This document shows, piece by piece, positions 1 through 64,000 of a DNA stretch of 64,000 bases. The translations under genes were made by a program, and so were the position numbers. The stretch spans positions 1,054,001 through 1,118,000 of the forward strand of contig NZ_CP061205.1 in assembly GCF_015240255.1 (NCBI RefSeq), written 5' to 3'. Source of the DNA: Kordiimonas pumila (GTDB lineage Bacteria > Pseudomonadota > Alphaproteobacteria > Sphingomonadales > Kordiimonadaceae). Every line of letters begins with the position of its first letter. Positions within the stretch are counted from its first letter, which is position 1. A model generated the notes under the pieces. It was not told where the DNA came from. It did no database searches and was given only the letters and a program-made list of their open reading frames with translations.

Positions 1-2522
1 ATATCTGTCCCGTCGCCTTCCTTAGCACCAACCCTTACTACATGAAGCATCAGCAAAGGTTTTCCACGTACTGCTCTATAATGAAAATCTGATACATTTT
101 TGTCAGGGTCTTCTTCTCGGGCTAATAATTCGGCTGCACCTTTCTGACCCTGAGACAAACCTAGTTTTTCATCTCCTCTACTAGCGAGCCTGCCTTTGGC
201 CAACTTCCAGAAGCCATCTTCCAGTTTAGCCGTATTACGTTCCTGAGGCCCCAATGAAAGAGGTTGAGCTGGATTGGCATTACTTTTTTTCGATATAAGC
301 AAAACATCAGAATGAAGGTACTTGCTGCTAATTTTCCTTAAAAACTCCAGCGCTCCAATCTTGAGTTCCTGCTGATCGGAATAAACTTTGTATCTGGAAA
401 TGAAGTTTTCAATACGGTGTGTTGGTACATCGGGAATGAGCCACCCTTTTTCAGTCGGAACTAATTTATCAGCTCCTTCATCAAAACCATTTTCAATAGA
501 ACTTTCGAAAAGGCTGTTATTATGTGCAATAACTCCTGAGGAAGATGAAAGAAGATGGCTCTCCACAATTCTGCCGCTGAAATTATGCTCAACGGTTACT
601 CTTTGGCCTGTCCGCATCTTATTTGCAGCCGTAATTAAAAGGCGGTCAGGGTGCTTTTGAACATATAAACCAAACTGTTCAGGACTTAACCTATCTCTAC
701 GCATTTGTTTTATCTGTGAACGGAGTTCTTCTGACGCTTCTGCAATATGTGCATACCAGTTTATGGAATCCTCATTCAGATATACTCTGCACAAATCATC
801 GTAGCCAAGCCTGTAACCAAACCACCTGCCCATCTGCATGAGGGTGTCGTACATCCTCGTATTTCTGTACATATAACTAACACACAACCCTTCTATTGTT
901 AGGCCGCGTGAAAGGCTTAGTCCACCGATGGCTATGGCCGTAAGGCCGCCCCCATCCTTTTCATATCGTGAATAGTCCAGTGAATCCTGCGACTTGCTGT
1001 TAGCGACCAGAACTTTCATATTATCAAAAGCACTATAGAGATTGTCTTTTATGGCCTGCCAACTAACCCCACATCCGACATATTGAGTATCATATGCCTG
1101 CCTTAATTCCCTCATGTAAGTATTTACAGAAGAAATGTGTTCTGGCATTTTATAATTAGCCCTTACTGCGTCCTCAACGGCCTGAATATGCTGACTTACA
1201 AAATCTCTCACTACCTCCTGAACGGCAACAAATCTGGACACATTGATCATCATAGAGCAATGTTTATTCTGCTGTCCTCGAGTATTTCGGATTGTCTTGG
1301 CTATGATGAATTGATTGATTGCTTCATATAAGGATGGAGGTAAATCAAATATCTCATGGTCTTTTTTATGAGTTAGTCGGATATATTCTTCTGCATCATT
1401 GATGACTTCCAAAATTTTTCCACTGCTTTCATCATCAATAAAAACTTTGTCCGGTCCGAAATATGTATTTGGTGCATCAAGACAGTAGATAAAGTCTTTT
1501 GGAAAAAGCTCATTGTATATTTCGGGATTAATAAAAACATTTGCAAATGGTGTTGCCGTATATCCTACATAGCAGGACTTCTCAAAAAGGCCCAGAATGT
1601 CCCTGATCATCGTATTTGTTTTGGTAGGATCAAGTTCTTCTTTATTTGTATTGATTGACGCATTATCGGCTTCATCATCAATCATCAGCATCGGTACATC
1701 AGCTATCCGACCATCACCAGATGCATTCAAGTCTTTTAACCAATTATGCAAAGCCCGCAGTGTGTGAACATTCTTTTTAATGACAAGAATAAATGGTTTA
1801 CTAAAGTCCGTAAGCTTCGTCCCAAATTGATTGGCGATGCTCTTATCAAAATCTTTATAAATATTGGTTACGGTGACGGGAGTGGGATAACTACTGCCCA
1901 TCAAAACCCCAACACCTTTGGAGGAACGGTTCTCTGGATCGCTTGAGCGGCCAACAAATCCACTGTCTATCCGCTCCTGTGTCTGTTTTCTTAAGTTGTT
2001 ATGAATGCCTGCAATTACAATAATAAATTTATAGCCTGCATCTGCAGCTTTACCTATGACTCCTAAATAGTTCGCTGTTTTGCCGGACTGCACGTGTCCA
2101 ATGACCAGCCCTTTTCTGTCCCATGCCCCCTCACTTTCCGGATTCTGCAGGAGACTAAGGATATTGTCTCCAACGTCAGATAGTTTTTGTATGACGCGAG
2201 AATTCCATTTTTCAGATTCCAAATACTTGGCGTAAGCATTGCTATAAGTCCATTTGATATCAGAGCGTTTGTTTACCCACTCTTCATCATGATCAGCTTC
2301 GAAGTCGATAAGCGATATTCCTTCGCCCATTCTGGTATCTATCCTTGTAAGCACTTCTTGAACAACAGGGTCAACATCACCATCAAACGGAACAGATGGA
2401 GCAAGTGTAGTTGCCAGATTTCGGACTTCTTCCTGTGTTGGTATCTCAGACCTAGTGCTTAATAATTGCACTAAAGCACTTATCAAACTCTTCTCAGCCT
2501 CTAAGGAATTATTTTCAGTCAT
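1..2522 (-). CDS. Z1 domain helicase-like protein, 3' end outside window
   Basis: The frame is open from an ATG at 2522 to the left edge, giving at least 840 residues; the stop lies outside the window. I read a Walker A-like GHVQSGKT at about residues 142-149 and a Walker B-like DDEAD at about 282-286. This pattern belongs to the Z1 family, a superfamily-II-helicase-like NTPase predicted to act with MORC-type ATPases in restriction systems. Near the edge the frame reads PLLMLHVVR, still coding. The start overlaps the stop of the upstream GHKL gene (ATGACTGA), so translation is probably coupled. The likely role is ATP-dependent DNA translocation or remodelling during restriction. The DNA is AT-rich compared with the core genes to the right. 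The family is fairly sure; the biochemical role is inferred. Confidence 0.88.
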   Translation of the reverse strand, partial: MTENNSLEAEKSLISALVQLLSTRSEIPTQEEVRNLATTLAPSVPFDGDVDPVVQEVLTRIDTRMGEGISLIDFEADHDEEWVNKRSDIKWTYSNAYAKYLESEKWNSRVIQKLSDVGDNILSLLQNPESEGAWDRKGLVIGHVQSGKTANYLGVIGKAADAGYKFIIVIAGIHNNLRKQTQERIDSGFVGRSSDPENRSSKGVGVLMGSSYPTPVTVTNIYKDFDKSIANQFGTKLTDFSKPFILVIKKNVHTLRALHNWLKDLNASGDGRIADVPMLMIDDEADNASINTNKEELDPTKTNTMIRDILGLFEKSCYVGYTATPFANVFINPEIYNELFPKDFIYCLDAPNTYFGPDKVFIDDESSGKILEVINDAEEYIRLTHKKDHEIFDLPPSLYEAINQFIIAKTIRNTRGQQNKHCSMMINVSRFVAVQEVVRDFVSQHIQAVEDAVRANYKMPEHISSVNTYMRELRQAYDTQYVGCGVSWQAIKDNLYSAFDNMKVLVANSKSQDSLDYSRYEKDGGGLTAIAIGGLSLSRGLTIEGLCVSYMYRNTRMYDTLMQMGRWFGYRLGYDDLCRVYLNEDSINWYAHIAEASEELRSQIKQMRRDRLSPEQFGLYVQKHPDRLLITAANKMRTGQRVTVEHNFSGRIVESHLLSSSSGVIAHNNSLFESSIENGFDEGADKLVPTEKGWLIPDVPTHRIENFISRYKVYSDQQELKIGALEFLRKISSKYLHSDVLLISKKSNANPAQPLSLGPQERNTAKLEDGFWKLAKGRLASRGDEKLGLSQGQKGAAELLAREEDPDKNVSDFHYRAVRGKPLLMLHVVRVGAKEGDGTD

Positions 2523-3996
2523 TATCTTGCCCCTTAATAAAGCCTTCTATTATTTCATCTCTTCCCTCAAATAAACGTGTCGAAGAAATGACATCCTTAA
2601 AGATTTCAGCATTGAATGAACCATCCGGAAAAAGAGTCTTCTGAATAAGTCTTAGTTGATCTGTGATCTCATCCTCGTCATAGGCTTGAGCTCCAATATT
2701 TTGCGGTTCAGTTGAATAATCTGAATAGATCATTTCATATGGAATAGATGCAGTTATTGATTTAATCAGAGCTGCAAATTGCTCTCTGTCTTCGTTGTTT
2801 AACTGCTCAGAAAATGCTGATACTAACGGGTGGTCATTGTTAACCTCGTATTGAATGCTGCCCTTTTCTGCATATCTTTCCCATATAGGAGCTTTTGTCT
2901 CGTTGAATAGTTTCTGACCTCGTTTTCGATGCACTCTAGTACTGCGGCTTGTTATTTGATTAATGATTTGTTTTATTCTTTCACGTACTGGTCGAGGAGG
3001 TCTTGCGCGAGATTTTTTGATATCAATAGTCCAGTTTTCGTCCATTGAATTGGGGAAATCTATTTGGACCCTTGCTAGTTTTGTTGCTTCGCCTTTGGGG
3101 ATAAGTCGAAACCAGTCGCCCCATGCCATTAGCCTTCCATTTCGATAGATATAAGCTCCTTGGTTTGAAATAAAGTCGCTTCGATCCTGATAGAAATCGT
3201 ATTCGGAAGCAGATAGTTTAGAATGATGAGGTAGAACAAATGGTTGAATCTTAACGGTATCACCATCAATTCTTATTTTTTCCTCTGGTAATACTTGGGT
3301 TGCCTTATTGGTTCTGCAAAAAGGATCAAATGGGACAACTTCATGGCCGTTAATGGAAATTCTAATTTTGGATGACGCTTTGTATTCACCAGATAAATAT
3401 CGATGAAAAACCAAAGACAGATGACGTTCTAATACGGCGAGTTTCTGATTTACCGTTTCATCTCTCGCTTTACCCGATAAATCCTCAAAAAGTCGGTCGA
3501 GGTTTTGCCAGACTACAAGTGTCCCATCTTTTAGAAGTTCATTAACATATTCAAAATCATTAATTTCATTCTGATTAAGTATGTTTATGAGCCAATCATC
3601 TTTCTCATCAACTAAATTTAAATCCCACTGAGCAGCGACACGTTCACCACTTTTAGCTGAAATAACTGTCAACTGCCTGCACTGAGAGAAGGAAGCTGTT
3701 TTCAGACCTAAGCCAAATCTTCCTAAATCATCAGGTTCGCGTCGTACTTTTGGGTTTACTGAGCCATGTTTCATCGCTCTGATTAACTCGCCTCTATCCA
3801 TTCCATAGCCATTATCCAATATGGAAAGAAATGGATTATCGCCTGCCAACACACAATAAATATCAATTTGGGTGGCATTCGCTGTAATACTGTTATCAAT
3901 TATGTCAGCAACAGCGGATTCTAGTGAGTACCCTAAATCACGCATGGATTCAGAAAGTGAGGAAGCACTAGGAGGAAGCTGGAGTGTTTTAGCCAT
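2515..3996 (-). CDS. MORC-type GHKL ATPase of a restriction-modification operon
   Basis: The 493-residue protein has a Bergerat-fold ATPase at the N-terminus: an N-box around DIIDNS (31-36), the ATP-lid motif DNGYGM (61-66) and the G2 motif GRFGLGLKT (92-100). This matches the prokaryotic MORC/MutL-like GHKL ATPases found with Vsr, Z1 and C5-methylase genes. Such ATPases probably dimerise on ATP binding and clamp DNA. The C-terminal half has no motif I can name. It overlaps vsr by 8 bases upstream and the Z1 gene by 8 bases downstream, so the three are probably translated together. It is cytoplasmic with no membrane segment. MutL itself is unlikely because of the context and the absence of MutL C-terminal features. 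Confidence 0.9.
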   Translation of the reverse strand: MAKTLQLPPSASSLSESMRDLGYSLESAVADIIDNSITANATQIDIYCVLAGDNPFLSILDNGYGMDRGELIRAMKHGSVNPKVRREPDDLGRFGLGLKTASFSQCRQLTVISAKSGERVAAQWDLNLVDEKDDWLINILNQNEINDFEYVNELLKDGTLVVWQNLDRLFEDLSGKARDETVNQKLAVLERHLSLVFHRYLSGEYKASSKIRISINGHEVVPFDPFCRTNKATQVLPEEKIRIDGDTVKIQPFVLPHHSKLSASEYDFYQDRSDFISNQGAYIYRNGRLMAWGDWFRLIPKGEATKLARVQIDFPNSMDENWTIDIKKSRARPPRPVRERIKQIINQITSRSTRVHRKRGQKLFNETKAPIWERYAEKGSIQYEVNNDHPLVSAFSEQLNNEDREQFAALIKSITASIPYEMIYSDYSTEPQNIGAQAYDEDEITDQLRLIQKTLFPDGSFNAEIFKDVISSTRLFEGRDEIIEGFIKGQDND

Positions 3997-4414
3997 TATA
4001 TCCCCCAGATAGATTATTAGCGATATTTCTTAATACATATTCTGGGCGCTCTTTGAGTTCACACTCCCAAACAGTAATTACTTTCCAACCGAATTCAATG
4101 AGGGCAGTCGTCTGTTCCTTGTCACGTTCTATGGTTCTGGCAAACTTCTTCTCCCAGAAGTCAATTCTGGTTTTCGGTGCCGCAGCTTTTTTGCATCCTT
4201 CATGTCGATGCCAAAAGCAACCATTGACAAAAACAACTGATTTGAATTTCTTCAATACTAGGTCTGGCTTTCCAGGGAGCGATTTATCGTGAAGGCGAAA
4301 CCTGTATCCTGACCTATGGAGCAAAGACCGTAAAACCATTTCGGGTTTGGTGTTTTTGCCACGAATACGCGACATATTGTTACTTCTTTGCTCGGTTGTT
4401 AGGACATCTACCAT
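3989..4414 (-). CDS. vsr: Very short patch repair endonuclease (Vsr)
   Basis: The 141-residue protein matches Vsr nucleases. It has the N-terminal TTEQRSNNMSRIRGKNTKPE block, the catalytic Asp in GKPDLV (D51) and the zinc/active-site segment FVNGCFWHRHEGC (62-74), with His69 and His71 placed as in E. coli Vsr. Vsr nicks DNA 5' of a T:G mismatch created by deamination of 5-methylcytosine. In MORC/Z1 operons a Vsr-fold protein may instead be the restriction nuclease. The ATG has a very strong ribosome site (AGGAGG, 6 bases before it). It begins 2 bases after the 246-residue gene and overlaps the GHKL gene. The family is certain; repair versus restriction is open. Confidence 0.95.
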   Translation of the reverse strand: MVDVLTTEQRSNNMSRIRGKNTKPEMVLRSLLHRSGYRFRLHDKSLPGKPDLVLKKFKSVVFVNGCFWHRHEGCKKAAAPKTRIDFWEKKFARTIERDKEQTTALIEFGWKVITVWECELKERPEYVLRNIANNLSGGYNG

Positions 4415-4416
4415 TG

Positions 4417-5157
4417 TTAACCTCCTAAAAACCTGGATAATATGCCCAAGGCTTCTGTGAGCGAGCCATATAGATTAAATACTTTAGCTAATACTAAAGG
4501 AGCGGCCGTAACAAGGGCAGCATCAATGAATTTTGTTAACCTTCCTAAAAGCCAATCCCAAACCCGAGACCGGGCGCTCAGCATATTTTCTTCAACGGTT
4601 TTTAGTTTTTTCTTATCCAGATTGGGTTTGATTAATTCTTCTTTTACCGCAGCTGATATTTGGTCGATTTCCTGGATAACTTCAGCTGGAATGTCATGGT
4701 CTAAAATAAGCTCAGGAGGGTTATTATGTCCTCGACCGTACTGTCCTTTCACATCCGCTAGAGCATCATCCAAATGTTCTAATGCTTTTATCAGATGGCC
4801 TTTGGTTTTGTTATTTATTTGATTGGTAGCCGGTGCTCGAAACTGATTCAAAAATTCGGTCGGGTATCTGTCTAATATCTCATGTATTCTGGCTATAACT
4901 CCAGAACCTACTTGCGGCGCAGGGGAATAATATGAAACGGTTTGCATTCCTCGCAGTTGGAAAACATGCGAAATATTTCTCAATCTGTATCTAAGTGATG
5001 CATCATTGCGGGTAGAAAGAGAACCTGACAGCACTCCATTTATAAATTCATTTCTATCAATTTCTATTTGCTTAATTTGTGAGTGCAACAAATAGAAATA
5101 AGCGTGTATTGAAGCAGTTAATTCAGCATCGCTCCATGGACGATTGCCTTTTTCCAT
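4417..5157 (-). CDS. Unknown protein: McrA-N-like domain plus hydrophobic C-terminus
   Basis: This 246-residue protein sits inside the restriction operon and I do not recognise a named family for the whole chain. Residues about 6-95 (PWSDAEL..., YRLRNISHVF) resemble the small N-terminal domain that precedes HNH modules in McrA-like modification-dependent nucleases, but no HNH motif follows. A GHNNPPEL segment (143-150) starts a helical, charged linker, and residues about 211-244 contain two hydrophobic stretches that could be membrane helices. The ribosome site (GGAGG) lies in the end of the methylase gene, and vsr follows after 2 bases. It may be a specificity, sensor or membrane-effector subunit; this is inference from position and layout. 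Confidence 0.75.
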   Translation of the reverse strand: MEKGNRPWSDAELTASIHAYFYLLHSQIKQIEIDRNEFINGVLSGSLSTRNDASLRYRLRNISHVFQLRGMQTVSYYSPAPQVGSGVIARIHEILDRYPTEFLNQFRAPATNQINNKTKGHLIKALEHLDDALADVKGQYGRGHNNPPELILDHDIPAEVIQEIDQISAAVKEELIKPNLDKKKLKTVEENMLSARSRVWDWLLGRLTKFIDAALVTAAPLVLAKVFNLYGSLTEALGILSRFLGG

Positions 5158-5160
5158 GAT

Positions 5161-6639
5161 TTATACCTCCACCCTGTCCAACACATCAGCAATGATTTCA
5201 GCGATCTGTTTTGCGAGATAAGGAGGAACTGCATTGCCAACCTGATGATATTGTTGAGTGCGCGGCCCTTCAAAATGGTAATTATCAGGAAATGTTTGCA
5301 GCCTTGCTGCTTCCCTAACTGTCAGACTTCGACATTGTGACGCATCATAGTGAATGAAGTAATGGCCATCCTTTGAAATATGAGATGTTACTGTTGTTGA
5401 GAATTTATTTGGTATCTGAACCCGAAAACGATCAGAAAACATTTTCCCTGCTCGCCCTGCTTCTACATTGCGATGATTTGGAAGAAGGTCGTGCGGGAAG
5501 TCAGCAAGCTTTGGGGATACATTCATTGATTCCGCATAACTTGCTGCAAACAAATAGCGATAAAGATCACTTTCCATATGCGATCTGGTTTCATGTCCGG
5601 TTATTTCATTAAGGTTTTTATCCGAGTACCAATCCGTCATAACTTTAGGTGGAATATATTGTTTGGAGCTTCTGGATTTGGGCAAGGGTGCCTTTAGGGA
5701 GTATGATAATTTGCTAGCCACATCACGCACAACCTGAGTCCAACGGTCAGTTGAATCTCCCCCCTTGGACACCCCGCTTCTAATCCTGGGCATTCCATCC
5801 AAGACATCTTTAACTGTTGGTGATGGTGATTTTTTAAGAGTTCCCGGTATTATGTCTAAGTCTGATCTGATGCCTACAATGAACATTCGGTGCCTAGCCT
5901 GTGGTACTCCGTACTCCTCGGCTTTTATTATGAAAGATGCAGGAGATAACTCACCAGTTAAATCAACTTGTTCACTCAAAGAGTATAATTTATAGCTGAT
6001 GCCATTTCCATCCTCACCAACTGCCCGCTTTGGCCTTGAAAGGTCTTGTGTGATTTTGTGCGCTATGGAAACGCCATCCACTTTTGCAGAGACTAACCCT
6101 TTAACATTTTCCATAACAAATACCGGAGGTGAGTGATCAATAATAATCTTGAGATATTCTTTGTATAAGAAATGTTTTTCATCCTGTGCAAAATCAGGAT
6201 CATTTGCACGCCTGGATCGACCAACCAAAGAATAAGCCTGACATGGCGGCCCGCCTACAAGCGCCCATTTCTTTGTGTCTTTAAGTTTTTCTGTGATTAT
6301 ATTTTTAACTTGGTCATGTGTATCACTGCCAAGCGATATTCGAAGTGCGCATTCTCTGACATGCGACCATTGTTTTGGGAACATCTCCTGTAAACTGATT
6401 AAGTCAATCTGCCCCGAAATATAATCATAGTAAGCTTTAGGTACTTTACCTTTTCGGAAAGAGCGAAAGAAATGGCGTAGCTGTAAAGTTTTATGAGCAT
6501 GTTCATCACGCTCGATACAGGCAACAGATTGAAAAACATGCTTATCGCTTTTTGATAAACTAGCAAATCCCTCGCCGAGACCACCAGGGCCAGCAAATAG
6601 GTCAACAATAGGGTATGGTCGTAGCTTATGGTTTTTCAA
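5161..6639 (-). CDS. DNA (cytosine-5) methyltransferase
   Basis: The 492-residue enzyme transfers a methyl group from SAM to C5 of cytosine. Visible motifs are motif I DLFAGPGG (13-20), the catalytic Cys in GGPPCQAYS (Cys133), ENV in motif VI (177-179), QARHR in motif VIII (247-251) and the C-terminal QVGNAVPP. The C-terminal motifs are intact, so it should be active. The only sensible start is TTG at 6639, preceded by a strong GGGAGGG seven bases upstream; a weak start codon with a strong ribosome site may tune methylase dosage. It is the first gene of the leftward restriction operon and provides self-protection. Its neighbour vsr is a typical partner of C5-methylases. The target sequence cannot be read from the protein. 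Confidence 0.96.
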   Translation of the reverse strand: MKNHKLRPYPIVDLFAGPGGLGEGFASLSKSDKHVFQSVACIERDEHAHKTLQLRHFFRSFRKGKVPKAYYDYISGQIDLISLQEMFPKQWSHVRECALRISLGSDTHDQVKNIITEKLKDTKKWALVGGPPCQAYSLVGRSRRANDPDFAQDEKHFLYKEYLKIIIDHSPPVFVMENVKGLVSAKVDGVSIAHKITQDLSRPKRAVGEDGNGISYKLYSLSEQVDLTGELSPASFIIKAEEYGVPQARHRMFIVGIRSDLDIIPGTLKKSPSPTVKDVLDGMPRIRSGVSKGGDSTDRWTQVVRDVASKLSYSLKAPLPKSRSSKQYIPPKVMTDWYSDKNLNEITGHETRSHMESDLYRYLFAASYAESMNVSPKLADFPHDLLPNHRNVEAGRAGKMFSDRFRVQIPNKFSTTVTSHISKDGHYFIHYDASQCRSLTVREAARLQTFPDNYHFEGPRTQQYHQVGNAVPPYLAKQIAEIIADVLDRVEV

Positions 6640-6959
6640 TTAAATACCCTCCCCCCATGAATTCCAAACCTAGGCTAATTGTATAGATGTTACAAATACA
6701 ACTTCATGCAATCACATTACACTTTCTAAAGTAAAACAATTTATTTACAGGGTATTAAAATAGCACCATCATCATTAACTTAGGGTCTGGGGAAATATCA
6801 TAATTGCCTATGCCTCCAGTACTGCATGGCTCAGACGCTAAAGTAAAGATACCCCCCGGTGCCTTGAAGTGACCACACAGGGTCTTGCACCAGCTCCTAC
6901 GCTTGCTGTCGCAAAGGGGAAGGGATTGATCCCCTCATTTTCTAGCTAGGAGAACCAAT
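6640..6959. other. Intergenic region between divergent island genes
   Basis: This 320-base AT-rich stretch must hold the leftward promoter of the restriction operon and the rightward promoter of the small gene at 6960. I see AT-rich -10-like hexamers near 6678-6690 but no convincing -35/-10 pair. A GGGGA...TCCCC inverted repeat lies close to 6916-6934, upstream of the small gene. No controller-protein gene of the C.protein type is present. Confidence 0.4.
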
Positions 6960-7190
6960 ATGAACATCTTCACATTTCTGTCTGTTGTTATGACCGGCAT
7001 ATCAAAATTCACAGTCGAGTGCTGTGATGCCTTAACATCATCAGCCTCTGCCATTAACAAGTGCGCTCAAATAGCAGATGTAACAGCTGATGCTATGCTG
7101 AAGGAAACAGAAGCTGAGAACGAGCAGCAGATGGTCGAGCTAAGAGCCAGGTTTGCTGCCAGGCAGTTGCCCAAACCAATAACATCATGA
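6960..7190 (+). CDS. Small island protein of unknown function
   Basis: This encodes a 76-residue protein with no family I recognise. It is supported by a good ribosome site (AGGAG, 9 bases before ATG) and a rho-independent terminator directly after the stop, so it looks like a genuine single-gene transcript. The first 20 residues are mildly hydrophobic (IFTFLSVVMTGI), the middle is Ala/Ser/Cys-rich, and the last 30 are charged and helical (ETEAENEQQ). It lies divergent from the restriction operon and between it and tRNA-Phe. It could be a regulator, an anti-restriction or toxin/antitoxin-like accessory, or simply island cargo; none of these is shown. Confidence 0.55.
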   Translation: MNIFTFLSVVMTGISKFTVECCDALTSSASAINKCAQIADVTADAMLKETEAENEQQMVELRARFAARQLPKPITS

Positions 7191-7196
7191 TTATCA

Positions 7197-7221
7197 GGAG
7201 CCCTTTGGGGTTCCTTTTTTT
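7197..7221 (+). terminator. Rho-independent terminator of the small island gene
   Basis: A seven-base-pair stem (GGAGCCC with GGGTTCC, one G-U pair) and a four-base loop are followed by seven T residues. It starts seven bases after the stop codon of the gene at 6960. Confidence 0.85.
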
Positions 7222-7713
7222 CACACATGCAAGATAGATCGTAAGAAAGTGAATGCTTTTTTATTGGTTCTTAAATAGCGCTTAAAGCACTAGCCTAACT
7301 AATCTGGATGCATGATTCCCGAAATTCGAAGACATGCTAATGGATGGGGCTGCAAGGGCAATCTATGCAGCCTAGAACTTGAATGAGCGAGTGCTTCAGT
7401 ACCATCATTTGGAAAATATGAATTTTCGCTACGCTCACCGTGTGGACAGTTTCGGATAAGCTGATGGATAAATCATAGATTTAACCACACCCTCCCCCAA
7501 AACTGACGCACACTAATCCTACATTTACACAGGTAACAACAGCAGCATGGTTTTAAATAAGGGTGGGTTTTAAGTGAATGTAAATTTCGCGAAAGATGAT
7601 TAGCTTCAACAAAACATGTTACAACGGACCCTAATGAGACCCTAAAATAAAAAGTGACCCTGTCGCTAGACTGGCAACCATCCTGTATCTCATTGTAATT
7701 ATTGTAGGAAAAG
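7222..7713. other. Non-coding end of the island beside tRNA-Phe
   Basis: These 492 bases show no credible gene. GACCCT occurs three times close together (7627, 7638, 7656). The segment abuts the 3' end of tRNA-Phe, the usual attachment site of tyrosine-recombinase islands, so it may contain integrase arm sites. No integrase fragment could be read in any frame. Confidence 0.4.
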
Positions 7714-7790
7714 TGGTGCCCGGGGGCGGATTTGAACCACCGACACGCGGATTTTCAATCCGCTGCTCTACCCCTGAGCTACCCGGGCAC
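7714..7790 (-). tRNA. tRNA-Phe (GAA)
   Basis: It folds as a complete cloverleaf with acceptor GTGCCCG/CGGGCAC, D-loop AGCTCAGGGGTAGAGC, anticodon loop TTGAAAA (anticodon GAA), T-arm GGTTCAAATCC and an encoded CCA. Its 3' end points towards the AT-rich island, so it is a plausible integration target. Confidence 0.97.
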
Positions 7791-7887
7791 ATATAAGAAT
7801 CAAGGGTGGGTTATCCCTTTGTGCGAAGGGGCTTTTAGCCAATATTATTGAGCCTGTCCAGCACCTATTACATTTTTTTGATAAAGC

Positions 7888-8073
7888 TTAATCTTCTTTA
7901 TCTGCCCTTATGCTGTTTTCAAGGATGGGATCAGAGACTTCATTGTCGCCAGCGAGCACATAATCTTCATTAAACCAGCGACCAAGATCAAGATCAGCGC
8001 AGCGTTTGCTGCAAAATGGCCGGTAGGCCTGCTCGGTTGGTTTGCTGCATTCAGGGCATTTTGGCTGGGGCAT
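7888..8073 (-). CDS. yacG: DNA gyrase inhibitor YacG (zinc-binding)
   Basis: The 61-residue protein carries the YacG zinc motif: CPEC near the N-terminus and CSKRCADLDLGRW later (C-x2-C...C-x3-C). YacG binds GyrB and blocks gyrase in characterised species. I place the start at the ATG at 8073 (MPQPKCPEC), which has an AGGA ribosome site. A longer frame exists upstream but would overlap rng and lacks family similarity. It follows rng by 14 bases and is the last gene of the murA-to-yacG run. Confidence 0.93.
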   Translation of the reverse strand: MPQPKCPECSKPTEQAYRPFCSKRCADLDLGRWFNEDYVLAGDNEVSDPILENSIRADKED

Positions 8074-8086
8074 GAAAGTGTCCTTT

Positions 8087-9496
8087 CTAAGCTGTGCGTG
8101 CGCGAATATAAACGTCTGCTGCACTTGCTGTCTCTAACACAAGGGCGCGCTGTGCCTGCCGGGAGATATCCTCCATCAGGCTGGGCCGGGTATTTAGCCA
8201 GTTTATTACAGCGTCTGGTGCCGCGATAACAAGGGGGCCGTGTGTTGTCTCGCGCCTGCCTGTGCGCACGGCTTTTTGCATAAGGCTTATTGCTGAGGCG
8301 CTTGGGCGTTCGCGCATACGGGCGGGCATCAGGTAACGGTCACGCAGGCTAAGGCCGCTGCGCTTGCGGGTAAATTCAACCAGACCAAACATGGAAATAC
8401 CCGTGTGCTGCACTGGGACACTGTCCTCCCGCATTACACGCTCTATAAGCTGCATCAGGGCCTGTGTGTGGCCTTTGCCTGTCATATCTATATAATCCAC
8501 AACAATAAGGCCTGCTAGGTCTTGAAAGCGCATATGGTAAGCAAGCGCCATTGTTGCTTCCATGTTTACGGTTAGCTTGGCTTCTGCGGCGCTCATACCT
8601 TGTAGGGCACTGCCCATATTCACATCAATGGCGGTAAGGGCGGGGGTTGGGGTAATGCTGATCCAGCCGCCAGAAGGCAGGCTAATTTTGTCGGCAAGGG
8701 CTTCTTCTATGGCTTCTTCAACACCCAGTTCTTCAAAGGCGCTTTCTGTGCCTGCTGTTTTATAAAGCGAAAGGCGTGGCAACAGGTCTGGCCACAGGCG
8801 CTGGGCTACGGTTTTTAGTGCAGCAAGGTCACTGCCGTTTTCAGTGCACACAGGTGTGTCTGTGTCAGGCACTGTGAGCAATGCTTTTTCACCAATAGAC
8901 CATCCATAAACCAGCCCTGGTTTTTCTGGTGTTGCCGTGATCGCGCTAGAAAGAGCTTTTGCCTCTGCAAGCACTGATTCGACAGACACAAGCCCGGCGC
9001 GTGACCGCACAATAAGCACGCACTGAATATCAGCAGCTCCGAGTGCAGCCTGAATGGTTTTGGCTGGTTTTGCTTCAATGTCTTTTGAAACACTAATGCG
9101 CTGTGTACCGGTTTCGGCAACAACATATCGGCCCATAAGGCGTGGGCGCGGTGTTACCACCAGCGTTTTATTATCGCCGGCTGCAGGCTCGCTTACCACT
9201 TGCACATTCAGCATCTGGCCTTCCTGCACACAGTCGCTAATGCTGCGCACTTGCCCTTTAACAAGCAGGCGTGCCCGGCGGAAATTCAAGCAGCCTTCAA
9301 TGCCATCCCCCATATCGAGAAAGGCCATGTCGAGGGTGCTATCAACCCGGGTAACACGGGCGGTATAAATCGCATCAAGCGGGCTAACGCTAATATCATC
9401 ATGGAAACGCAGGCTAAGAGGCATGCCGTCTTCATCAATATCAGAACTGCGCCAGCATCCGGGGGCAACATCGATCAGCGTAAAAGGGCCGTTCAT
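8087..9496 (-). CDS. rng: Ribonuclease E/G family endoribonuclease
   Basis: The 469-residue protein has an S1-like N-terminal region (YTARVTRV, FLDMGDGIEGCL) and the catalytic core with the Mg-binding aspartates in TAIDVN and VVDYIDM, then the FGLVEFTRKRSG block. RNase G/E enzymes cut 5'-monophosphorylated single-stranded RNA and mature rRNA. The CPxC zinc-link that joins RNase E dimers is not visible, nor is there a degradosome scaffold tail, so this is a short RNase G-type enzyme. It overlaps maf by four bases (ATGA), and yacG follows. Confidence 0.9.
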   Translation of the reverse strand: MNGPFTLIDVAPGCWRSSDIDEDGMPLSLRFHDDISVSPLDAIYTARVTRVDSTLDMAFLDMGDGIEGCLNFRRARLLVKGQVRSISDCVQEGQMLNVQVVSEPAAGDNKTLVVTPRPRLMGRYVVAETGTQRISVSKDIEAKPAKTIQAALGAADIQCVLIVRSRAGLVSVESVLAEAKALSSAITATPEKPGLVYGWSIGEKALLTVPDTDTPVCTENGSDLAALKTVAQRLWPDLLPRLSLYKTAGTESAFEELGVEEAIEEALADKISLPSGGWISITPTPALTAIDVNMGSALQGMSAAEAKLTVNMEATMALAYHMRFQDLAGLIVVDYIDMTGKGHTQALMQLIERVMREDSVPVQHTGISMFGLVEFTRKRSGLSLRDRYLMPARMRERPSASAISLMQKAVRTGRRETTHGPLVIAAPDAVINWLNTRPSLMEDISRQAQRALVLETASAADVYIRARTA

Positions 9497-10101
9497 GGTT
9501 TGTCTGTTTCTTTCAAATGGGTATGAAGCCAGCCAGCCACCTCAAACAGCGGCAAGCCAACAATGTTGCTATAAGAGCCGGACATAAAGCGTACGAAGCT
9601 GGCGGCAAGGCCTTGTATTGCATAGCCGCCTGCTTTGCCGTCCCATTCACCGCTGGCAATATACCCGCTGATTTCGGCATCTGTAAGGCGTTTGAAGGCA
9701 ACAACACTCGCAACAGATTTTACATACTGCTTGCCGCAGGGCAGCACCAGCGATATGCCAGAGATAACCCTGTGCCTGCGGCCCGATAACAGCTTGAGGC
9801 ATTTAATAGCAGTGTCGCTGTCTTCTGCCTTTGGCAAAATGCGGGCACCACATGCTACAACTGTATCTGCGGCCAAAATCACATGGCCCGCATGCTCGCG
9901 GTAAACAGTAGTCGCTTTTTCTGCGGCAATACGTTCGGCATAGATTTTTGGTTTTTCGCCCGCATGGGGCGTTTCGTCTATATCTGCCGGAATAACAGCG
10001 GCAGGTATAATGGCTATTTGCTCAAGCAACTGTAGCCGCCGCGGTGACGCGGAGGCCAAAATAAGACCAGTCTTTTCAGAAGGCTTCGCGGCGGCGGTCA
10101 T
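9493..10101 (-). CDS. maf: Maf-like nucleoside triphosphate pyrophosphatase
   Basis: The 202-residue protein shows the Maf signature ASASPRR near residue 17 and the conserved DTVV block with later K and E residues. Maf enzymes hydrolyse non-canonical or excess nucleoside triphosphates to monophosphates and are linked with septum formation. Its stop overlaps the rng start by four bases, suggesting coupling. It lies 15 bases downstream of infA. The family assignment is firm; the exact base preference (dTTP/UTP versus modified pyrimidines) cannot be told here. Confidence 0.93.
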   Translation of the reverse strand: MTAAAKPSEKTGLILASASPRRLQLLEQIAIIPAAVIPADIDETPHAGEKPKIYAERIAAEKATTVYREHAGHVILAADTVVACGARILPKAEDSDTAIKCLKLLSGRRHRVISGISLVLPCGKQYVKSVASVVAFKRLTDAEISGYIASGEWDGKAGGYAIQGLAASFVRFMSGSYSNIVGLPLFEVAGWLHTHLKETDKP

Positions 10102-10116
10102 AAAGCCACCGGTATC

Positions 10117-10335
10117 TTATTTGAAGCGATAAGTAATACGGCCTTTGGTCAGGTCGTAGGGCGTCAGTTCTACAAGAACATCATCACCAGCAAGAACACG
10201 AATGCGGTTCTTGCGCATTTTACCAGCTGTATGACCCAGAATTTCATGGTCATTTTCCAGCTTTACCCGGAACATAGCGTTAGGCAACAGTTCAGTGACT
10301 GTGCCGCGCATCTCAAGTACTTCTTCTTTAGCCAT
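10117..10335 (-). CDS. infA: Translation initiation factor IF-1
   Basis: This is the typical 72-residue IF-1, a single OB-fold that binds the 30S A site. It begins [13 protein letters not shown] and ends [10 protein letters not shown]. The ATG at 10335 is preceded by AAGGAG at ideal distance. An in-frame upstream extension of 56 codons has no IF-1 similarity and was not used. It sits between the tyrosine-phosphatase-like gene and maf on the same strand. Confidence 0.97.
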
Positions 10336-10513
10336 CAGGGCTCCTTGTTTGTGGCTATCTCGCGGGGTGCCGAAGGTGCTTTGGCGTGGCCCGGAAAAAA
10401 TTTGCGCCCATACATGCCGCTGTTGCGTGAAAAAAGCAACATTTTTGGTGTTTTTTGGCAATAGGGGCAGGAAAAGCAGGGTGAAAGCGTGTTCTATATG
10501 CAACCAAGCGTGC

Positions 10514-10942
10514 TTATTTGCTAAAATTAAAGCGGTCTGCGATTCGACATTCGAGGTGGTCGCGTACCAGCCTGTAGCTATCCATCACCTGATTGCGGGT
10601 GCCTTCAGCGTCTGATGGGTCTGGTGTTGCCCAATATTCCAGCTTGGTTTCTGGCCCCACCATTTTAGTAAGCCGCTCGTGGCTTTCCGGTGTTAAGGCG
10701 ATTACCAGTTCAAACAGAGGCAGGTCAATGTCGGCAATGGTTTGGGCTTTGTGTTGTTCAATCTGCAAACCTTCTTCTGCCATGGCAGCTACGGTAAAGG
10801 GGTCAAGCGCGCCTGCAATCAGCCCGGCTGATTCCACAAACATACGGCGTTTGCTGTGTTTCATGGCAAGTGCTTCGGCCATGGGGCTGCGCACAGCATT
10901 CTGGTTACAGACAAACAGAACATTCTTTGGGGGCTTTGTCAT
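10514..10942 (-). CDS. Low-molecular-weight protein tyrosine phosphatase family protein
   Basis: This 142-residue protein has the P-loop CNQNAVRS (C12-x5-R18) of LMW phosphatases and arsenate reductases, and DPSD supplying the general acid Asp. It therefore probably hydrolyses phosphotyrosine or a small phosphorylated substrate in the cytoplasm. Its start overlaps the last base of the UPF0262 gene, a pairing that is common in alphaproteobacteria. Arsenate reduction is less likely because the extra resolving cysteines are not obvious. Confidence 0.85.
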
Positions 10943-11439
10943 TACCGAGGGCCCCTTCCATCTTTAAGGTGCAGTATACATACTAGGGTAAAAAGCCGCC
11001 GGGCGGTTTGCATATCAATTTCCACTTTGCCCTCTAGGCGTTCTTGTAATAGCTCGCTGCCTTGGTTGTGCAGGCCGCGCCTTCCCATATCAATGGCTTC
11101 AATCTGCGATGGGCTTGCAGTTTTAATCGCTTCATAATAGCTGTCACAGATGGCAAAATATTCGCGAATAATGCGGCGAAACGGGGTCATGGCGAGCCTG
11201 AAATTCATTAAAAGCTCATTGTCAGTACTTTTGACCTCAAAAGAAAGGCGGCCTTCTATGGTGCCTAAATGCAGTTTGTAAGGCCCCTCATAGCGATCAT
11301 CGGCTGATTTCACGAGGTCAAAACTGTTTTCTTCCAGAAGGTCAAAGATGGCAATACGGCGCTCGTGCTCCACATCGGCGCTCCAGCGCACAATTGTGGA
11401 TTCGTCCAAGGTTACATCTATAAGCTTCTTTTTTGTCAT
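10942..11439 (-). CDS. UPF0262 family protein
   Basis: The 165-residue protein matches the alphaproteobacterial UPF0262 family (LIDVTLDE, EHERRIAIFDLLE, GRRGLHNQGSELL, LFTLVCILH). Its biochemical function is unknown. It is consistently found between hisD and an LMW phosphatase gene, as here, which suggests a housekeeping role. It has no signal peptide or membrane segment. It starts 12 bases after hisD ends and shares one base with the next gene. Confidence 0.92.
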   Translation of the reverse strand: MTKKKLIDVTLDESTIVRWSADVEHERRIAIFDLLEENSFDLVKSADDRYEGPYKLHLGTIEGRLSFEVKSTDNELLMNFRLAMTPFRRIIREYFAICDSYYEAIKTASPSQIEAIDMGRRGLHNQGSELLQERLEGKVEIDMQTARRLFTLVCILHLKDGRGPR

Positions 11440-11451
11440 ACGGTATATTTG

Positions 11452-12744
11452 CTATGGTTTTAATCGAATAGCAACAGACAGTGCGTGTGCACCCAGCCCT
11501 TCTTCCTCGGCAAGCCGAATGGCAGCAGGGCCAACAACCCTTAGGCTTTCTTCCGTGCAGCCCACAAAGGTGGTGCGTTTCATAAAGTCATAAACACTCA
11601 GGCCACCTGAAAAACGTGCCGTTCGAGCTGTAGGCAGCACGTGATTTGGCCCAGCTACATAGTCACCGATCGCCTCAGGCGTGTGGCGGCCAAGGAAAAT
11701 GGCACCCGCATTCCTGATTTTTGCCTGCATTTCTGACGGGTTATCAATGGCCAGTTCAAGGTGCTCTGCAGCCAGCCTGTCTATCAGCGGTATGCTGTTC
11801 ATTAAAGTATCAACCACGATCACTGCACCGTAATTTGTCCAGCTTGTCTGCGCAATATCACGGCGTTTAAGGGTAGCCAAGTGGTCTTCAACCGCCATAA
11901 TAACCTGTTCGGCGTATGCAGCATCATCGGTGATCAATATACTCTGTGCGGCGGTATCGTGCTCGGCCTGCGATAAAAGGTCAGCAGCAATCCAGCGTGG
12001 GTCGTTTTTATTGTCTGCCACCACCAGAATTTCGCTGGGGCCTGCAATACTGTCGATACCAACTTTGCCAAACACCTGTCGTTTCGCCTCCGCAACAAAA
12101 GCGTTGCCGGGGCCAACGATTTTGTCAACAAGGGCAATGGTTTCTGTGCCGTAGGCGAGGGCAGCTACAGCCTGTGCGCCGCCAATGCGGTATATTTCTG
12201 TAACACCAGCTAGCCGGGCTGCTGCAAGCACCAGCGGGTTTAAAACATCGTCTGGGGTTGGCACCACCATAACCACGCGGTCCACGCCAGCAACAGAGGC
12301 TGGGATGGCATTCATCAATACAGAGGACGGATAACTTGCGGTGCCGCCAGGCACATAAAGGCCAGCCGCTTGAACAGCTTTCCAGTGCTGGCCAAGGCGC
12401 ACACCGGCATCGTCTATATAATCCAGATCGTCTGGTAGCTGTTTTTCGTGGAAAGCACGAATACGGGTTGCTGCGGTTTCAAGCGCCTGCATGGTTACTG
12501 GGTCTATCTGCTCGCAGGCCGCGTCCACTTCAGCAGCTGTAATGGCAATGCCTTTAGTGCGAGCATCGAACCGGTCAAACTTTGCGGTCAGGTCAAAAAC
12601 AGCATCGTCACCGCGTGCTTTTACATCGGCGATGATAGCCTTTACCGTGTCGCTCACATCGCTAGACGATTCGCGCTTTGCCCCCAAAAGCGCTTTAAAG
12701 CTTTCTTCAAAATCTGCGCTCTTGCTATTTAGACGCTGTACCAT
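11452..12744 (-). CDS. hisD: Histidinol dehydrogenase
   Basis: The 430-residue HisD catalyses the last two steps of histidine synthesis, L-histidinol to L-histidine, using two NAD and a zinc ion. Recognisable blocks are GLYVPGGTASYPSSVLMN, IYRIGGAQAVAALAYGT, KIVGPGNAFV, GPSEILVVAD, LLSQAEHD and GPNHVLPT, with the catalytic Glu/His pair in AAEHLEL and the zinc-ligand His in GPNH. It is full length. Its first 20 bases overlap the end of hisG, indicating translational coupling. Confidence 0.98.
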   Translation of the reverse strand: MVQRLNSKSADFEESFKALLGAKRESSSDVSDTVKAIIADVKARGDDAVFDLTAKFDRFDARTKGIAITAAEVDAACEQIDPVTMQALETAATRIRAFHEKQLPDDLDYIDDAGVRLGQHWKAVQAAGLYVPGGTASYPSSVLMNAIPASVAGVDRVVMVVPTPDDVLNPLVLAAARLAGVTEIYRIGGAQAVAALAYGTETIALVDKIVGPGNAFVAEAKRQVFGKVGIDSIAGPSEILVVADNKNDPRWIAADLLSQAEHDTAAQSILITDDAAYAEQVIMAVEDHLATLKRRDIAQTSWTNYGAVIVVDTLMNSIPLIDRLAAEHLELAIDNPSEMQAKIRNAGAIFLGRHTPEAIGDYVAGPNHVLPTARTARFSGGLSVYDFMKRTTFVGCTEESLRVVGPAAIRLAEEEGLGAHALSVAIRLKP

Positions 12745-13396
12745 CTTGGGTTGCCTCTCTGAATCGCTCTATCCAGTAACTTACTTCTTGGGGACGTGTT
12801 TTAAACGCTGGCCTATTTACCACAAGCCGCGAGGTAATATGGGTTAATACCTCAACTTCCTTCAGGTGGTTTGCTTTCAAGGTGCCACCCGTGGATACAA
12901 GATCAACAATGCGCCGCGAAAGCCCCAGTTTTGGTGCCAGTTCCATCGCGCCGTTCAGCTTGATACACTCAGCCTGAATACCGCGCTCGGCATAATATTC
13001 GCGGGTCATATTCGGGTATTTGGTAGCAACACGAATGTGCGACCATTCTTTCGGGTCTTCCTCTGCTTCATCCACCGGCATCGCAAGCGACAGGCGACAG
13101 TGGCCAATATCCAAATCAAGCGGTGAATACAGGTCAGAATAGCCAAATTCCTGCAATACATCGTTACCGACAACACCCAGATGCGCTGCGCCAAACGCTA
13201 CAAACGTGGCAGCATCAAAAGCGCGCACACGGATGATCGAGAGATTCGGGATATTGGTATCAAACTCCAGCTTGCGCGATTTCGGGTCGTCAAAATCGGC
13301 TTCGGGTTCAATGCCAGCTTTCCTTACAAGAGGCATAACCTCTTCCAGAATGCGGCCTTTTGGCAGGGCTAGTACAAGTTTTTCACTCAGTTCCAT
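12725..13396 (-). CDS. hisG: ATP phosphoribosyltransferase, short form
   Basis: The 223-residue HisG catalyses the first step of histidine synthesis, joining ATP and PRPP. Motifs include LALPKGRI at the N-terminus and the PRPP-binding DLVSTGGTLKAN. It lacks the C-terminal ACT-like regulatory domain of long HisG, so it is the short form that needs HisZ for activity and feedback control. No hisZ lies in this window. It overlaps hisD by 20 bases and follows the DUF2948 gene by 66 bases. Confidence 0.96.
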   Translation of the reverse strand: MELSEKLVLALPKGRILEEVMPLVRKAGIEPEADFDDPKSRKLEFDTNIPNLSIIRVRAFDAATFVAFGAAHLGVVGNDVLQEFGYSDLYSPLDLDIGHCRLSLAMPVDEAEEDPKEWSHIRVATKYPNMTREYYAERGIQAECIKLNGAMELAPKLGLSRRIVDLVSTGGTLKANHLKEVEVLTHITSRLVVNRPAFKTRPQEVSYWIERFREATQDGTASK

Positions 13397-13462
13397 TGGG
13401 CATTTCCACGGGGCATTGATAGCAAGAATAATAAGGCGGTTTGGTTCGCGGCTTCTGTCGTA

Positions 13463-13894
13463 TCAGGCATGATGCGGTCTGGCAATAGCTTGCCATGTAT
13501 CCGATACATCTGCGGCAACACAGTCGATTACCTCTGCCGTTATGGCAAGGCTACTACCCCCTGAAAAATTGAGTACAATTTGGGTGCTCTTTTCAGTTTC
13601 AGTGGCCTCTATGTTCAAGAGGCTTAAAATGCTCTCAGAGTTTGTGATGTCGATATTCTGGTATTGGAGTTTTTCAACACCGCGAAAATGAAATGCTGTG
13701 CGAATACGTTCGCCTTTTGGCCTGCGGAACAGGCGCTTTTTCTCCCACACAAAACGGTTGCCAATACAGGCTAGGCGTTTTTCAGCAGGCAGCCACGCAA
13801 TATCGCCCACCCGAATGGTCATATCCTGCAAGAGAGCAGATATAACAGTGAGGTCATCAGCGCTTTGCGCAATCAGTTTCAGGGGCTTGTTCAT
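13463..13894 (-). CDS. DUF2948 family protein
   Basis: This 143-residue cytoplasmic protein matches DUF2948, with the typical opening LIAQSADDLTVISALLQD and the WLPAEKR and RRPKGERIRTAFHF blocks. Its function is unknown. In alphaproteobacteria it lies between murA and hisG, as it does here, 46 bases after murA. An AGGA ribosome site sits about 14 bases before the ATG. Confidence 0.9.
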   Translation of the reverse strand: MNKPLKLIAQSADDLTVISALLQDMTIRVGDIAWLPAEKRLACIGNRFVWEKKRLFRRPKGERIRTAFHFRGVEKLQYQNIDITNSESILSLLNIEATETEKSTQIVLNFSGGSSLAITAEVIDCVAADVSDTWQAIARPHHA

Positions 13895-13940
13895 AAACCA
13901 GCAGGTTCCTTTGGTGTTCCGTTACAGACGGAATGTAAGC

Positions 13941-15221
13941 TTATGAGGCCACACGTTCAACTGCTGCGCCAACATTACGCAATTTTTCTTCCATATGCTC
14001 ATAGCCACGGTCCAGATGATAGAGCCTGTTTACGTGGGTTTCCCCTTTCGCGACAAGCCCGGCAAGGGCAAGGCTCATACTAGCCCGAAGGTCTGTTGCC
14101 ATAACAGGCGCGCCGCGCAGGCTCGATACCCCGCGCACGGTTGCACTGGCACCTGTCACTGTAATATCGGCGCCAAGCCGGGTTAGTTCTGGCACGTGCA
14201 TAAAGCGGTTTTCAAAAATAGCCTCAGTAATAACAGACGCGCCTTCAGCAACAGCCGCCAACGCCATAAACTGCGCTTGCATGTCTGTTGGGAAGCCGGG
14301 AAAAGGCTGGGTAACTATATTAAAGCCCTTGATGTGCCCGTTTGATTGCACGCGTATGCCGCCTTCTTCCACGGTAATAATGCCGCCTGCTTCTTTCAGC
14401 TTATCCAGCATTGCCTGCATATGTTTGGCAATAGCACCTTTCAGAAGCAGGTTTCCTCGTGTCATCAGCGCGGCAACCGCATAAGATCCTGCTTCAATTC
14501 GGTCAGGCATGACGGTGTAATCTGTGCCGTGTAGGCGGTCCACGCCCTCAACAGTGATTGTTTCTGTGCCAGCACCGGTTATTTTTGCGCCCATCGAATT
14601 GAGGCATGCGGCCAGATCAGCGATTTCAGGTTCGCGGGCGGCGTTTTCAATGGTGGTGGTGCCTTTGGCCAGCGCCGCCGCCATCAGGATATTTTCTGTA
14701 GCACCCACGGACGCAAACGGGAAATTCACCGTGCCGCCTTGAAGGCCCTTGGGCGCGCTTGCACGAACATAACCCTGTTCAAGGTCAATTTGGGCGCCCA
14801 GTGCCTCCAGTGCCTTTAGGTGCAGGTCGATGGGGCGGTTACCGATAGCACAGCCACCGGGCAGGGAAACAATCGCTTCGCCTGCGCGTGCCACAAGAGG
14901 ACCAAGCACCAGAATAGAGGCCCGCATTTTACGCACAATGTCATAAGGGGCGACCGTATCGTGAATGTTGCTGGCATCAAATGTTAGGCTTCGGCCTGCG
15001 TGCCCGCCCGCATTGCCGCCCGCAATTGTAACCGTGGCGCCTATGTGGTTCAGCAGATCAGACAGGGTGGTGATGTCTGCAAGGCGCGGCAGATTATTTA
15101 GCGTAACCGGCTCGTCTGTTAGCAGGCATGTGCACATAAGCGGTAATGCCGCGTTTTTTGCGCCGCTTATTTGGACCGTGCCCTCAAGCCTGTTGCCGCC
15201 CTTGATGACCAGCTTTTCCAT
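13941..15221 (-). CDS. murA: UDP-N-acetylglucosamine 1-carboxyvinyltransferase
   Basis: The 426-residue MurA transfers enolpyruvate from PEP to UDP-GlcNAc, the first committed step of peptidoglycan synthesis. The N-terminus [10 protein letters not shown], the AKNAALPLM block and the active-site loop [10 protein letters not shown] with Cys124 (the fosfomycin-reactive cysteine) are visible. I start at the ATG at 15221, which has an AAAGGA ribosome site; the longer frame would run into dcd. It heads the leftward murA-to-yacG series. Confidence 0.97.
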
Positions 15222-15307
15222 AGTAAATCCTTTGTGCTGTTTAAAAACAGCTATATTTATGTCCTGCGTGTCTGCAGTAAGGCAGAAAAGGGCCGTTTTT
15301 GAGGCGC

Positions 15308-15862
15308 TTACAGTTTTGGCAGGGTAACGCCGGTTTGGCCCTGATATTTCCCGGCCCGGTCGCTGTAGGCGGTTTCGCACGGTTCGTTACCTTGCAGGAA
15401 CAGGAACTGGCATGCGCCCTCATTGGCGTAAATTTTGGCGGGCAGCGGCGTGGTGTTTGAAAACTCCAGCGTTACGTGGCCTTCCCAGCCTGGCTCGAGA
15501 GGTGTGACATTCACAATAATGCCGCAGCGTGCATAGGTTGATTTGCCAAGGCAGATCACCAGCACGTCGCGCGGGATACGGAAATATTCAACGGTGCGGG
15601 CAAGGGCAAAACTGTTTGGCGGGATGATGCACACGTCTGTATCGCGGTCCACAAAGCTGTCGGTTGAAAAGTTTTTCGGGTCCACAACCGCGCTGTTTAC
15701 ATTGGTGAAAATCTTGAACTCTGGCGCAACGCGGGCATCATAGCCGTATGAGGAAAGCCCGTAAGAAATATTGCCGTCCCTGATCTGGCCATCCACAAAT
15801 GGTTCGATCATGCCGTGCTCCTGTGACATTTGTCTGATCCATTTATCGGACATAATGGCCAT
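15308..15862 (-). CDS. dcd: dCTP deaminase
   Basis: The 184-residue enzyme deaminates dCTP to dUTP, feeding dTMP synthesis. The family blocks [42 protein letters not shown] and [14 protein letters not shown] are present, including the catalytic Glu in the last one. Its length is normal. The ATG at 15862 has GGAG eight bases upstream. It lies 86 bases upstream of murA and may be co-transcribed with it. Confidence 0.97.
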
Positions 15863-15972
15863 AACGTTTTCTCCGGGCGTTCATTTAATACATAGGTCAG
15901 ATTTGTAGGACACTATTTAGTAACAAACAAGCCAGTTTCTACCCTATATAGACAGGGTTGGTGCGGTGGCCG

Positions 15973-17013
15973 CTAGAACTGGGTAATAACTGTAATGCCT
16001 TTGCTTATGGCTGTGTCCATCTCCATCAGGGCAGGCACGGCGGCCTCAAGGCTTATCCTGTCACCGATTAGCCGTTGTGGTTGTAACTTTCCTGCGGCCA
16101 GCATGTCCATCAAGGCATCATAGCGATATGCCTGCATGCCGTGGCTGCCAAGAATTTCCAGTTCGTGTGCGACCACTTTATCCATGGGTATCTGCGGGGT
16201 GGCATGATCACCGATCATAAGCCCCACTTGTACATGCCGCCCACGCTTTCTGAGGTTACTAATAGAATTAAAACATGTTGCCGGGTGCCCAAGGGCATCA
16301 AGGGACAAATGCGCGCCGCCGCCTGTTATATGGCGCACAGCTTCTACAATATTTGGTGTGGCGGTGGCATTGACAGTTGCAACAGCCCCCATTTCTGATG
16401 CAAAGGCCAGCTTGTCGTCGGTTACATCAATGGCCACCACATTGGCGCCCAAGGCATTTGCTATCATAATAGCCGAAAGCCCCACGCCGCCGCAGCCATG
16501 CACGGCGACCCACTCGCCGCCCGCTACCCTGCCTTGGTCGGCGACAGCCCTAAAAGCCGTTACAAAACGGCAGCCAAGGCTCGCGGCTGTCGCGAAGTCT
16601 ATATTCTCAGGCAAGCGCACAAGGTTTGTGTCGGCATAGTCAATCGCTACATATTCAGCAAATGACCCCCAGTGTGTAAAGCCGGGCTGGAACTGGTTGT
16701 CGCAGACCTGATGGTGGCCTGCACGGCATTCGCCGCAGTGACCGCAGCCGCCCACAAAGGGCACCGTAACGCGGTCGCCTTTATGCCAGCGGGTTACCAG
16801 CGCGCCAACAGCTTCTACCGTGCCTGCAAGTTCATGCCCCGGCACATGCGGTAGTTCAATATCGGGGTCATGCCCCATCCAGCCGTGCCAGTCACTGCGG
16901 CAAAGCCCTGTGGCGTGAACTTTAACAACAACACCGTGCGCCGGGGGCGTGGGGTCTGGCATGTGCCGAACAGTGGGGGTGCCTTGAAAGGCTTCGTATA
17001 CCATGGCTTTCAT
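15973..17013 (-). CDS. Zinc-dependent alcohol dehydrogenase
   Basis: The 346-residue medium-chain dehydrogenase has the catalytic-zinc ligands CRSDWHG and PGHELAG, the structural-zinc cluster [15 protein letters not shown] and a nucleotide-binding GCGGVGLSA motif. It should oxidise an alcohol or reduce an aldehyde with NAD(P); the substrate cannot be told. Length and all zinc ligands are normal, so it should be active. It is a single gene 110 bases downstream of the end of its nearest neighbour dcd on the same strand and probably has its own promoter. Confidence 0.93.
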
Positions 17014-17082
17014 GGGTGACTCCGGGTGGGTAAATGTGCGGGTAATAAGGTGAGCAGCTAATAGAGCAGGGGGCGTGTGTTT

Positions 17083-17238
17083 TCACGAGCCATCTGTTGT
17101 TTTGCGCTCGCGGGATTGTTCCTTCCGCCGCCTTAGGTTGGCGCGCAGTGCTTCTGCAAGCCTCGCCTGTTTATCTGCTGACTTTACTTTAGGGGGTGGG
17201 CCGCCTGCTGGTGGCTGGTTTTTATCTTTATTTGTCAT
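17083..17238 (-). CDS. Small basic conserved protein
   Basis: I read a 51-residue protein: a Pro/Gly-rich start (KNQPPAGGPPPKVK) followed by a basic helix ADKQARLAEALRANLRRRK and a charged tail. Similar short proteins with 'RLAEALRANLRRRK' occur in many alphaproteobacteria near murA, but their function is unknown. It would be missed by a length cut-off. The opposite strand has a longer open frame (17075-17371), which I regard as a shadow. Confidence 0.75.
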   Translation of the reverse strand: MTNKDKNQPPAGGPPPKVKSADKQARLAEALRANLRRRKEQSRERKTTDGS

Positions 17239-17390
17239 GTCGTCAAAATGTGGCGAATCCGCAATAAATTCAAGAGAGAAAATTTGTTGGCGGAACTATG
17301 AAATAAATAACAGTTTTTCTTGCGTTCAGAGCCGCCGTATGGCAATAGGCGCGGCACGGGTATTTCACTGATATCCGCTGCCTTCTATGT

Positions 17391-17465
17391 GCTGCTGTAG
17401 CTCAGGGGTAGAGCACTCCCTTGGTAAGGGAGAGGCCGAGAGTTCGAATCTCTTCAGCAGCACCA
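17391..17465 (+). tRNA. tRNA-Thr (GGT)
   Basis: It forms a full cloverleaf: acceptor GCTGCTG/CAGCAGC, D-arm AGCTCAGGGGTAGAGC, anticodon stem CTCCC/GGGAG with loop TTGGTAA (anticodon GGT), T-arm with GTTCGAATC, and encoded CCA. It is isolated between opposing protein genes. Confidence 0.97.
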
Positions 17466-17560
17466 TTTTTCACAGCATAAATTTAACCGTTGCCCGGGCA
17501 AAATGATTACTTTTGGGTCGCAGAGAATATGTAAGGTCAAAAGGTTTTATAACAATCTCT

Positions 17561-20500
17561 TTAGGCTATAAATTCCTGCAATTCGGTATGAGCAGTTTTG
17601 CACGAATCTATAAATTCCTGCATCAGGGTGCCGGTGCTATCTAGGCCGCGTTCCCTGATCGTTTTCTCCAGTTCACTTGCAAGGATACTAACTCTGGTGG
17701 CACCGAGTGAGGCACTGCTAGACTTAAAGGCATGCATAATAGCCTGTATATTTTTGGCGTCTTTTGCGTCGAGGAATGCACGCAGGTTTGCAAGCGAGCT
17801 TTCGGAAAACTCCAGATAGCTTTGAACAACATCCTTGTACACACTGCCGGTTTGTTCCTCAAGGGCAATCAAGATGCTTGTATCAATCATTTTTGCTTTT
17901 ACGGCTGCCCCTGAAGTATTCATAATTTTCTTGGGGAGCCACTTTTGCATAATGGGCGCGAGAGCCTTATAATTTATAGGTTTGGAGATAAAATCATCCA
18001 TACCGGCATCAAGGCATTTTTCCATGTCACCTTTCATGGCATTTGCTGTGCAGGCAATAATGGTTAGCCGGGGTAAACCATTTTCTTTTTCGCGGTTTCT
18101 GATGGCCTGTGTGGCTTCATATCCGTCCATTTCAGGCATCATACAGTCCATTAATACCATATCAAAGGTGCGCATTGAAACCTGCTCGAGCGCTTCCTTG
18201 CCGTTTCCAGCCGGGGTGACACGGCAGCCAAGCTTTTCAAGCATTCTGGTGGCTATCATCAGGTTTACGGTATTGTCCTCAGCTAAAAGAACGCTGCAAT
18301 TTTTCAGTGTAATCTCTTTTGCTTCTTCAGCAGGTACAGCAGCTTTACTGTGCTCAAGCATGTTATAGCGCGTAATCAGGTGTTTAGGGCCTATGTTTCT
18401 GGATTGTTCCCATATGGTTTTCAACATGCGGGGAATTTCATGTGGGAAAACAGGCTTAGTCAGGTACCCGGCAAAACCATATTTTTTCATTTTGGTATCG
18501 TCATTTTTTGCTGGTATTGAGGAAACCATAACCATTAGGGTATCGGCAATTTCAGGTGTCTCCTGAACGGCGGCGGCCAGATCAATACCGTCCATATCTG
18601 GCATACAGTAATCTGTCAGCAGAATATCAAACGGCGCCCCTGCTTTGCTGGCCTCAATAAGCGTAGTAAGAGCCCGCGTAGCCGTGGTCGCAAGCGTAAG
18701 CCTTACATTATAGGGGGCCAGTTGCCCGGTAATAATTTCTAGCGCTGTGTTATTATCATCAACCGCCAGCACTTTCAGGTTATATGGAAAATCATTTCCA
18801 ATATTGAGGCGGGTCTTTTCATTGTGCCGCTGTGTGGTGTCTGGGTCAGGGTCGAGATAGAAGGTCACGGAGAAAACAGATCCTTTGTTTACAGTGCTTT
18901 GAACCGTTAGTTCGCCCTGCATGACTTTAGCCAGATCCTGACAAATACTCAGACCAAGGCCGGTGCCACCATATTGCCGTGTGGTAGATGTATCTGCCTG
19001 ATCAAACTTATTGAAAATACGGCTCTGTTTGTTTTTTGCAATACCGATGCCAGTGTCTTCAATCTCGATGGTATAAAACACCTTGCCGTTAATAGAGGTT
19101 GAGTTGAGAAACCGTAATACAATATGCCCGGTTTCGGTAAATTTAACAGCATTGGTTAAGAGATTGAGGAAAATTTGCCGTACCCGGCCTGGGTCGCCCA
19201 ATACAAAACGCTCGATATCATCTGGGAAGTGTAACAACAGGTCGAGCTTTTTTTCAGCAGCCTTGGGGGAAATTATTTCTATCACACTGGTCGTGAGTTC
19301 CAACATATCAAAAGGAATATGGTCGAATTCGAGTTTCCCTGCTTCGATTTTGGAAAAATCAAGAATGTCGTTAATCACACCTAGAAGTGAATCGGCTGAT
19401 GTCAAGATTGTATCAGCATAGTGCTTTTGCTGCCGTGACAGGCTTGTATCCATCAAGAGGCCGGCGGAACCAATAACGCCGTTCATGGGAGTGCGTATTT
19501 CATGACTCATATTAGCCAGAAATTCCGATTTTAGCTGGTTAGCTGTTTCTGCATTTTCTTTTGCGATCAATAATTCTTTTTGAATTGCCTTGTTTTTACG
19601 GATCTCGACTTTCAGTTGTTGGTTTGTATTTATATAATCGAGCAGTAACCCTGTGAGGGGTACAAGGTACGACACAGTTTTCAGAAAATGCGCAATATTG
19701 AAATGGTTGTCGACAATGCGGGCAGAGCCAAAGGTCATGTGTGCGCCGAGCAAAATTTCAGGCAGCACTGCTAAAACCATACTGGCCGTAAATATCGATG
19801 GTCTGGTTTTATATAGCCTCCAAACCAGTGGGATAGTAACCAACGAGATAAGCAGCGGTGCCAGATCGTAGGGGCGTTTTATAGTGTTATACGGAAACTG
19901 TGTTTGTGGCAGCGCATCGCTTGTTATCACATAAACCACCATTACAATGGCAAAGAGAAAAGCCGTGACCGCAATAATAGCAAGTAAGCGGATTACTTGC
20001 TGGCGGTGGCTGTTTTTGTTGTTCCTGCGGTGATGCCATAGCAGAAGAACAAGCCCAAAAATAACTATTGTGGTGTGAAAGAAACGTGCAACCGCCCATG
20101 TAAAGGGCGGGATATCAGGGCTATTAGAATAAGTGCCGATCAGCTGTGTTACCGCTAGAATGTGGAAGGCATCGAGGGCACCGGAACACATCATGACAAG
20201 GCCAATAACTGGCAAGGTGACATCTTGTTTTATCTGGTAGTACACAAAAGCCATTGCCGCCGTAATACAGGCAATCATGACGGCGCTCCAGTCAAGAAAC
20301 GCATGGGTAAAAGTACCGGAAACAGCATAGTATATTTCGGTTTGCACTGTTTTTGGCGGCAAGCCCCAACTGGCAATTTCGGTTAGGTTAAAAAAGTATG
20401 GGGTGGAGGCAAAATTGATCCCCATCACATTTAAAAGTGTTGGGCTAAGAGATACTGTAATCAGCCCCCATATGAGCCATGGGGGGAACTGGTCTTTTAT

Positions 20501-21151
20501 GCGTTTGGCAATGCCCCCAGAAGGCTTGTCGATTTTTTGATTATAACAAAACAGCGCAAAGCCAATAACCATAAAAGTAAAGGCGGTGTGAATAGCCATG
20601 GGTACAAAGCTGCTCCATACATAATAACCGCCAGCAATCTGTATATAGCGAAAGACAGAAACTGCACCCAGTAAAGAAAGGACAATAGCGAGCGACAGCA
20701 GGCTATAGCGTTTAATCTCTGTTGGGATACGCGCATGAAAAACAAGTAGTCCGCTGCCGGCAAAAATAAACGAAATTGCTGTACTGGGCGACATACGACC
20801 AGGGTGGCTGGTTTCTGTCTGAATATAGCCCTTTACAAACAGTTCATCAATTCCCGTATCCAGCCCGGTTATATATTGAAAAAGCGTAATCAACCCAAGC
20901 AGCACAGATACTGTTGCAGCCCCTACGGCAACTTTCTGCTGGTTTAGAACGGTGGCGATAAGCCCTGCGCCCACCAGTAAAAAACCGAGAGCCGTATTAA
21001 ACTGCATGGGTGCCCATGTCGGCATAATCTGTATAAGGGCTATAGTATGGGTGTACCAACCCGCCATAACCATCATAGATAGCAGCACAGCGTAGCAGCC
21101 TATAATGAAAGGAAAATACGTTAGAGCATGGCTGTTAAGGGCACTTTTCAC
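17561..21151 (-). CDS. Membrane hybrid histidine kinase with two receivers and Hpt domain
   Basis: The GTG at 21151 overlaps the preceding stop (GTGA) and has GGAGG seven bases before it, giving 1196 residues; a frame extension to 21187 lacks such a site. The N-terminal 520 residues contain many membrane helices in two or three blocks, the later part resembling MASE3-type sensors ([10 protein letters not shown]). A HisKA domain follows with [10 protein letters not shown] (His at about 550), then a HATPase with DTGIGI and GTGLGL. Next come two receiver domains ([23 protein letters not shown]) and a C-terminal Hpt domain with phosphorylatable His in [12 protein letters not shown]. It is a complete phosphorelay to an unknown response regulator. 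The input is probably sensed with the coupled secreted repeat protein. Confidence 0.93.
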
Positions 21152-22104
21152 TGTAGGCCCTCCACCAAGGTAATGGCTTCCAGACACAGCCTGTATACAT
21201 CTGATGGAATTTTGCCGGTTTCAAAATGGGGAATTTCAATAGGTTTCACACCCATAATACTAAGCCCCATGGCCTGCACATCTGCCAAAATACTTTCCTG
21301 TGCATTGATAACATCAGACGGGGTTATTCTGCCCGCGATTGGTTGTAATATCACAACGCCGCCCGGTATGGCATAGCCCGGTGTCCGGGTCAGGCGGTCT
21401 AGTTTTCTCATCAATTCAAGAGATAGACGATAAACATCTCGTGGGCTCTTGCCGCTAATATTGGAGGCGTTAGCGTTAGGGGCTGTTAACCCTTTTATTT
21501 CGTATATTTGGTGCAGCACGTCATTCACAGACTGTGCAACCCTGTAGACATCAGAAGGTGTAATGCTGGTTTTCAAAATAGTGTCCAGCAGCAAGCTAAG
21601 AATGGAAAGATTTTGATAAACATCGGTCGGGGTTTTACCTGCTTGAAAGCGTGCATAGTCGGGTTGGGATAGCCCTTCTTTTTCACGAATTGTGCGCAGC
21701 GCATCAAAGGCGGCATCAACCAGTATTTTGACGTCAGAAGGGGCAATGTCGCCTGTGTAGGAAGGCGGCAGGGCCAGCGGCGGAATGCCCTCGCGCGCTT
21801 GAAGGTACTGTATTTTTATTAAGACTTCGCGGGCTTTTTGCCAGACATGGCGGGGCATGCGTTCAGCCATCGATGTTTTGCGAACATTGGGTGTGATGCG
21901 GCGGGCCTCTATCAGAGGCAAAAGCTCAGCAAGGGCATGCCTGCTGGCTTGAAATACATGCGAGGGTGTTATGTCTTTGTTGGGTATGGGGGGGGCGGCC
22001 TCTACTGTTGCCGTATCTATGATCATACACAGTAGTAAAAACAGCAAAAGGAATTTTGCTGCCATGAAACGATGCATTTTGCAGCGAACCCATGGTTTTT
22101 TCAT
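21148..22104 (-). CDS. Secreted helical repeat protein ('TPSDVY' repeats)
   Basis: This encodes a 318-residue protein of no family I recognise. It has a signal peptide (hydrophobic [12 protein letters not shown] core, cleavage near VEA-APP). The mature part contains about eight copies of a motif close to [IK]-[TS]-P-[ST]-D-V-Y, each followed by a roughly 20-residue amphipathic helix: ITPSHVF, MPRHVW, IAPSDV, KTPTDVY, ITPSDVY, KSPRDVY, ITPSDVI, KIPSDVY. I use the ATG at 22104; a GTG seven codons earlier is possible. The stop overlaps the GTG of the hybrid kinase (GTGA), so the two are almost certainly made together. I infer a periplasmic partner or ligand-binding component for the kinase. Confidence 0.8.
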
Positions 22105-22202
22105 ACCTATACCTACCACCTGCACTTGATCGTGCTTCTCAGACTATGCTGGTATAATGGTTAATATTTTGTCAATAGCTGATAGCAGGCGTGGAATAAA
22201 AA

Positions 22203-22246
22203 AGCAGGCCGAAACAAAAAGTTACGGCCTGCTATTCTTGTTTTTA
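22203..22246 (-). terminator. Bidirectional terminator
   Basis: A nine-base-pair stem AGCAGGCCG/CGGCCTGCT is flanked by T-rich runs on both strands (TTTTTTATT after the stem on the minus strand). It ends the leftward multicopper oxidase transcript that stops at 22263, insulating it from the repeat-protein/kinase genes. Confidence 0.85.
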
Positions 22247-22262
22247 TAGGACTGGTGCGGGG

Positions 22263-24461
22263 TTAGAATTTTACTCTTATGCCAGCACCGGTGCCGTGGT
22301 CTTTGTCGTGTCGGGCGGTTATGAGCCAGCGTTTTGATAGTTCGTATGAAAGCGCAAGGGTATATTCGTCTTCCTTATCAGAAAAATCATATTCCCATTC
22401 CCATTCAAACTTCAGGCGCTTTGTAAGCTGCAGCTCAGATTCAAATCCGGCGGTTATGTCGCCTTTGCTGTCTATCTCAACTTCTGCTTCGATCAAGAGC
22501 GGCAGGACATATTTTGCACCAAGTATACCGCGTGTTTCGGTTGGCTCACCCACTTCATGGCGCTCAACGCGCACACCGCCGTAGAGGTCAAAAAACTTGT
22601 TGATGCTGCGCTCATACGTGGCTTTGCCTTCAAAGCCTTTTTCATCAAAGCCATAGTCAAAATCCGCCTCAAAAGCATTACGGGTGTTTGACATGCGCAG
22701 GTTCACGGCACTCACAGCGTTGGTTGCTGTTATATCGCCGCGGTAAAACCAGGGGTTAGCGGCAAGCTTTGCTCTGGTAGCATCATTATAGGTGCTTGAC
22801 CCTTCATAGGAAATGACGCGCGCCATACCAGTTTTCATGTGGTAAAGGTTATGGCAGTGGAAGAACCAATCTTTTTCTTCGTTTGCTTCAAACTCAATAA
22901 TCACTTGGCCCATAGGCGGCACGTTTACAGTGTGTTTCACCGGGCTAAAGGCACCCGCTGACGTGATAACTCTGAAAAAATGGCCGTGAAGGTGAACAGG
23001 GTGGTGCATCATGGTGTCGTTTTTCAAAACAAAACGAACATTTTCACCGCGTTTGATCAGGATTTTATCTGATTCCAACAGTGTTTTGCCGTCAAACCCC
23101 CAGACATAGCGTTCCATGTTGCCTGTCAGGGTAAGGACCACTTCGCGCTCTGGCCTGCCTGCTGTCAGGCTCGATTCTTCTACAGATTTAAGCGGTTCAT
23201 AGTCTGTCATATAGGGAATGGGTTCCCCTGACGCGAGCGGTGCGGCTTGCGGCATAGTGTGCCCCATGGCTGCATGGTCCATTTTGCTGTGATCAATGGG
23301 TGCCGGTGCTTTCGGTGCTTCTTGTGGCATAGTGTGGCCCATCGCAGCATGATCCATACCTGCCATATCGCCGCTGTCCGTGGCGCTGTGTTCCATTGCC
23401 CCGTGGTCCATACCCTCCATACCGCCGTGCATGCTGTGGTCAACAGCGAAAGGGTCTGGTTTTGGAATATCTGGCGCATGCTTGATTGTGCCTTCTGGGT
23501 CTGGCCCAATGAAAATACTGGCATAGCCTGTACCATCTTCTGATGTTGCCCTAAATTCAGCGGCTCCTCGGTGCGGCGCATCGATAATCACATCATAGGT
23601 TTCGGCAATAGCGTGCCGGATACGCTGCACTTTAACGGGTTGCACGTCCACCCCGTCGGCTGCTACAATTGTCATGGGGCCACCCGCATATTCAATGTTG
23701 AAATAGCTAGAGGCTGCCGCGTTCACGATGCGTAATTTTACCTTGCTGCCGTGCGAAACCTTAAAGCCGCTTTGCCTCTGTCCGTTTGCCAGAAACGCAT
23801 CGTAGCCAACATCAGATATATCCATAGGCCCCATGCGGGTCCATGCGCCTGAGAGCCTGTTTTTCACAGCAGACCAGCCGTGGGCTATCACTTTGCCCCA
23901 TGATTGGACACTGTCTTTTTTAAGGGCGTAATAATCACCGTCTTTTTTAATATTGGCGAGCACATGGTGCGGGTTTTCGTCGGTCCAGTCAGACAGAACA
24001 ACAACTTTTTCGGTATATTCTTCTTCGCCGGTTTCCGGGTAAAACACAATCGGGCCGTAAACCCCGCGCTGCTCTTGCAGGCCTGTGTGGCTATGGTACC
24101 AGAAGGTGCCTTTGTGCTTTATCGGATATTCAAACGTGTGGCTGCTTTTGGCAGCAATCGGGGTTGTAGTTAGAAAGGATACGCCGTCCTGCTCGTTGGG
24201 TAGCAGAACACCGTGCCAGTGAATACTGCTCGCGGTATTGAGTTTATTATGGAAAGTAACCCGCAGGGTATCGCCGACACGCGCTGTAATAAGCGGGGCA
24301 GGAATGCCGCCGCCAACGGTTAGGGCCTCAACCGGTTTGCCGGTAAAGTTCACGGTTGCTGTATCTATGTCGAGTTCATACTCCACAATTTTTGCATGCG
24401 CTGTTAGGGGCGCAGCCATGAGTAGCAGGGCTAAGAAAGCCGTTTTAAAAAAATATTTCAT
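22263..24461 (-). CDS. copA: Multicopper oxidase with CopB-like beta-barrel C-terminus
   Basis: The 732-residue exported protein begins with signal peptide MKYFFKTAFLALLLMAAPLTAHA. The oxidase part shows the copper ligands HWHG, WYHSHTG, HPVHLHGHFF and HCHNLYHMKTGM, i.e. type 1, 2 and 3 sites. A Met/His-rich insert (repeated MDHAAMGHTMP-like units) can bind extra copper. After the last copper motif, about 170 residues of alternating polar/hydrophobic strands end in IRVKF, typical of an outer-membrane barrel and similar to CopB. It probably oxidises Cu(I) in the periplasm. CopA and CopB are usually separate, so the fusion is unusual. The start at 24461 has an AGGAA site. Confidence 0.92.
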   Translation of the reverse strand: MKYFFKTAFLALLLMAAPLTAHAKIVEYELDIDTATVNFTGKPVEALTVGGGIPAPLITARVGDTLRVTFHNKLNTASSIHWHGVLLPNEQDGVSFLTTTPIAAKSSHTFEYPIKHKGTFWYHSHTGLQEQRGVYGPIVFYPETGEEEYTEKVVVLSDWTDENPHHVLANIKKDGDYYALKKDSVQSWGKVIAHGWSAVKNRLSGAWTRMGPMDISDVGYDAFLANGQRQSGFKVSHGSKVKLRIVNAAASSYFNIEYAGGPMTIVAADGVDVQPVKVQRIRHAIAETYDVIIDAPHRGAAEFRATSEDGTGYASIFIGPDPEGTIKHAPDIPKPDPFAVDHSMHGGMEGMDHGAMEHSATDSGDMAGMDHAAMGHTMPQEAPKAPAPIDHSKMDHAAMGHTMPQAAPLASGEPIPYMTDYEPLKSVEESSLTAGRPEREVVLTLTGNMERYVWGFDGKTLLESDKILIKRGENVRFVLKNDTMMHHPVHLHGHFFRVITSAGAFSPVKHTVNVPPMGQVIIEFEANEEKDWFFHCHNLYHMKTGMARVISYEGSSTYNDATRAKLAANPWFYRGDITATNAVSAVNLRMSNTRNAFEADFDYGFDEKGFEGKATYERSINKFFDLYGGVRVERHEVGEPTETRGILGAKYVLPLLIEAEVEIDSKGDITAGFESELQLTKRLKFEWEWEYDFSDKEDEYTLALSYELSKRWLITARHDKDHGTGAGIRVKF

Positions 24462-24533
24462 TAGGTATTCCTGTAAAAGAAAACAAATCAACCAGCATGC
24501 AGCGCATGCCGGGTATGGTTTTTGTTAGTCTTT

Positions 24534-24896
24534 TCAGGCTTTGGGCGGGGGGGCGAACCCGTATATATAGCCACTATCCGCAAGTTTAAACCTGCGTTGT
24601 TCATGCCCTTGTTTAAGGCCGAATATTTCCGTGTTTACCGCGCTTGTATCAAATATTTGGGCCACATGACAGCGCGACCCGGTATTGCACTGGCACGATG
24701 TATCCTTGTCGCAGCAGGCATGGTTTTCTGCGGTTGCGGCGGCGGTTTTGGCGGGTGTTTGTTGGTGCATAGCATGAGGCGCATCTAATGTTTGCATGCT
24801 GGCGTGGTTATCGTGCACACTCAAAGGCGCTGCAAAGGTGGCCCCTTGCATGCTGCCCAGCGCAACGATTATCATCATCACCAGAAGTTTTCTCAT
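24534..24896 (-). CDS. Small secreted Cys/His-rich protein, probable copper binding
   Basis: The 120-residue protein has a signal peptide (LLVMMIIVALGSMQGATFA) and a mature part rich in metal ligands: HDNHASM, HAMHQQ, then ENHACCDKDTSCQCN and CHVAQ. I do not recognise a named family. It sits 72 bases upstream of the multicopper oxidase gene on the same strand and is probably co-transcribed, so a copper chaperone, sensor leader or metal-buffering role is likely. That role rests on context and composition only. Confidence 0.72.
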   Translation of the reverse strand: MRKLLVMMIIVALGSMQGATFAAPLSVHDNHASMQTLDAPHAMHQQTPAKTAAATAENHACCDKDTSCQCNTGSRCHVAQIFDTSAVNTEIFGLKQGHEQRRFKLADSGYIYGFAPPPKA

Positions 24897-25064
24897 ATGT
24901 TCCAGCCATTTGCTTTACGGATGTTTTTGTGACACTTGTGGTCTGGTTAAGTCAAGCTTATCACGGTTTTTTGTTCACAAAGTTGCAATATGCAGGTTTG
25001 TTCATGGTTTTGTCACATTTCACGGTCAAGTAACGAGCGTGCAAATCAGCTACCACGGGGTATT

Positions 25065-25991
25065 ATGACATTGCCACATAACAGCCGAATTACCATTATC
25101 AGCAACCCGATGGCTGGCCAGCGTAGCAGACCGTTTCTGGATGCCACGATTGCCCATTTGAAAGCGGCAGGCCGCGAGGTGGAGTTGATCTTTACCCAGT
25201 ATGCAGGGCATGCGGTAACGCTGGCGCGGGTGTGTGCTGATGAAGGTATCAGCGGCCTTATTGTTGCGGCAGGCGGCGACGGCACCATTCGCGAGGTGGC
25301 CGAAGGGCTTGTTGGCTCCCCGTTGCCTATTGGCATTATCCCGACAGGTACGGCAAATGTACTGGCGCGGGAACTGGGTTACATCAGGTTTGGCCGTAAG
25401 TCTGCGGCTTATACAGCCCAACTCCTTTGCGGGCATGCGGTTGAAGCGGTTTACCCTTTTGCTGTTGGCTTGCCCGGTAAAAAATCAATTGGCCTGTGCT
25501 GGGTGGGGGTGGGGTTTGATGCCGCTGTCCTGACCCATATTAACCCCGGGTATAAGCTACGGTTCGGCCGGGCGGCCTTTGCACCAGCCATCCTTAAAAC
25601 CCTGTTTGCAGAGGAGAAAATGCCTTCTGTGCCGTGGATATACCGTAGTGCCGAGGGGGAGGCAGAGGAAGGTGTATCTGCATGGATTGTTGCTGCTAAT
25701 ATCAGGCGCTATGCAGGCCCTTTTACGCTTACGCGTAAAACCCGGCATAATACGAAGGGTATGGCGTGTTTGATGTTTAACAAAGCGGGCGCTATGCCCC
25801 GTGCGGTCGATCAATTGCTTATTGCAGCGATGCCACTTGATACACGCGGCAACACACGGGTTATAACTGAGGGGTTTTTAAGCCTTGGCACCGGTACAAG
25901 CCCGGTCCAGCTTGATGGTGATTTTGTGGGTTACGGCCCGGTTACAGTGGAACCGATGGATACAGCCCTGAATTTTATGTCAGGGCTGTAA
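25065..25991 (+). CDS. Diacylglycerol/lipid kinase family protein
   Basis: The 308-residue protein has the nucleotide-binding GGDGT motif (AAGGDGTIREVAEGL) and the GIIPTGTANVLARELG block of the DagK/YegS/BmrU lipid kinase family. These phosphorylate diacylglycerol or related lipids at the membrane. I start at ATG 25065; upstream in-frame codons lack similarity. It is divergent from the copper genes and isolated, so coupling to them is not implied. The exact lipid substrate is not known. Confidence 0.9.
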   Translation: MTLPHNSRITIISNPMAGQRSRPFLDATIAHLKAAGREVELIFTQYAGHAVTLARVCADEGISGLIVAAGGDGTIREVAEGLVGSPLPIGIIPTGTANVLARELGYIRFGRKSAAYTAQLLCGHAVEAVYPFAVGLPGKKSIGLCWVGVGFDAAVLTHINPGYKLRFGRAAFAPAILKTLFAEEKMPSVPWIYRSAEGEAEEGVSAWIVAANIRRYAGPFTLTRKTRHNTKGMACLMFNKAGAMPRAVDQLLIAAMPLDTRGNTRVITEGFLSLGTGTSPVQLDGDFVGYGPVTVEPMDTALNFMSGL

Positions 25992-26013
25992 GGTTTCGTG
26001 TCGTGACTTGGGC

Positions 26014-26478
26014 TTATTGGGTGTTTAGATACACTCTTATATGCCCGTCGGGTTTGCCGAGCAGGTTTACCGAAATACCGTCTTTGTTAATGCTGCCCTG
26101 AACCCTGCGGCGTGTAAGGCCAATGCGGGTCATGGCGGGAGGTGTTACCGGCTCGTCAAATTGCAGTTTTACACGCCACACTGCCGGATTTATGGTTTGT
26201 TCAAGGCCTAAAAGGGTGCCTTCGAAAGGTGCCTCATAATAAAGGCCGCTTACCTTGCTACCCACCTGTACAGGAAAACTATTGCATAGTGTGCCAGTTG
26301 GCACCGCACATGCGCCTGTTGGTGGGAGATGCGCACTGAGTGTGTTCCAGTCGCGGTAGCCTTCAATATGGGCGATAGCTTCAAGGCTGTCACTGTGGCT
26401 TAGGGCTATATCTTTGTCTGCCATAAAAGCACGAAGGCGCTTTGCCCCGGCTTTGGCATTTTTTGTATGCTCTTTCAT
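26014..26478 (-). CDS. Glyoxalase-superfamily-related protein
   Basis: The first 50 residues (AKRLRAFMADKDIALSHSDSLEAIAHIEGYRDWNTLSA) match the short helical domain found in proteins annotated as glyoxalase superfamily and in related antitoxin-like proteins. The remaining 100 residues (VGSKVSGLYYEAPFEGTLLGL...) form a beta-rich domain without glyoxalase metal ligands that I can see. No enzyme activity is claimed. It is 154 residues long, cytoplasmic and monocistronic, convergent with the lipid kinase gene. Confidence 0.7.
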   Translation of the reverse strand: MKEHTKNAKAGAKRLRAFMADKDIALSHSDSLEAIAHIEGYRDWNTLSAHLPPTGACAVPTGTLCNSFPVQVGSKVSGLYYEAPFEGTLLGLEQTINPAVWRVKLQFDEPVTPPAMTRIGLTRRRVQGSINKDGISVNLLGKPDGHIRVYLNTQ

Positions 26479-26535
26479 CTTTATACATCCGTAAACGGCG
26501 CTGTTATTTGAGGGGTCTGCATTGCCGTCAACTGG

Positions 26536-26547
26536 CCGATTAATCGG
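26536..26547. promoter_or_regulatory. Perfect 12-base palindrome, possible operator
   Basis: CCGATTAATCGG lies 58 bases before the start of the glyoxalase-related gene. It could be a dimeric regulator site; there is no other support. Confidence 0.25.
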
Positions 26548-26663
26548 TTAAGACGAAATATTTCAAGTATGGCCTTCACTATACCCATGGGGCGCAGACA
26601 GCAGGCGGCCACTTGCCTGCCGGTCTTTTGTCATGGGGTGCTGCGTCTGTCAAGGTTGATTGA

Positions 26664-27053
26664 TTATATGGCTTTTAGGGTCTGACGGTCAAAATACCGC
26701 ATCATGATAGCAAGGTCTTTTCCGCGCTTCAGTATTTGGCCACTGGTGTTTGTGATCCGCCACATGCCTTGTTTGTTTGCCAAGGCAGGTTCTTTGATAA
26801 TGTTATAAAGCGGCATTTCACTGGCGCGCCGGAAAACCGAGAAAATAGCCATATCAGCCATATGGTCAATCGCATAATCGTGCCACATGCCTGCTGCAAC
26901 CATGCGGCCATATATGTTAAGAATTGTCCCCAGTTCATGCCGGATAAAATAAACTGTTGGGTTTGCTTTTTGGGGTGCCGCAACAGCGTGGTGCTGTGCG
27001 CCAGAGTCGTTTGCCTTAAGGCCGTTACCAGAGAGCGTAATTATATCGTCCAT
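26664..27053 (-). CDS. DUF2794 family protein
   Basis: The 129-residue protein matches DUF2794, a small alphaproteobacterial family of unknown function, through LGTILNIYGRMVAAGMWHDYAID, FSVFRRASEMPLYNI and GQILKRGKDLAI. The start at 27053 has GAGG five bases upstream and gives a length close to the family norm; a frame to 27209 is open but rich in unlikely residues. It is divergent from the head-GIN genes. Confidence 0.85.
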   Translation of the reverse strand: MDDIITLSGNGLKANDSGAQHHAVAAPQKANPTVYFIRHELGTILNIYGRMVAAGMWHDYAIDHMADMAIFSVFRRASEMPLYNIIKEPALANKQGMWRITNTSGQILKRGKDLAIMMRYFDRQTLKAI

Positions 27054-27249
27054 CCACACCTCTTCTGCCCGCAGTGTGCTGCAAAATGAATTGTTTTGCA
27101 AGCTTGTGGGTTTAGGGGCCATATTGTGGCCCATGGTGTGGCCTATGTTATCGATTGACGAAAAGGCCATAAAATGGGATAAAAAGCGCAGGCGGCAGGG
27201 AAAAAACATAAGCCGCTATACGACAGAACATAAAAAGAGGATATGACCC

Positions 27250-27936
27250 ATGCAGAAGTTCCATTCTTACTACAGGGGCGCACGCACACTGGCAGCAATT
27301 TGCCTCATGTGTGCCCTTACAGCCCCAGCCTTATTTGCTGATGAAACCAGCATTACCCGTGATTTGCCTGCCTTTACCACAATTGTAATTGAAGGCGCGC
27401 TTGACCTTAAGTTGACGGCAGGCAAAGACCAGCATGTTGTGGTAAAAACCGAAAGCGATTACCACGAGCATGTCAGCACGACCGTAACTGGTAATACCCT
27501 CACAATTGATACAGATCATGGCCGTAAAAATACGTTTTGGGGCAATGAAGATGTCACGATAACAATTGAGCTCCCAAACCTTGAAAAGCTTGATGTTAAA
27601 GGCGCGGTGGATGGCACGTTATCAAACCTTGATGCCGATGATTTTATGCTGGATGTGAAGGGTGCGGCTGATGTGAAGCTGAAAGGCACATGTAACACCT
27701 TTAAAATGGAAATTAAGGGTGCAGGCGACATTGAAGCTACCGATTTTAAATGTAAATCTGTCGCGATCAAGGTGCGCGGCGCCGGTGATGCCAGTGTTTT
27801 TGCCAGCGAAGCTGTTGACGCCGAAGTAAGCGGCGTTGGTGCAGTTGATATTTATGGTTCTCCTGCCGATGTGCGCAAAAAAGTAAGCGGCATAGGTAGT
27901 ATTGACCTAAAGGGTGAGGGCAAAGACAATGAATAA
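27250..27936 (+). CDS. Head-GIN domain (DUF2807) secreted protein, first copy
   Basis: The 228-residue protein has a signal peptide (CLMCALTAPALFA) and a DUF2807 'putative auto-transporter adhesin, head GIN' domain. This is a right-handed beta-helix-like fold with regularly spaced turns: VKGAVDG, VKGAADV, IKGAGDI, VRGAGDA, VSGVGAV, VSGIGSI. The family is extracytoplasmic with no fixed function. It overlaps a second, related gene by eight bases, so the two are coupled and arose by duplication. An AAGAGG ribosome site lies about 10 bases before the ATG. Confidence 0.85.
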   Translation: MQKFHSYYRGARTLAAICLMCALTAPALFADETSITRDLPAFTTIVIEGALDLKLTAGKDQHVVVKTESDYHEHVSTTVTGNTLTIDTDHGRKNTFWGNEDVTITIELPNLEKLDVKGAVDGTLSNLDADDFMLDVKGAADVKLKGTCNTFKMEIKGAGDIEATDFKCKSVAIKVRGAGDASVFASEAVDAEVSGVGAVDIYGSPADVRKKVSGIGSIDLKGEGKDNE

Positions 27937-28624
27937 ACGTGCACTTGGTGCAGTGATTTGTGCTGTTAGCCTTATTGCTGTTTCTGCTTTTGGTAAAGAT
28001 ACAGCTTCTGAGGAACGCGCGGTTGCTGCGTTTACCAGAGTTGAACTGCAGGGCGCTATGGATGTGAATATCACGCACGGTGACCAGCAAAGGGTAACGG
28101 TTACGGCGGATACAGGCATCCTTGATAAGCTTACCACCACGGTCAAAGACGGCATCCTTGTTGTTGATATGAAATCAGGCCTGTTCAGGAACATTAAGGT
28201 TATGCGGGTTGATATTATATTGCCTGTGCTTGACGGCATGAAGCTTAAAGGTTCGGGCGATATGCTTGCCGAAGGTTTCACCGCAGAGAAACTGGACCTA
28301 ATGCTGACTGGCTCTGGTGATCTGAACATTAAGGGCCTTGATGCTGAATTGCTGTCTGTTGCGCTTAAAGGTTCAGGCGATATACGTTTGAAAGGCACAT
28401 GTCAGTCTATTGATGTAGACCTCAAAGGCTCTGGTGATGTGGAAGCAGATTCGATGAAGTGTGCCAAAGCCACTGCCAATCTTAGAGGTTCTGGTGATAT
28501 AGACCTTTATGCCCGCGACAGTGCGGATCTGAAGTTGCGGGGATCGGGCGACATTGACATTCACGGCAACCCGACTGACCTGCACACAGAAGTACAGGGT
28601 TCTGGCGATATTACACGCCGCTAA
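27929..28624 (+). CDS. Head-GIN domain (DUF2807) secreted protein, second copy
   Basis: The 231-residue paralogue of the preceding gene has a signal peptide (LGAVICAVSLIAVSAFG) and at least seven GSGD turns (LKGSGDM, LTGSGDL, LKGSGDI, LKGSGDV, LRGSGDI, LRGSGDI, VQGSGDI), a more regular repeat than in the first copy. The start at 27929 overlaps the end of the first gene (ATGAATAA). The role is unknown; envelope or adhesion is the family guess. The pair is followed by a non-coding stretch with a strong hairpin. Confidence 0.86.
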   Translation: MNKRALGAVICAVSLIAVSAFGKDTASEERAVAAFTRVELQGAMDVNITHGDQQRVTVTADTGILDKLTTTVKDGILVVDMKSGLFRNIKVMRVDIILPVLDGMKLKGSGDMLAEGFTAEKLDLMLTGSGDLNIKGLDAELLSVALKGSGDIRLKGTCQSIDVDLKGSGDVEADSMKCAKATANLRGSGDIDLYARDSADLKLRGSGDIDIHGNPTDLHTEVQGSGDITRR

Positions 28625-28709
28625 GAGATAAGTACAATAATCATATTGTTGCCGTATTTGGGCCTTTTGCGTGCCTTAATGCAGGTGCCATATATGGATG
28701 TTGGCCTCG

Positions 28710-28780
28710 ACTGGCCCGGTTGTTTCGGAGGCATGAACCCTAGCCCCCTCATCTCCGACCCCTACAGCAACCGGGCCAGT
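28710..28780. ncRNA. Strong stem-loop, possible structured RNA
   Basis: A perfect 13-base-pair outer stem (ACTGGCCCGGTTG with CAACCGGGCCAGT) encloses a six-base-pair inner stem (TCGGAG/CTCCGA) and a C-rich loop (TAGCCCCCTC). It lies in a 317-base gap between the head-GIN pair and the ABC operon. On the plus strand it is followed by TTTCTATT, so it might also end transcription. I do not recognise an RNA family; SRP RNA, 6S RNA and tmRNA hallmarks are absent. The strand is uncertain. The C-rich loop could pair with Shine-Dalgarno sequences if transcribed rightward. The rest of 28625-28941 shows nothing else I can name. Confidence 0.4.
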
Positions 28781-28941
28781 TTCTATTCCCATAAAAACAA
28801 TTAAGCCCCCTTCACCCTACAACGATGGTTTGCTTCTATGTTAACAGACTTGCATGGAAGGGGTAATCGCATTATCTAGGGTCAAAGCCTCAATCTGGAG
28901 GCTTGTGAAAATACCTGAATGGCAAAAAGGGATAGAGTTAT

Positions 28942-29886
28942 ATGGACGTCTTACTTGAGGCGCGTAACCTAACAAAGCATTTCGGACCCCTGAAAGCGGT
29001 TAATGGTATTAGCCTGCAGGTTAAAAAGGGTGAAGTGCTTGGTTTTCTAGGGCCAAACGGCGCGGGTAAAACAACCACCATGAAAATGCTAACGGGCTTC
29101 CTGACCCCAACAGAGGGTGAAACCTATGTTTGCGGTGAAGCCATGTCGACAGAGAACCTGAAAGCCCGAAGCCATATGGGATACTTGCCGGAAGGGGCGC
29201 CACTTTACGGTGACATGACACCGCGTTCCTTTCTAAAGTTCATTGCCGCAGCGCACAATATTCCCGCAGTTGAAATTATGGATGTTGTTGAAAGCGCGGC
29301 GGGTGCTGTTCATCTATCAAACGTTATGGAACAGCGGATCGAAACCCTGTCAAAAGGCTACAAACGGCGGGTAGGGCTTGCGGCGGCTATTCTGCATGCG
29401 CCAGATGTTTTGGTGCTGGATGAGCCGACAGACGGGCTTGACCCAAACCAGAAGCACGAGGTGCGCCGCTTGATCGAGGCCATGTCGGTTAACCGGGCTA
29501 TTATTATCTCAACCCATATTCTGGAAGAGGTGGAAGCCATTTGCCACCGGGCCGTTATTATTAACAAGGGCATGGTTGTGGCGGACGGTAGCCCGTCGGA
29601 GCTAAAAGCCCAGTCGCGTTACAAAAATGCGGTTACGCTGCTCTTGCCAAAAGCTGAGGCAGAAAAAGCGGCTGTGGCGCTGAAATCTATTAAGGCAATT
29701 GAAAGCGTGGAAGCTATTAATGAAGGTGACAATGTCAGGCTAACAGCTATTGCGCGGGGCCGCTCTGATATCGCGTCTATTGTGTCTGATGTTGCGTCTG
29801 TTAGTAACTGGGGGGTTAGTCAGTTTTCTGTTGATAGTGGCAGGCTGGATGATGTTTTCCGGCACCTAACAGAGGGGGAGGTATAA
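28942..29886 (+). CDS. ABC transporter ATP-binding protein (GldA-like)
   Basis: The 314-residue ATPase has Walker A GPNGAGKTTT, the ABC signature LSKGYKRRVGLA, Walker B VLVLDEPTDGLDP and the switch His in STHILEEVE. The C-terminal 90 residues match the extension of Gld/Nat-type exporters. It energises the permease encoded two bases downstream and belongs to a four-gene operon (ATPase, permease, GldG-like, DUF4340) resembling GldA-GldF-GldG. The substrate is unknown; gliding is not implied. Confidence 0.93.
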   Translation: MDVLLEARNLTKHFGPLKAVNGISLQVKKGEVLGFLGPNGAGKTTTMKMLTGFLTPTEGETYVCGEAMSTENLKARSHMGYLPEGAPLYGDMTPRSFLKFIAAAHNIPAVEIMDVVESAAGAVHLSNVMEQRIETLSKGYKRRVGLAAAILHAPDVLVLDEPTDGLDPNQKHEVRRLIEAMSVNRAIIISTHILEEVEAICHRAVIINKGMVVADGSPSELKAQSRYKNAVTLLLPKAEAEKAAVALKSIKAIESVEAINEGDNVRLTAIARGRSDIASIVSDVASVSNWGVSQFSVDSGRLDDVFRHLTEGEV

Positions 29887-29887
29887 T

Positions 29888-30634
29888 ATGACATTCCATT
29901 CTGCTGTGTGCACCATTCTGCGCCGCGAGTTTGAATCGTATTTTCTGTCGCCGGTTGCCTATGTGTTTTTAGTAATATTCTTGGTACTTGAAGGTCTGTT
30001 TACATTTTATATTGGCGGCTTTTACGAGCGCGAGCAAGCAGACCTGATGCCCTTTTTTGCGTACCAGCCTTGGCTTTATCTGTTTCTAATGCCCGCTATT
30101 GGCATGCGGCTTTGGGCAGAGGAGCGCCGCAGTGGTACCTTTGAACTGCTTTTAACGCTGCCAATACCGCTGCCTGCCGTGGTGATAGGCAAATATCTGG
30201 CAGCCATTGCTTTTGCAGGCCTTGCCTTGTTGCTGACGTTCCCTATCTGGCTAACGGTAAACTGGCTTGGTGATCCTGATAACGGTATTATTATCACAGG
30301 CTATGTTGGCTCGCTTCTCATGGCATCCAGCTATCTGGCGATAGCCTCGGCTTTGTCTGCCATTACCAAAAATCAGGTAGTGGCCTTTATCCTTTCGGTA
30401 ACTGTGTGTTTTCTGTTCTTGGTGTCTGGTCTTCCTATGGTGCTGGATGTGTTTACAGCATGGGCACCAGAGGCCTTTGTTCTGGCGGTTGCAAACCTGT
30501 CGATGCTGAGCCACTTTGACAGCCTGCAAAAGGGTGTGGTGGCCTTTAGCGATATTTTATATTTTGCGCTCGTGATTAGCCTATGGTTATGGATCAATTA
30601 TGTTGTGGTTGAAACAAAGCGGGAGGCTGGATAA
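29888..30634 (+). CDS. ABC transporter permease (GldF/ABC-2 type)
   Basis: The 248-residue inner-membrane protein has six hydrophobic helices and the ABC-2 layout, with ILRREFESYFLSPVAYVF at the start as in GldF-type permeases, and MRLWAEERRSGTFELLLTLP, which forms the coupling region. It starts one base after the ATPase stop region and its own stop overlaps the next ATG. It partners with the ATPase and the GldG-like protein to export an unknown substrate. Confidence 0.92.
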   Translation: MTFHSAVCTILRREFESYFLSPVAYVFLVIFLVLEGLFTFYIGGFYEREQADLMPFFAYQPWLYLFLMPAIGMRLWAEERRSGTFELLLTLPIPLPAVVIGKYLAAIAFAGLALLLTFPIWLTVNWLGDPDNGIIITGYVGSLLMASSYLAIASALSAITKNQVVAFILSVTVCFLFLVSGLPMVLDVFTAWAPEAFVLAVANLSMLSHFDSLQKGVVAFSDILYFALVISLWLWINYVVVETKREAG

Positions 30635-32499
30635 TGGCAAAGCCTAGCCTTTTTAAGGGATTATTGAACCGGCCTGCCGGGCAAATTACCATGGCGGTTA
30701 TTTTGTTTTTGGCATTAACTGTACTCGCAGACCGCTTTTTGCGGGGCTGGCAACTAGATCTTACAGCCGATAATCTGTACACGCTGTCGGACGGCACAGA
30801 AACCCTGCTGGCCTCGCTTGATGAGCCTGTGGTGCTGGAATATTACTTTTCGCGTAATCTGGCGGCGCCTTATGGCCAGTTGCTTGGGTACGGCAAGCGG
30901 GTGGAAGATACACTGCGCGCTGTTGTGGCAGCTAGTGACGGGATGGTTAAACTATCGGTCATTGACCCAGAGCCATTTTCAGAAGCTGAAGATGATGCAG
31001 TAGCCGCAGGCCTTAAAGGTGTGCCTATGGCCGATGGCTCCACGCTTTACATGGGGCTGAAAGCCAGTAACAGCCTTGACGGTGAGGCTGTGATACCGTT
31101 TTTTACAACAGAGCGGGAAAAGTTTCTGGAATATGATCTGGTGAAACTGATTGCCGGGTTTAATACTGCGACCAAGAAAAACCTGACACTTCTGACCAGC
31201 CTGCCCATGCAGTTTGGCCCCGGCGGTGCTGAGGCCATGATGTCTGGCAGGGCACAGCCTTATGTACTGTATGAGCAGCTTAGCGAATTTTTTAATTTGC
31301 AGGAAATCGCAGAAGACTTTAGCGAAATTCCGGCAGAAACTGACGTGTTGATGGTGGTACATCCACCAGCCTTGAATGATGATCAGCTTTTCCTGATCGA
31401 CCAGTATGTTCTAAAAGGCGGGCGGGCACTTATTTTTCTTGATCCCCATGCAGAAGCGGCAAACCCGCGCGCTTATGCGCCCAGTGCCTCAACGCTTGGC
31501 CCGCTTCTTGGCGCTTGGGGTGTTGCTATGCCAGAGGGTAAGGTTGTGGGGGATGCTGCCTTGGCGCAGCGTGTGCAAATGGGCGGCCTTGGCCCTGACA
31601 GCGTGAAAGATTATGTTTTCTGGCTTGGTATCAACCATGAATTCATGACAGACGACGATATTGTAACCGGGTCAATTGATAACCTTAATTTTGCCACCAG
31701 CGGTGTGTTGGAGCAGCTCGACGGTGCAACAACACAGTTTCAGCCGCTTGTAACAACAAGCGCTGCCTCGATGCTGTTTGATGCCAGCCGTGCTGTTGGC
31801 ATGCCTGAGCCTGACCGGCTTTTAAAAGACCTGAAACCAACGGGTATTTCCTATACGCTTTCTGCGCGGGTGAGTGGGCCTGCAAAAACGGCCTTCTCTG
31901 ATAAAGCAGCAGCAGATGCTGGGCCTGTGAATAATCCATCGGTATCAGAAGGGGATATCAACATCGTGCTCACAGCCGATACCGATATTTTTGATGATCG
32001 TTTCTGGGTGCAGTTGCAGGAACTGCTCGGCCAGCGCATTGTGGTGCCTATTGCCGGTAATGGCAGTTTTATTTTAAATCTGGCCGAGCATATCGTGGGG
32101 TCAGAGGCTTTGCTTGGCCTGCGGGGGCGCGGCATTGCCAAGCGGCCTTTCACAGTGGTAGATAGCCTGCGGCGCGAGGCAGAAACCAAATATCTGGCAG
32201 AAGAAGAAGCGCTGCAAAAACAGCTTCAGAATACAGAAATGCGTATTTCTGAATTGGAAGCGCAAGAGCCAGAAGGCGGCGCTATTCTGTCAACCGAGCA
32301 GGAAGCAGAGATAGAAGGCTTCCGGGGGCAATTGCTGGAAACCAGAAAAGCGCTTCGGGAAGTAAACCGCAGCCTACGCGCAGAAATTGTCGGGCTTGGC
32401 AAATGGCTTGCCTTTATCAACATTGCCTTGGTACCGGTCCTGATTATCCTCATCGTGCTTATCAGGCTTTGGCTGCTGCGCCGCCGTACTGCCGAGTGA
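30634..32499 (+). CDS. GldG-family ABC transporter auxiliary protein
   Basis: The 621-residue protein has an N-terminal membrane helix (ITMAVILFLALTVLA), a large extracytoplasmic region with the GldG/ABC_transp_aux signature (DLTADNLYTLSDGT at the start; VHPPALNDDQLFLIDQYVLKGG), a coiled coil near 505-580 and a C-terminal helix. Its ATG overlaps the permease stop by one base. Such proteins form the periplasmic part of Gld-type exporters. The coiled coil just before the last helix may mediate oligomerisation. Confidence 0.9.
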   Translation: MAKPSLFKGLLNRPAGQITMAVILFLALTVLADRFLRGWQLDLTADNLYTLSDGTETLLASLDEPVVLEYYFSRNLAAPYGQLLGYGKRVEDTLRAVVAASDGMVKLSVIDPEPFSEAEDDAVAAGLKGVPMADGSTLYMGLKASNSLDGEAVIPFFTTEREKFLEYDLVKLIAGFNTATKKNLTLLTSLPMQFGPGGAEAMMSGRAQPYVLYEQLSEFFNLQEIAEDFSEIPAETDVLMVVHPPALNDDQLFLIDQYVLKGGRALIFLDPHAEAANPRAYAPSASTLGPLLGAWGVAMPEGKVVGDAALAQRVQMGGLGPDSVKDYVFWLGINHEFMTDDDIVTGSIDNLNFATSGVLEQLDGATTQFQPLVTTSAASMLFDASRAVGMPEPDRLLKDLKPTGISYTLSARVSGPAKTAFSDKAAADAGPVNNPSVSEGDINIVLTADTDIFDDRFWVQLQELLGQRIVVPIAGNGSFILNLAEHIVGSEALLGLRGRGIAKRPFTVVDSLRREAETKYLAEEEALQKQLQNTEMRISELEAQEPEGGAILSTEQEAEIEGFRGQLLETRKALREVNRSLRAEIVGLGKWLAFINIALVPVLIILIVLIRLWLLRRRTAE

Positions 32500-32535
32500 T
32501 ATATAAAATGCAATCATCAGGGCCAATAATTACAT

Positions 32536-33582
32536 ATGACTGCGAAAAATTTCATGTCTGAACGCATTACCAATATTCTAGGCTATGCCACCCTTGTTGC
32601 CATTATGGCGGCAATCTGGATCATGTTTGGCGAAGACCCGGCGCTGGATCAGGGCGGGCGCGGCGAACCCACATTCGAAGGGCTGGTCGACAAGATTAAT
32701 GACACGACTACTGTAACATTAAAACAGGCGGGCACCACCACCACGCTTGTGAAAGACGGTGCTGTGTGGCGGGTTCAGGAGCGCGGTGGCTATCCGGCAG
32801 AAACGGAAACTGTGACAGCTTTCTTGAAAGGGCTGGCACTGTCAAAACGCCGGGAACCGAAAACATCAAACGCAGACAGATATGATGTGCTGGGCCTCGC
32901 CGCTGAAGCTGTTAGCATTAGCTTGCAAAGCTCTGACAACAAAGATTTTCTGCATTTCAAAATGGGCAAGCGCGCAAGCAATGCGTCTGGTCGTTCGCTC
33001 ACCTATATTGTGCAAGAAACCGACACCCGCTCGTGGCTGGTAACGGGGCTGGAAGATGCGTCGGCCGACCCAGCTACATGGCTTGATAAAACCTTGCTGT
33101 CGATCGATGATGCCCGCGTGCGCGATGTATCACTGGGCGGGGTGTGGCTTACTCGCAAGCAGGGCGAAAGCGATTATAAAGTGCAGGGCCTGAGGGCTGG
33201 CGAAGAAGCCGCTGCCACCTGGAAATTGAGCGAACCGGCACGGGTGATCACAAGCCTTTCATTTGATGATGTGAAAGAGCTTGCAAACCCGCTTGTTGAT
33301 CCTGCTGGTGTGGTGGAGCTGTCAACATATTACGGGCTGGTGCTGTCGTTGAAGCTGTTTGATATGGGGGGTAGCTTGTATGTGCAGGTTTTAGCCAGCG
33401 CTGACACGAGCGCCCATAAGCAGGGTGCGGGCACTGTGGACGACATGCCCGTTGTTGATGCAGCAGCAGAAGCAGGGGCTATCAACCATAAAACCCGGGG
33501 CTGGGTTTACAGGCTCTCATCTGCGGATAGCGATATTTTAAGCCGCAGCCGGGCCGATTTTATTGTCGAAAAAACAGAATAA
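32536..33582 (+). CDS. DUF4340 domain protein of the ABC operon
   Basis: The 348-residue protein has one N-terminal membrane helix (NILGYATLVAIMAAIWIMF) and a periplasmic beta-rich DUF4340 region (VWRVQERGGYPAETETVTAFLKGL; LGLAAEAVSISLQ). DUF4340 proteins usually sit at the end of GldG operons, as here, 36 bases after the GldG-like gene. It is probably an accessory of the exporter; no catalytic residues are recognised. Confidence 0.88.
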   Translation: MTAKNFMSERITNILGYATLVAIMAAIWIMFGEDPALDQGGRGEPTFEGLVDKINDTTTVTLKQAGTTTTLVKDGAVWRVQERGGYPAETETVTAFLKGLALSKRREPKTSNADRYDVLGLAAEAVSISLQSSDNKDFLHFKMGKRASNASGRSLTYIVQETDTRSWLVTGLEDASADPATWLDKTLLSIDDARVRDVSLGGVWLTRKQGESDYKVQGLRAGEEAAATWKLSEPARVITSLSFDDVKELANPLVDPAGVVELSTYYGLVLSLKLFDMGGSLYVQVLASADTSAHKQGAGTVDDMPVVDAAAEAGAINHKTRGWVYRLSSADSDILSRSRADFIVEKTE

Positions 33583-33605
33583 CCGGATTCATATCTGCTC
33601 TGCCT

Positions 33606-33633
33606 CTTGAAGCACCGGGATAAATCCCTAAAT
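33606..33633 (+). promoter_or_regulatory. Candidate sigma32 (RpoH) promoter of htpG
   Basis: CTTGAAG and CCCTAAAT are separated by 13 bases, close to the heat-shock consensus CTTGAAA-N11-16-CCCCATNT. The site lies 90 bases before the htpG start, and htpG is a typical RpoH target. Confidence 0.6.
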
Positions 33634-33722
33634 GAAGACAACATTTTTCTAATGCGATGCAGCAGGTTTTCTGTTTCATCCACCAAACCTGAACAATACG
33701 GAAGTTAGGCCAGAGGATACAT

Positions 33723-35627
33723 ATGTCAGAGACAACAGCCGAACCAAAAACTGAAAAAATGGGATTTGAAACCGAAGTATCGCGCCTTTTGCATATGATG
33801 GTGCATTCTGTTTATTCGGACCGCGAAATTTTCCTGCGGGAGCTGATCTCGAATGCGTCTGATGCGTGCGATAAACTGCGCTATGAAGCGCTTACCAACC
33901 CCGGCCTTAAAACCGGCAAGGATTTTGGCATCGCCATCACGGTTGATAAAGCCGCTAAAACCATCACGGTTGCCGATAACGGCGTTGGTATGAACCGCGA
34001 AGAGCTGATCGCGAACCTTGGCACCATCGCGCGCTCTGGCACGGCGAACTTTGTGAACGAACTAACCGGCGACAGCAAAAAAGACGTGCAGCTTATCGGC
34101 CAGTTTGGTGTGGGCTTTTATTCTGTTTTCATGGTGGCAGACAGTGTTGTTGTAACCACAAAAAAAGCGGGTGATACAACAGCATGGCGCTGGACCAGTA
34201 CCGGCGAAGGCACGTATGAGATCGGCGAAGCTGAAAAAGCGTCTGAGGGTACAAATATTGTGCTGAACATCAAGGATGATGCTGATGAGTTCCTTGAGCA
34301 GTACCGCCTGAAAAACATTGTCACCACCTACAGCGACCATATTGCCGTACCGATTACACTAGCCATAAAAGGCGGTGATGAGGCTGATAAAGAAGCCGAA
34401 GAAGCAAAGGTTGTTAACAATGGCTCTGCCATCTGGGCGCGGCCAAAATCAGACATAACTGACGAACAGTATGCCGAGTTTTATAAGCATGTTGGCCACG
34501 CATTTGACGAGCCCGCCCACCGCCTGCATTATAAGGTAGAGGGCATGCAGGAATATACGGTCCTGCTGTTTATCCCAACCGCCAAACCGATGGACCTGTT
34601 TGACCCAGCGCGTAAAAACCGCGTGAAACTGTATGTAAAGCGCGTGTTTATTTCTGACGAAGGCACAGACCTGCTGCCGGGTTGGCTGCGCTTTATGCGC
34701 GGTGTGGTTGATAGCCAAGACCTGCCCCTGAACGTCAGCCGCGAGATGCTGCAAAACAACCCTGTTGTTGCACGCATGTCAAAAGCGATCACCAACAAGG
34801 TGCTGGGAGAACTGGAAACACTGGCGACAAAAGAAACCGAAAAGTTCGAAAAAATCTGGACTGAATTTGGCGCTGTTATCAAGGAAGGCATCTACGAAGA
34901 TTTTGCCCGCCGCGATCAGTTGCTGAAACTCGCGCGGTTTAAATCAACGAACGGTGACGGCTGGACCAGCCTTGCCGATTATGTTGCCCGCATGAAAGAC
35001 AAGCAGTCGAAAATCTATTATATCACCGGTCTGGATGAAAAGAACCTGCGCAGAAGCCCCCAGATTGAGGGCTTTAAATCTCGTGGTCTTGAAGTGCTTA
35101 TTCTGCCGGACGCGGTGGATGATTTCTGGCTGCAAGGTGCGCCTGATTTTGAAGGCAAACCTTTTGCCTCAGTGACCCGTGGCAGCAGTGACCTTGACGA
35201 TATCGCCGAATCTGACACGGCTGAGAAAAAAGACAAAGCCCCAGAGGGCGAGGTCACAACGCTTATTACCCTCATGAAAGAAGTGCTGGGCGATAAGGTG
35301 TCTGATGTGCGCGCCTCCAGCCGCCTGACAGAAACCGCATCCTGCCTTGTGGCATCTGACACCGGCATGGATATGGCGATGGAGCGCTTGCTGAAGGCCC
35401 ATAACCAGCTTGATAGTGTGACCGCGAAGGTGCTGGAAATTAACCCCTCACACGGGCTTATTAAAACGCTGGCCCATAAAGCGGGCGACAAGGGCGCGCT
35501 TGATAGCCTCACTGACCCGGTGTGGCTGGTGTTCGACCAAGCCCGTATTCTGGAAGGCGACACACTGGATGACCCATCAGCTTTTGCTCGCCGCCTGAGC
35601 AGCGCACTGGAAAAAGGCTTAGCGTAA
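33723..35627 (+). CDS. htpG: Molecular chaperone HtpG (bacterial Hsp90)
   Basis: The 634-residue ATP-dependent chaperone has the GHKL ATPase domain (ELISNASDACDKLRYE, VADNGVGM, IGQFGVGFYS), the middle domain (GVVDSQDLPLNVSREMLQ with the catalytic Arg) and a C-terminal dimerisation domain. Its length is typical. The ATG has AGAGGA seven bases before it. A heat-shock-like promoter precedes it. It is transcribed towards the palindromic element and the type IIG enzyme gene. Confidence 0.98.
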   Translation: MSETTAEPKTEKMGFETEVSRLLHMMVHSVYSDREIFLRELISNASDACDKLRYEALTNPGLKTGKDFGIAITVDKAAKTITVADNGVGMNREELIANLGTIARSGTANFVNELTGDSKKDVQLIGQFGVGFYSVFMVADSVVVTTKKAGDTTAWRWTSTGEGTYEIGEAEKASEGTNIVLNIKDDADEFLEQYRLKNIVTTYSDHIAVPITLAIKGGDEADKEAEEAKVVNNGSAIWARPKSDITDEQYAEFYKHVGHAFDEPAHRLHYKVEGMQEYTVLLFIPTAKPMDLFDPARKNRVKLYVKRVFISDEGTDLLPGWLRFMRGVVDSQDLPLNVSREMLQNNPVVARMSKAITNKVLGELETLATKETEKFEKIWTEFGAVIKEGIYEDFARRDQLLKLARFKSTNGDGWTSLADYVARMKDKQSKIYYITGLDEKNLRRSPQIEGFKSRGLEVLILPDAVDDFWLQGAPDFEGKPFASVTRGSSDLDDIAESDTAEKKDKAPEGEVTTLITLMKEVLGDKVSDVRASSRLTETASCLVASDTGMDMAMERLLKAHNQLDSVTAKVLEINPSHGLIKTLAHKAGDKGALDSLTDPVWLVFDQARILEGDTLDDPSAFARRLSSALEKGLA

Positions 35628-35635
35628 GCCTGAGT

Positions 35636-35730
35636 GCCATACTGGGACACCCGCGTAGGTGGGTGTCCCAGTATGGCAGTGAAACTGGACTCCCTTCCCT
35701 CGGCTTTCTGCCTCACCGGGAATGACAGAT
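35636..35730. repeat. Palindromic repeat-like element after htpG
   Basis: A perfect 17-base inverted repeat (GCCATACTGGGACACCC, 8-base spacer, reverse complement; 35636-35677) is followed by about 50 bases (to about 35730) containing GGACTCCC...GGGAATGACA. GTCATTCCCG-type sequences of this form are often dispersed palindromic repeats in alphaproteobacterial genomes. It may also serve as the htpG terminator. No second copy was seen in this window. Confidence 0.55.
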
Positions 35731-35737
35731 GATAATG

Positions 35738-38152
35738 TCAGGCACGTAAAAAACCAAGGGAGTAGACTTGCGGTCTCAGCTTCTGGCTTAAGGTTTTATA
35801 AGCATTTTCAAACAATGAGAAGTCAATGGTGACATAATCACCGCTTTCATTGCGCTTTTTCAAGGCATTACGGACCTGATACCAGCCTACATCAGGTCGG
35901 TTGAGCTTAAGTTCATCACGGACACTATGAACATCGGTTTTTGAAAAATATTCTTGCCATAAGTCGCGGCCAGCATCCAGAACGGCAAGGGCTTCGAAAG
36001 AAAGTTTTTTGTCTACTAGGTACTGGGCCATAAAATCAGATTCAAAGCGGTCAGGGGCACCCACTTCTACTTCAGTATAGGGGATGAAATGATTCACGAT
36101 CGACCATTTTGCACCATTCCATTCGAGATCGTTGGCGCTGGCTGTCAGGTTACTGCCGCTAAATAGCATCCATATCAGGCAATCAGTCTTGAATTCATCA
36201 GATACAGGGACAGGTGGTTGTAAGAATTGGTCACGATCATTGAGCCACGTAGGTTTTATAAGACGCCTGACCGAAAATATGATTGCGGCTTTCCATAAGT
36301 TCTCTGGGGTTGCATAAAAACCTCGTCCGCTCCCATAACCAGAGGAAAAAATCATGGTTTTATTGCCTGCGTTTTGTAGATCATTTCCTGCACAGTTCAC
36401 CCAAGCTAAAGCACCATCAGCCCATTTTGTGCCTCGTAGATCTCCCTTGGCTGTCGCTGGTGTGATGGCATTCTTTAAAGGAACAACCTTGGTATTGTTA
36501 GTTGCAGGTCTATCCACCCAATCGGTTAGTAAAGGTTTATCTGAGGGGTTGAAAAATATCTTTTCGCCGATGGGTTGAGCCTGTTTATCCAAGACTTCGA
36601 CAGATATTTCTGTAATAGTTTCTTTTTTGGGGGTCACCATATTAGTTTTCCAGATCAGAAAACCGATAGGAAAATTACCCTTCAAGCCGTCAAAAGCTCG
36701 ACTGGGCACAATAAACCCATCCATGTATTTCACCTGCCAAGTGGTTCGAAACATATCAAGTGTGGGTGCATTAACATATTTTAATGTACTGAATATCGCC
36801 AAGGTGGCTGTTGGAATTTCTTTTGCGACCCTTGCAATAAATTGAGTATATAATTCATTACGGGCCTTTCCATATTCCGTCATAGCAGTGGCTGCAAATT
36901 TTGTTTTGGCAACGCCGCTTTTATTTTCTGCATTTTCTTTAATGGCTGTATTTTCGGAATTGGTTGCTTCAGCGTAGGGCGGATTGATAAGCACCAGAAT
37001 TTTTTTGCCCTCCGCAATGGCCTTTTTAAGGCCTTCAGGCATTTTATTGGTCAGGCTATAGTCAATTTGCCCATCATCCGTAATGTCATCATTCAAATAA
37101 TCATACTGAAAGCGAGTTGCGGCAACACAGGTTTTGGTGGCTCTCATCACATCCACATCAGCTTGGTCTAGTGTGCTCATATATATGTTGCGCGGGTTCG
37201 AATGTTTAACTTCCAGGTTCCCGACACCACAGCACATATCCCACACAATATAGTTTTTTTGCCAGTTTTTACCCAAGGTCTCTGTGAGTTTGTCATAAGC
37301 CTTATCCACCACATGCAGCGGGGTGTAATAAGCCCCTTTAAAGCTGCGTTCATCAAGTGGGATAAGGCTGTCACGCCGCTCGAGTAAATAATTGCGGTAT
37401 TCGGCTTTGGGTGGTCGATGGTAAATTGCCCAAAACTGGCGATATCCTTCCATATTACCTAGGTCATAGTTATGCCCTTCAAGGGTAAAAACAGGCTTGT
37501 CACCTTTGTGCAGTAATTCTGCGGGTAAATCTACATGTGTGGCGTATGTACCGTCACTCATAATATCGGCAAAGAATAGAAGGGCGTATTTATCTTCGCT
37601 AACACCTGTAATTTCCCGCCCAATCATATTGACCCATTTATCGAAAACCTGTTTCAGGTTATCAGGCGTGATCTGGGCGCGGATAATATCGCCTGATTTA
37701 ATTGCGGCTTTGGTGGTGCTGATAAACTCTTCAGCGTGCGTTGATATTTTAAAGGAGACAAAGTGGGTCCCGATATGGGTTGAGACCTCATCCAGTGCTT
37801 CTTTGGGAAACTGGCTGGCAGATTTTCCCCATTTGATGGTTTTCTTTTTAAGAAACGGTACAACGTCAGATGTTTTCATCAACGCAGCTTTCTCACAGTC
37901 AATAACTGCGAGAAATGGTGGTAGTGGTTCGCCTTTGTCCAGATCGGCTTGAACGTAATGAAGTAACTGCGTGAACATGGCATAGGTGGATGTGCCACCC
38001 TTGTCCTTCGCCTCAAACCAGATTTCCTTGGTGCGAATATCAATCAGCCCCTTGGTAAAGCTTTTTAGACTGAGAGCTTTGATATAAATGTCTTTTACAT
38101 CTTCTTCGGTTTTTGCGTGCTGGAGATTTTGATAAAGATTGGCTGCAGTCAT
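35738..38152 (-). CDS. Type IIG-like restriction-modification enzyme
   Basis: The 804-residue protein fuses a likely nuclease and an N6-adenine-type methylase. N-terminus: Asp38 and E47-A-K49 in IWFEAKD fit a PD-(D/E)XK site. Middle: motif X GAYYTP, SAM motif I DMCCGVGNLE and catalytic motif IV NPPYAE. The C-terminal part should recognise DNA. With no separate specificity or restriction gene nearby, it resembles a one-polypeptide type IIG enzyme. I start at ATG 38152 (a GTG four codons earlier is possible). It is a lone gene between htpG and the CNNM gene, next to a palindromic repeat, and looks somewhat AT-richer than its neighbours. Transfer is likely. Confidence 0.85.
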   Translation of the reverse strand: MTAANLYQNLQHAKTEEDVKDIYIKALSLKSFTKGLIDIRTKEIWFEAKDKGGTSTYAMFTQLLHYVQADLDKGEPLPPFLAVIDCEKAALMKTSDVVPFLKKKTIKWGKSASQFPKEALDEVSTHIGTHFVSFKISTHAEEFISTTKAAIKSGDIIRAQITPDNLKQVFDKWVNMIGREITGVSEDKYALLFFADIMSDGTYATHVDLPAELLHKGDKPVFTLEGHNYDLGNMEGYRQFWAIYHRPPKAEYRNYLLERRDSLIPLDERSFKGAYYTPLHVVDKAYDKLTETLGKNWQKNYIVWDMCCGVGNLEVKHSNPRNIYMSTLDQADVDVMRATKTCVAATRFQYDYLNDDITDDGQIDYSLTNKMPEGLKKAIAEGKKILVLINPPYAEATNSENTAIKENAENKSGVAKTKFAATAMTEYGKARNELYTQFIARVAKEIPTATLAIFSTLKYVNAPTLDMFRTTWQVKYMDGFIVPSRAFDGLKGNFPIGFLIWKTNMVTPKKETITEISVEVLDKQAQPIGEKIFFNPSDKPLLTDWVDRPATNNTKVVPLKNAITPATAKGDLRGTKWADGALAWVNCAGNDLQNAGNKTMIFSSGYGSGRGFYATPENLWKAAIIFSVRRLIKPTWLNDRDQFLQPPVPVSDEFKTDCLIWMLFSGSNLTASANDLEWNGAKWSIVNHFIPYTEVEVGAPDRFESDFMAQYLVDKKLSFEALAVLDAGRDLWQEYFSKTDVHSVRDELKLNRPDVGWYQVRNALKKRNESGDYVTIDFSLFENAYKTLSQKLRPQVYSLGFLRA

Positions 38153-38226
38153 CGTCTTATACACCCCACATTAAACGTATAACTACAGTATCTTGTTTAG
38201 CCAAATAGGCAAACTTTTAGGGATGT

Positions 38227-39516
38227 TTACCGCAGTTTCTTCACTTTCAGGCCGGTGATCTGGTTGCGGCTGCGGGATGTAATTTCGTACTTAAAGCCAT
38301 CAAAAACATAAGTTTTGCCAACAATGGGGATGGTCTCGGCCTTGTGGATCACAAGGCCCGCAATTGTGGTGGCATCGTCATCTGGCAGGTGCCAGTCCAT
38401 CATGCGGTTCAGGTCGCGCAGTGAAACCGTGCCCTCCACCTGCACATAGCCGTCTGTCAGTGTTTCCACACCGGGCACTTCAAAGTCATGCTCGTCTGCA
38501 ATATCACCGACAATTTCTTCCAGAATATCTTCAAGCGATAAAAGGCCCTGAATATCGCCGTATTCATCCACCACCAGCGCAAAGTGTGATTTACGCTCCA
38601 GAAACGCGTTCAGCTGTTCCTTTAGGGTTGTTGTCTCGGGCACAAACCATGGTTTGGTCATAATGCGGCGGGCATTAATGCGGTGCATCTGGCCGCCAGC
38701 ACGGCGAATAGCACGCAGCACGTCTTTGGCGTGCAGCACCCCGATAATATTTTCCACATTACCGTCATAGACAGGCAGGCGGGTATAAGGGCTGCGCACA
38801 ACAATGGAAACAATCGCCTCTGGTTTGGCATTAATATTAATCGCCTGCATGCTGGACCGGTGGACCATCACGTCCTGCACGGTGATATCTTCGAGATCAA
38901 GGATAGACCCCAGCATGTGCTGGTCTTCTTTTACCAGCCCGCCTTCGTGGCGGTGCAGGTCTATGGTGCCGCGAATGTCATCTTGCGCTGAAAGCGCATG
39001 GCCCATTTCTGAAATATCTACCCCGATCATGCGCAGGGTAAAGCGCACAATAAGCCGTACCATGGTCACAATAGGCGCAAACACGGTTACAATGATGGTA
39101 ATGAACCATGCAACAGCAAGCGCCACCCGGTCAGGGTTTGCAATCGCGTATGACTTGGGCAGCACCTCGGCAAATATCAGCACCAGAAAGGTCATGACAA
39201 GGGTGGCATATACCACACCCTGTTCGCCAGCCAGTGTCAAAAACAGGCTGGTGGCAAGGGCTGATGCCAGAATGTTCACCAGATTATTGCCAAGCAAAAT
39301 GGCACCGATCAGGCGTTCTTTGTCTTCAATCAGTTTTTCAACCCGCTTGGCCTGTTTGCTGCCATCTTTAGCAGCTTTGTGGATGCGGGCCTTCGATGCG
39401 GCGGTCAGTGCAGTTTCAGAACCGGAAAAAAAGCCAGACAGAAACAAAAGCGCCAGAATGATGCTGCCGGTTATCCATAAGTGACTGTCACTAAGGGTGG
39501 CGCTAAGGCCGTCCAT
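38227..39516 (-). CDS. CNNM/CorC-HlyC family membrane protein with CBS pair
   Basis: The 429-residue protein has an N-terminal DUF21 domain with about four membrane helices (GSETALTAASKARIH), two CBS domains (MVHRSSMQAI; TRLPVYDGNVENIIGVLHAKDV; FALVVDEYGDIQGLLSLEDILEE) and a C-terminal CorC_HlyC domain. The family is linked with Mg2+/Co2+ transport; the CBS pair probably binds ATP. The name hemolysin is historical. The ATG at 39516 has GGAG six bases before it. It follows aroB closely and is probably in the aroK-aroB operon. Confidence 0.93.
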   Translation of the reverse strand: MDGLSATLSDSHLWITGSIILALLFLSGFFSGSETALTAASKARIHKAAKDGSKQAKRVEKLIEDKERLIGAILLGNNLVNILASALATSLFLTLAGEQGVVYATLVMTFLVLIFAEVLPKSYAIANPDRVALAVAWFITIIVTVFAPIVTMVRLIVRFTLRMIGVDISEMGHALSAQDDIRGTIDLHRHEGGLVKEDQHMLGSILDLEDITVQDVMVHRSSMQAININAKPEAIVSIVVRSPYTRLPVYDGNVENIIGVLHAKDVLRAIRRAGGQMHRINARRIMTKPWFVPETTTLKEQLNAFLERKSHFALVVDEYGDIQGLLSLEDILEEIVGDIADEHDFEVPGVETLTDGYVQVEGTVSLRDLNRMMDWHLPDDDATTIAGLVIHKAETIPIVGKTYVFDGFKYEITSRSRNQITGLKVKKLR

Positions 39517-39531
39517 AACGTGCTCCAAAAA

Positions 39532-40680
39532 TTACTGGGTTACTGTACCGCACACAGAATCATGCAGAACCGCCTGCACAAGGTCAAGGTCTATCCCGCG
39601 GTGCATGGCTGCTTTGCCAATACCCCCCAGAATAAAACCAACAGAACCGGCTTTTGCCTTCTTGTCTTTCGCCATATGGGAAAGCAGCTTGCCTGCGTCA
39701 AGTGGCACACCAATATCGGCGGCAGACCATTTCATACCTACAGATTTAAGGTGGTTTATCAGCATGTCGCGCTCATCAGGGTTTGCAAGGCCAAGGCGCA
39801 CAGAAAGATCTAGGGCCATGACCATGCCGATCGCGACACCTTCACCGTGCAGCAGGGTGCCATCATAGCCGCATTCTGCCTCTAGCGCATGGCCAAAAGT
39901 ATGGCCAAGGTTCAGAAGCGCGCGCTTGCCGCTTTCGCGTTCATCCTCTGCCACTACACGGGCTTTTGCCTCGCAGCTTACTTTTATCGCTTCTGTTTGT
40001 ACGGCAAGCTGGCGGTTGCTGCTTGTATCAAACATGGTTTTACCATTTTCCAGCAGCCAGCCGAAAAATGTAGGGTCGTCAATCAGGCCGTATTTCAATA
40101 CCTCGGCGTAGCCTGCTTGCAGTTCGCGCACAGGCAGGGTTTTCAGCACGTAAGGGTCTATAAGCACCCCAAGCGGCTGGTGAAACGCGCCAACAAGGTT
40201 TTTGCCGTGGGCTGTGTTAATGCCGGTTTTGCCGCCAACACTGCTGTCTACTTGCGACAGCAAGGTGGTGGGTATCTGGATAAAATCGATCCCGCGCAGC
40301 AAGCTGGCCGCCACAAAGCCCGCAAGATCCCCAATAACGCCGCCGCCAAGCGCCAAGATCACATCGCTGCGTTCAATTTTGCAGGCAAGCAGGTCATTTA
40401 GCAGTTTTTCATAGACGGCAAAAGATTTGGTTGCTTCGCCAGGGGTAAGGTGAAACCAGTGCGCCGTAATGCCGCCGCGTGCAAGAGCTGCTGCGACTTT
40501 GCTTTCATAAAGGCCTGCAACGGTTGTCTCGGTTATCACAAACACGCGGTTTGCTTTCAAAAGCGGCTTTAGGTGTGTTTCCAGTTCATCAAGCAAGCCG
40601 CCTTTAATGATAATATCATAAGACCTGTCGCCAAGCGGCAGGTGCACGGTTGCCAGTAACGGGTTTGGGGAGTTAGGCAT
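39532..40680 (-). CDS. aroB: 3-dehydroquinate synthase
   Basis: The 382-residue AroB converts DAHP to 3-dehydroquinate in the shikimate pathway using NAD and a divalent metal. The blocks ALGGGVIGDLAGFVAA, RGIDFIQIPTTLLSQVDSSVGGKTGIN, NLVGAFHQP, LLNLGHTFGHALE and LLHGEGVAIGM carry the substrate and zinc ligands (His/Glu). Full length. Its start overlaps aroK by eight bases, the usual arrangement. Confidence 0.98.
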   Translation of the reverse strand: MPNSPNPLLATVHLPLGDRSYDIIIKGGLLDELETHLKPLLKANRVFVITETTVAGLYESKVAAALARGGITAHWFHLTPGEATKSFAVYEKLLNDLLACKIERSDVILALGGGVIGDLAGFVAASLLRGIDFIQIPTTLLSQVDSSVGGKTGINTAHGKNLVGAFHQPLGVLIDPYVLKTLPVRELQAGYAEVLKYGLIDDPTFFGWLLENGKTMFDTSSNRQLAVQTEAIKVSCEAKARVVAEDERESGKRALLNLGHTFGHALEAECGYDGTLLHGEGVAIGMVMALDLSVRLGLANPDERDMLINHLKSVGMKWSAADIGVPLDAGKLLSHMAKDKKAKAGSVGFILGGIGKAAMHRGIDLDLVQAVLHDSVCGTVTQ

Positions 40681-41272
40681 TTTTCTTTTTGCGTCTCTGT
40701 TTCTGGTGGCTTTTCATAGCCTTTACAATACTGTCAACAACCTCGTCGTGCGGGCCTTCGGCCGACATAACCTTCAGGTCGGCTTCTGCATAGTAGGGGT
40801 TGCGGGCCTTTGCAAGGCGGGTCAGAATTTCTTCCGGGTTGCCTTCTTTTAAAAGGGGGCGGGTTTCTTTTCTGGAAGTGCGTTCAACCAGCACATCAAT
40901 ATCGGCATCAAGCCAGATGGAAAGGCCCTTTTTTTTGATCAACTCGCGGGTTTCATCATTAATAAAGGCGCCGCCGCCAGTTGCTATTACCTGGGGGGTG
41001 CCGTCCAGCAGGCGGGCAATCACCCGGCGTTCCCCGGCTCTGAACTCTTCTTCGCCGTAAGCTTCAAAAATTTCTGCAACGGTCATATCGGCTGCTTTTT
41101 CGATCTCGTGATCAGAATCAACAAACTCAAGCCCCAGTTTTTTGGCAAGCCGCCTACCAACGGTGGTTTTCCCTGCGCCCATCAGCCCAATAAGAACAAT
41201 GGTTTTGTTCGCCGCCGGCTGATTCCGGGGTCGCTTTGGGGGGCTCGCAGGTTTATTCCTTTTTTCTTGCAT
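40673..41272 (-). CDS. aroK: Shikimate kinase
   Basis: The 199-residue enzyme phosphorylates shikimate with ATP. It has Walker A GLMGAGKTTVGRRLA, the substrate-binding DSDHEIE and GGGAF, and the lid Arg in RPLL. The start is uncertain: ATG 41272 is preferred, a TTG at 41299 is possible, and there is a Lys/Pro-rich extension of about 25 residues before the kinase core. It overlaps aroB by eight bases. The upstream genes are divergent. Confidence 0.95.
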   Translation of the reverse strand: MQEKRNKPASPPKRPRNQPAANKTIVLIGLMGAGKTTVGRRLAKKLGLEFVDSDHEIEKAADMTVAEIFEAYGEEEFRAGERRVIARLLDGTPQVIATGGGAFINDETRELIKKKGLSIWLDADIDVLVERTSRKETRPLLKEGNPEEILTRLAKARNPYYAEADLKVMSAEGPHDEVVDSIVKAMKSHQKQRRKKKNA

Positions 41273-41543
41273 AGCAGTCTTTATAAACACGCCTTGCAAA
41301 CCGCCAAGTTTTTTTTGCAGTTAGACAGATAGAATTTTATTTTGACTTCATAGTTTGGCCGTAATGTGATGACAAATTCAGGCTCTGAAACCGGTGCGGC
41401 GCATGTGGCACACAGCGGCCCGCTGTGGCACAAATTTGGCACAGAATGCTGGCACTGCGCCGACTGGCTGGACTTGGCGAATAGCATCCTTTATGAAGGA
41501 AGAAAGCTATTCCCCATCGTGCGGGGACAACAGGGATCTTGGT

Positions 41544-41684
41544 ATGTCAAAACTTACGAAAATTATTACGATAGCGGTTCTGGTCGGCCTTGTCAGCGGC
41601 GCAGTTTTTTTAATGACGTGGGATATTCCTGCGCCATCAGAAAATGTTTCAAAGACACTGAACAATGATCGTTTCCCGTCGTAA
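41544..41684 (+). CDS. Small single-pass membrane protein, conserved in alphaproteobacteria
   Basis: The 46-residue protein starts MSKLTKIITIAVLVG, spans the membrane once and ends with WDIPAPSENVSKTLNNDRFPS. Very similar short proteins with a WDIPAP motif precede xerD-linked genes in other alphaproteobacteria, but the function is unknown. An AGGGATC ribosome-like site lies before the ATG. It sits divergent from aroK and just upstream of a large secreted hypothetical, probably in one operon with it and xerD. A longer in-frame extension and an overlapping frame were not used. Confidence 0.75.
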   Translation: MSKLTKIITIAVLVGLVSGAVFLMTWDIPAPSENVSKTLNNDRFPS

Positions 41685-41712
41685 GCTACGGGCATTTTTG
41701 GCGGGGGATACT

Positions 41713-43764
41713 ATGTTTTTGAAAAGCGCGCTTTTTGCCGCAACCTTTGCAATTGCACCGTTTTCTGCGGGGTTTGCGCAAGATGAAGACGCTGGAACCA
41801 GCGCCGAACAGCCTGTAGAGGCTGGTCAGGATGCAAAGCCAGAGACCGCAATAGAGCCTGCTGTAAAAGATAAAAATACCCGCAGTTTTTATTATCTGGG
41901 CGGTAAGCCCGTGCCTGCCCGCCAGCAGGGGCCAACCCTGCCGCCGCCGGTCTCTATTCTGCCACAACCTTATGTACCAAAAGGCAGTGTAACAGTGCCG
42001 CCAGCCCCAGATACACGGATACCGGGCGCTGCAGAAATAACCACAGGCACCATGCCTGATGGCACAGCAAGTGTGCCAGATGAGAATACTGTGCCAGATG
42101 ACGCTGATATGCAGGAAACTGAGGGAGATCAAGGTGTTGGGGCAGAAGATCAGTTTTTAGAGGTCAGTGCGCTCGAGCAGCTCGATCCTTCCGCTATGGG
42201 TGTTTTGCCGCGCGGTGAAGGGTATGCGCGCGATTTTTGGGCCGGGTTACAGCGGGCGCAAATCATTGAAAGATATAAGATATTTTCAAAGTATGCGGCA
42301 TCCCCCGCCCTGAAGGCTATTGCTAACAGAGCGGCGCTCTCAGGCTTTATATTACCGGCTCCTGAAAGCGACACAGATATTATTTCCATGCTCGATTCTC
42401 GCCTTTCTTTGCTTGAAAATACGGGCAATAGCGAGGGGTACCGCGCTCTTTTGGCAAAATTGCCAGCGGGTCGTGACTGGTCTGGCCTCGCCCGTCATTT
42501 TAGCAATGCTTACCTGCTAGACGGCAGGTTAGGGGATGCCTGCGCACTGGCGGCAACACAGCGCGCAGTAGATGCAAACCCTTATTGGGTGCGGATTGCA
42601 GCTTTTTGCAAAGCCGCTAACGCAGACCGGCAAGGCGTTGATTTTGAATTACAAATTCTTTCAGAAGTGATTGATATTCAGCCCGCGTTCTATAAGCTGA
42701 TTGACCAGATTTTGATTGAGGCAGAGCAAGGTGGCAGCACCGTTTTGGCCAGTGGCAGTGCCATTACCTACCCTATGAAAGTGGAACTGCTGGAAACCGC
42801 GATGGCGCGGCTCGCACGCGCAACAATTGAAATGATCAACCCGGAAGGCGCTAACCCTCTTGCGTATAAAGCATTACTTGCCCTGCCGGGCCTAAGTGGC
42901 AGCGCTAAAATAGCTTTGCTTGATCTGGGCCTGAAACAGGGGCTGGTATCAGGCGCTGAAATAGCGGCTTTTGCCCAGAGCGCCAAAGCTTCCGAGATAG
43001 CAGACGCGCATACATTATCGGATGCCGATGCTATGGGCTTTGATGTTGATGCTGCCTTGTTGCAACAGGCGGCGACTGCTGATGATCAGTCGCAAGCTGC
43101 CTTGATACGGGACTTTTGGGCGGCTAGTCAGGCTGGACATTATAGTGTTGCTGTAGCATCTGGCCTGGTGAAGCTTGCGGACACAAAAGCTGTGACAGCT
43201 TTGTCACCGTTTGTTGCCGAAATAGTTTTCCGCGCAGCTCTGGTGAGCGAAGATTATAAAGCTGCTCAAAGCTGGTTTACAGCCCTTAGGGGCAGCTCTG
43301 CTGGTGCTGATAGCAGTGTTGATGCCCAGCTTCTTTCGTCGGCACCGCTTGCGGCTATTGCAGGCCTTGACGGTGCGCCGAGCGTAACGCCTGACAGCCT
43401 TTTGGCATGGTGGCACGGCGCAGAAAAGGCCCCCACAGCTTATGCAAAAGCGAACCTGCTGTTTTCTGTGCTGGATGCGCTCGGCGAAACTGTACCTGAC
43501 GATGCATGGGAGCAACTGGACAATGGCCCGGTAGCGGCTGAAGCAAAAGCTGTGAATCCGGCCCAGTGGCGCGGCTATATAAAGGCGGTACAGAGCGGCA
43601 ATAAAAGCCTTGCTCTTGTTTATGCCTTCCGGTTGGCATCAGGCGGTACGGCGGCGATACCTGCAACGCTTGCGGGGTCGCTTATTGGCAATCTCAAGGA
43701 TCTTGGTTTTGAGCGGGAGGCACGGCAGCTTGCTGTTGAAATGTTGGTTGCTCAGGGCCTTTAG
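41713..43764 (+). CDS. Large secreted protein of unknown function
   Basis: The 683-residue protein has a signal peptide (FLKSALFAATFAIAPFSAGFA) and a Pro-rich, acidic linker to about residue 150. A long mainly helical region follows with Ala-rich repeats that look like solenoid helices, but I see no clear TPR. Proteins in this place (between the small membrane protein and xerD) occur in related bacteria with no assigned function. The ATG at 41713 has GGGGGA six bases upstream. It probably acts in the periplasm. Confidence 0.8.
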   Translation: MFLKSALFAATFAIAPFSAGFAQDEDAGTSAEQPVEAGQDAKPETAIEPAVKDKNTRSFYYLGGKPVPARQQGPTLPPPVSILPQPYVPKGSVTVPPAPDTRIPGAAEITTGTMPDGTASVPDENTVPDDADMQETEGDQGVGAEDQFLEVSALEQLDPSAMGVLPRGEGYARDFWAGLQRAQIIERYKIFSKYAASPALKAIANRAALSGFILPAPESDTDIISMLDSRLSLLENTGNSEGYRALLAKLPAGRDWSGLARHFSNAYLLDGRLGDACALAATQRAVDANPYWVRIAAFCKAANADRQGVDFELQILSEVIDIQPAFYKLIDQILIEAEQGGSTVLASGSAITYPMKVELLETAMARLARATIEMINPEGANPLAYKALLALPGLSGSAKIALLDLGLKQGLVSGAEIAAFAQSAKASEIADAHTLSDADAMGFDVDAALLQQAATADDQSQAALIRDFWAASQAGHYSVAVASGLVKLADTKAVTALSPFVAEIVFRAALVSEDYKAAQSWFTALRGSSAGADSSVDAQLLSSAPLAAIAGLDGAPSVTPDSLLAWWHGAEKAPTAYAKANLLFSVLDALGETVPDDAWEQLDNGPVAAEAKAVNPAQWRGYIKAVQSGNKSLALVYAFRLASGGTAAIPATLAGSLIGNLKDLGFEREARQLAVEMLVAQGL

Positions 43765-43787
43765 AACCCTTTATACAGGTCAAATGC

Positions 43788-44687
43788 ATGCGCAATAATG
43801 ATGTGCTTGATCAGTTTCTGGAAATGCTGGCCGCTGAAAAGGGCAGAGCACAAAATAGCTTACTGGCTTATGAACGTGATTTACAGGACTTTGCATCCGT
43901 AACAGCCGTGTCTTTTATGACGGCAGACGCGGAAGATATAAGGCAATATCTAGCCGTTCTCCATAAAAGCGGGTTAAAGCCCAATACCATTGCCCGCCGG
44001 CTATCTGCCCTGCGGCAACTGTTTCTGTTTTTATACCGTGACGGCCTGCGCACGGATAACCCAGCGACCAATATTGAAAGCCCGCGCAAAGCCAAGCCCT
44101 TGCCGAAGGTTTTGTCGGAGAGCAATGTTGACCGGCTTCTTGATACGGCTGAAAGCTTCGCGGCAAGTGGTAAGCTTGAGGATTTAAGGCTGCATGCCTT
44201 GATGGAAACACTCTATGCGACAGGTTTTCGTATTAGCGAGCTGGTGACACTGCCAAGGCGCAGTGTTGGTGCAGATTCTGTGATGATTATGGTGAAGGGC
44301 AAAGGCGGGCGTGAGCGGATGGTGCCCCTTGGCGACAAGGCCCGTCGGGCTATTCAGGCATATGTATATGCGCTTGATAAAACTAAAGGCCCTGCTTCGC
44401 TGTATCTGTTTCCGTCACGTGGTGCTGAAGGCCACCTGACACGGCGCCGTGTGGGCCAGTTGATGAAAGATTTGGCGGTGGCTGCTGGCGTGATGCCAAG
44501 CACTGTAAGCCCGCATATTTTGCGTCATGCCTTTGCCACGCACTTGCTGGAAAACGGCGCAGATTTGCGGGCTGTGCAACAAATGCTGGGGCATGCAGAT
44601 ATATCCACAACCCAGATTTATACCCATGTTTTGGAGGCACGAATGAAATCGCTTGTCTTGACAAAGCACCCGTTAAGTGATTCCTAG
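43788..44687 (+). CDS. xerD: Tyrosine recombinase XerD
   Basis: The 299-residue recombinase resolves chromosome dimers at dif with XerC. It has the SAM-like N-terminal domain (FLEMLAAEKGRAQNSLLAYERDL) and the catalytic residues Arg (ATGFRISEL), Lys (VKGKGGRERMVPL), His-x-x-Arg (HILRHAFATHLL), His (GHADIST) and the nucleophile Tyr (TQIYTHV). The length is typical. It is a core gene between housekeeping genes, so an integrase role is unlikely; no dif site was sought successfully. Confidence 0.95.
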   Translation: MRNNDVLDQFLEMLAAEKGRAQNSLLAYERDLQDFASVTAVSFMTADAEDIRQYLAVLHKSGLKPNTIARRLSALRQLFLFLYRDGLRTDNPATNIESPRKAKPLPKVLSESNVDRLLDTAESFAASGKLEDLRLHALMETLYATGFRISELVTLPRRSVGADSVMIMVKGKGGRERMVPLGDKARRAIQAYVYALDKTKGPASLYLFPSRGAEGHLTRRRVGQLMKDLAVAAGVMPSTVSPHILRHAFATHLLENGADLRAVQQMLGHADISTTQIYTHVLEARMKSLVLTKHPLSDS

Positions 44688-44822
44688 AAATGAACCGCCA
44701 TAATAGAATGCTTGACTTATGGCAGATGATACCGGATTTTGCGCGCCGCGCTAAAATATGTTTAAGTAGGCTTTATGAACCAAGAGCCAAATAAAAAGAG
44801 ACAACCTAAAGGGGCTGGCGAA

Positions 44823-45779
44823 ATGATGACATTTCTCGAGTTTGAAAAACCGATTGCTGAATTGGAAGGAAAAATAAGAGAACTTCGCAGTTTTGCCGGT
44901 GGCTCTGATGGTGTTGATCTTTCTTCCGAGGTTGGTCAGTTAGAGACTAAACTTGGAAAGCTTCTGAAAGAAACATATTCAGATTTAAGCCCGGCGCAGA
45001 AAATTCAGGTGGCCCGCCACCCAGAGCGCCCGCATTTTATTGATATTGTTGAGCATCTTTTTACTGATTTTACGCCGCTTGCAGGCGATCGTGCCTTTGG
45101 TGAAGATTTGGCCCTTCTTGGCGGCCTTGCTCGGTTTCGGGGCACCGCATGTGTTGTTATGGGCCATGAAAAAGGCTCTGACACAGATACCCGCATTAAA
45201 CATAATTTTGGCATGGCCCGCCCAGAAGGCTACAGAAAAGCAATTCGTCTGATGGAAATGGCGGACCGTTTTAATCTGCCGGTTCTAACCCTTGTTGATA
45301 CATCTGGTGCGTATCCGGGTATTGGTGCCGAGGAACGCGGGCAGGCCGAAGCGATTGCACGCTCTACTGATGCCTGCCTTCAGACAGAGGTGCCTGTGGT
45401 TACCTGTATTGTTGGCGAGGGTGGTTCAGGCGGCGCTGTGGCCATTGCAGCAGGTAATAAGGTTCTCATGATGGAACACGCTATGTATTCCGTTATTTCA
45501 CCAGAAGGCTGTGCCTCTATTTTGTGGCGTACGAACGAAAAAGCGGCTGATGCTGCAAGTGCCCTTAAAATTACCGCACAAGACCTTTTAAAGCTGGGTG
45601 TGATCGACAGTATTGTACCGGAACCACTTGGGGGCGCACACCGCGATCCTGAGCGTGCTATGAACCTTTTAGGGGATGGTTTGGAGCGTGCCCTGAAGGA
45701 CATGGCGGGTATCGACGGCGCTCGTTTGAAAGAGCTGCGCCGCGAAAAATTTCTGGCGATGGGCGATAAAGGCCTCTAA
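44823..45779 (+). CDS. accA: Acetyl-CoA carboxylase carboxyltransferase subunit alpha
   Basis: The 318-residue AccA, with AccD, moves the carboxyl group from biotin to acetyl-CoA, the first step of fatty-acid synthesis. It has the blocks [50 protein letters not shown] and [19 protein letters not shown]. The ATG at 44823 gives the usual length with AAGGGG upstream; an ATG 16 codons earlier is also open. It is monocistronic downstream of xerD. Confidence 0.96.
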
Positions 45780-46152
45780 AAAACCTGCGCGCTAGAAAAT
45801 AGCGCGACTCGTTGAATATCCTCATAATATGACCTGTTTAGTGCTAGATGCCTGATTTTTCGGGGAAATTTTATCTCGTTCATGACAGAAAAATTACAAC
45901 ATATAGTGGGACTTATAAAGTTTTTATACTTTATCTTGACGAGCTCACCCTTTCGACCCTATTCTTCGTTTCGTTAAATAAACAGAGCGACTCGAACGGG
46001 GGCTCGGACGAGCGTTCTTATAACCATTTGATTATATAGTAAAAAGTTGATTTGTTCGACTTTTGTTCTCGTTTCAGGTACAACATAGGTTGTTTCTGTA
46101 TGCGCAGAAGGAGTCAGTACCGCGTAAGTGGTCAAGGGAGATATAGGCAAAA
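45780..46152. other. Non-coding region upstream of nrdA
   Basis: These 373 bases hold a small hairpin at 45788-45806 (CGCGCTA/TAGCGCG) just after accA, a candidate pair of NrdR boxes, and repeated TCGTT pentamers (45809, 45876, 45966, 45971, 46069). A GGGAG ribosome site precedes nrdA. The gap is longer than usual here and likely regulates nrdA. Confidence 0.5.
45896..45941 (+). promoter_or_regulatory. Candidate NrdR box pair upstream of nrdA
   Basis: Two imperfect matches to the NrdR consensus (about ACACWATATATWGTGT) lie at 45896-45911 and 45926-45941, start to start 30 bases, close to the usual 31-32. Each matches about 10-11 of 16 positions. NrdR represses ribonucleotide reductase genes when dATP is high, which matters here as the enzyme lacks an ATP-cone. 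Confidence 0.4.
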
Positions 46153-47985
46153 ATGTTTGAGGTGACCCATTTCGAGCATGGCGGCGCGGTTGAGATTGAT
46201 CGTAGCCGGGATGACAGATTAACAGAGTTTGGCAAAGCTACTCTCTCTGACCGATATTTAATGCCAGGTGAATCCTATCAGGATTTGTTTGCCAGAGTTG
46301 CCTCTTTTTATGGTGACGACAAGGCGCACTCGCAGCGCCTTTATGATTATATTTCCAATTTGTGGTTTATGCCTGCAACGCCTGTTCTTTCAAACGGTGG
46401 TACCAATCGTGGCTTGCCGATTAGCTGCTTCCTGAATGAAGCCCAAGACAAGCTTGGTTCCATTGTTGATTTGTGGACAGAGAATGTGTGGCTTGCGTCA
46501 CGCGGCGGCGGTATTGGCAGTTATTGGGGCAACCTTCGGTCTATTGGCGAAACTGTTGGCGGTGTTGGCAAAACCAGCGGCATTATTCCGTTTGTTCGGG
46601 TAATGGACAGCTTGACCCTTGCTATCTCCCAAGGCTCGCTTCGTCGTGGCTCTGCGGCTATCTATTTGCCTGTTAGCCACCCTGAAATTGAAGAGTTCAC
46701 GGAACTGCGCCGCCCAACAGGTGGTGATCCGAACCGGAAAACACCAAACCTGCACCACGGCATTCTGGTAACAGATGCGTTTATGCGGGCGGTTGAAGCA
46801 GATGAAGAGTGGGCGCTGACAAGCCCTAAGGACAACCATGTGGTGCGGACTGTTTCTGCCCGTGCTTTGTGGATCCGTATTCTAACGGCGCGTGTTGAAA
46901 CTGGCGAGCCTTATATTATTTACTCTGACACCGTGAACCGTCAGATGCCTGAGCACCATAAGCTTGCAGGTCTCACTGTTAAAACGTCAAACCTGTGTGC
47001 CGAAATTACATTGCCGACAGGGCTTGACCATTTAGGTAACGAGCGTACGGCTGTTTGCTGTCTGTCTTCCCTGAATCTTGAGCACTACCGTGAGTGGAAA
47101 GACAACCGCGACTTTATCCCTGATATCATGCGGTTCCTTGACAATGTCTTGCAGGACTTTATTGACCGTGCGCCGAGTGAAATGGCGAAAGCCCGGTATT
47201 CGGCTATGCGGGAGCGGTCTGTTGGTCTCGGTGTTATGGGCTTCCATAGCTTCCTGCAGAATAATATGATTCCGTTTGAATCTGGTATGGCGAAATCGTG
47301 GAACTTTAATATCTTCAAGCATATTCAGAAAGAAGTTAACCGGGCTTCAGAGGCACTTGCCTACGAGCGAGGCCCATGCCCTGATGCTGCTGATTATGGT
47401 ATTATGGAGCGGTTCTCTAACAAGACAGCTATTGCGCCGACTGCGTCTATTTCAACCATTTGCGGCGGGGCTAGCCCGGGCATTGAACCCATTGCAGCCA
47501 ATAGCTATAACCAGAAGACTCTGTCAGGTAACTTTATCGTTCGCAGTCAGGCACTCACGCGCTTGCTGGAGGAAAAAGGCCAGAATACAGACGACGTTTG
47601 GACATCTATCACGGTGAATGAAGGTTCTGTTCAGCATCTTGATTTTCTGGATGCTGATGAGAAAGCTGTTTTCAAAACAGCGTTTGAACTGGATCAGCGT
47701 TGGGTTGTGGAGCTTGCAGCCGACAGGGCACAATATATTTCACAAGCACAGTCTGTGAATATTTTCTTGCCTGCTGACGTGCATAAGCGCGACTTACACC
47801 AAATTCACTATCAGGCATGGAAAAAGGGCCTGAAGAGTCTTTATTACTGCCGGTCAAAATCTATTGCCCGTGCGGAAGTGGTGGCTACAGGATCAACCAA
47901 GAAAAAAGATGTGAACGGTGAACAGCTACAATTGGCTGCGGTACCAGCATCCACGGACTATGAGGAATGCCTTGCCTGCCAATAA
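46153..47985 (+). CDS. nrdA: Ribonucleoside-diphosphate reductase subunit alpha
   Basis: The 610-residue catalytic subunit makes deoxyribonucleotides. It has MPATPVLSNGG, the active-site cysteines in ISCFLNE and NLCAEITLP, the CCLSSLNLEH finger and PTASISTICGG, and ends with the redox CLAC. It starts directly in the barrel region with no N-terminal ATP-cone, so overall-activity feedback by dATP via a cone is missing. The small-subunit gene is 2.2 kb downstream, separated by an opposing gene. A terminator follows at 48011. Expression is probably set at the promoter (candidate NrdR boxes). Confidence 0.95.
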   Translation: MFEVTHFEHGGAVEIDRSRDDRLTEFGKATLSDRYLMPGESYQDLFARVASFYGDDKAHSQRLYDYISNLWFMPATPVLSNGGTNRGLPISCFLNEAQDKLGSIVDLWTENVWLASRGGGIGSYWGNLRSIGETVGGVGKTSGIIPFVRVMDSLTLAISQGSLRRGSAAIYLPVSHPEIEEFTELRRPTGGDPNRKTPNLHHGILVTDAFMRAVEADEEWALTSPKDNHVVRTVSARALWIRILTARVETGEPYIIYSDTVNRQMPEHHKLAGLTVKTSNLCAEITLPTGLDHLGNERTAVCCLSSLNLEHYREWKDNRDFIPDIMRFLDNVLQDFIDRAPSEMAKARYSAMRERSVGLGVMGFHSFLQNNMIPFESGMAKSWNFNIFKHIQKEVNRASEALAYERGPCPDAADYGIMERFSNKTAIAPTASISTICGGASPGIEPIAANSYNQKTLSGNFIVRSQALTRLLEEKGQNTDDVWTSITVNEGSVQHLDFLDADEKAVFKTAFELDQRWVVELAADRAQYISQAQSVNIFLPADVHKRDLHQIHYQAWKKGLKSLYYCRSKSIARAEVVATGSTKKKDVNGEQLQLAAVPASTDYEECLACQ

Positions 47986-48010
47986 GGCAAAGGTTTTAAG
48001 AGTATACGGC

Positions 48011-48040
48011 AAGAGCCACACGTGTAGTCGTGTGGCTCTT
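48011..48040. terminator. Bidirectional terminator between nrdA and the transferase gene
   Basis: A perfect 12-base-pair stem AAGAGCCACACG/CGTGTGGCTCTT with a six-base loop, followed by TGTTATTT, lies between the convergent ends of nrdA and the gene that stops at 48043. Confidence 0.88.
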
Positions 48041-48042
48041 TG

Positions 48043-49944
48043 TTATTTGGGTGTGTCTTTAAACAGGGCACTTTCCCATGTATGGGCCAATGATGCTTTT
48101 AATTTTGATATAGGTTCAGAACTTGGTGCGCCTGTATATTGGTCAAAGGCAATAGTATAAACCTGTAGCTGGTTATCTGCCGAGCAGACTTGCCCAATCT
48201 GGGCAGGTTTACGGAATTTACCGGTATATAGCAGTACACACTGACCGTATTTAACAGCCGTATTACTTGCGGGGTCAATAAAACTGGAAAGCCATCCATG
48301 AATGCCGGAAAGACCTATGGGTTTTTCAAAATTTACCCCGGGGGCAGATAAAACCAGCGGGATATGCAATTGCGCTGTGTTGATGTTGTGGCCGTGCCCC
48401 AGAAAACCGCTATCGAATAATTCTTCCCCGTGATCGCCTAAGAAAACGATCAGGGTTTCATCGTATATGCCCTTTTCTTTTAGCGCATTGATCACTTGTC
48501 CCAAGTGATCGTCCATATAGGCCATAGCATTCCAGTAGGTTTTACTGAGCCACGCCTTATTTTCCTGATTGATTTCTCTTCGAGGAATACCCTTTTCAAT
48601 AAACTTGAGGTCCATAAATTTATGGTAATAAGGGAAATGCCCTGATTGAAAATTAAGGTAAAAAAGTTGCCTCTTGGAGAGGTCTATATGGTCCAGTCGC
48701 TTACGGAGTGCTTGTGTTATTGTCGCGTCTGACAACTTGATACTGCTGGCGAGCTTGGATGCGTATACACGCTTATCAGGGACAGTTTGGGGGTCATAGA
48801 AAAAGTCTGCTACCCTACGCGTACCTAGTTTTTTATCCAAATTCCCCCATGTTTCATCCTGGCCAGAGATTACGGACACTTCGTAATTGTTTTCGTGGGC
48901 TTGTACAAAGATGCTTTTATGGGTGCCTTTACTCTGGAAGGCGCCAGAGAACAGCGTGTAGAGGCTGGTCGATGTAAAGCCACTGTGGCTGTACGCATGT
49001 TTAATGCTGCTGCCGGTTGCGGCAAGTTGCCTTAAATTTGGTGCAATATATTGCCCGTTTATTTGCTTGGTGAGGATATCAGCCCTGGTGCTTTCTGATA
49101 CGATCACCATCAGGTTTTTATACTGAGCTGGAAACTTAAAGGATTCGGTGATTTCAGCTCGTCGCTCGAGTACGGCGAGGTCACCGGCTAGTCCGTTTTC
49201 ATCAATTCCATTTCCTGGTATATCGACTGCCCCCCAGAATAAGGTGCTATCAAACGGATCTGGGTCGCTCGGTGTTGAAAGCAGTGTGCTGCCATCCATG
49301 TCCCAGTCAGTTAAGGTGGACACTGTTTTATATATGCCATTGAATGCCATGTTTCTTTGAGCATTTTTCAAAACGCTGTGGGATGCCAGTGTAACTGAAA
49401 GGATGAAGGCCGCAAAGACAGAGAGGGCTACTAATCGGTAGTGTTTTGTTTTTAAAGGGACTTCATGCGCCAAACGTCTATATAGCAGAATAACACAGAT
49501 GGTAAAAAGCACTGTGGGCAGCAATAGGGTTGCCAGTTCATCGGAAATATAAACAATTGCATTTTCAAGGCTATTACCTGCAATGGCTTGAATAACACTG
49601 CTATCAACATGGTCGGCTAGATAATGGTGCAGTTTGTATGAGAATGTTAAAGATATGCCATAGACAAAAATATAGCCTGTTGCAGCCAGAAACCAAGGTT
49701 TTGTAAGAGATGGGAATATGAACCGTAAGCCTTTGGTTAAAAGCTGGGTTGTTAAAAGAAAAATCATTAAAAATGAGCTTGCGGTTAAGGCAATGAACAA
49801 AAATATTTCATACCAGTTATCTAAGCGGTTTGCCTGTAAGAAGCCATCGCCCGAAAAAACCTGATATTTTATTTCTAATAGTGATGCTTCCAGTAGAAAC
49901 AAGAGCAGTAAGCATACAGCTATAATTTTACCTCCGGATTTCAT
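48043..49944 (-). CDS. Alkaline phosphatase superfamily transferase (sulfatase-like)
   Basis: The 633-residue protein has about five N-terminal membrane helices and a large outside domain of the sulfatase/alkaline phosphatase fold. The nucleophile is the Thr in VSESTRAD, with metal ligands in FLGDHGEE and LGHGHN. A Thr in place of the sulfatase Cys points to a phosphoethanolamine or phosphoglycerol transferase (EptA/LtaS-like) acting on lipid A or glycans in the periplasm. The start at 49944 has GGGAG about ten bases upstream. It is inserted, opposite strand, between nrdA and nrdB. The substrate is not known. Confidence 0.85.
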   Translation of the reverse strand: MKSGGKIIAVCLLLLFLLEASLLEIKYQVFSGDGFLQANRLDNWYEIFLFIALTASSFLMIFLLTTQLLTKGLRFIFPSLTKPWFLAATGYIFVYGISLTFSYKLHHYLADHVDSSVIQAIAGNSLENAIVYISDELATLLLPTVLFTICVILLYRRLAHEVPLKTKHYRLVALSVFAAFILSVTLASHSVLKNAQRNMAFNGIYKTVSTLTDWDMDGSTLLSTPSDPDPFDSTLFWGAVDIPGNGIDENGLAGDLAVLERRAEITESFKFPAQYKNLMVIVSESTRADILTKQINGQYIAPNLRQLAATGSSIKHAYSHSGFTSTSLYTLFSGAFQSKGTHKSIFVQAHENNYEVSVISGQDETWGNLDKKLGTRRVADFFYDPQTVPDKRVYASKLASSIKLSDATITQALRKRLDHIDLSKRQLFYLNFQSGHFPYYHKFMDLKFIEKGIPRREINQENKAWLSKTYWNAMAYMDDHLGQVINALKEKGIYDETLIVFLGDHGEELFDSGFLGHGHNINTAQLHIPLVLSAPGVNFEKPIGLSGIHGWLSSFIDPASNTAVKYGQCVLLYTGKFRKPAQIGQVCSADNQLQVYTIAFDQYTGAPSSEPISKLKASLAHTWESALFKDTPK

Positions 49945-50178
49945 AGCTTGCAGGCTCCCTTTATGGTGTGGCACTGATTAGACCAGTGCTGAACTCTTGT
50001 TGTTGACCGTGGAGTATGTAGCAAAACTTGTGTTTGCCAAGCTTGGAGTTGCGTGAAGGCAAGAATATCTAAATATAGTATTTCTTTAATTCACATATAC
50101 TAATTGAGGGGGTATAGTTCCGACAGCTAGCGGGACTAGCTTTTCATATATTACACGATCCAAGGAGATACAGGAACA

Positions 50179-51165
50179 ATGGCCGATGCGGATGCAAATA
50201 ACGAAGGTGGTCTTTTGGTTGAAAGACATGTTTACAAGCCGTTCCGGTACCCTTGGGCCTATGAAGCCTGGTTAAAGCAACAGCAAATTCACTGGTTGCC
50301 TGAGGAGGTTCCTCTTGCTGAAGATGTACGCGACTGGGCACGCAAGTTAAGCGAATCGGAAAAGAATTTGCTCACTCAGATTTTCCGCTTTTTTACCCAA
50401 AGTGATATCGAAGTGAACAACTGTTACATGAAGCACTATACCAAAGTGTTTATGCCGACAGAAATTCAGATGATGCTGGCGGCATTCTCCAATATGGAAA
50501 CCATTCATATTGCGGCATACAGCCACCTGCTTGATACCATCGGCATGCCGGAAAGCGAATATTCCGCATTCCTTAAGTATAAGGAAATGAAGGATAAATA
50601 CGATTATATGCAGCAGTTTGGGTCTGATGATCTGCGGTCTGTTGCGCTAACGCTTGCTGTGTTTGGTGCCTTTACAGAAGGGCTACAACTGTTTGCAAGT
50701 TTTGCCATGCTGCTAAATTTCCCCCGCTTCAATAAAATGAAGGGCATGGGGCAGATTATTACGTGGTCTGTGCGCGACGAAAGCCTGCACTGCGACAGCA
50801 TGATTAAACTGTTTAAAACACTGATGAAAGAACAGCCTGAACTGTGGGACCAAAGCCTGCAGGATGACCTTTTGAATGCCTGCCAAACAATTGTAACCCA
50901 TGAGGATGCCTTCATTGATCTGGCATTCGGCATGGGCCCTATTGAAGGGCTTGAGGCACAGGATGTGAAAGATTATATCCGCTATATCGCAGACCGGCGC
51001 TTGCAGCAGCTGGGCCTAGATCCTGAATATAATGTGGAAAAGAATCCACTGCCGTGGCTTGATAGCATGCTGAATGCGGTTGAGCACACCAACTTTTTTG
51101 AAAACCGCGCGACGGAATATTCAAAGGCTGCCACACGGGGCAACTGGGATGAAGCTTTCACCTAA
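50179..51165 (+). CDS. nrdB: Ribonucleoside-diphosphate reductase subunit beta
   Basis: The 328-residue subunit carries the di-iron site and radical. Metal ligands occur in QSDIEVNN, METIHIAAY (E-x2-H-x3-Y, with the Tyr that would carry the radical) and VRDESLHCD. The Tyr is present, so it is not class Ic; it also has no ATP-cone. An AAGGAG site lies close before the ATG and it has its own upstream region (49945-50178), needed since nrdA is not adjacent. A terminator follows. Confidence 0.95.
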   Translation: MADADANNEGGLLVERHVYKPFRYPWAYEAWLKQQQIHWLPEEVPLAEDVRDWARKLSESEKNLLTQIFRFFTQSDIEVNNCYMKHYTKVFMPTEIQMMLAAFSNMETIHIAAYSHLLDTIGMPESEYSAFLKYKEMKDKYDYMQQFGSDDLRSVALTLAVFGAFTEGLQLFASFAMLLNFPRFNKMKGMGQIITWSVRDESLHCDSMIKLFKTLMKEQPELWDQSLQDDLLNACQTIVTHEDAFIDLAFGMGPIEGLEAQDVKDYIRYIADRRLQQLGLDPEYNVEKNPLPWLDSMLNAVEHTNFFENRATEYSKAATRGNWDEAFT

Positions 51166-51189
51166 AGCTTTCTGCATACCCAAAAGAAA

Positions 51190-51222
51190 AAACACCCAGG
51201 GCAACATTCCTGGGTGTTTCTG
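51190..51222 (+). terminator. Rho-independent terminator of nrdB
   Basis: An 11-base-pair stem AAACACCCAGG/CCTGGGTGTTT with an eight-base loop starts 24 bases after the nrdB stop, followed by a short T-rich tail. Confidence 0.8.
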
Positions 51223-51278
51223 TAGAGAGCGCTACTTGGGCGGAGCTTGTCTTACCCAAGATCTAGTTCGTGCTGGAT

Positions 51279-52154
51279 TTAGCGCCCATGGTTTTCCCTA
51301 GGTACACGGGGAAAAACACCATTCTCGTCATAAAAGCCATTGTCATAAGAGACAGCAGGCTGCCCCCAGTTTTGCAGGTAATAAACGCTTGTATAGCGCG
51401 GCGCTGAAAGGTTGGCGGCGAGCATCGCATAAAACTGTTCTGACCGGCCTTTGATCTGGACTGCGAGGTTGCGACCAAGATCATGGGCTGCTTCAGCGCG
51501 GATTTCAGCGGCGACACTGTCGCGGTATGCAGGGTCGGCGCGCTGAAAAATTTTCGCTACATCATTGTTCGGAAAAGCGCTTACAGGCTGAATACCGCAT
51601 TTTGTACTTGCCCGAAGGTTGGTGCCGTAGCTAAAGTTTTCTGCTGACCTGAGATTGATAGACGTTATATCTGCGCCATAACCGCGCATATCAAAGCTGA
51701 TGTTGTAGCCTGCATAAGCTTCGCCTTTTTCTTCCACTTTTGTGTAATAAGCTTTTTGGTATGGGCCGCACTTATCAGCCCCGTTGCTTCTGGCATTTTT
51801 ATATTTTTTGTCTTTTTGGTCAGTGTCAGTCACTCTGAAACCCAGATCATACGATGTTTGGGTCACGCCGATTACCATGTCGGCATAAAGGGGGTTGTTC
51901 ACCAAAATAACAGTGCCCGGCAAGCTGTAGGAAAGCTGCTTCAAGGTTTTATCTGCATAGAGCGCGGCATCGCCTTCTCTGGTGTTGATGTCTATAAAGA
52001 CGCGGAATGGGTGCGCGGCGCGGAAGTCTGCATCTTGAAAATTGATTGTAGCAGGCCGTTCATATCTATGTTCTGCCAGTGCACTGCCTGTCACTGCCGT
52101 AGCTATTAAAAAAGCAGCCCCTGTATTGATGATATTTTTTCCAAGCCCCAACAT
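51279..52154 (-). CDS. Secreted protein of unknown function
   Basis: The 291-residue protein has a signal peptide (NTGAAFLIATAVTGSALA, cleaved before EHRYERP). The first half has a lipoprotein-like or DUF4136-like fold impression (PFRVFIDINTREGDAALYADKTLKQL), but I cannot assign a family. Two cysteines (KCGPYQ, KCGIQP) may form a disulphide. It is monocistronic between nrdB and secA, facing nrdB; its start has a GGGAG-type site. The function is not known. Confidence 0.78.
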   Translation of the reverse strand: MLGLGKNIINTGAAFLIATAVTGSALAEHRYERPATINFQDADFRAAHPFRVFIDINTREGDAALYADKTLKQLSYSLPGTVILVNNPLYADMVIGVTQTSYDLGFRVTDTDQKDKKYKNARSNGADKCGPYQKAYYTKVEEKGEAYAGYNISFDMRGYGADITSINLRSAENFSYGTNLRASTKCGIQPVSAFPNNDVAKIFQRADPAYRDSVAAEIRAEAAHDLGRNLAVQIKGRSEQFYAMLAANLSAPRYTSVYYLQNWGQPAVSYDNGFYDENGVFPRVPRENHGR

Positions 52155-52240
52155 CTTTCATCTCCCGTTTGTTTATGGAGACCAGTATAGCGGGTTGAAA
52201 TGAGCTAGCCCTGACAGGGCTGTTAACGGGGTGTTCATGT

Positions 52241-52269
52241 AAAAAAAACAGCCCGTTTAGGGCTGTTTT
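52241..52269 (-). terminator. Terminator of secA
   Basis: A ten-base-pair stem AAAACAGCCC/GGGCTGTTTT with a five-base loop is followed by an eight-T run on the minus strand, 16 bases after the secA stop. Confidence 0.9.
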
Positions 52270-52284
52270 ATAATCTGGATCTAT

Positions 52285-55095
52285 TTAATAAGCGCCGTGG
52301 CAGTGTTTGAATTTTTTGCCAGACCCACACGGGCACTGGTCATTGCGCCCCACCGTTGAAAACGGGTTGGTTGCTTGCTTGCCAGACGGTGCGCTAAAGG
52401 CTTTTCCGCTGGCTACATCACCGTGGCAATGCTTGAATTTTTCGCCAGACCCACACGGGCAGGGGGCATTGCGCGGTACAGAATCCCACGTGCTTGTATC
52501 ATGAGGGTTAAAGCGCTGTCCGGCCTCGTTTTCCCCTGTAAGCGGGTCTAGGTGCTGGGCCTCGCCGATCACCGGTGCCTCAGGTTCCAGCATGGCAGGG
52601 TCCACCTGCTGGGGGGCAATCTCAATGCGTGATAGTATCTGGGTTACACTTTCGCGGGTATGATAGAGCATTGCTTCAAACAGGGTGAAAGCTTCGGTTT
52701 TATATTCATTGAGCGGGTCGCGCTGGCCGTAAGCCCTAAGGCCAACACCTTGGCGAATATGATCAAGATTCTGGAGGTGCTCTTTCCATTCCTGATCAAC
52801 AACCTGCAAAAGGAAGCTTTTTTCAATGCTGTTCCAGATTTCTTCGCCGTATTTTTCACGCTTTTCTGCAAACAGTTTATTCGATGCTTCTTCAAGGCGC
52901 TCAATAATGACCTTGTCATCCACACCCTCTTCTTCGGCCCAGTCTTTTATGGATACACCCTCAAGCACAAGTGTTTGATCTACAGCCTGTTGCAGGCCGT
53001 CAAGGTTCCACTGTTCAGGGTAAGATTTGGGCGGAATGTTGGTTTCCACAATGTTATAGACAACATCTGCACGCATGTCGGTAATGGTCTCGGCAAGGTT
53101 TTCGGAATCCATAATTTCGCGGCGCTGTTCATAGATAACTCGCCGCTGGTCATTCATAACATCGTCAAACTTAACAAGGTTTTTCCGAACATCATAGTTT
53201 CTAGCTTCAACCTTTTGCTGGGCTTTTTCGATCGCTTTGTTGATCCATGGGTGGATGATGGCTTCGCCTTCTTCGATACCAAGGCGCACCAACATGCTGT
53301 CCATGCGCTCGGGGCCAAAAATCCGCATCAAGTCATCCTGCAAAGACAGATAGAATTTTGATCTGCCCGGATCACCCTGACGGCCAGCGCGGCCCCTGAG
53401 CTGGTTATCAATACGGCGGCTTTCATGGCGCTCGGTTGCCATAATATAAAGCCCGCCTGCCTTGATAACATTTGCTTTTTCTGCGGCTACCTCTGCCCTG
53501 ATCGTGGCAGCCATATCGGCGATTTTGGCTTCGTCTTCAATGCCCGCTGTTTCAGCGGCTATCCGCATATCAGCGTTACCGCCAAGCTGAATGTCGGTAC
53601 CACGCCCGGCCATGTTGGTGGCAATGGTAACAGCCGCAAAGCGACCCGCTTGGCTAACAATAAAGGCTTCGCGCTCGTGGTGGCGCGCATTCAGAACTTC
53701 GTGTTTGATATTTCTTTTTTTCAGAAGCTCGGAAAGCAGTTCAGACTTTTCAATCGATACAGTACCGACAAGAACCGGCTGGCCCTTTTTCTGAACTTCT
53801 TCAATATCTTTTATGATCGCGTCATATTTTTCTTTGGCGGTGCGGTAAAATTCGTCGTGCTCGTCTTGACGGGCAACAGGCACGTTGGTTGGAATTTCCA
53901 CAACACCCAGCCGGTAAATATCGCCAAACTCTTCCGCCTCGGTTGATGCGGTGCCTGTCATACCGGCGAGTTTTGGATACATACGGAAATAATTCTGGAA
54001 CGTGATGGAGGCAAGGGTCTGGTTTTCAGGCTGGATCTTAACCCTTTCCTTGGCCTCAAGCGCCTGGTGCAAGCCACCAGAGTAGCGCCTGCCATCCATC
54101 ATGCGGCCGGTAAATTCATCAATGATGATAACCTTGCCGTCTTTCACGATATAATCTGAATCGCGCTCAAACATGGTGCGGGCCTTTAGGGCCTGATCAA
54201 CATGGTGCACAATTGCAGTGTTTTCATAATCGTAGAGATTATCTGATTTCAAGAGGCCGTGCTCAGCCAGAATTTTTTCTACACGTTCCGTGCCATCTTC
54301 GGTCAGGGCAACAGATTTGGCCTTCTCGTCTTTTTCAAAATCACCTTCACCGAGCTCGGCAACAACAGCATCAATCGCTGTATACAGGTCAGACTTATCT
54401 TGCGTGGGGCCAGAAATAATAAGCGGCGTCCGGGCTTCATCGATTAGGATTGAATCCACCTCATCGACAACAGCAAAGGCAAAATCGCGCTGGACCATTT
54501 CTTCCCGGTGGAATTTCATATTGTCGCGCAGATAGTCAAACCCTAGTTCATTGTTGGTGGCATAGGTAATGTCGCACGCATAAGCAGCGCGGCGCTCGTC
54601 GTCTGATTTACCCGGCACCACAACGCCGGTTGTAAGACCCAGAAAGCTGTATATCCGGCTCATCCATTCGGCATCGCGTTCTGCAAGGTAATCGTTCACG
54701 GTTACAACATGCACACCTTTACCGGGCAAGGCATTAAGGTAAACAGCAAGGGTGCCCACAAGGGTTTTACCCTCACCGGTTTTCATTTCTGCAATGCTGC
54801 TGTCGTTTAGGACCATGCCGCCAATAAGCTGCACATCATAATGTCGAAGGCCTATGGCGCGTTTGGCGGCTTCTCTCACTGTTGCAAAAGCCTCGATCAG
54901 TAAACTGTCGAGAGCCGCGCCGTCTGCAAGCCGCTGTCTGAACTCGGCGGTTTTACCACGCAGAGCTTCGTCAGAGAGTTTTTCCATCTCTGGCTCAAGG
55001 GCGTTGATCGCAGCTACTTTAGGTTGGAGTCGGGCAATATAGCGGTCGTTAGATGAACCAAAGACCTTTTTGGCGATTTTGCTTAGTCCCAGCAT
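52285..55095 (-). CDS. secA: Preprotein translocase ATPase SecA, with two SEC-C motifs
   Basis: The 936-residue ATP motor drives proteins through SecYEG. It has Walker [36 protein letters not shown] and [10 protein letters not shown] helicase motifs and the preprotein crosslinking domain. It ends with two SEC-C zinc motifs, [16 protein letters not shown] and [16 protein letters not shown], about 25 residues apart. A single motif is the rule, so this is a tandem duplication. It should bind SecB and phospholipid; the extra copy may aid this. The start at 55095 has AGGA seven bases upstream. Confidence 0.98.
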
Positions 55096-55363
55096 ATACA
55101 ATTCCTGCTGCCTTTATCTGCACATTTTTGCCAAGCATAATGTGATTAAGGGCATATACATAATAAATCAGTCATGGCAGTTTCTACTGCTAGAGCTTTG
55201 GCAGAGATAAGTATGAGGAACGGCTCTGTCAACCAACGGATGCTATATAGCACTGTTTATGCCTAATATTTATGATTCTTGCCTATCTTTTCGATAAACG
55301 CTAGAGATCAATTTAGGACCAGACGGGTCATGACGTTCAATCTTCCTCGTGAAAGAAACTACA

Positions 55364-56602
55364 ATGGCAAAATTACCTGTATCACCCCTTGCACCCTTTG
55401 AATTTCCATCAATACAGCCGGTTCCGGGTGTTGAGTTTGGTACTGTTTGTACCGGTATTCGCTATAAAGAACGGCCTGACCTGCTTATGGTTGTTTTCCC
55501 TGAAAATACAGTGGCCGCTGGTGTGTTTACCCGCTCAAAAGCGCCTGCCGCCCCGGTTGACTGGTCGCGCGCTGCACTTGCTGCAACAGGCGGCAAGGCA
55601 CGGTGCCTGCTTGTAAATGCAGGGAATGCCAATGCTTTTACAGGAAAAAAGGGCGACGAAGCAGCGCTCAGTAGCGCTGAAATGGCCGCCGAAGTAGTGG
55701 GCTGTAGCACCTCAGAGGTGCTGCTGGCCTCAACCGGTGTTATTGGTCAGCCGCTAAACGTTAGTTCATTTAAAAAATTCTTGCCGATCATAAACAGCGG
55801 CTTGTCTGGCGTGCTATGGAAAGATGCGGCAGCCGCTATTTCAACAACAGATACGTTCCCTAAAGGCTGCTGTAAGGTTGCCGAAATTGACGGCCAGCAG
55901 GTGATTATTTCTGGCATTGCCAAAGGGTCGGGCATGATTGCACCTGATATGGCAACAATGCTGGGGTTTGTATTTACCGATGCTCCAGTGTCATCAGAGT
56001 GCTTGCAGGCAATTTTAAGCGAAGCCACTGAAAAAAGCTTTAATGCCACAACGGTGGACGGCGACACCTCGACCAATGATACGGTTATGGCGTTTGCGAC
56101 CGGGGTGAAGGGCACGATTATAACAGACCCTGCCGACCCAAAACTTGCCGGGTTTAAGGCGCAGTTCACAGCGCTAATGATTGATCTGGCACAGCAAGTG
56201 GTTCGCGACGGTGAAGGCGCTACCAAATTTATCACGATTACGGTTGAAGGTGCTGAGGATGCGGCAGCGGCCAAAAAAATTGCCCTGACAATCGCCAATA
56301 GCCCCTTGGTTAAAACCGCAATTGCCGGGGAAGATGCTAACTGGGGCCGAATCGTTATGGCGGTTGGTAAATCAGGTGAAGCGGCTGACCGCGATAAATT
56401 GCAAATCTGGATCGGGGGCCAACATGTTGCAAAAGACGGTATGGTTTTACCGTCCTACAGCGAAGAACAGGCTTCAGCACATATGAAAGAACAGGAAATT
56501 GATATCCGTGTTCATGTGGGCATCGCAGATGGTACAGCAACCGTATGGACCTGCGATCTGACGCATGGTTATATCAGTATTAATGCGGATTACCGGAGCT
56601 AG
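55364..56602 (+). CDS. argJ: Bifunctional ornithine acetyltransferase/N-acetylglutamate synthase
   Basis: The 412-residue ArgJ recycles the acetyl group in arginine synthesis. It is autocleaved before the Thr in MATMLGF; this and KGSGMIAPD, TTVDGDTSTNDT and TNDTVMAFATG are visible. The length is normal. The ATG at 55364 is used; a GTG five codons earlier is open. It is divergent from secA, with 268 bases between them that must hold both promoters. Confidence 0.97.
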   Translation: MAKLPVSPLAPFEFPSIQPVPGVEFGTVCTGIRYKERPDLLMVVFPENTVAAGVFTRSKAPAAPVDWSRAALAATGGKARCLLVNAGNANAFTGKKGDEAALSSAEMAAEVVGCSTSEVLLASTGVIGQPLNVSSFKKFLPIINSGLSGVLWKDAAAAISTTDTFPKGCCKVAEIDGQQVIISGIAKGSGMIAPDMATMLGFVFTDAPVSSECLQAILSEATEKSFNATTVDGDTSTNDTVMAFATGVKGTIITDPADPKLAGFKAQFTALMIDLAQQVVRDGEGATKFITITVEGAEDAAAAKKIALTIANSPLVKTAIAGEDANWGRIVMAVGKSGEAADRDKLQIWIGGQHVAKDGMVLPSYSEEQASAHMKEQEIDIRVHVGIADGTATVWTCDLTHGYISINADYRS

Positions 56603-56771
56603 GTTTAATTTGCCGCATAGGCTAAATTTTCTGGTGAGGGGCAGGTAATGCCGGCTCTTTACCAGAAGAATATTCTTTAATGCATTGAAATATAATTATT
56701 ATTTTTCTGGCACGGCTCTTGAATGTTATCTCTGGGGGTGACCTATTGGTGAATGATGCCGGAGATAAAAA

Positions 56772-57014
56772 ATGCCAAATGTTAATTTGGACTTGCAACT
56801 AAAATTCCTGACAGAGCTGGATGAGGCCCTGACAGAAGCTTTAGCCCGCTATTCAGAAGACGGTGCAGAGAAACTGGCCGAGCTGACATACATGAAAAAA
56901 GAAGTGACGCGTGCCCGCCGGATTATTTCTGAGCGAATGGAAGCTGCTGCCACGAAGGTAAAGCGCGCATCGCGGTATCAGGCTGAGAATTTCGGCGCCA
57001 CTGCTGCACTTTAG
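56772..57014 (+). CDS. Small helical protein of unknown function
   Basis: The 80-residue protein is largely helical and charged (LDLQLKFLTELDEALTEALARYSEDG; EVTRARRIISERME). No family is recognised. The ATG has GGAG eight bases upstream. Upstream there is a possible but imperfect sigma54-like pair (TGGCAC, then TTGAA, at 56708-56723). It lies between argJ and mutT with its own space, so is probably a single gene. Confidence 0.65.
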   Translation: MPNVNLDLQLKFLTELDEALTEALARYSEDGAEKLAELTYMKKEVTRARRIISERMEAAATKVKRASRYQAENFGATAAL

Positions 57015-57214
57015 AGTGCAGGCGGGCTGAACAGACTGTTTGAAAAAATGAAAGCCATCTGGTTTCGCCGGATGCTGCATCCGTACACGATTGCCAAAGC
57101 GACTAAGCAGCTTTTGGCACTCTTTTCTTTTTTTCTTTCCTCCTTTATAGCACAAACAAGCTTGCCGCCTTAAATGGTGAGTTACACACTGCTATGCCTT
57201 GAAAAGGAAAGAAT

Positions 57215-57655
57215 ATGGACGATTGCCCGGAACCAAATGTACGCATAAATGCAGGCCTGCCGGTTGTTTTGGTGGCAGCAATCGCGCTTATTGACCCAGA
57301 CGGCAGGGTGTTAATTGCCGAGCGCCCGGAAGGCAAGTCTATGGCTGGTATGTGGGAGTTTCCAGGCGGTAAGGTAGAAGAGGGCGAGATACCAGAGGCT
57401 GCCCTTATCCGTGAATGCAAGGAAGAACTGGGTATTGATATTACCGCCGCGTGCCTTGCGCCGTTCGCTTTTGCGTCCCACTCCTACGAGAAATTCCATT
57501 TACTGATGCCTTTGTACCTGTGCCGTAAATGGGAAGGCATTGTACAGGGTATGGAAGGGCAGCGCACCAAATGGGTACCTATCCGCGACTTAAATGAATA
57601 CCCCATGCCACCGGCAGATATTCCGCTTCTTGCTATGCTGCGGGATTTTCTGTGA
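57215..57655 (+). CDS. mutT: 8-oxo-dGTP diphosphatase MutT
   Basis: The 146-residue Nudix hydrolase has the box GGKVEEGEIPEAALIRECKEELGI-type pattern (G-x5-E-x7-REx2EExG) and an N-terminal strand ALIDPDGRVLIAERP, as in MutT. It removes oxidised dGTP to prevent A:T to C:G changes. Its stop overlaps the next gene (GTGA). The family is certain; whether it is MutT or another Nudix enzyme rests on similarity. Confidence 0.92.
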   Translation: MDDCPEPNVRINAGLPVVLVAAIALIDPDGRVLIAERPEGKSMAGMWEFPGGKVEEGEIPEAALIRECKEELGIDITAACLAPFAFASHSYEKFHLLMPLYLCRKWEGIVQGMEGQRTKWVPIRDLNEYPMPPADIPLLAMLRDFL

Positions 57656-58203
57656 ACCAAACGGCACTTGCGGCCTTGTTTCTGGCTGACAGTGTCGCCC
57701 TATCAGCCCTGCGCGCTGTGCGTAAAATAGGGCTTTCGGAAGCATATCTGGCAGCGGGGTTTGTGCGCAATAAAGTGTGGGATAGCTTTTACCATCCGCC
57801 CCTGAATATGCCCGAGGCCGATCTGGATGTGGTTTATTTCGATGCCGATCATGCAGACAAAAATATTGATTGCTTGATTGAAAAGGAACTTTCTGAGCTT
57901 TGTTCAGGGCACGAATGGCAAGTGCGCAATCAAGCCCATATGCACCATTTTGGCGGGCATAGCCCTTTTCAAAGTTTGCCCCATGCCCTGATGCACTGGG
58001 CTGAAACAGCAACTGCTGTGGGTGTTAGGCTGTTGCCTGATGATACACTCGATTTTATCGCCCCGTTCGGGTTTGATGATTTGTTCGCCCATATACTCCG
58101 GATTACACCGATTATGAAAGCGCATGACCCAGCGGGTTTTGAGCAACGCTTGGCCGGTAAAGGCTGGCAGAAACGCTGGCCTGATATGCGGGTAATCAGG
58201 TAA
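57652..58203 (+). CDS. Nucleotidyltransferase family protein (NTP_transf_6)
   Basis: The 183-residue protein matches the DUF925/NTP_transf_6 family through YLAAGFVRNKVWD, DLDVVYFD and RNQAHMHHFGG. The GTG start overlaps the mutT stop. The aspartates of ADLDVVYFD are likely metal ligands of a nucleotidyltransferase. The substrate is unknown; coupling to mutT suggests a nucleotide-related role, but this is inference. Confidence 0.85.
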   Translation: MNQTALAALFLADSVALSALRAVRKIGLSEAYLAAGFVRNKVWDSFYHPPLNMPEADLDVVYFDADHADKNIDCLIEKELSELCSGHEWQVRNQAHMHHFGGHSPFQSLPHALMHWAETATAVGVRLLPDDTLDFIAPFGFDDLFAHILRITPIMKAHDPAGFEQRLAGKGWQKRWPDMRVIR

Positions 58204-58211
58204 TAGTATTT

Positions 58212-59036
58212 TTATTTCTGAGGCGGCGCACCAGCCTTAAGGGCTGCGGCAAGGCTTACCTGCCCACTGCCACGCTTGGCTGGTTTTTGCTGGCTTTCAT
58301 GGGGGTGCCAGCCTGTTAGGTAAATAATCTGGAAAGTGGCAGGAACCCGGCCATCACTTTGTGCATAGTCGCGGCTATATATTTCAAGCGCACGGCTTAG
58401 CACATCGCGGCGCATAAAGTTTTTGGGGCGGTCAAGAAGCGCGTTTGCCTCGCCCATGCCGCGCAGGTCAGCAAGCAGCTTTAAGGGGTGCTCGTAAGTA
58501 ACAGTCAGCGTATCCATGTCAGTTACAGGCAGGGCAAAGCCCGCACGCTGCAAAAGGCTGCCAAGGGTTTTAACATCTGCAAAGGGAATAACACGCCCAT
58601 GTGCGCCGCCGGTAAGCTCAGATTCAGCGGCGAGCAAGCTGTGGCGCAGCTCTTTCAGGGTTTCCCCGCCAAACATGGCGGCCATCATCAACCCATCAGG
58701 CTTCAGGGCGCGGTTTAGCTGAATAAGCAGGCCCGGCAAATCATTGACCCAGTGCATAACAAGGTTTGAAATTACCAAATCAAACTGGTTGTCTGAGGTT
58801 GGCAAAGGGGTATCGCTGATGGAAAGGGTGGTGGCAGGCATGCCTGAAAAGCGGGCGAAATCACCGCCTATGTCCAGCACGCTTTGAAAGGGCCGTGTTA
58901 TATCGTGCAGCCTATCGTGCAGCCTGTCGGAGATTTCCTGCTTTAGAAAAGTGTGGTCATTACCGTATGTTTCGGCACGGGCGCGGTTATGCAGAACTGC
59001 AGCGGTATCAAAAATATAGGCTGAAGGATCAGACAT
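58212..59036 (-). CDS. SAM-dependent methyltransferase (NDUFAF5-like)
   Basis: The 274-residue class I methyltransferase has the SAM motif VLDIGGDFARFS and the FDLVISNLVMHWVNDLPGLL acceptor region. It resembles NDUFAF5, the factor that modifies an arginine of complex I, and BioC-type enzymes. The C-terminal ~20 residues are Lys/Gly-rich. It faces the mutT operon and is divergent from comF, the usual place for it in alphaproteobacteria. Confidence 0.85.
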   Translation of the reverse strand: MSDPSAYIFDTAAVLHNRARAETYGNDHTFLKQEISDRLHDRLHDITRPFQSVLDIGGDFARFSGMPATTLSISDTPLPTSDNQFDLVISNLVMHWVNDLPGLLIQLNRALKPDGLMMAAMFGGETLKELRHSLLAAESELTGGAHGRVIPFADVKTLGSLLQRAGFALPVTDMDTLTVTYEHPLKLLADLRGMGEANALLDRPKNFMRRDVLSRALEIYSRDYAQSDGRVPATFQIIYLTGWHPHESQQKPAKRGSGQVSLAAALKAGAPPQK

Positions 59037-59099
59037 AACGCGGGCATTTCCCTTGAAGTTTCATTTGGCAGGCGCTTGCGGCGGCTGCTACGGTTCCTT

Positions 59100-59864
59100 A
59101 TGGCAAACGTAAGACATTTATTAAAGAGGCAAAACATAAATAGCGCTGTTAAAGCGCTGATTGCGTTTGCCCTGCCGCATCGGTGCCCTGAGTGCGGTGT
59201 AAAGGTGTCTGAACACGGGTTTCTGTGCGTTACATGCTGGGGCGATGTTCAGGTTCTGGCACCGCCTTTCTGTGTGCGGTGTGCCTTGCCGTTTGATTAT
59301 AGCACAGAGATTGCAGAACCGGTTTGTGCAGCATGTTTGCAGTATAACCCTGCGTTTGACTGGGCGCGGGCGGCGGTCTCCTACGAGGGGCTTGGCCGTT
59401 CGCTTGTGCTAAAGTTAAAGCACGGTGGCACCAGTATGATTGTACCTGTTATGGCACGCATGATGGCCGGTTCTGTGCGACAGCTGCAAGCAACGCTTAT
59501 TATACCAGTACCCTTGCATCGGTGGCGATTTTTAAAGCGGCGTTTTAACCAGTCGCAGTTGCTGGCAGAAAGAATTGCTGAGTATCTGGATGTTCCGGTG
59601 AATGTATTTGCCCTAAAACGGCGCAAGGCAACGCTCAGCCAAGCAAGCTTTAGCCGCAAAAAGCGGTTTAAAAATGTGCGCGGGGCATTCGAGGTACCGC
59701 CAGAGATGAAAGCAGTGGTTAAGGGCCAGCATATTATGCTGGTGGACGATGTGCTAACAACCGGGGCAACGGCTGCAAGCTGTGCCAAGGCGCTTAAAAA
59801 GGCTGGTGCGCTCAGTGTTGGAGTTGTTGCCTTTGCCCGTGTCGGCGACCCGGCAGCACCTTAA
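59100..59864 (+). CDS. comF: ComF family phosphoribosyltransferase-like protein
   Basis: The 254-residue protein has N-terminal double zinc ribbon cysteines (CPECGVK, CVTCW, CVRCALPF, CAACL) and a C-terminal PRTase fold with VDDVLTTGATAASCAKAL. ComF proteins aid DNA uptake in competent bacteria; here the role may be general. The start is not well marked: ATG 59100 was chosen, and no clear ribosome site precedes it. It is followed by grxC 92 bases later. Confidence 0.88.
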   Translation: MANVRHLLKRQNINSAVKALIAFALPHRCPECGVKVSEHGFLCVTCWGDVQVLAPPFCVRCALPFDYSTEIAEPVCAACLQYNPAFDWARAAVSYEGLGRSLVLKLKHGGTSMIVPVMARMMAGSVRQLQATLIIPVPLHRWRFLKRRFNQSQLLAERIAEYLDVPVNVFALKRRKATLSQASFSRKKRFKNVRGAFEVPPEMKAVVKGQHIMLVDDVLTTGATAASCAKALKKAGALSVGVVAFARVGDPAAP

Positions 59865-59955
59865 AAACCGGGTATATATAAAAAATTAAGACAAAGGCTT
59901 TAACTATGGCCCCTAATGCCATAAATTAAGATTATGTTTCAGTTAGGAGCCCAAA

Positions 59956-60216
59956 GTGGCAGATGTTGTAATATATAGTTCGAGTTTATGCCCTTATTGC
60001 CACCGTGCAAAGGCACTTCTTTCCCAAAAAGGCGCAGCATACCGCGAAATCAGCGTAGATATGAACCCTGCGGCCCGTGCAGAAATGCGCCAAAAAGCTG
60101 GCGGCGCTAACACGGTGCCGCAAATATGGATCGCGGGTGACCATGTTGGCGGATGTGATGATCTTTACGCGCTTGAGCGTGCTGGCGGCCTTGATAAACT
60201 TTTGGCCAAAGCCTAG
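59956..60216 (+). CDS. grxC: Glutaredoxin 3
   Basis: The 86-residue protein has the dithiol active site CPYC in SLCPYCHRAK, TVPQIWI with the cis-Pro, and GGCDDLYAL for glutathione binding. It reduces disulphides using glutathione, serving for example ribonucleotide reductase. The GTG at 59956 has AGGAG six bases upstream. It heads a run with the nitrilase-like and DUF1178 genes. Confidence 0.95.
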   Translation: MADVVIYSSSLCPYCHRAKALLSQKGAAYREISVDMNPAARAEMRQKAGGANTVPQIWIAGDHVGGCDDLYALERAGGLDKLLAKA

Positions 60217-60228
60217 CAGGATAGTTTC

Positions 60229-61056
60229 ATGCGTGCAGCGTTAATTCAGCTTAACACCGGCAATGACATTGTTGCAGAAACGATGGCTGTTTGTTCGCTT
60301 ATCCGCGAGGCGGCTGGTGCGGGCGCGGGTTTTGTTTCCACACCAGAGACAACACACCTGATGGAAATGAACCGCGAAGCAGTGCTGAAAAAAGCTTTTT
60401 ATCAGGATGATGACCCGGGTCTAAAAGCTTTTTGTGCCCTTGCGGCAGAACTGGGTATCTGGCTGCATATTGGCTCGCTTATCACGAAGGTTGCAGACGA
60501 CAGGCTTGCGAACCGTGCGTATGTGATTACCCCGAAAGGCAAGATTGCCGCAACGTACGACAAGCTGCATTTGTTTGACGTAACACTGCCAAACGGCGAA
60601 GCCTACCGGGAATCGCGGCTTTACCAGCCGGGCAGTAGCGCGGTGGTGGTGAAAACACCTTTTGGTACCCTTGGGGTGACCATATGTTATGATCTCAGGT
60701 TCCCGTATTTGTACCGCGCGCTTGCAGATATGGGCGCAGATATCATGCTGGTGCCTGCGGCTTTTACCGTAAAAACGGGGGAGGCACACTGGCACACACT
60801 ACTGCGCGCGCGTGCTATTGAAACCGGGTCCTATGTGTTGGCGGCGGCACAAACGGGCAAGCATAAAACGGGTCGCAGCACGTACGGCCACAGCCTTGCC
60901 ATTAGCCCGTGGGGGGGTGTGGTTGCAGACGCGGGCACAGAACCCGGCATAACACTGGTTGATTTGGACCTTGCCAAAGTTGCAGAGGCACGGCAAACAG
61001 TGCCATCCCTTACCCACACGCGGGTCTTTGATGTTAAAGTGATTGATGTGTCATGA
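60229..61056 (+). CDS. Carbon-nitrogen hydrolase (Nit-type amidase)
   Basis: The 275-residue nitrilase-superfamily enzyme has the catalytic triad: Glu in TPETTHLM, Lys in YDKLHLFDV and Cys in GVTICYDLRFPYLYR. It is closest to Nit1/Nit2-type amidases that repair deaminated glutathione or hydrolyse omega-amides. The link with grxC 12 bases upstream fits a glutathione role. Its stop overlaps the start of the DUF1178 gene by four bases. Confidence 0.9.
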   Translation: MRAALIQLNTGNDIVAETMAVCSLIREAAGAGAGFVSTPETTHLMEMNREAVLKKAFYQDDDPGLKAFCALAAELGIWLHIGSLITKVADDRLANRAYVITPKGKIAATYDKLHLFDVTLPNGEAYRESRLYQPGSSAVVVKTPFGTLGVTICYDLRFPYLYRALADMGADIMLVPAAFTVKTGEAHWHTLLRARAIETGSYVLAAAQTGKHKTGRSTYGHSLAISPWGGVVADAGTEPGITLVDLDLAKVAEARQTVPSLTHTRVFDVKVIDVS

Positions 61057-61532
61057 TTGTGTTTGATCTGAAATGCGAAAGTAGCCACCGGTTTGAAGCG
61101 TGGTTTAAATCTTCATCAGCATATGAGGAACAGAAAGCGTCTGGCTTTGTGTCGTGCCCTTTCTGTAATTCAACAGATATTTCAAAAGCACCGATGGCAC
61201 CGAATATTACGGCGAAAAGCAACCAACGGCCTGAGCCAAAACCAGTAAGTGCACCTCCCACAGCCCCTGCCGCGATGCCAAAGGCAGATAGCCCCGAATT
61301 TAAAAAAATGGTGGTAGAAGCCCAGAAAATGTTTGCGAAAATCCGTGATCATGTTGAGGCAACCCACGATAATGTTGGTAAAGGTTTTGCTGAAGAGGCC
61401 CGCAAAATTCACTACGGTGAAGCTGAAGAGCGCGGCATATACGGCGAAGCAACGAAGGATGAAACTCTGGAGCTTATTGAAGAAGGCATTGATGTGCTGC
61501 CGCTCCCTGCACCCCGCCGCACGGACGCTTAA
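61053..61532 (+). CDS. DUF1178 family protein
   Basis: The 159-residue protein has the DUF1178 N-terminus MIVFDLKCESSHRFEAWF and a zinc-like pair CPFCNS (about 33-37), then a Pro-rich linker and the conserved HYGEAEERGIYGEA block. Its function is not known. It overlaps the nitrilase-like gene by ATGA, a coupling that recurs in alphaproteobacteria. It is cytoplasmic. Confidence 0.9.
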   Translation: MIVFDLKCESSHRFEAWFKSSSAYEEQKASGFVSCPFCNSTDISKAPMAPNITAKSNQRPEPKPVSAPPTAPAAMPKADSPEFKKMVVEAQKMFAKIRDHVEATHDNVGKGFAEEARKIHYGEAEERGIYGEATKDETLELIEEGIDVLPLPAPRRTDA

Positions 61533-61670
61533 TTTTTCTTAGGCTTGCGGCTTCATTAACCAAACATAAGTACTCTTCTTGTACGGTCTGTATTGCTGCT
61601 TTTTGTGCCTAAAAAGTACGCCCTGAAACAATAGATTTAAATACGGACACTGGTTACGGAGAGGCGTTTC

Positions 61671-62723
61671 ATGTTTTGTAAAGAGTGCCAAACAATTACA
61701 AATCATATTTTTGATGTAACTTTTTTCTGGTTATATCTGCCTACATCAGATGGTTTTGCAAAAGTTAATAAAGTTGCTGATGAACAAGGCTATACCAAGG
61801 TTTGTATGAGTGACTATTGCATTCGGCTTGCCATTCCTCGTGAAAGGGTTACGCCATTTTTGACGGCGCTGATGGTGGCCTTAAACGGTCAGGAATTAGC
61901 AAATACAAATATGGTAACAACGGAGGTTGATAAACTTTTGCCTGATGACTTGGGCCGGGTGCTGACAGCAGATATTTTTATACACCGCTATCAGAGTTTA
62001 TGGGTATCAGATGCGCTTGAGGCAGAACGGTATGAAACATGGTTTCAGCCTATATATAAAACTTCAGGTGGGATGGGGGACGAGCTTTTTGCATACGAAG
62101 GTTTGTTTCGCATGCGTGATGAAAAAAATGTTCAAATTCCGCCTGGTCATGTGTTTCACGTGGCAGGAAAATCTGACCTTCTCTATACCCTTGATCTGGC
62201 TGCACGGCACTGCGCTGTTGAGGCAGCGGCGAGGGCAGGCCTGAATTTTGCCAAAATATTTATCAATTTCAACCCATCCAGTGTGTATGATCCGGCCTAC
62301 TGTTTGCGGACAACAGTTGCGGCTGTTACTGAAAAAGGTCTGGAGCCGAAAAATATTGTTTTTGAGCTAACGGAAACGCACGCTGCACGAGACAAGGCAC
62401 ATCTTAAATCTATTCTCGATTTTTACCGCATGGCAGGTTTTGGTATAGCGCTTGACGATATTGGTTCAGGTTGGTCTAGCCTGAACATGCTGCATGAAAT
62501 GCGCCCTGATTATGTGAAAATTGATATGGATCTTATAAGGGATATTGATCAGGATACTTTTAAGCAGGTGATTGTGAAACACCTGCTGCATATCGCCCGC
62601 GATAATGGCATCCTTACTGTTGCAGAGGGTATTGAAACCGAAGCAGAAGCAAGCGTTTTGCGGCAAATGGGCGTAGATTATATGCAAGGGTATTTTTTTG
62701 GTAAGCCTGCCTTTATGGGGTGA
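61671..62723 (+). CDS. EAL domain protein (likely c-di-GMP phosphodiesterase)
   Basis: The 350-residue protein has an N-terminal region of about 120 residues with no named family (starts MFCKECQ, a possible metal pair) and a C-terminal EAL domain. EAL is degenerate (YEGLFR), but INFNPSS, FELTE, ALDDIGSG, YVKIDMD, VAEGIE and YMQGYF keep the Asn, Glu, Asp, Lys and Gln metal and base residues. So it may still cut c-di-GMP to pGpG. No GGDEF or membrane helix. It is monocistronic, convergent with ubiG. Confidence 0.85.
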   Translation: MFCKECQTITNHIFDVTFFWLYLPTSDGFAKVNKVADEQGYTKVCMSDYCIRLAIPRERVTPFLTALMVALNGQELANTNMVTTEVDKLLPDDLGRVLTADIFIHRYQSLWVSDALEAERYETWFQPIYKTSGGMGDELFAYEGLFRMRDEKNVQIPPGHVFHVAGKSDLLYTLDLAARHCAVEAAARAGLNFAKIFINFNPSSVYDPAYCLRTTVAAVTEKGLEPKNIVFELTETHAARDKAHLKSILDFYRMAGFGIALDDIGSGWSSLNMLHEMRPDYVKIDMDLIRDIDQDTFKQVIVKHLLHIARDNGILTVAEGIETEAEASVLRQMGVDYMQGYFFGKPAFMG

Positions 62724-62794
62724 GCCTGCTGAACTTATTGTGCCTATTGTTGTCGTTGGTAAACGCGGCCGCAGCCAAGTGTATAAAACGGCAA

Positions 62795-63574
62795 TTAAAC
62801 GACTTTACGTGCGGCCATCGCATAATTCACCGCCACATCCCTATCATCGAGCCGCCATTTCTGCGTTAGCGGGTTCATGACAAAGCCGGTGGGCGCTGTG
62901 TGCGTGAGGCCCGTTTTCTTTAAGGCGTTTGCAAGCTCGGCCGGTTTCAGGAACTTGTTCCAGTCGTGGGCACCAACAGGCAGCCAGCGCAGCACGTGCT
63001 CGGCGCCGATAATCGCAAACAGGTATGCTTTCACGGTGCGGTTGATGGTGGACATCAGCATAAGGCCGCCGGGCTTCAAGAGGGCGGCGCAGGCTGTAAG
63101 GAACGCATCTACATCGGCCACATGTTCCACCACTTCCATATTGATAATCACATCAAACTGTTCGCCTAAGTCCACCAGCGATTCGGCGGTGGTGTTCCTG
63201 AAATCAATTTTCAGGCCCGCATTGGCGGCGTGTAAGCTTGCGGTTTTGATGTTTTTTTCAGAGGCATCGACCGACACCATATCAGCGCCCAAACGTGCAA
63301 CTGGCTCAGATACCAGCCCGCCGCCACAGCCAATATCCAGAAAACGTAAGCCTTTATAGGGGGTTGTGCTGTCTTTAGGGGCACCGAAATGGCTTTCTAC
63401 TTGTTCTCTTATATACCCAAGGCGGGTGGGGTTTAAAATGTGCAGGGGTCTAAACGGGCCGTGTGGGTCCCACCAGCTGTCTGCAATGCGGGCAAAAAAC
63501 GCTACTTCATTTTCATCAACAGTGATGCCTGCTGCTGCATCTTTTTTCGTGGTTTTTTGGTCAATTTCAGACAT
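62795..63574 (-). CDS. ubiG: Bifunctional ubiquinone O-methyltransferase
   Basis: The 259-residue UbiG performs both O-methylations in ubiquinone synthesis. It has FLDIGCGGGLVSEPVARLGA for SAM and the VDASEKNI, NMEVVEHV and STINRTVKAYL blocks. The length is usual. It is divergent from lysC, with 160 bases between them for both promoters; this neighbour pair is common in alphaproteobacteria. Confidence 0.97.
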   Translation of the reverse strand: MSEIDQKTTKKDAAAGITVDENEVAFFARIADSWWDPHGPFRPLHILNPTRLGYIREQVESHFGAPKDSTTPYKGLRFLDIGCGGGLVSEPVARLGADMVSVDASEKNIKTASLHAANAGLKIDFRNTTAESLVDLGEQFDVIINMEVVEHVADVDAFLTACAALLKPGGLMLMSTINRTVKAYLFAIIGAEHVLRWLPVGAHDWNKFLKPAELANALKKTGLTHTAPTGFVMNPLTQKWRLDDRDVAVNYAMAARKVV

Positions 63575-63734
63575 TTTCGCCTTCCAAAGCTATTTTGAGG
63601 TGTCTCAATGCTTGCACCAATCCATAACTGCCATTACATAGGGCCGCTGTGAACTAATAAGTATTATTCTTTTGGTCGCACCTGTTTGGCTTTTGGTCAA
63701 GTCAGTTGCATCATTTAGTAAGCCGGACAAGTGT

Positions 63735-64000
63735 ATGGCACGGATAGTAAAGAAATTTGGTGGTACTTCGGTTGGCGATGTTGACCGAATCAAAAATGTG
63801 GCAAAGCGTGTAGCAAAGGCCGTTGAAGAAGGGCACGAAGTTGTTGTTGTGCTTTCTGCTATGGCAGGCACGACCAACACCCTTGTTGGTTATTGCCGCG
63901 AGGCTGCGCCCCTGCATGATGCCCGCGAGTATGATGCGGTGGTGGCTGCAGGCGAGCAGATAACAGTTGGCCTTCTGGCCATTTGTTTGCAGGAGCTTGG
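63735..64000 (+). CDS. lysC: Aspartate kinase, 5' part
   Basis: The ATG at 63735 starts MARIVKKFGGTSVGDVDRI, the N-terminal KFGGTS nucleotide site of aspartate kinase, and goes on with VVVLSAMAGTTNTL and AAGEQITVGLL to the right edge (88 residues seen). It makes aspartyl phosphate for lysine, threonine and methionine synthesis. The rest, with its regulatory ACT domains, is outside the window. Confidence 0.95.
   Translation, partial: MARIVKKFGGTSVGDVDRIKNVAKRVAKAVEEGHEVVVVLSAMAGTTNTLVGYCREAAPLHDAREYDAVVAAGEQITVGLLAICLQEL

Follow-up and report, generated by a model that had tools for sequence, protein, structure and literature searches.

A solitary gene of Kordiimonas pumila is predicted to encode a single-chain type IIG restriction-modification enzyme of a patchily distributed family

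The DNA analysed, here called the window, is a stretch of 64,000 nucleotides from Kordiimonas pumila (contig NZ_CP061205.1, positions 1,054,001 to 1,118,000). On its minus strand a long open reading frame is bordered on one side by the gene for HSP90 (htpG) and on the other by a CNNM/CBS/CorC gene, which is followed by the genes for 3-dehydroquinate synthase and shikimate kinase. An initial annotation had ascribed to this frame a solitary type IIG-like restriction-modification (R-M) enzyme. Residues are numbered from the ATG at 38152 (residue 1); an alternative GTG start at 38164 would make the R-M protein four residues longer. A search of the minus strand in the gap preceding the gene revealed no sigma-70-like site. 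The features dealt with below are:

35738..38152, minus strand: type IIG-like R-M gene, 804 amino acids plus stop (ATG at 38152, stop ending at 35738)
37688..38152, minus strand: predicted N-terminal PD-(D/E)XK-like nuclease domain, residues 1-155 approximately, from a model of residues 1-170 and structure alignment
38006..38041, minus strand: D38 to K49 with the predicted catalytic residues D38, E47 and K49, invariant in 73/73 rows
36653..37360, minus strand: predicted gamma-class adenine-N6 methyltransferase domain, residues 265-500 approximately, from weak TIGR02987 and MTase_II matches and structure matches
37220..37240, minus strand: motif I region, D305-MCCGVG-311, C307-G311 invariant in 70/70 rows
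36974..36985, minus strand: motif IV, NPPY, residues 390-393, invariant in 70/70 rows
36233..36667, minus strand: variable, presumed target-recognition region, residues 496-640 approximately, of low identity and part of an exchanged-looking block
35741..36232, minus strand: conserved C-terminal part, residues 641-804, with an inferred function; mean pairwise identity 0.73
3-6639, minus strand: defence island beside tRNA-Phe (7714-7788)

The motifs named in the initial annotation, D38, E47-A48-K49, CGVG (308-311) and NPPY (390-393), were all located at these positions in the 804-residue frame. Their conservation was examined in two alignments. In the main alignment the window protein was combined with 68 genome loci and one IMG/VR locus, giving 70 full-length rows. 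The 69 relatives are 63-76% identical to the R-M protein. Left out among 80 genome loci were nine which were not full length (three broken frames, six at contig ends) and three duplicates of a fourth locus. The second alignment comprised nuclease domains only (73 rows, identity down to 49%). D38, E47, A48 and K49 were invariant in 70/70 full-length rows and, together with E16 and E17, in 73/73 N-terminal rows. Likewise, C307-G311 and N390-Y393 did not vary in any of the 70 full-length rows. The motif pattern was likewise preserved in ten rows of 51-71% identity, half of which are also contained in the 70- and 73-row alignments; C308 is replaced by alanine in two more divergent rows, L129 and L136. 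Given this invariance across alignments, the conservation pattern indicates that the motifs are not due to chance. By sequence the gene is intact, and its product is probably active.

Residues 1-170 were modelled separately (pLDDT 90.2, pTM 0.86). VIA-align, used as a re-ranking of Foldseek's own match list, placed BpuSI first (Z 10.0 over 127 residues, 3.4 Å) and DrdV second (Z 8.7 over 110 residues, 2.6 Å). EcoR124I HsdR came third (Z 7.4); NucC, DpnI and further nucleases followed with Z values of 5-6. The nuclease domains of BpuSI, DrdV and HsdR, the best VIA-align rows, are of the PD-(D/E)XK superfamily. In the model D38 directly precedes strand 39-40, and strand 44-48 ends with E47-A-K49. 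The domain is thus predicted to carry D...(E)xK on central strands, as in the PD-(D/E)XK core fold. In the Foldseek list DrdV was first yet weak (best E 0.14) and mixed with unrelated folds. Therefore, the nuclease reading rests on VIA-align and on the motif and its conservation. Comparison of the domain profile with solved structures gave no sequence match at E up to 10, and the Pfam matches of the 73 domains were weak and scattered over unrelated families, each family appearing in at most 19/73. In BsaXI, alanine changes at E73, D90, E105 and K107 abolish activity, and these residues are needed for cleavage according to the available excerpt (PMC11997821). By analogy, E16/E17, D38, E47 and K49 of the R-M protein resemble the BsaXI set E73, D90, E105 and K107. 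The likely PD-(D/E)XK site of the initial annotation was thus supported: the modelled N-terminus aligns with nuclease folds, best with those of BpuSI and DrdV, and D38, E47 and K49 are invariant.

A protein which only methylates, orphan or regulatory, and in which the N-terminal domain is a structural relic would agree with the finding that some copies are broken (L002, L013 and L061 among the 80 loci, and two genomes with two-part copies). In a relic one would not expect the putative catalytic residues to be invariant in 73/73 rows down to 49% identity. At a mean pairwise identity of 0.77, the nuclease region is also no less conserved than the methylase (0.76). We consider such a methylase very unlikely and retain a predicted nuclease joined to a methyltransferase.

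The full-length model (pLDDT 84.2, pTM 0.63) had DrdV as its best match both in Foldseek (E 1.0e-09) and in VIA-align (Z 16.8, 356 residues, rmsd 11.4), where BpuSI reached Z 14.5. It also matched LlaBIII (Z 15.2), BrxX (13.5) and BsaXI (13.3) and, mostly from about residue 260 onward, the gamma methylases M.TaqI, CamA and EcoKI M as well as MmeI. The alignments with CamA and M.BseCI extend to model residue 799-804. Because the whole-model rmsd values against DrdV, BpuSI and BsaXI are large (11-17 Å), the domain arrangement is not settled by these matches. The R-M protein had no sequence match to solved structures at E up to 1, neither as single sequence nor as full-length profile. NPPY belongs to the motif group of gamma adenine methylases, as stated in an excerpt of PMC4081073; in type IIG enzymes, according to this excerpt, one chain unites a cleavage domain with a gamma-methylation domain, and the specificity module is either C-terminal or separate. 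The N6-adenine methylase motifs postulated initially are in place, invariant in 70/70 rows and located in a part matching gamma-class structures. Going by sequence and models, a nuclease and a gamma-class methylase are combined in one chain, as is typical of type IIG. This agrees with the initial assignment, in which the enzyme was solitary and carried a PD-(D/E)XK-like nuclease, as do DrdV as best whole-model match and BpuSI and DrdV as the best matches of the N-terminal domain.

Libraries of protein models barely recognised the window protein. Pfam at E up to 1 reported MTS alone (14.9 bits vs a cut-off of 23), and NCBIfam TIGR02987 at 25.8 bits, below the cut-off of 353.5. PADLOC gave two weak MTase_II matches (1.7e-04) and PHROGs one match (E 0.047). 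Of five more divergent members none reached a Pfam or NCBIfam cut-off; the best PADLOC value, applied without cut-offs, was 2.2e-07. The family appears to be unmodelled in the libraries tried, while the kind of enzyme is known. In the excerpts of the type IIG literature at hand we met no description of this family, which is nameless; REBASE may hold putative members. A Jma19592I-like enzyme in an excerpt of PMC11837570 is a lead. As a common, well-conserved family is poorly recognised, counts of defence systems may miss it.

A scan of 84,980 species yielded 160 stretches which encode relatives of the R-M protein. The best 80 of the 160 (63-76% identity) came mostly from Pseudomonadota and Bacteroidota, with one Ignavibacteria bin (Ignavibacteriota); among them were the cultured strains Flavobacterium xanthum, Leeia oryzae and Chromatium weissei. 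Whole-genome searches, with the own genome counted, found the gene in 1/29 genomes of the family Kordiimonadaceae, 7/385 of the class and 5/398 of the phylum. Occurrence is sporadic. In the tree the window protein stands beside an alphaproteobacterial bin (support 89) within a Pseudomonadota group. Over 69 rows from the closest relatives the tree has 5 phylum-label changes vs a least possible number of 2; as more than one change is no proof of transfer, this lends moderate support to cross-phylum transfer. Broken frames were present in L002, L013 and L061 among the 80 loci. In two further genomes (G756, contig C10; G701, contig C28) one relative is in two parts about 9.3 kb apart and one in two overlapping frames. 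Distant Ligilactobacillus plasmid proteins of about 24% identity align over most of the length, and a Helicobacter plasmid carries broken pieces of a distant relative. These distant proteins were not counted as members, as D/E/K lacked a confident alignment in L086.

Relatives were also searched for on mobile DNA. Plasmids carried them in 15/72,556 records, 4 with more than 55% identity; 12 of these 15 records have them as 'hypothetical protein', and the other three are without annotation there. Two plasmids are about 10 kb in size; their annotations list six and ten genes, with no restriction component among them. In IMG/VR six loci encode relatives. Four of these were examined: L136 has tail genes on one side and an integrase gene on the other, and L134, L137 and L082 have an integrase gene nearby. 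Such places, like the small plasmids, would suit a mobile-element gene with the main role of excluding rivals or of keeping its carrier (addiction) rather than of defending the cell. On the other hand, the window copy adjoins housekeeping genes, and 50,697 phage records had no match to the R-M protein at E 1e-5. We regard this main role as unlikely. It is compatible with a type IIG enzyme.

Around 78 relatives no recurring partner gene was found within 8 kb (899 open reading frames; many loci end early at contig ends). The two largest neighbour clusters comprised 10 and 8 of 78 loci and are represented by an ABC-transporter ATPase and by a sensor kinase, respectively. Their members are found at scattered distances and on both sides of the R-M gene, and they were rejected as partners. 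The largest one-sided groups had 4/78 loci. A PLD-like gene lies downstream in 3/78 loci (L003, L019, L020) at a median distance of 10 bases, the domain being confirmed in L020. With 3/78 and 4/78 loci neither this gene nor the one-sided groups were counted as partners. A codirectional open reading frame within 50 bases on either side was absent from 42/78 loci; the 36/78 loci with one may have operon links. The 'no companion genes' of the initial annotation holds for the direct neighbours (HSP90, CNNM, 3-dehydroquinate synthase and shikimate kinase), and none recurs in the 78 loci. The R-M gene looks solitary in its family as well as in the window. In this context we considered a larger system, similar to BREX with PglX, to type ISP or to type IIB with a separate specificity subunit, with partners elsewhere. 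The model matches to LlaBIII (Z 15.2), BrxX (13.5) and BsaXI (13.3) are in its favour; a Pfam helicase match is missing, no partner recurs within 8 kb of the 78 relatives, some with short flanks, and the plasmids of about 10 kb hold no gene annotated as a restriction part. A larger system is therefore extremely unlikely in our view, and a single-chain enzyme is preferred.

The place between htpG and the CNNM gene was compared among relatives. Genus-wide, the HtpG and CNNM proteins were each matched in 19/19 genomes. Both genes were present together in 16 of 18 stretches from relatives (L109-L126); the other two stretches did not hold both. The genes are convergent, and in the 16 relatives they are separated by an interval of 87 to 4674 bases whose contents differ. 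Thus, the 'core gene stretch' of the initial annotation gives way to a variable interval. In the window it measures 2599 bases, 184 of which are outside the frame. The suggested comparison for an empty site gave other genes or no genes at this place. The genomes with the closest HtpG, G011 and G023, have 563-564 bases here, with a BLUF-domain gene in G011. G009, G024, G025 and G026 contain a large gene; it codes for a TonB-dependent receptor in G025 and, reading the translation, apparently also in G009, G024 and G026. In G010, G018 and G020 the interval has no open reading frame of at least 100 amino acids, and that of G018 (163 bases) is close to the window's 184 bases without the frame. The R-M gene was in none of the compared genus relatives, neither in the interval nor in the genome. 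It was absent from 28/28 other genomes of the taxonomic family; several of these are 76-83% complete, and counting those at least 90% complete the gene is in 1/25. Relatives do not share the gene at this place: 1/29 family genomes has it, the window's own. The G+C content of the R-M frame is 43.6% vs 51.7% for htpG and 51.9% for the CNNM gene. Because the gene is absent from the 28/28 family genomes and relatives hold other or no genes there, horizontal acquisition between htpG and the CNNM gene is likely. The case for acquisition by this genome is mainly that relatives lack the gene, and loss in the others may be the alternative. At the borders of the R-M gene no long direct repeat was seen.

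Just past the htpG stop there is a perfect 18-base inverted repeat (35635-35678; RNA fold -44.4 kcal/mol, z -8.3). As the end of a mobile element it was discarded: a genome search yielded short, weak matches but not another complete copy. The simpler reading is a hairpin where convergent genes meet, which may be a terminator.

The initial annotation had counted a second, unrelated restriction system 30 kb away. This system, the island at 3-6639, by its profile scores contains an MzaC-like Z1 protein (9.7e-134) that runs off the window and an MzaB-like HATPase (4.3e-80), together with a C5-cytosine methylase and a PDC-S36-like protein. Its DNA is A+T-richer (0.39-0.44 G+C). With MzaC and MzaB beside the methylase it scores as an Mza-like island, a type of defence other than simple paired restriction genes.

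Next to the invariant parts the R-M family has a variable one. Mean pairwise identity over 69 rows was 0.77 for the nuclease, 0.81 for the linker, 0.76 for the methylase and 0.73 for the C-terminus, and 0.51 for residues 505-640. Residues 501-600 were the least alike window in 1375 of 1705 pairs with a mean window identity of at least 0.70. Window by window, the proteins of L030 and L075 have 96-100% identity from residue 1 to 390, 33-87% over 391-675 and 100% from 736. Their DNA is 94-99% identical in the first 1200 bases; identity is 53-77% over 1200-1950, rises to 81-91% over 1950-2250 and reaches 98% in the final 237 bases. The adjoining flanks do not match. The proteins of L009 and L079 have the opposite pattern, i.e. 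77-100% across 376-675 and 46-87% outside. Judged by these pairs, a module of residues 385-680 approximately seems to move as a block, and relatives appear to exchange it, recognition region included; one such pair could be mimicked by chimeric assembly of metagenome contigs. A variable block towards the C-terminus and no recurring S gene nearby fit a shared recognition module, predicted to be C-terminal. Domain exchange is named for type IIG in an excerpt of PMC4081073 and for Helicobacter methylases in one of PMC3983042. The principle of exchanging specificity modules is therefore not new.

The domain order, the fold matches, the invariant motifs, the lack of a recurring partner, the patchy occurrence and the block of differing identity, as they appear in sequences and models, make it very probable that the R-M protein belongs to the single-chain restriction-modification enzymes of type IIG. 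Its C-terminal recognition domain would read a short, probably asymmetric DNA sequence. Using S-adenosylmethionine, the central gamma-class methyltransferase would methylate N6 of an adenine in the recognised site. Sites lacking the methyl group would be cleaved, at a short and constant distance, by the PD-(D/E)XK nuclease of the N-terminus. For this the nuclease probably pairs, as in DrdV, with that of another bound enzyme molecule. The enzyme would serve in defence. As one recognition module would serve both activities, the gene could work alone and move alone. As type IIG enzymes are well known, the gene itself is unsurprising. Somewhat short of an even chance we place the wider proposal that the family is a distinct, unmodelled type IIG branch which spreads as a bare gene among distant bacteria and is respecified by swapping residues 385-680 approximately, one continuous module from NPPY through the recognition domain, while the nuclease and the remaining methylase stay as they are. 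If true, the family would be a collection of ready-made enzymes whose many target sequences are as yet unknown. The apparent module swaps offer a direct route from recognition residues to target sequences.

Among known systems, type ISP differs in having a superfamily 2 helicase-like ATPase, which Pfam did not detect here at E up to 1, and in size (LlaBIII 1484-1517 residues vs 804). BREX with PglX differs as well: there are no brx genes among the direct neighbours and no partner recurs in 78 loci. Type IIB BsaXI has, in the excerpt seen, nuclease residues in a comparable E, D, E-x-K arrangement, and matched the whole model with Z 13.3, yet it is (RM)2S with an S subunit, whereas no S gene recurs near the R-M family. 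The type IIL MmeI family shares the single R-M chain, and its methylase part aligns with Z 13.7 over 223 residues. Its specificity changes via pairs of residues according to the excerpt of PMC4081073, whereas a long block differs here, and the R-M protein has no sequence match to PDB chains. RM.BpuSI (type IIG, PDB 3s1s; 870 residues, no profile sequence match) is the best match of the N-terminal domain. In the same excerpt its order is N-terminal nuclease, central gamma methylase and C-terminal specificity domain (PMC4081073), an order predicted for the R-M protein also. RM.DrdV (type IIG, PDB 7lo5/7lvv) is longer, about 1010 residues vs 804, and without a profile sequence match at E up to 1; yet this single-chain enzyme is the best structural match of the whole model, and its nuclease domain aligns with Z 8.7.
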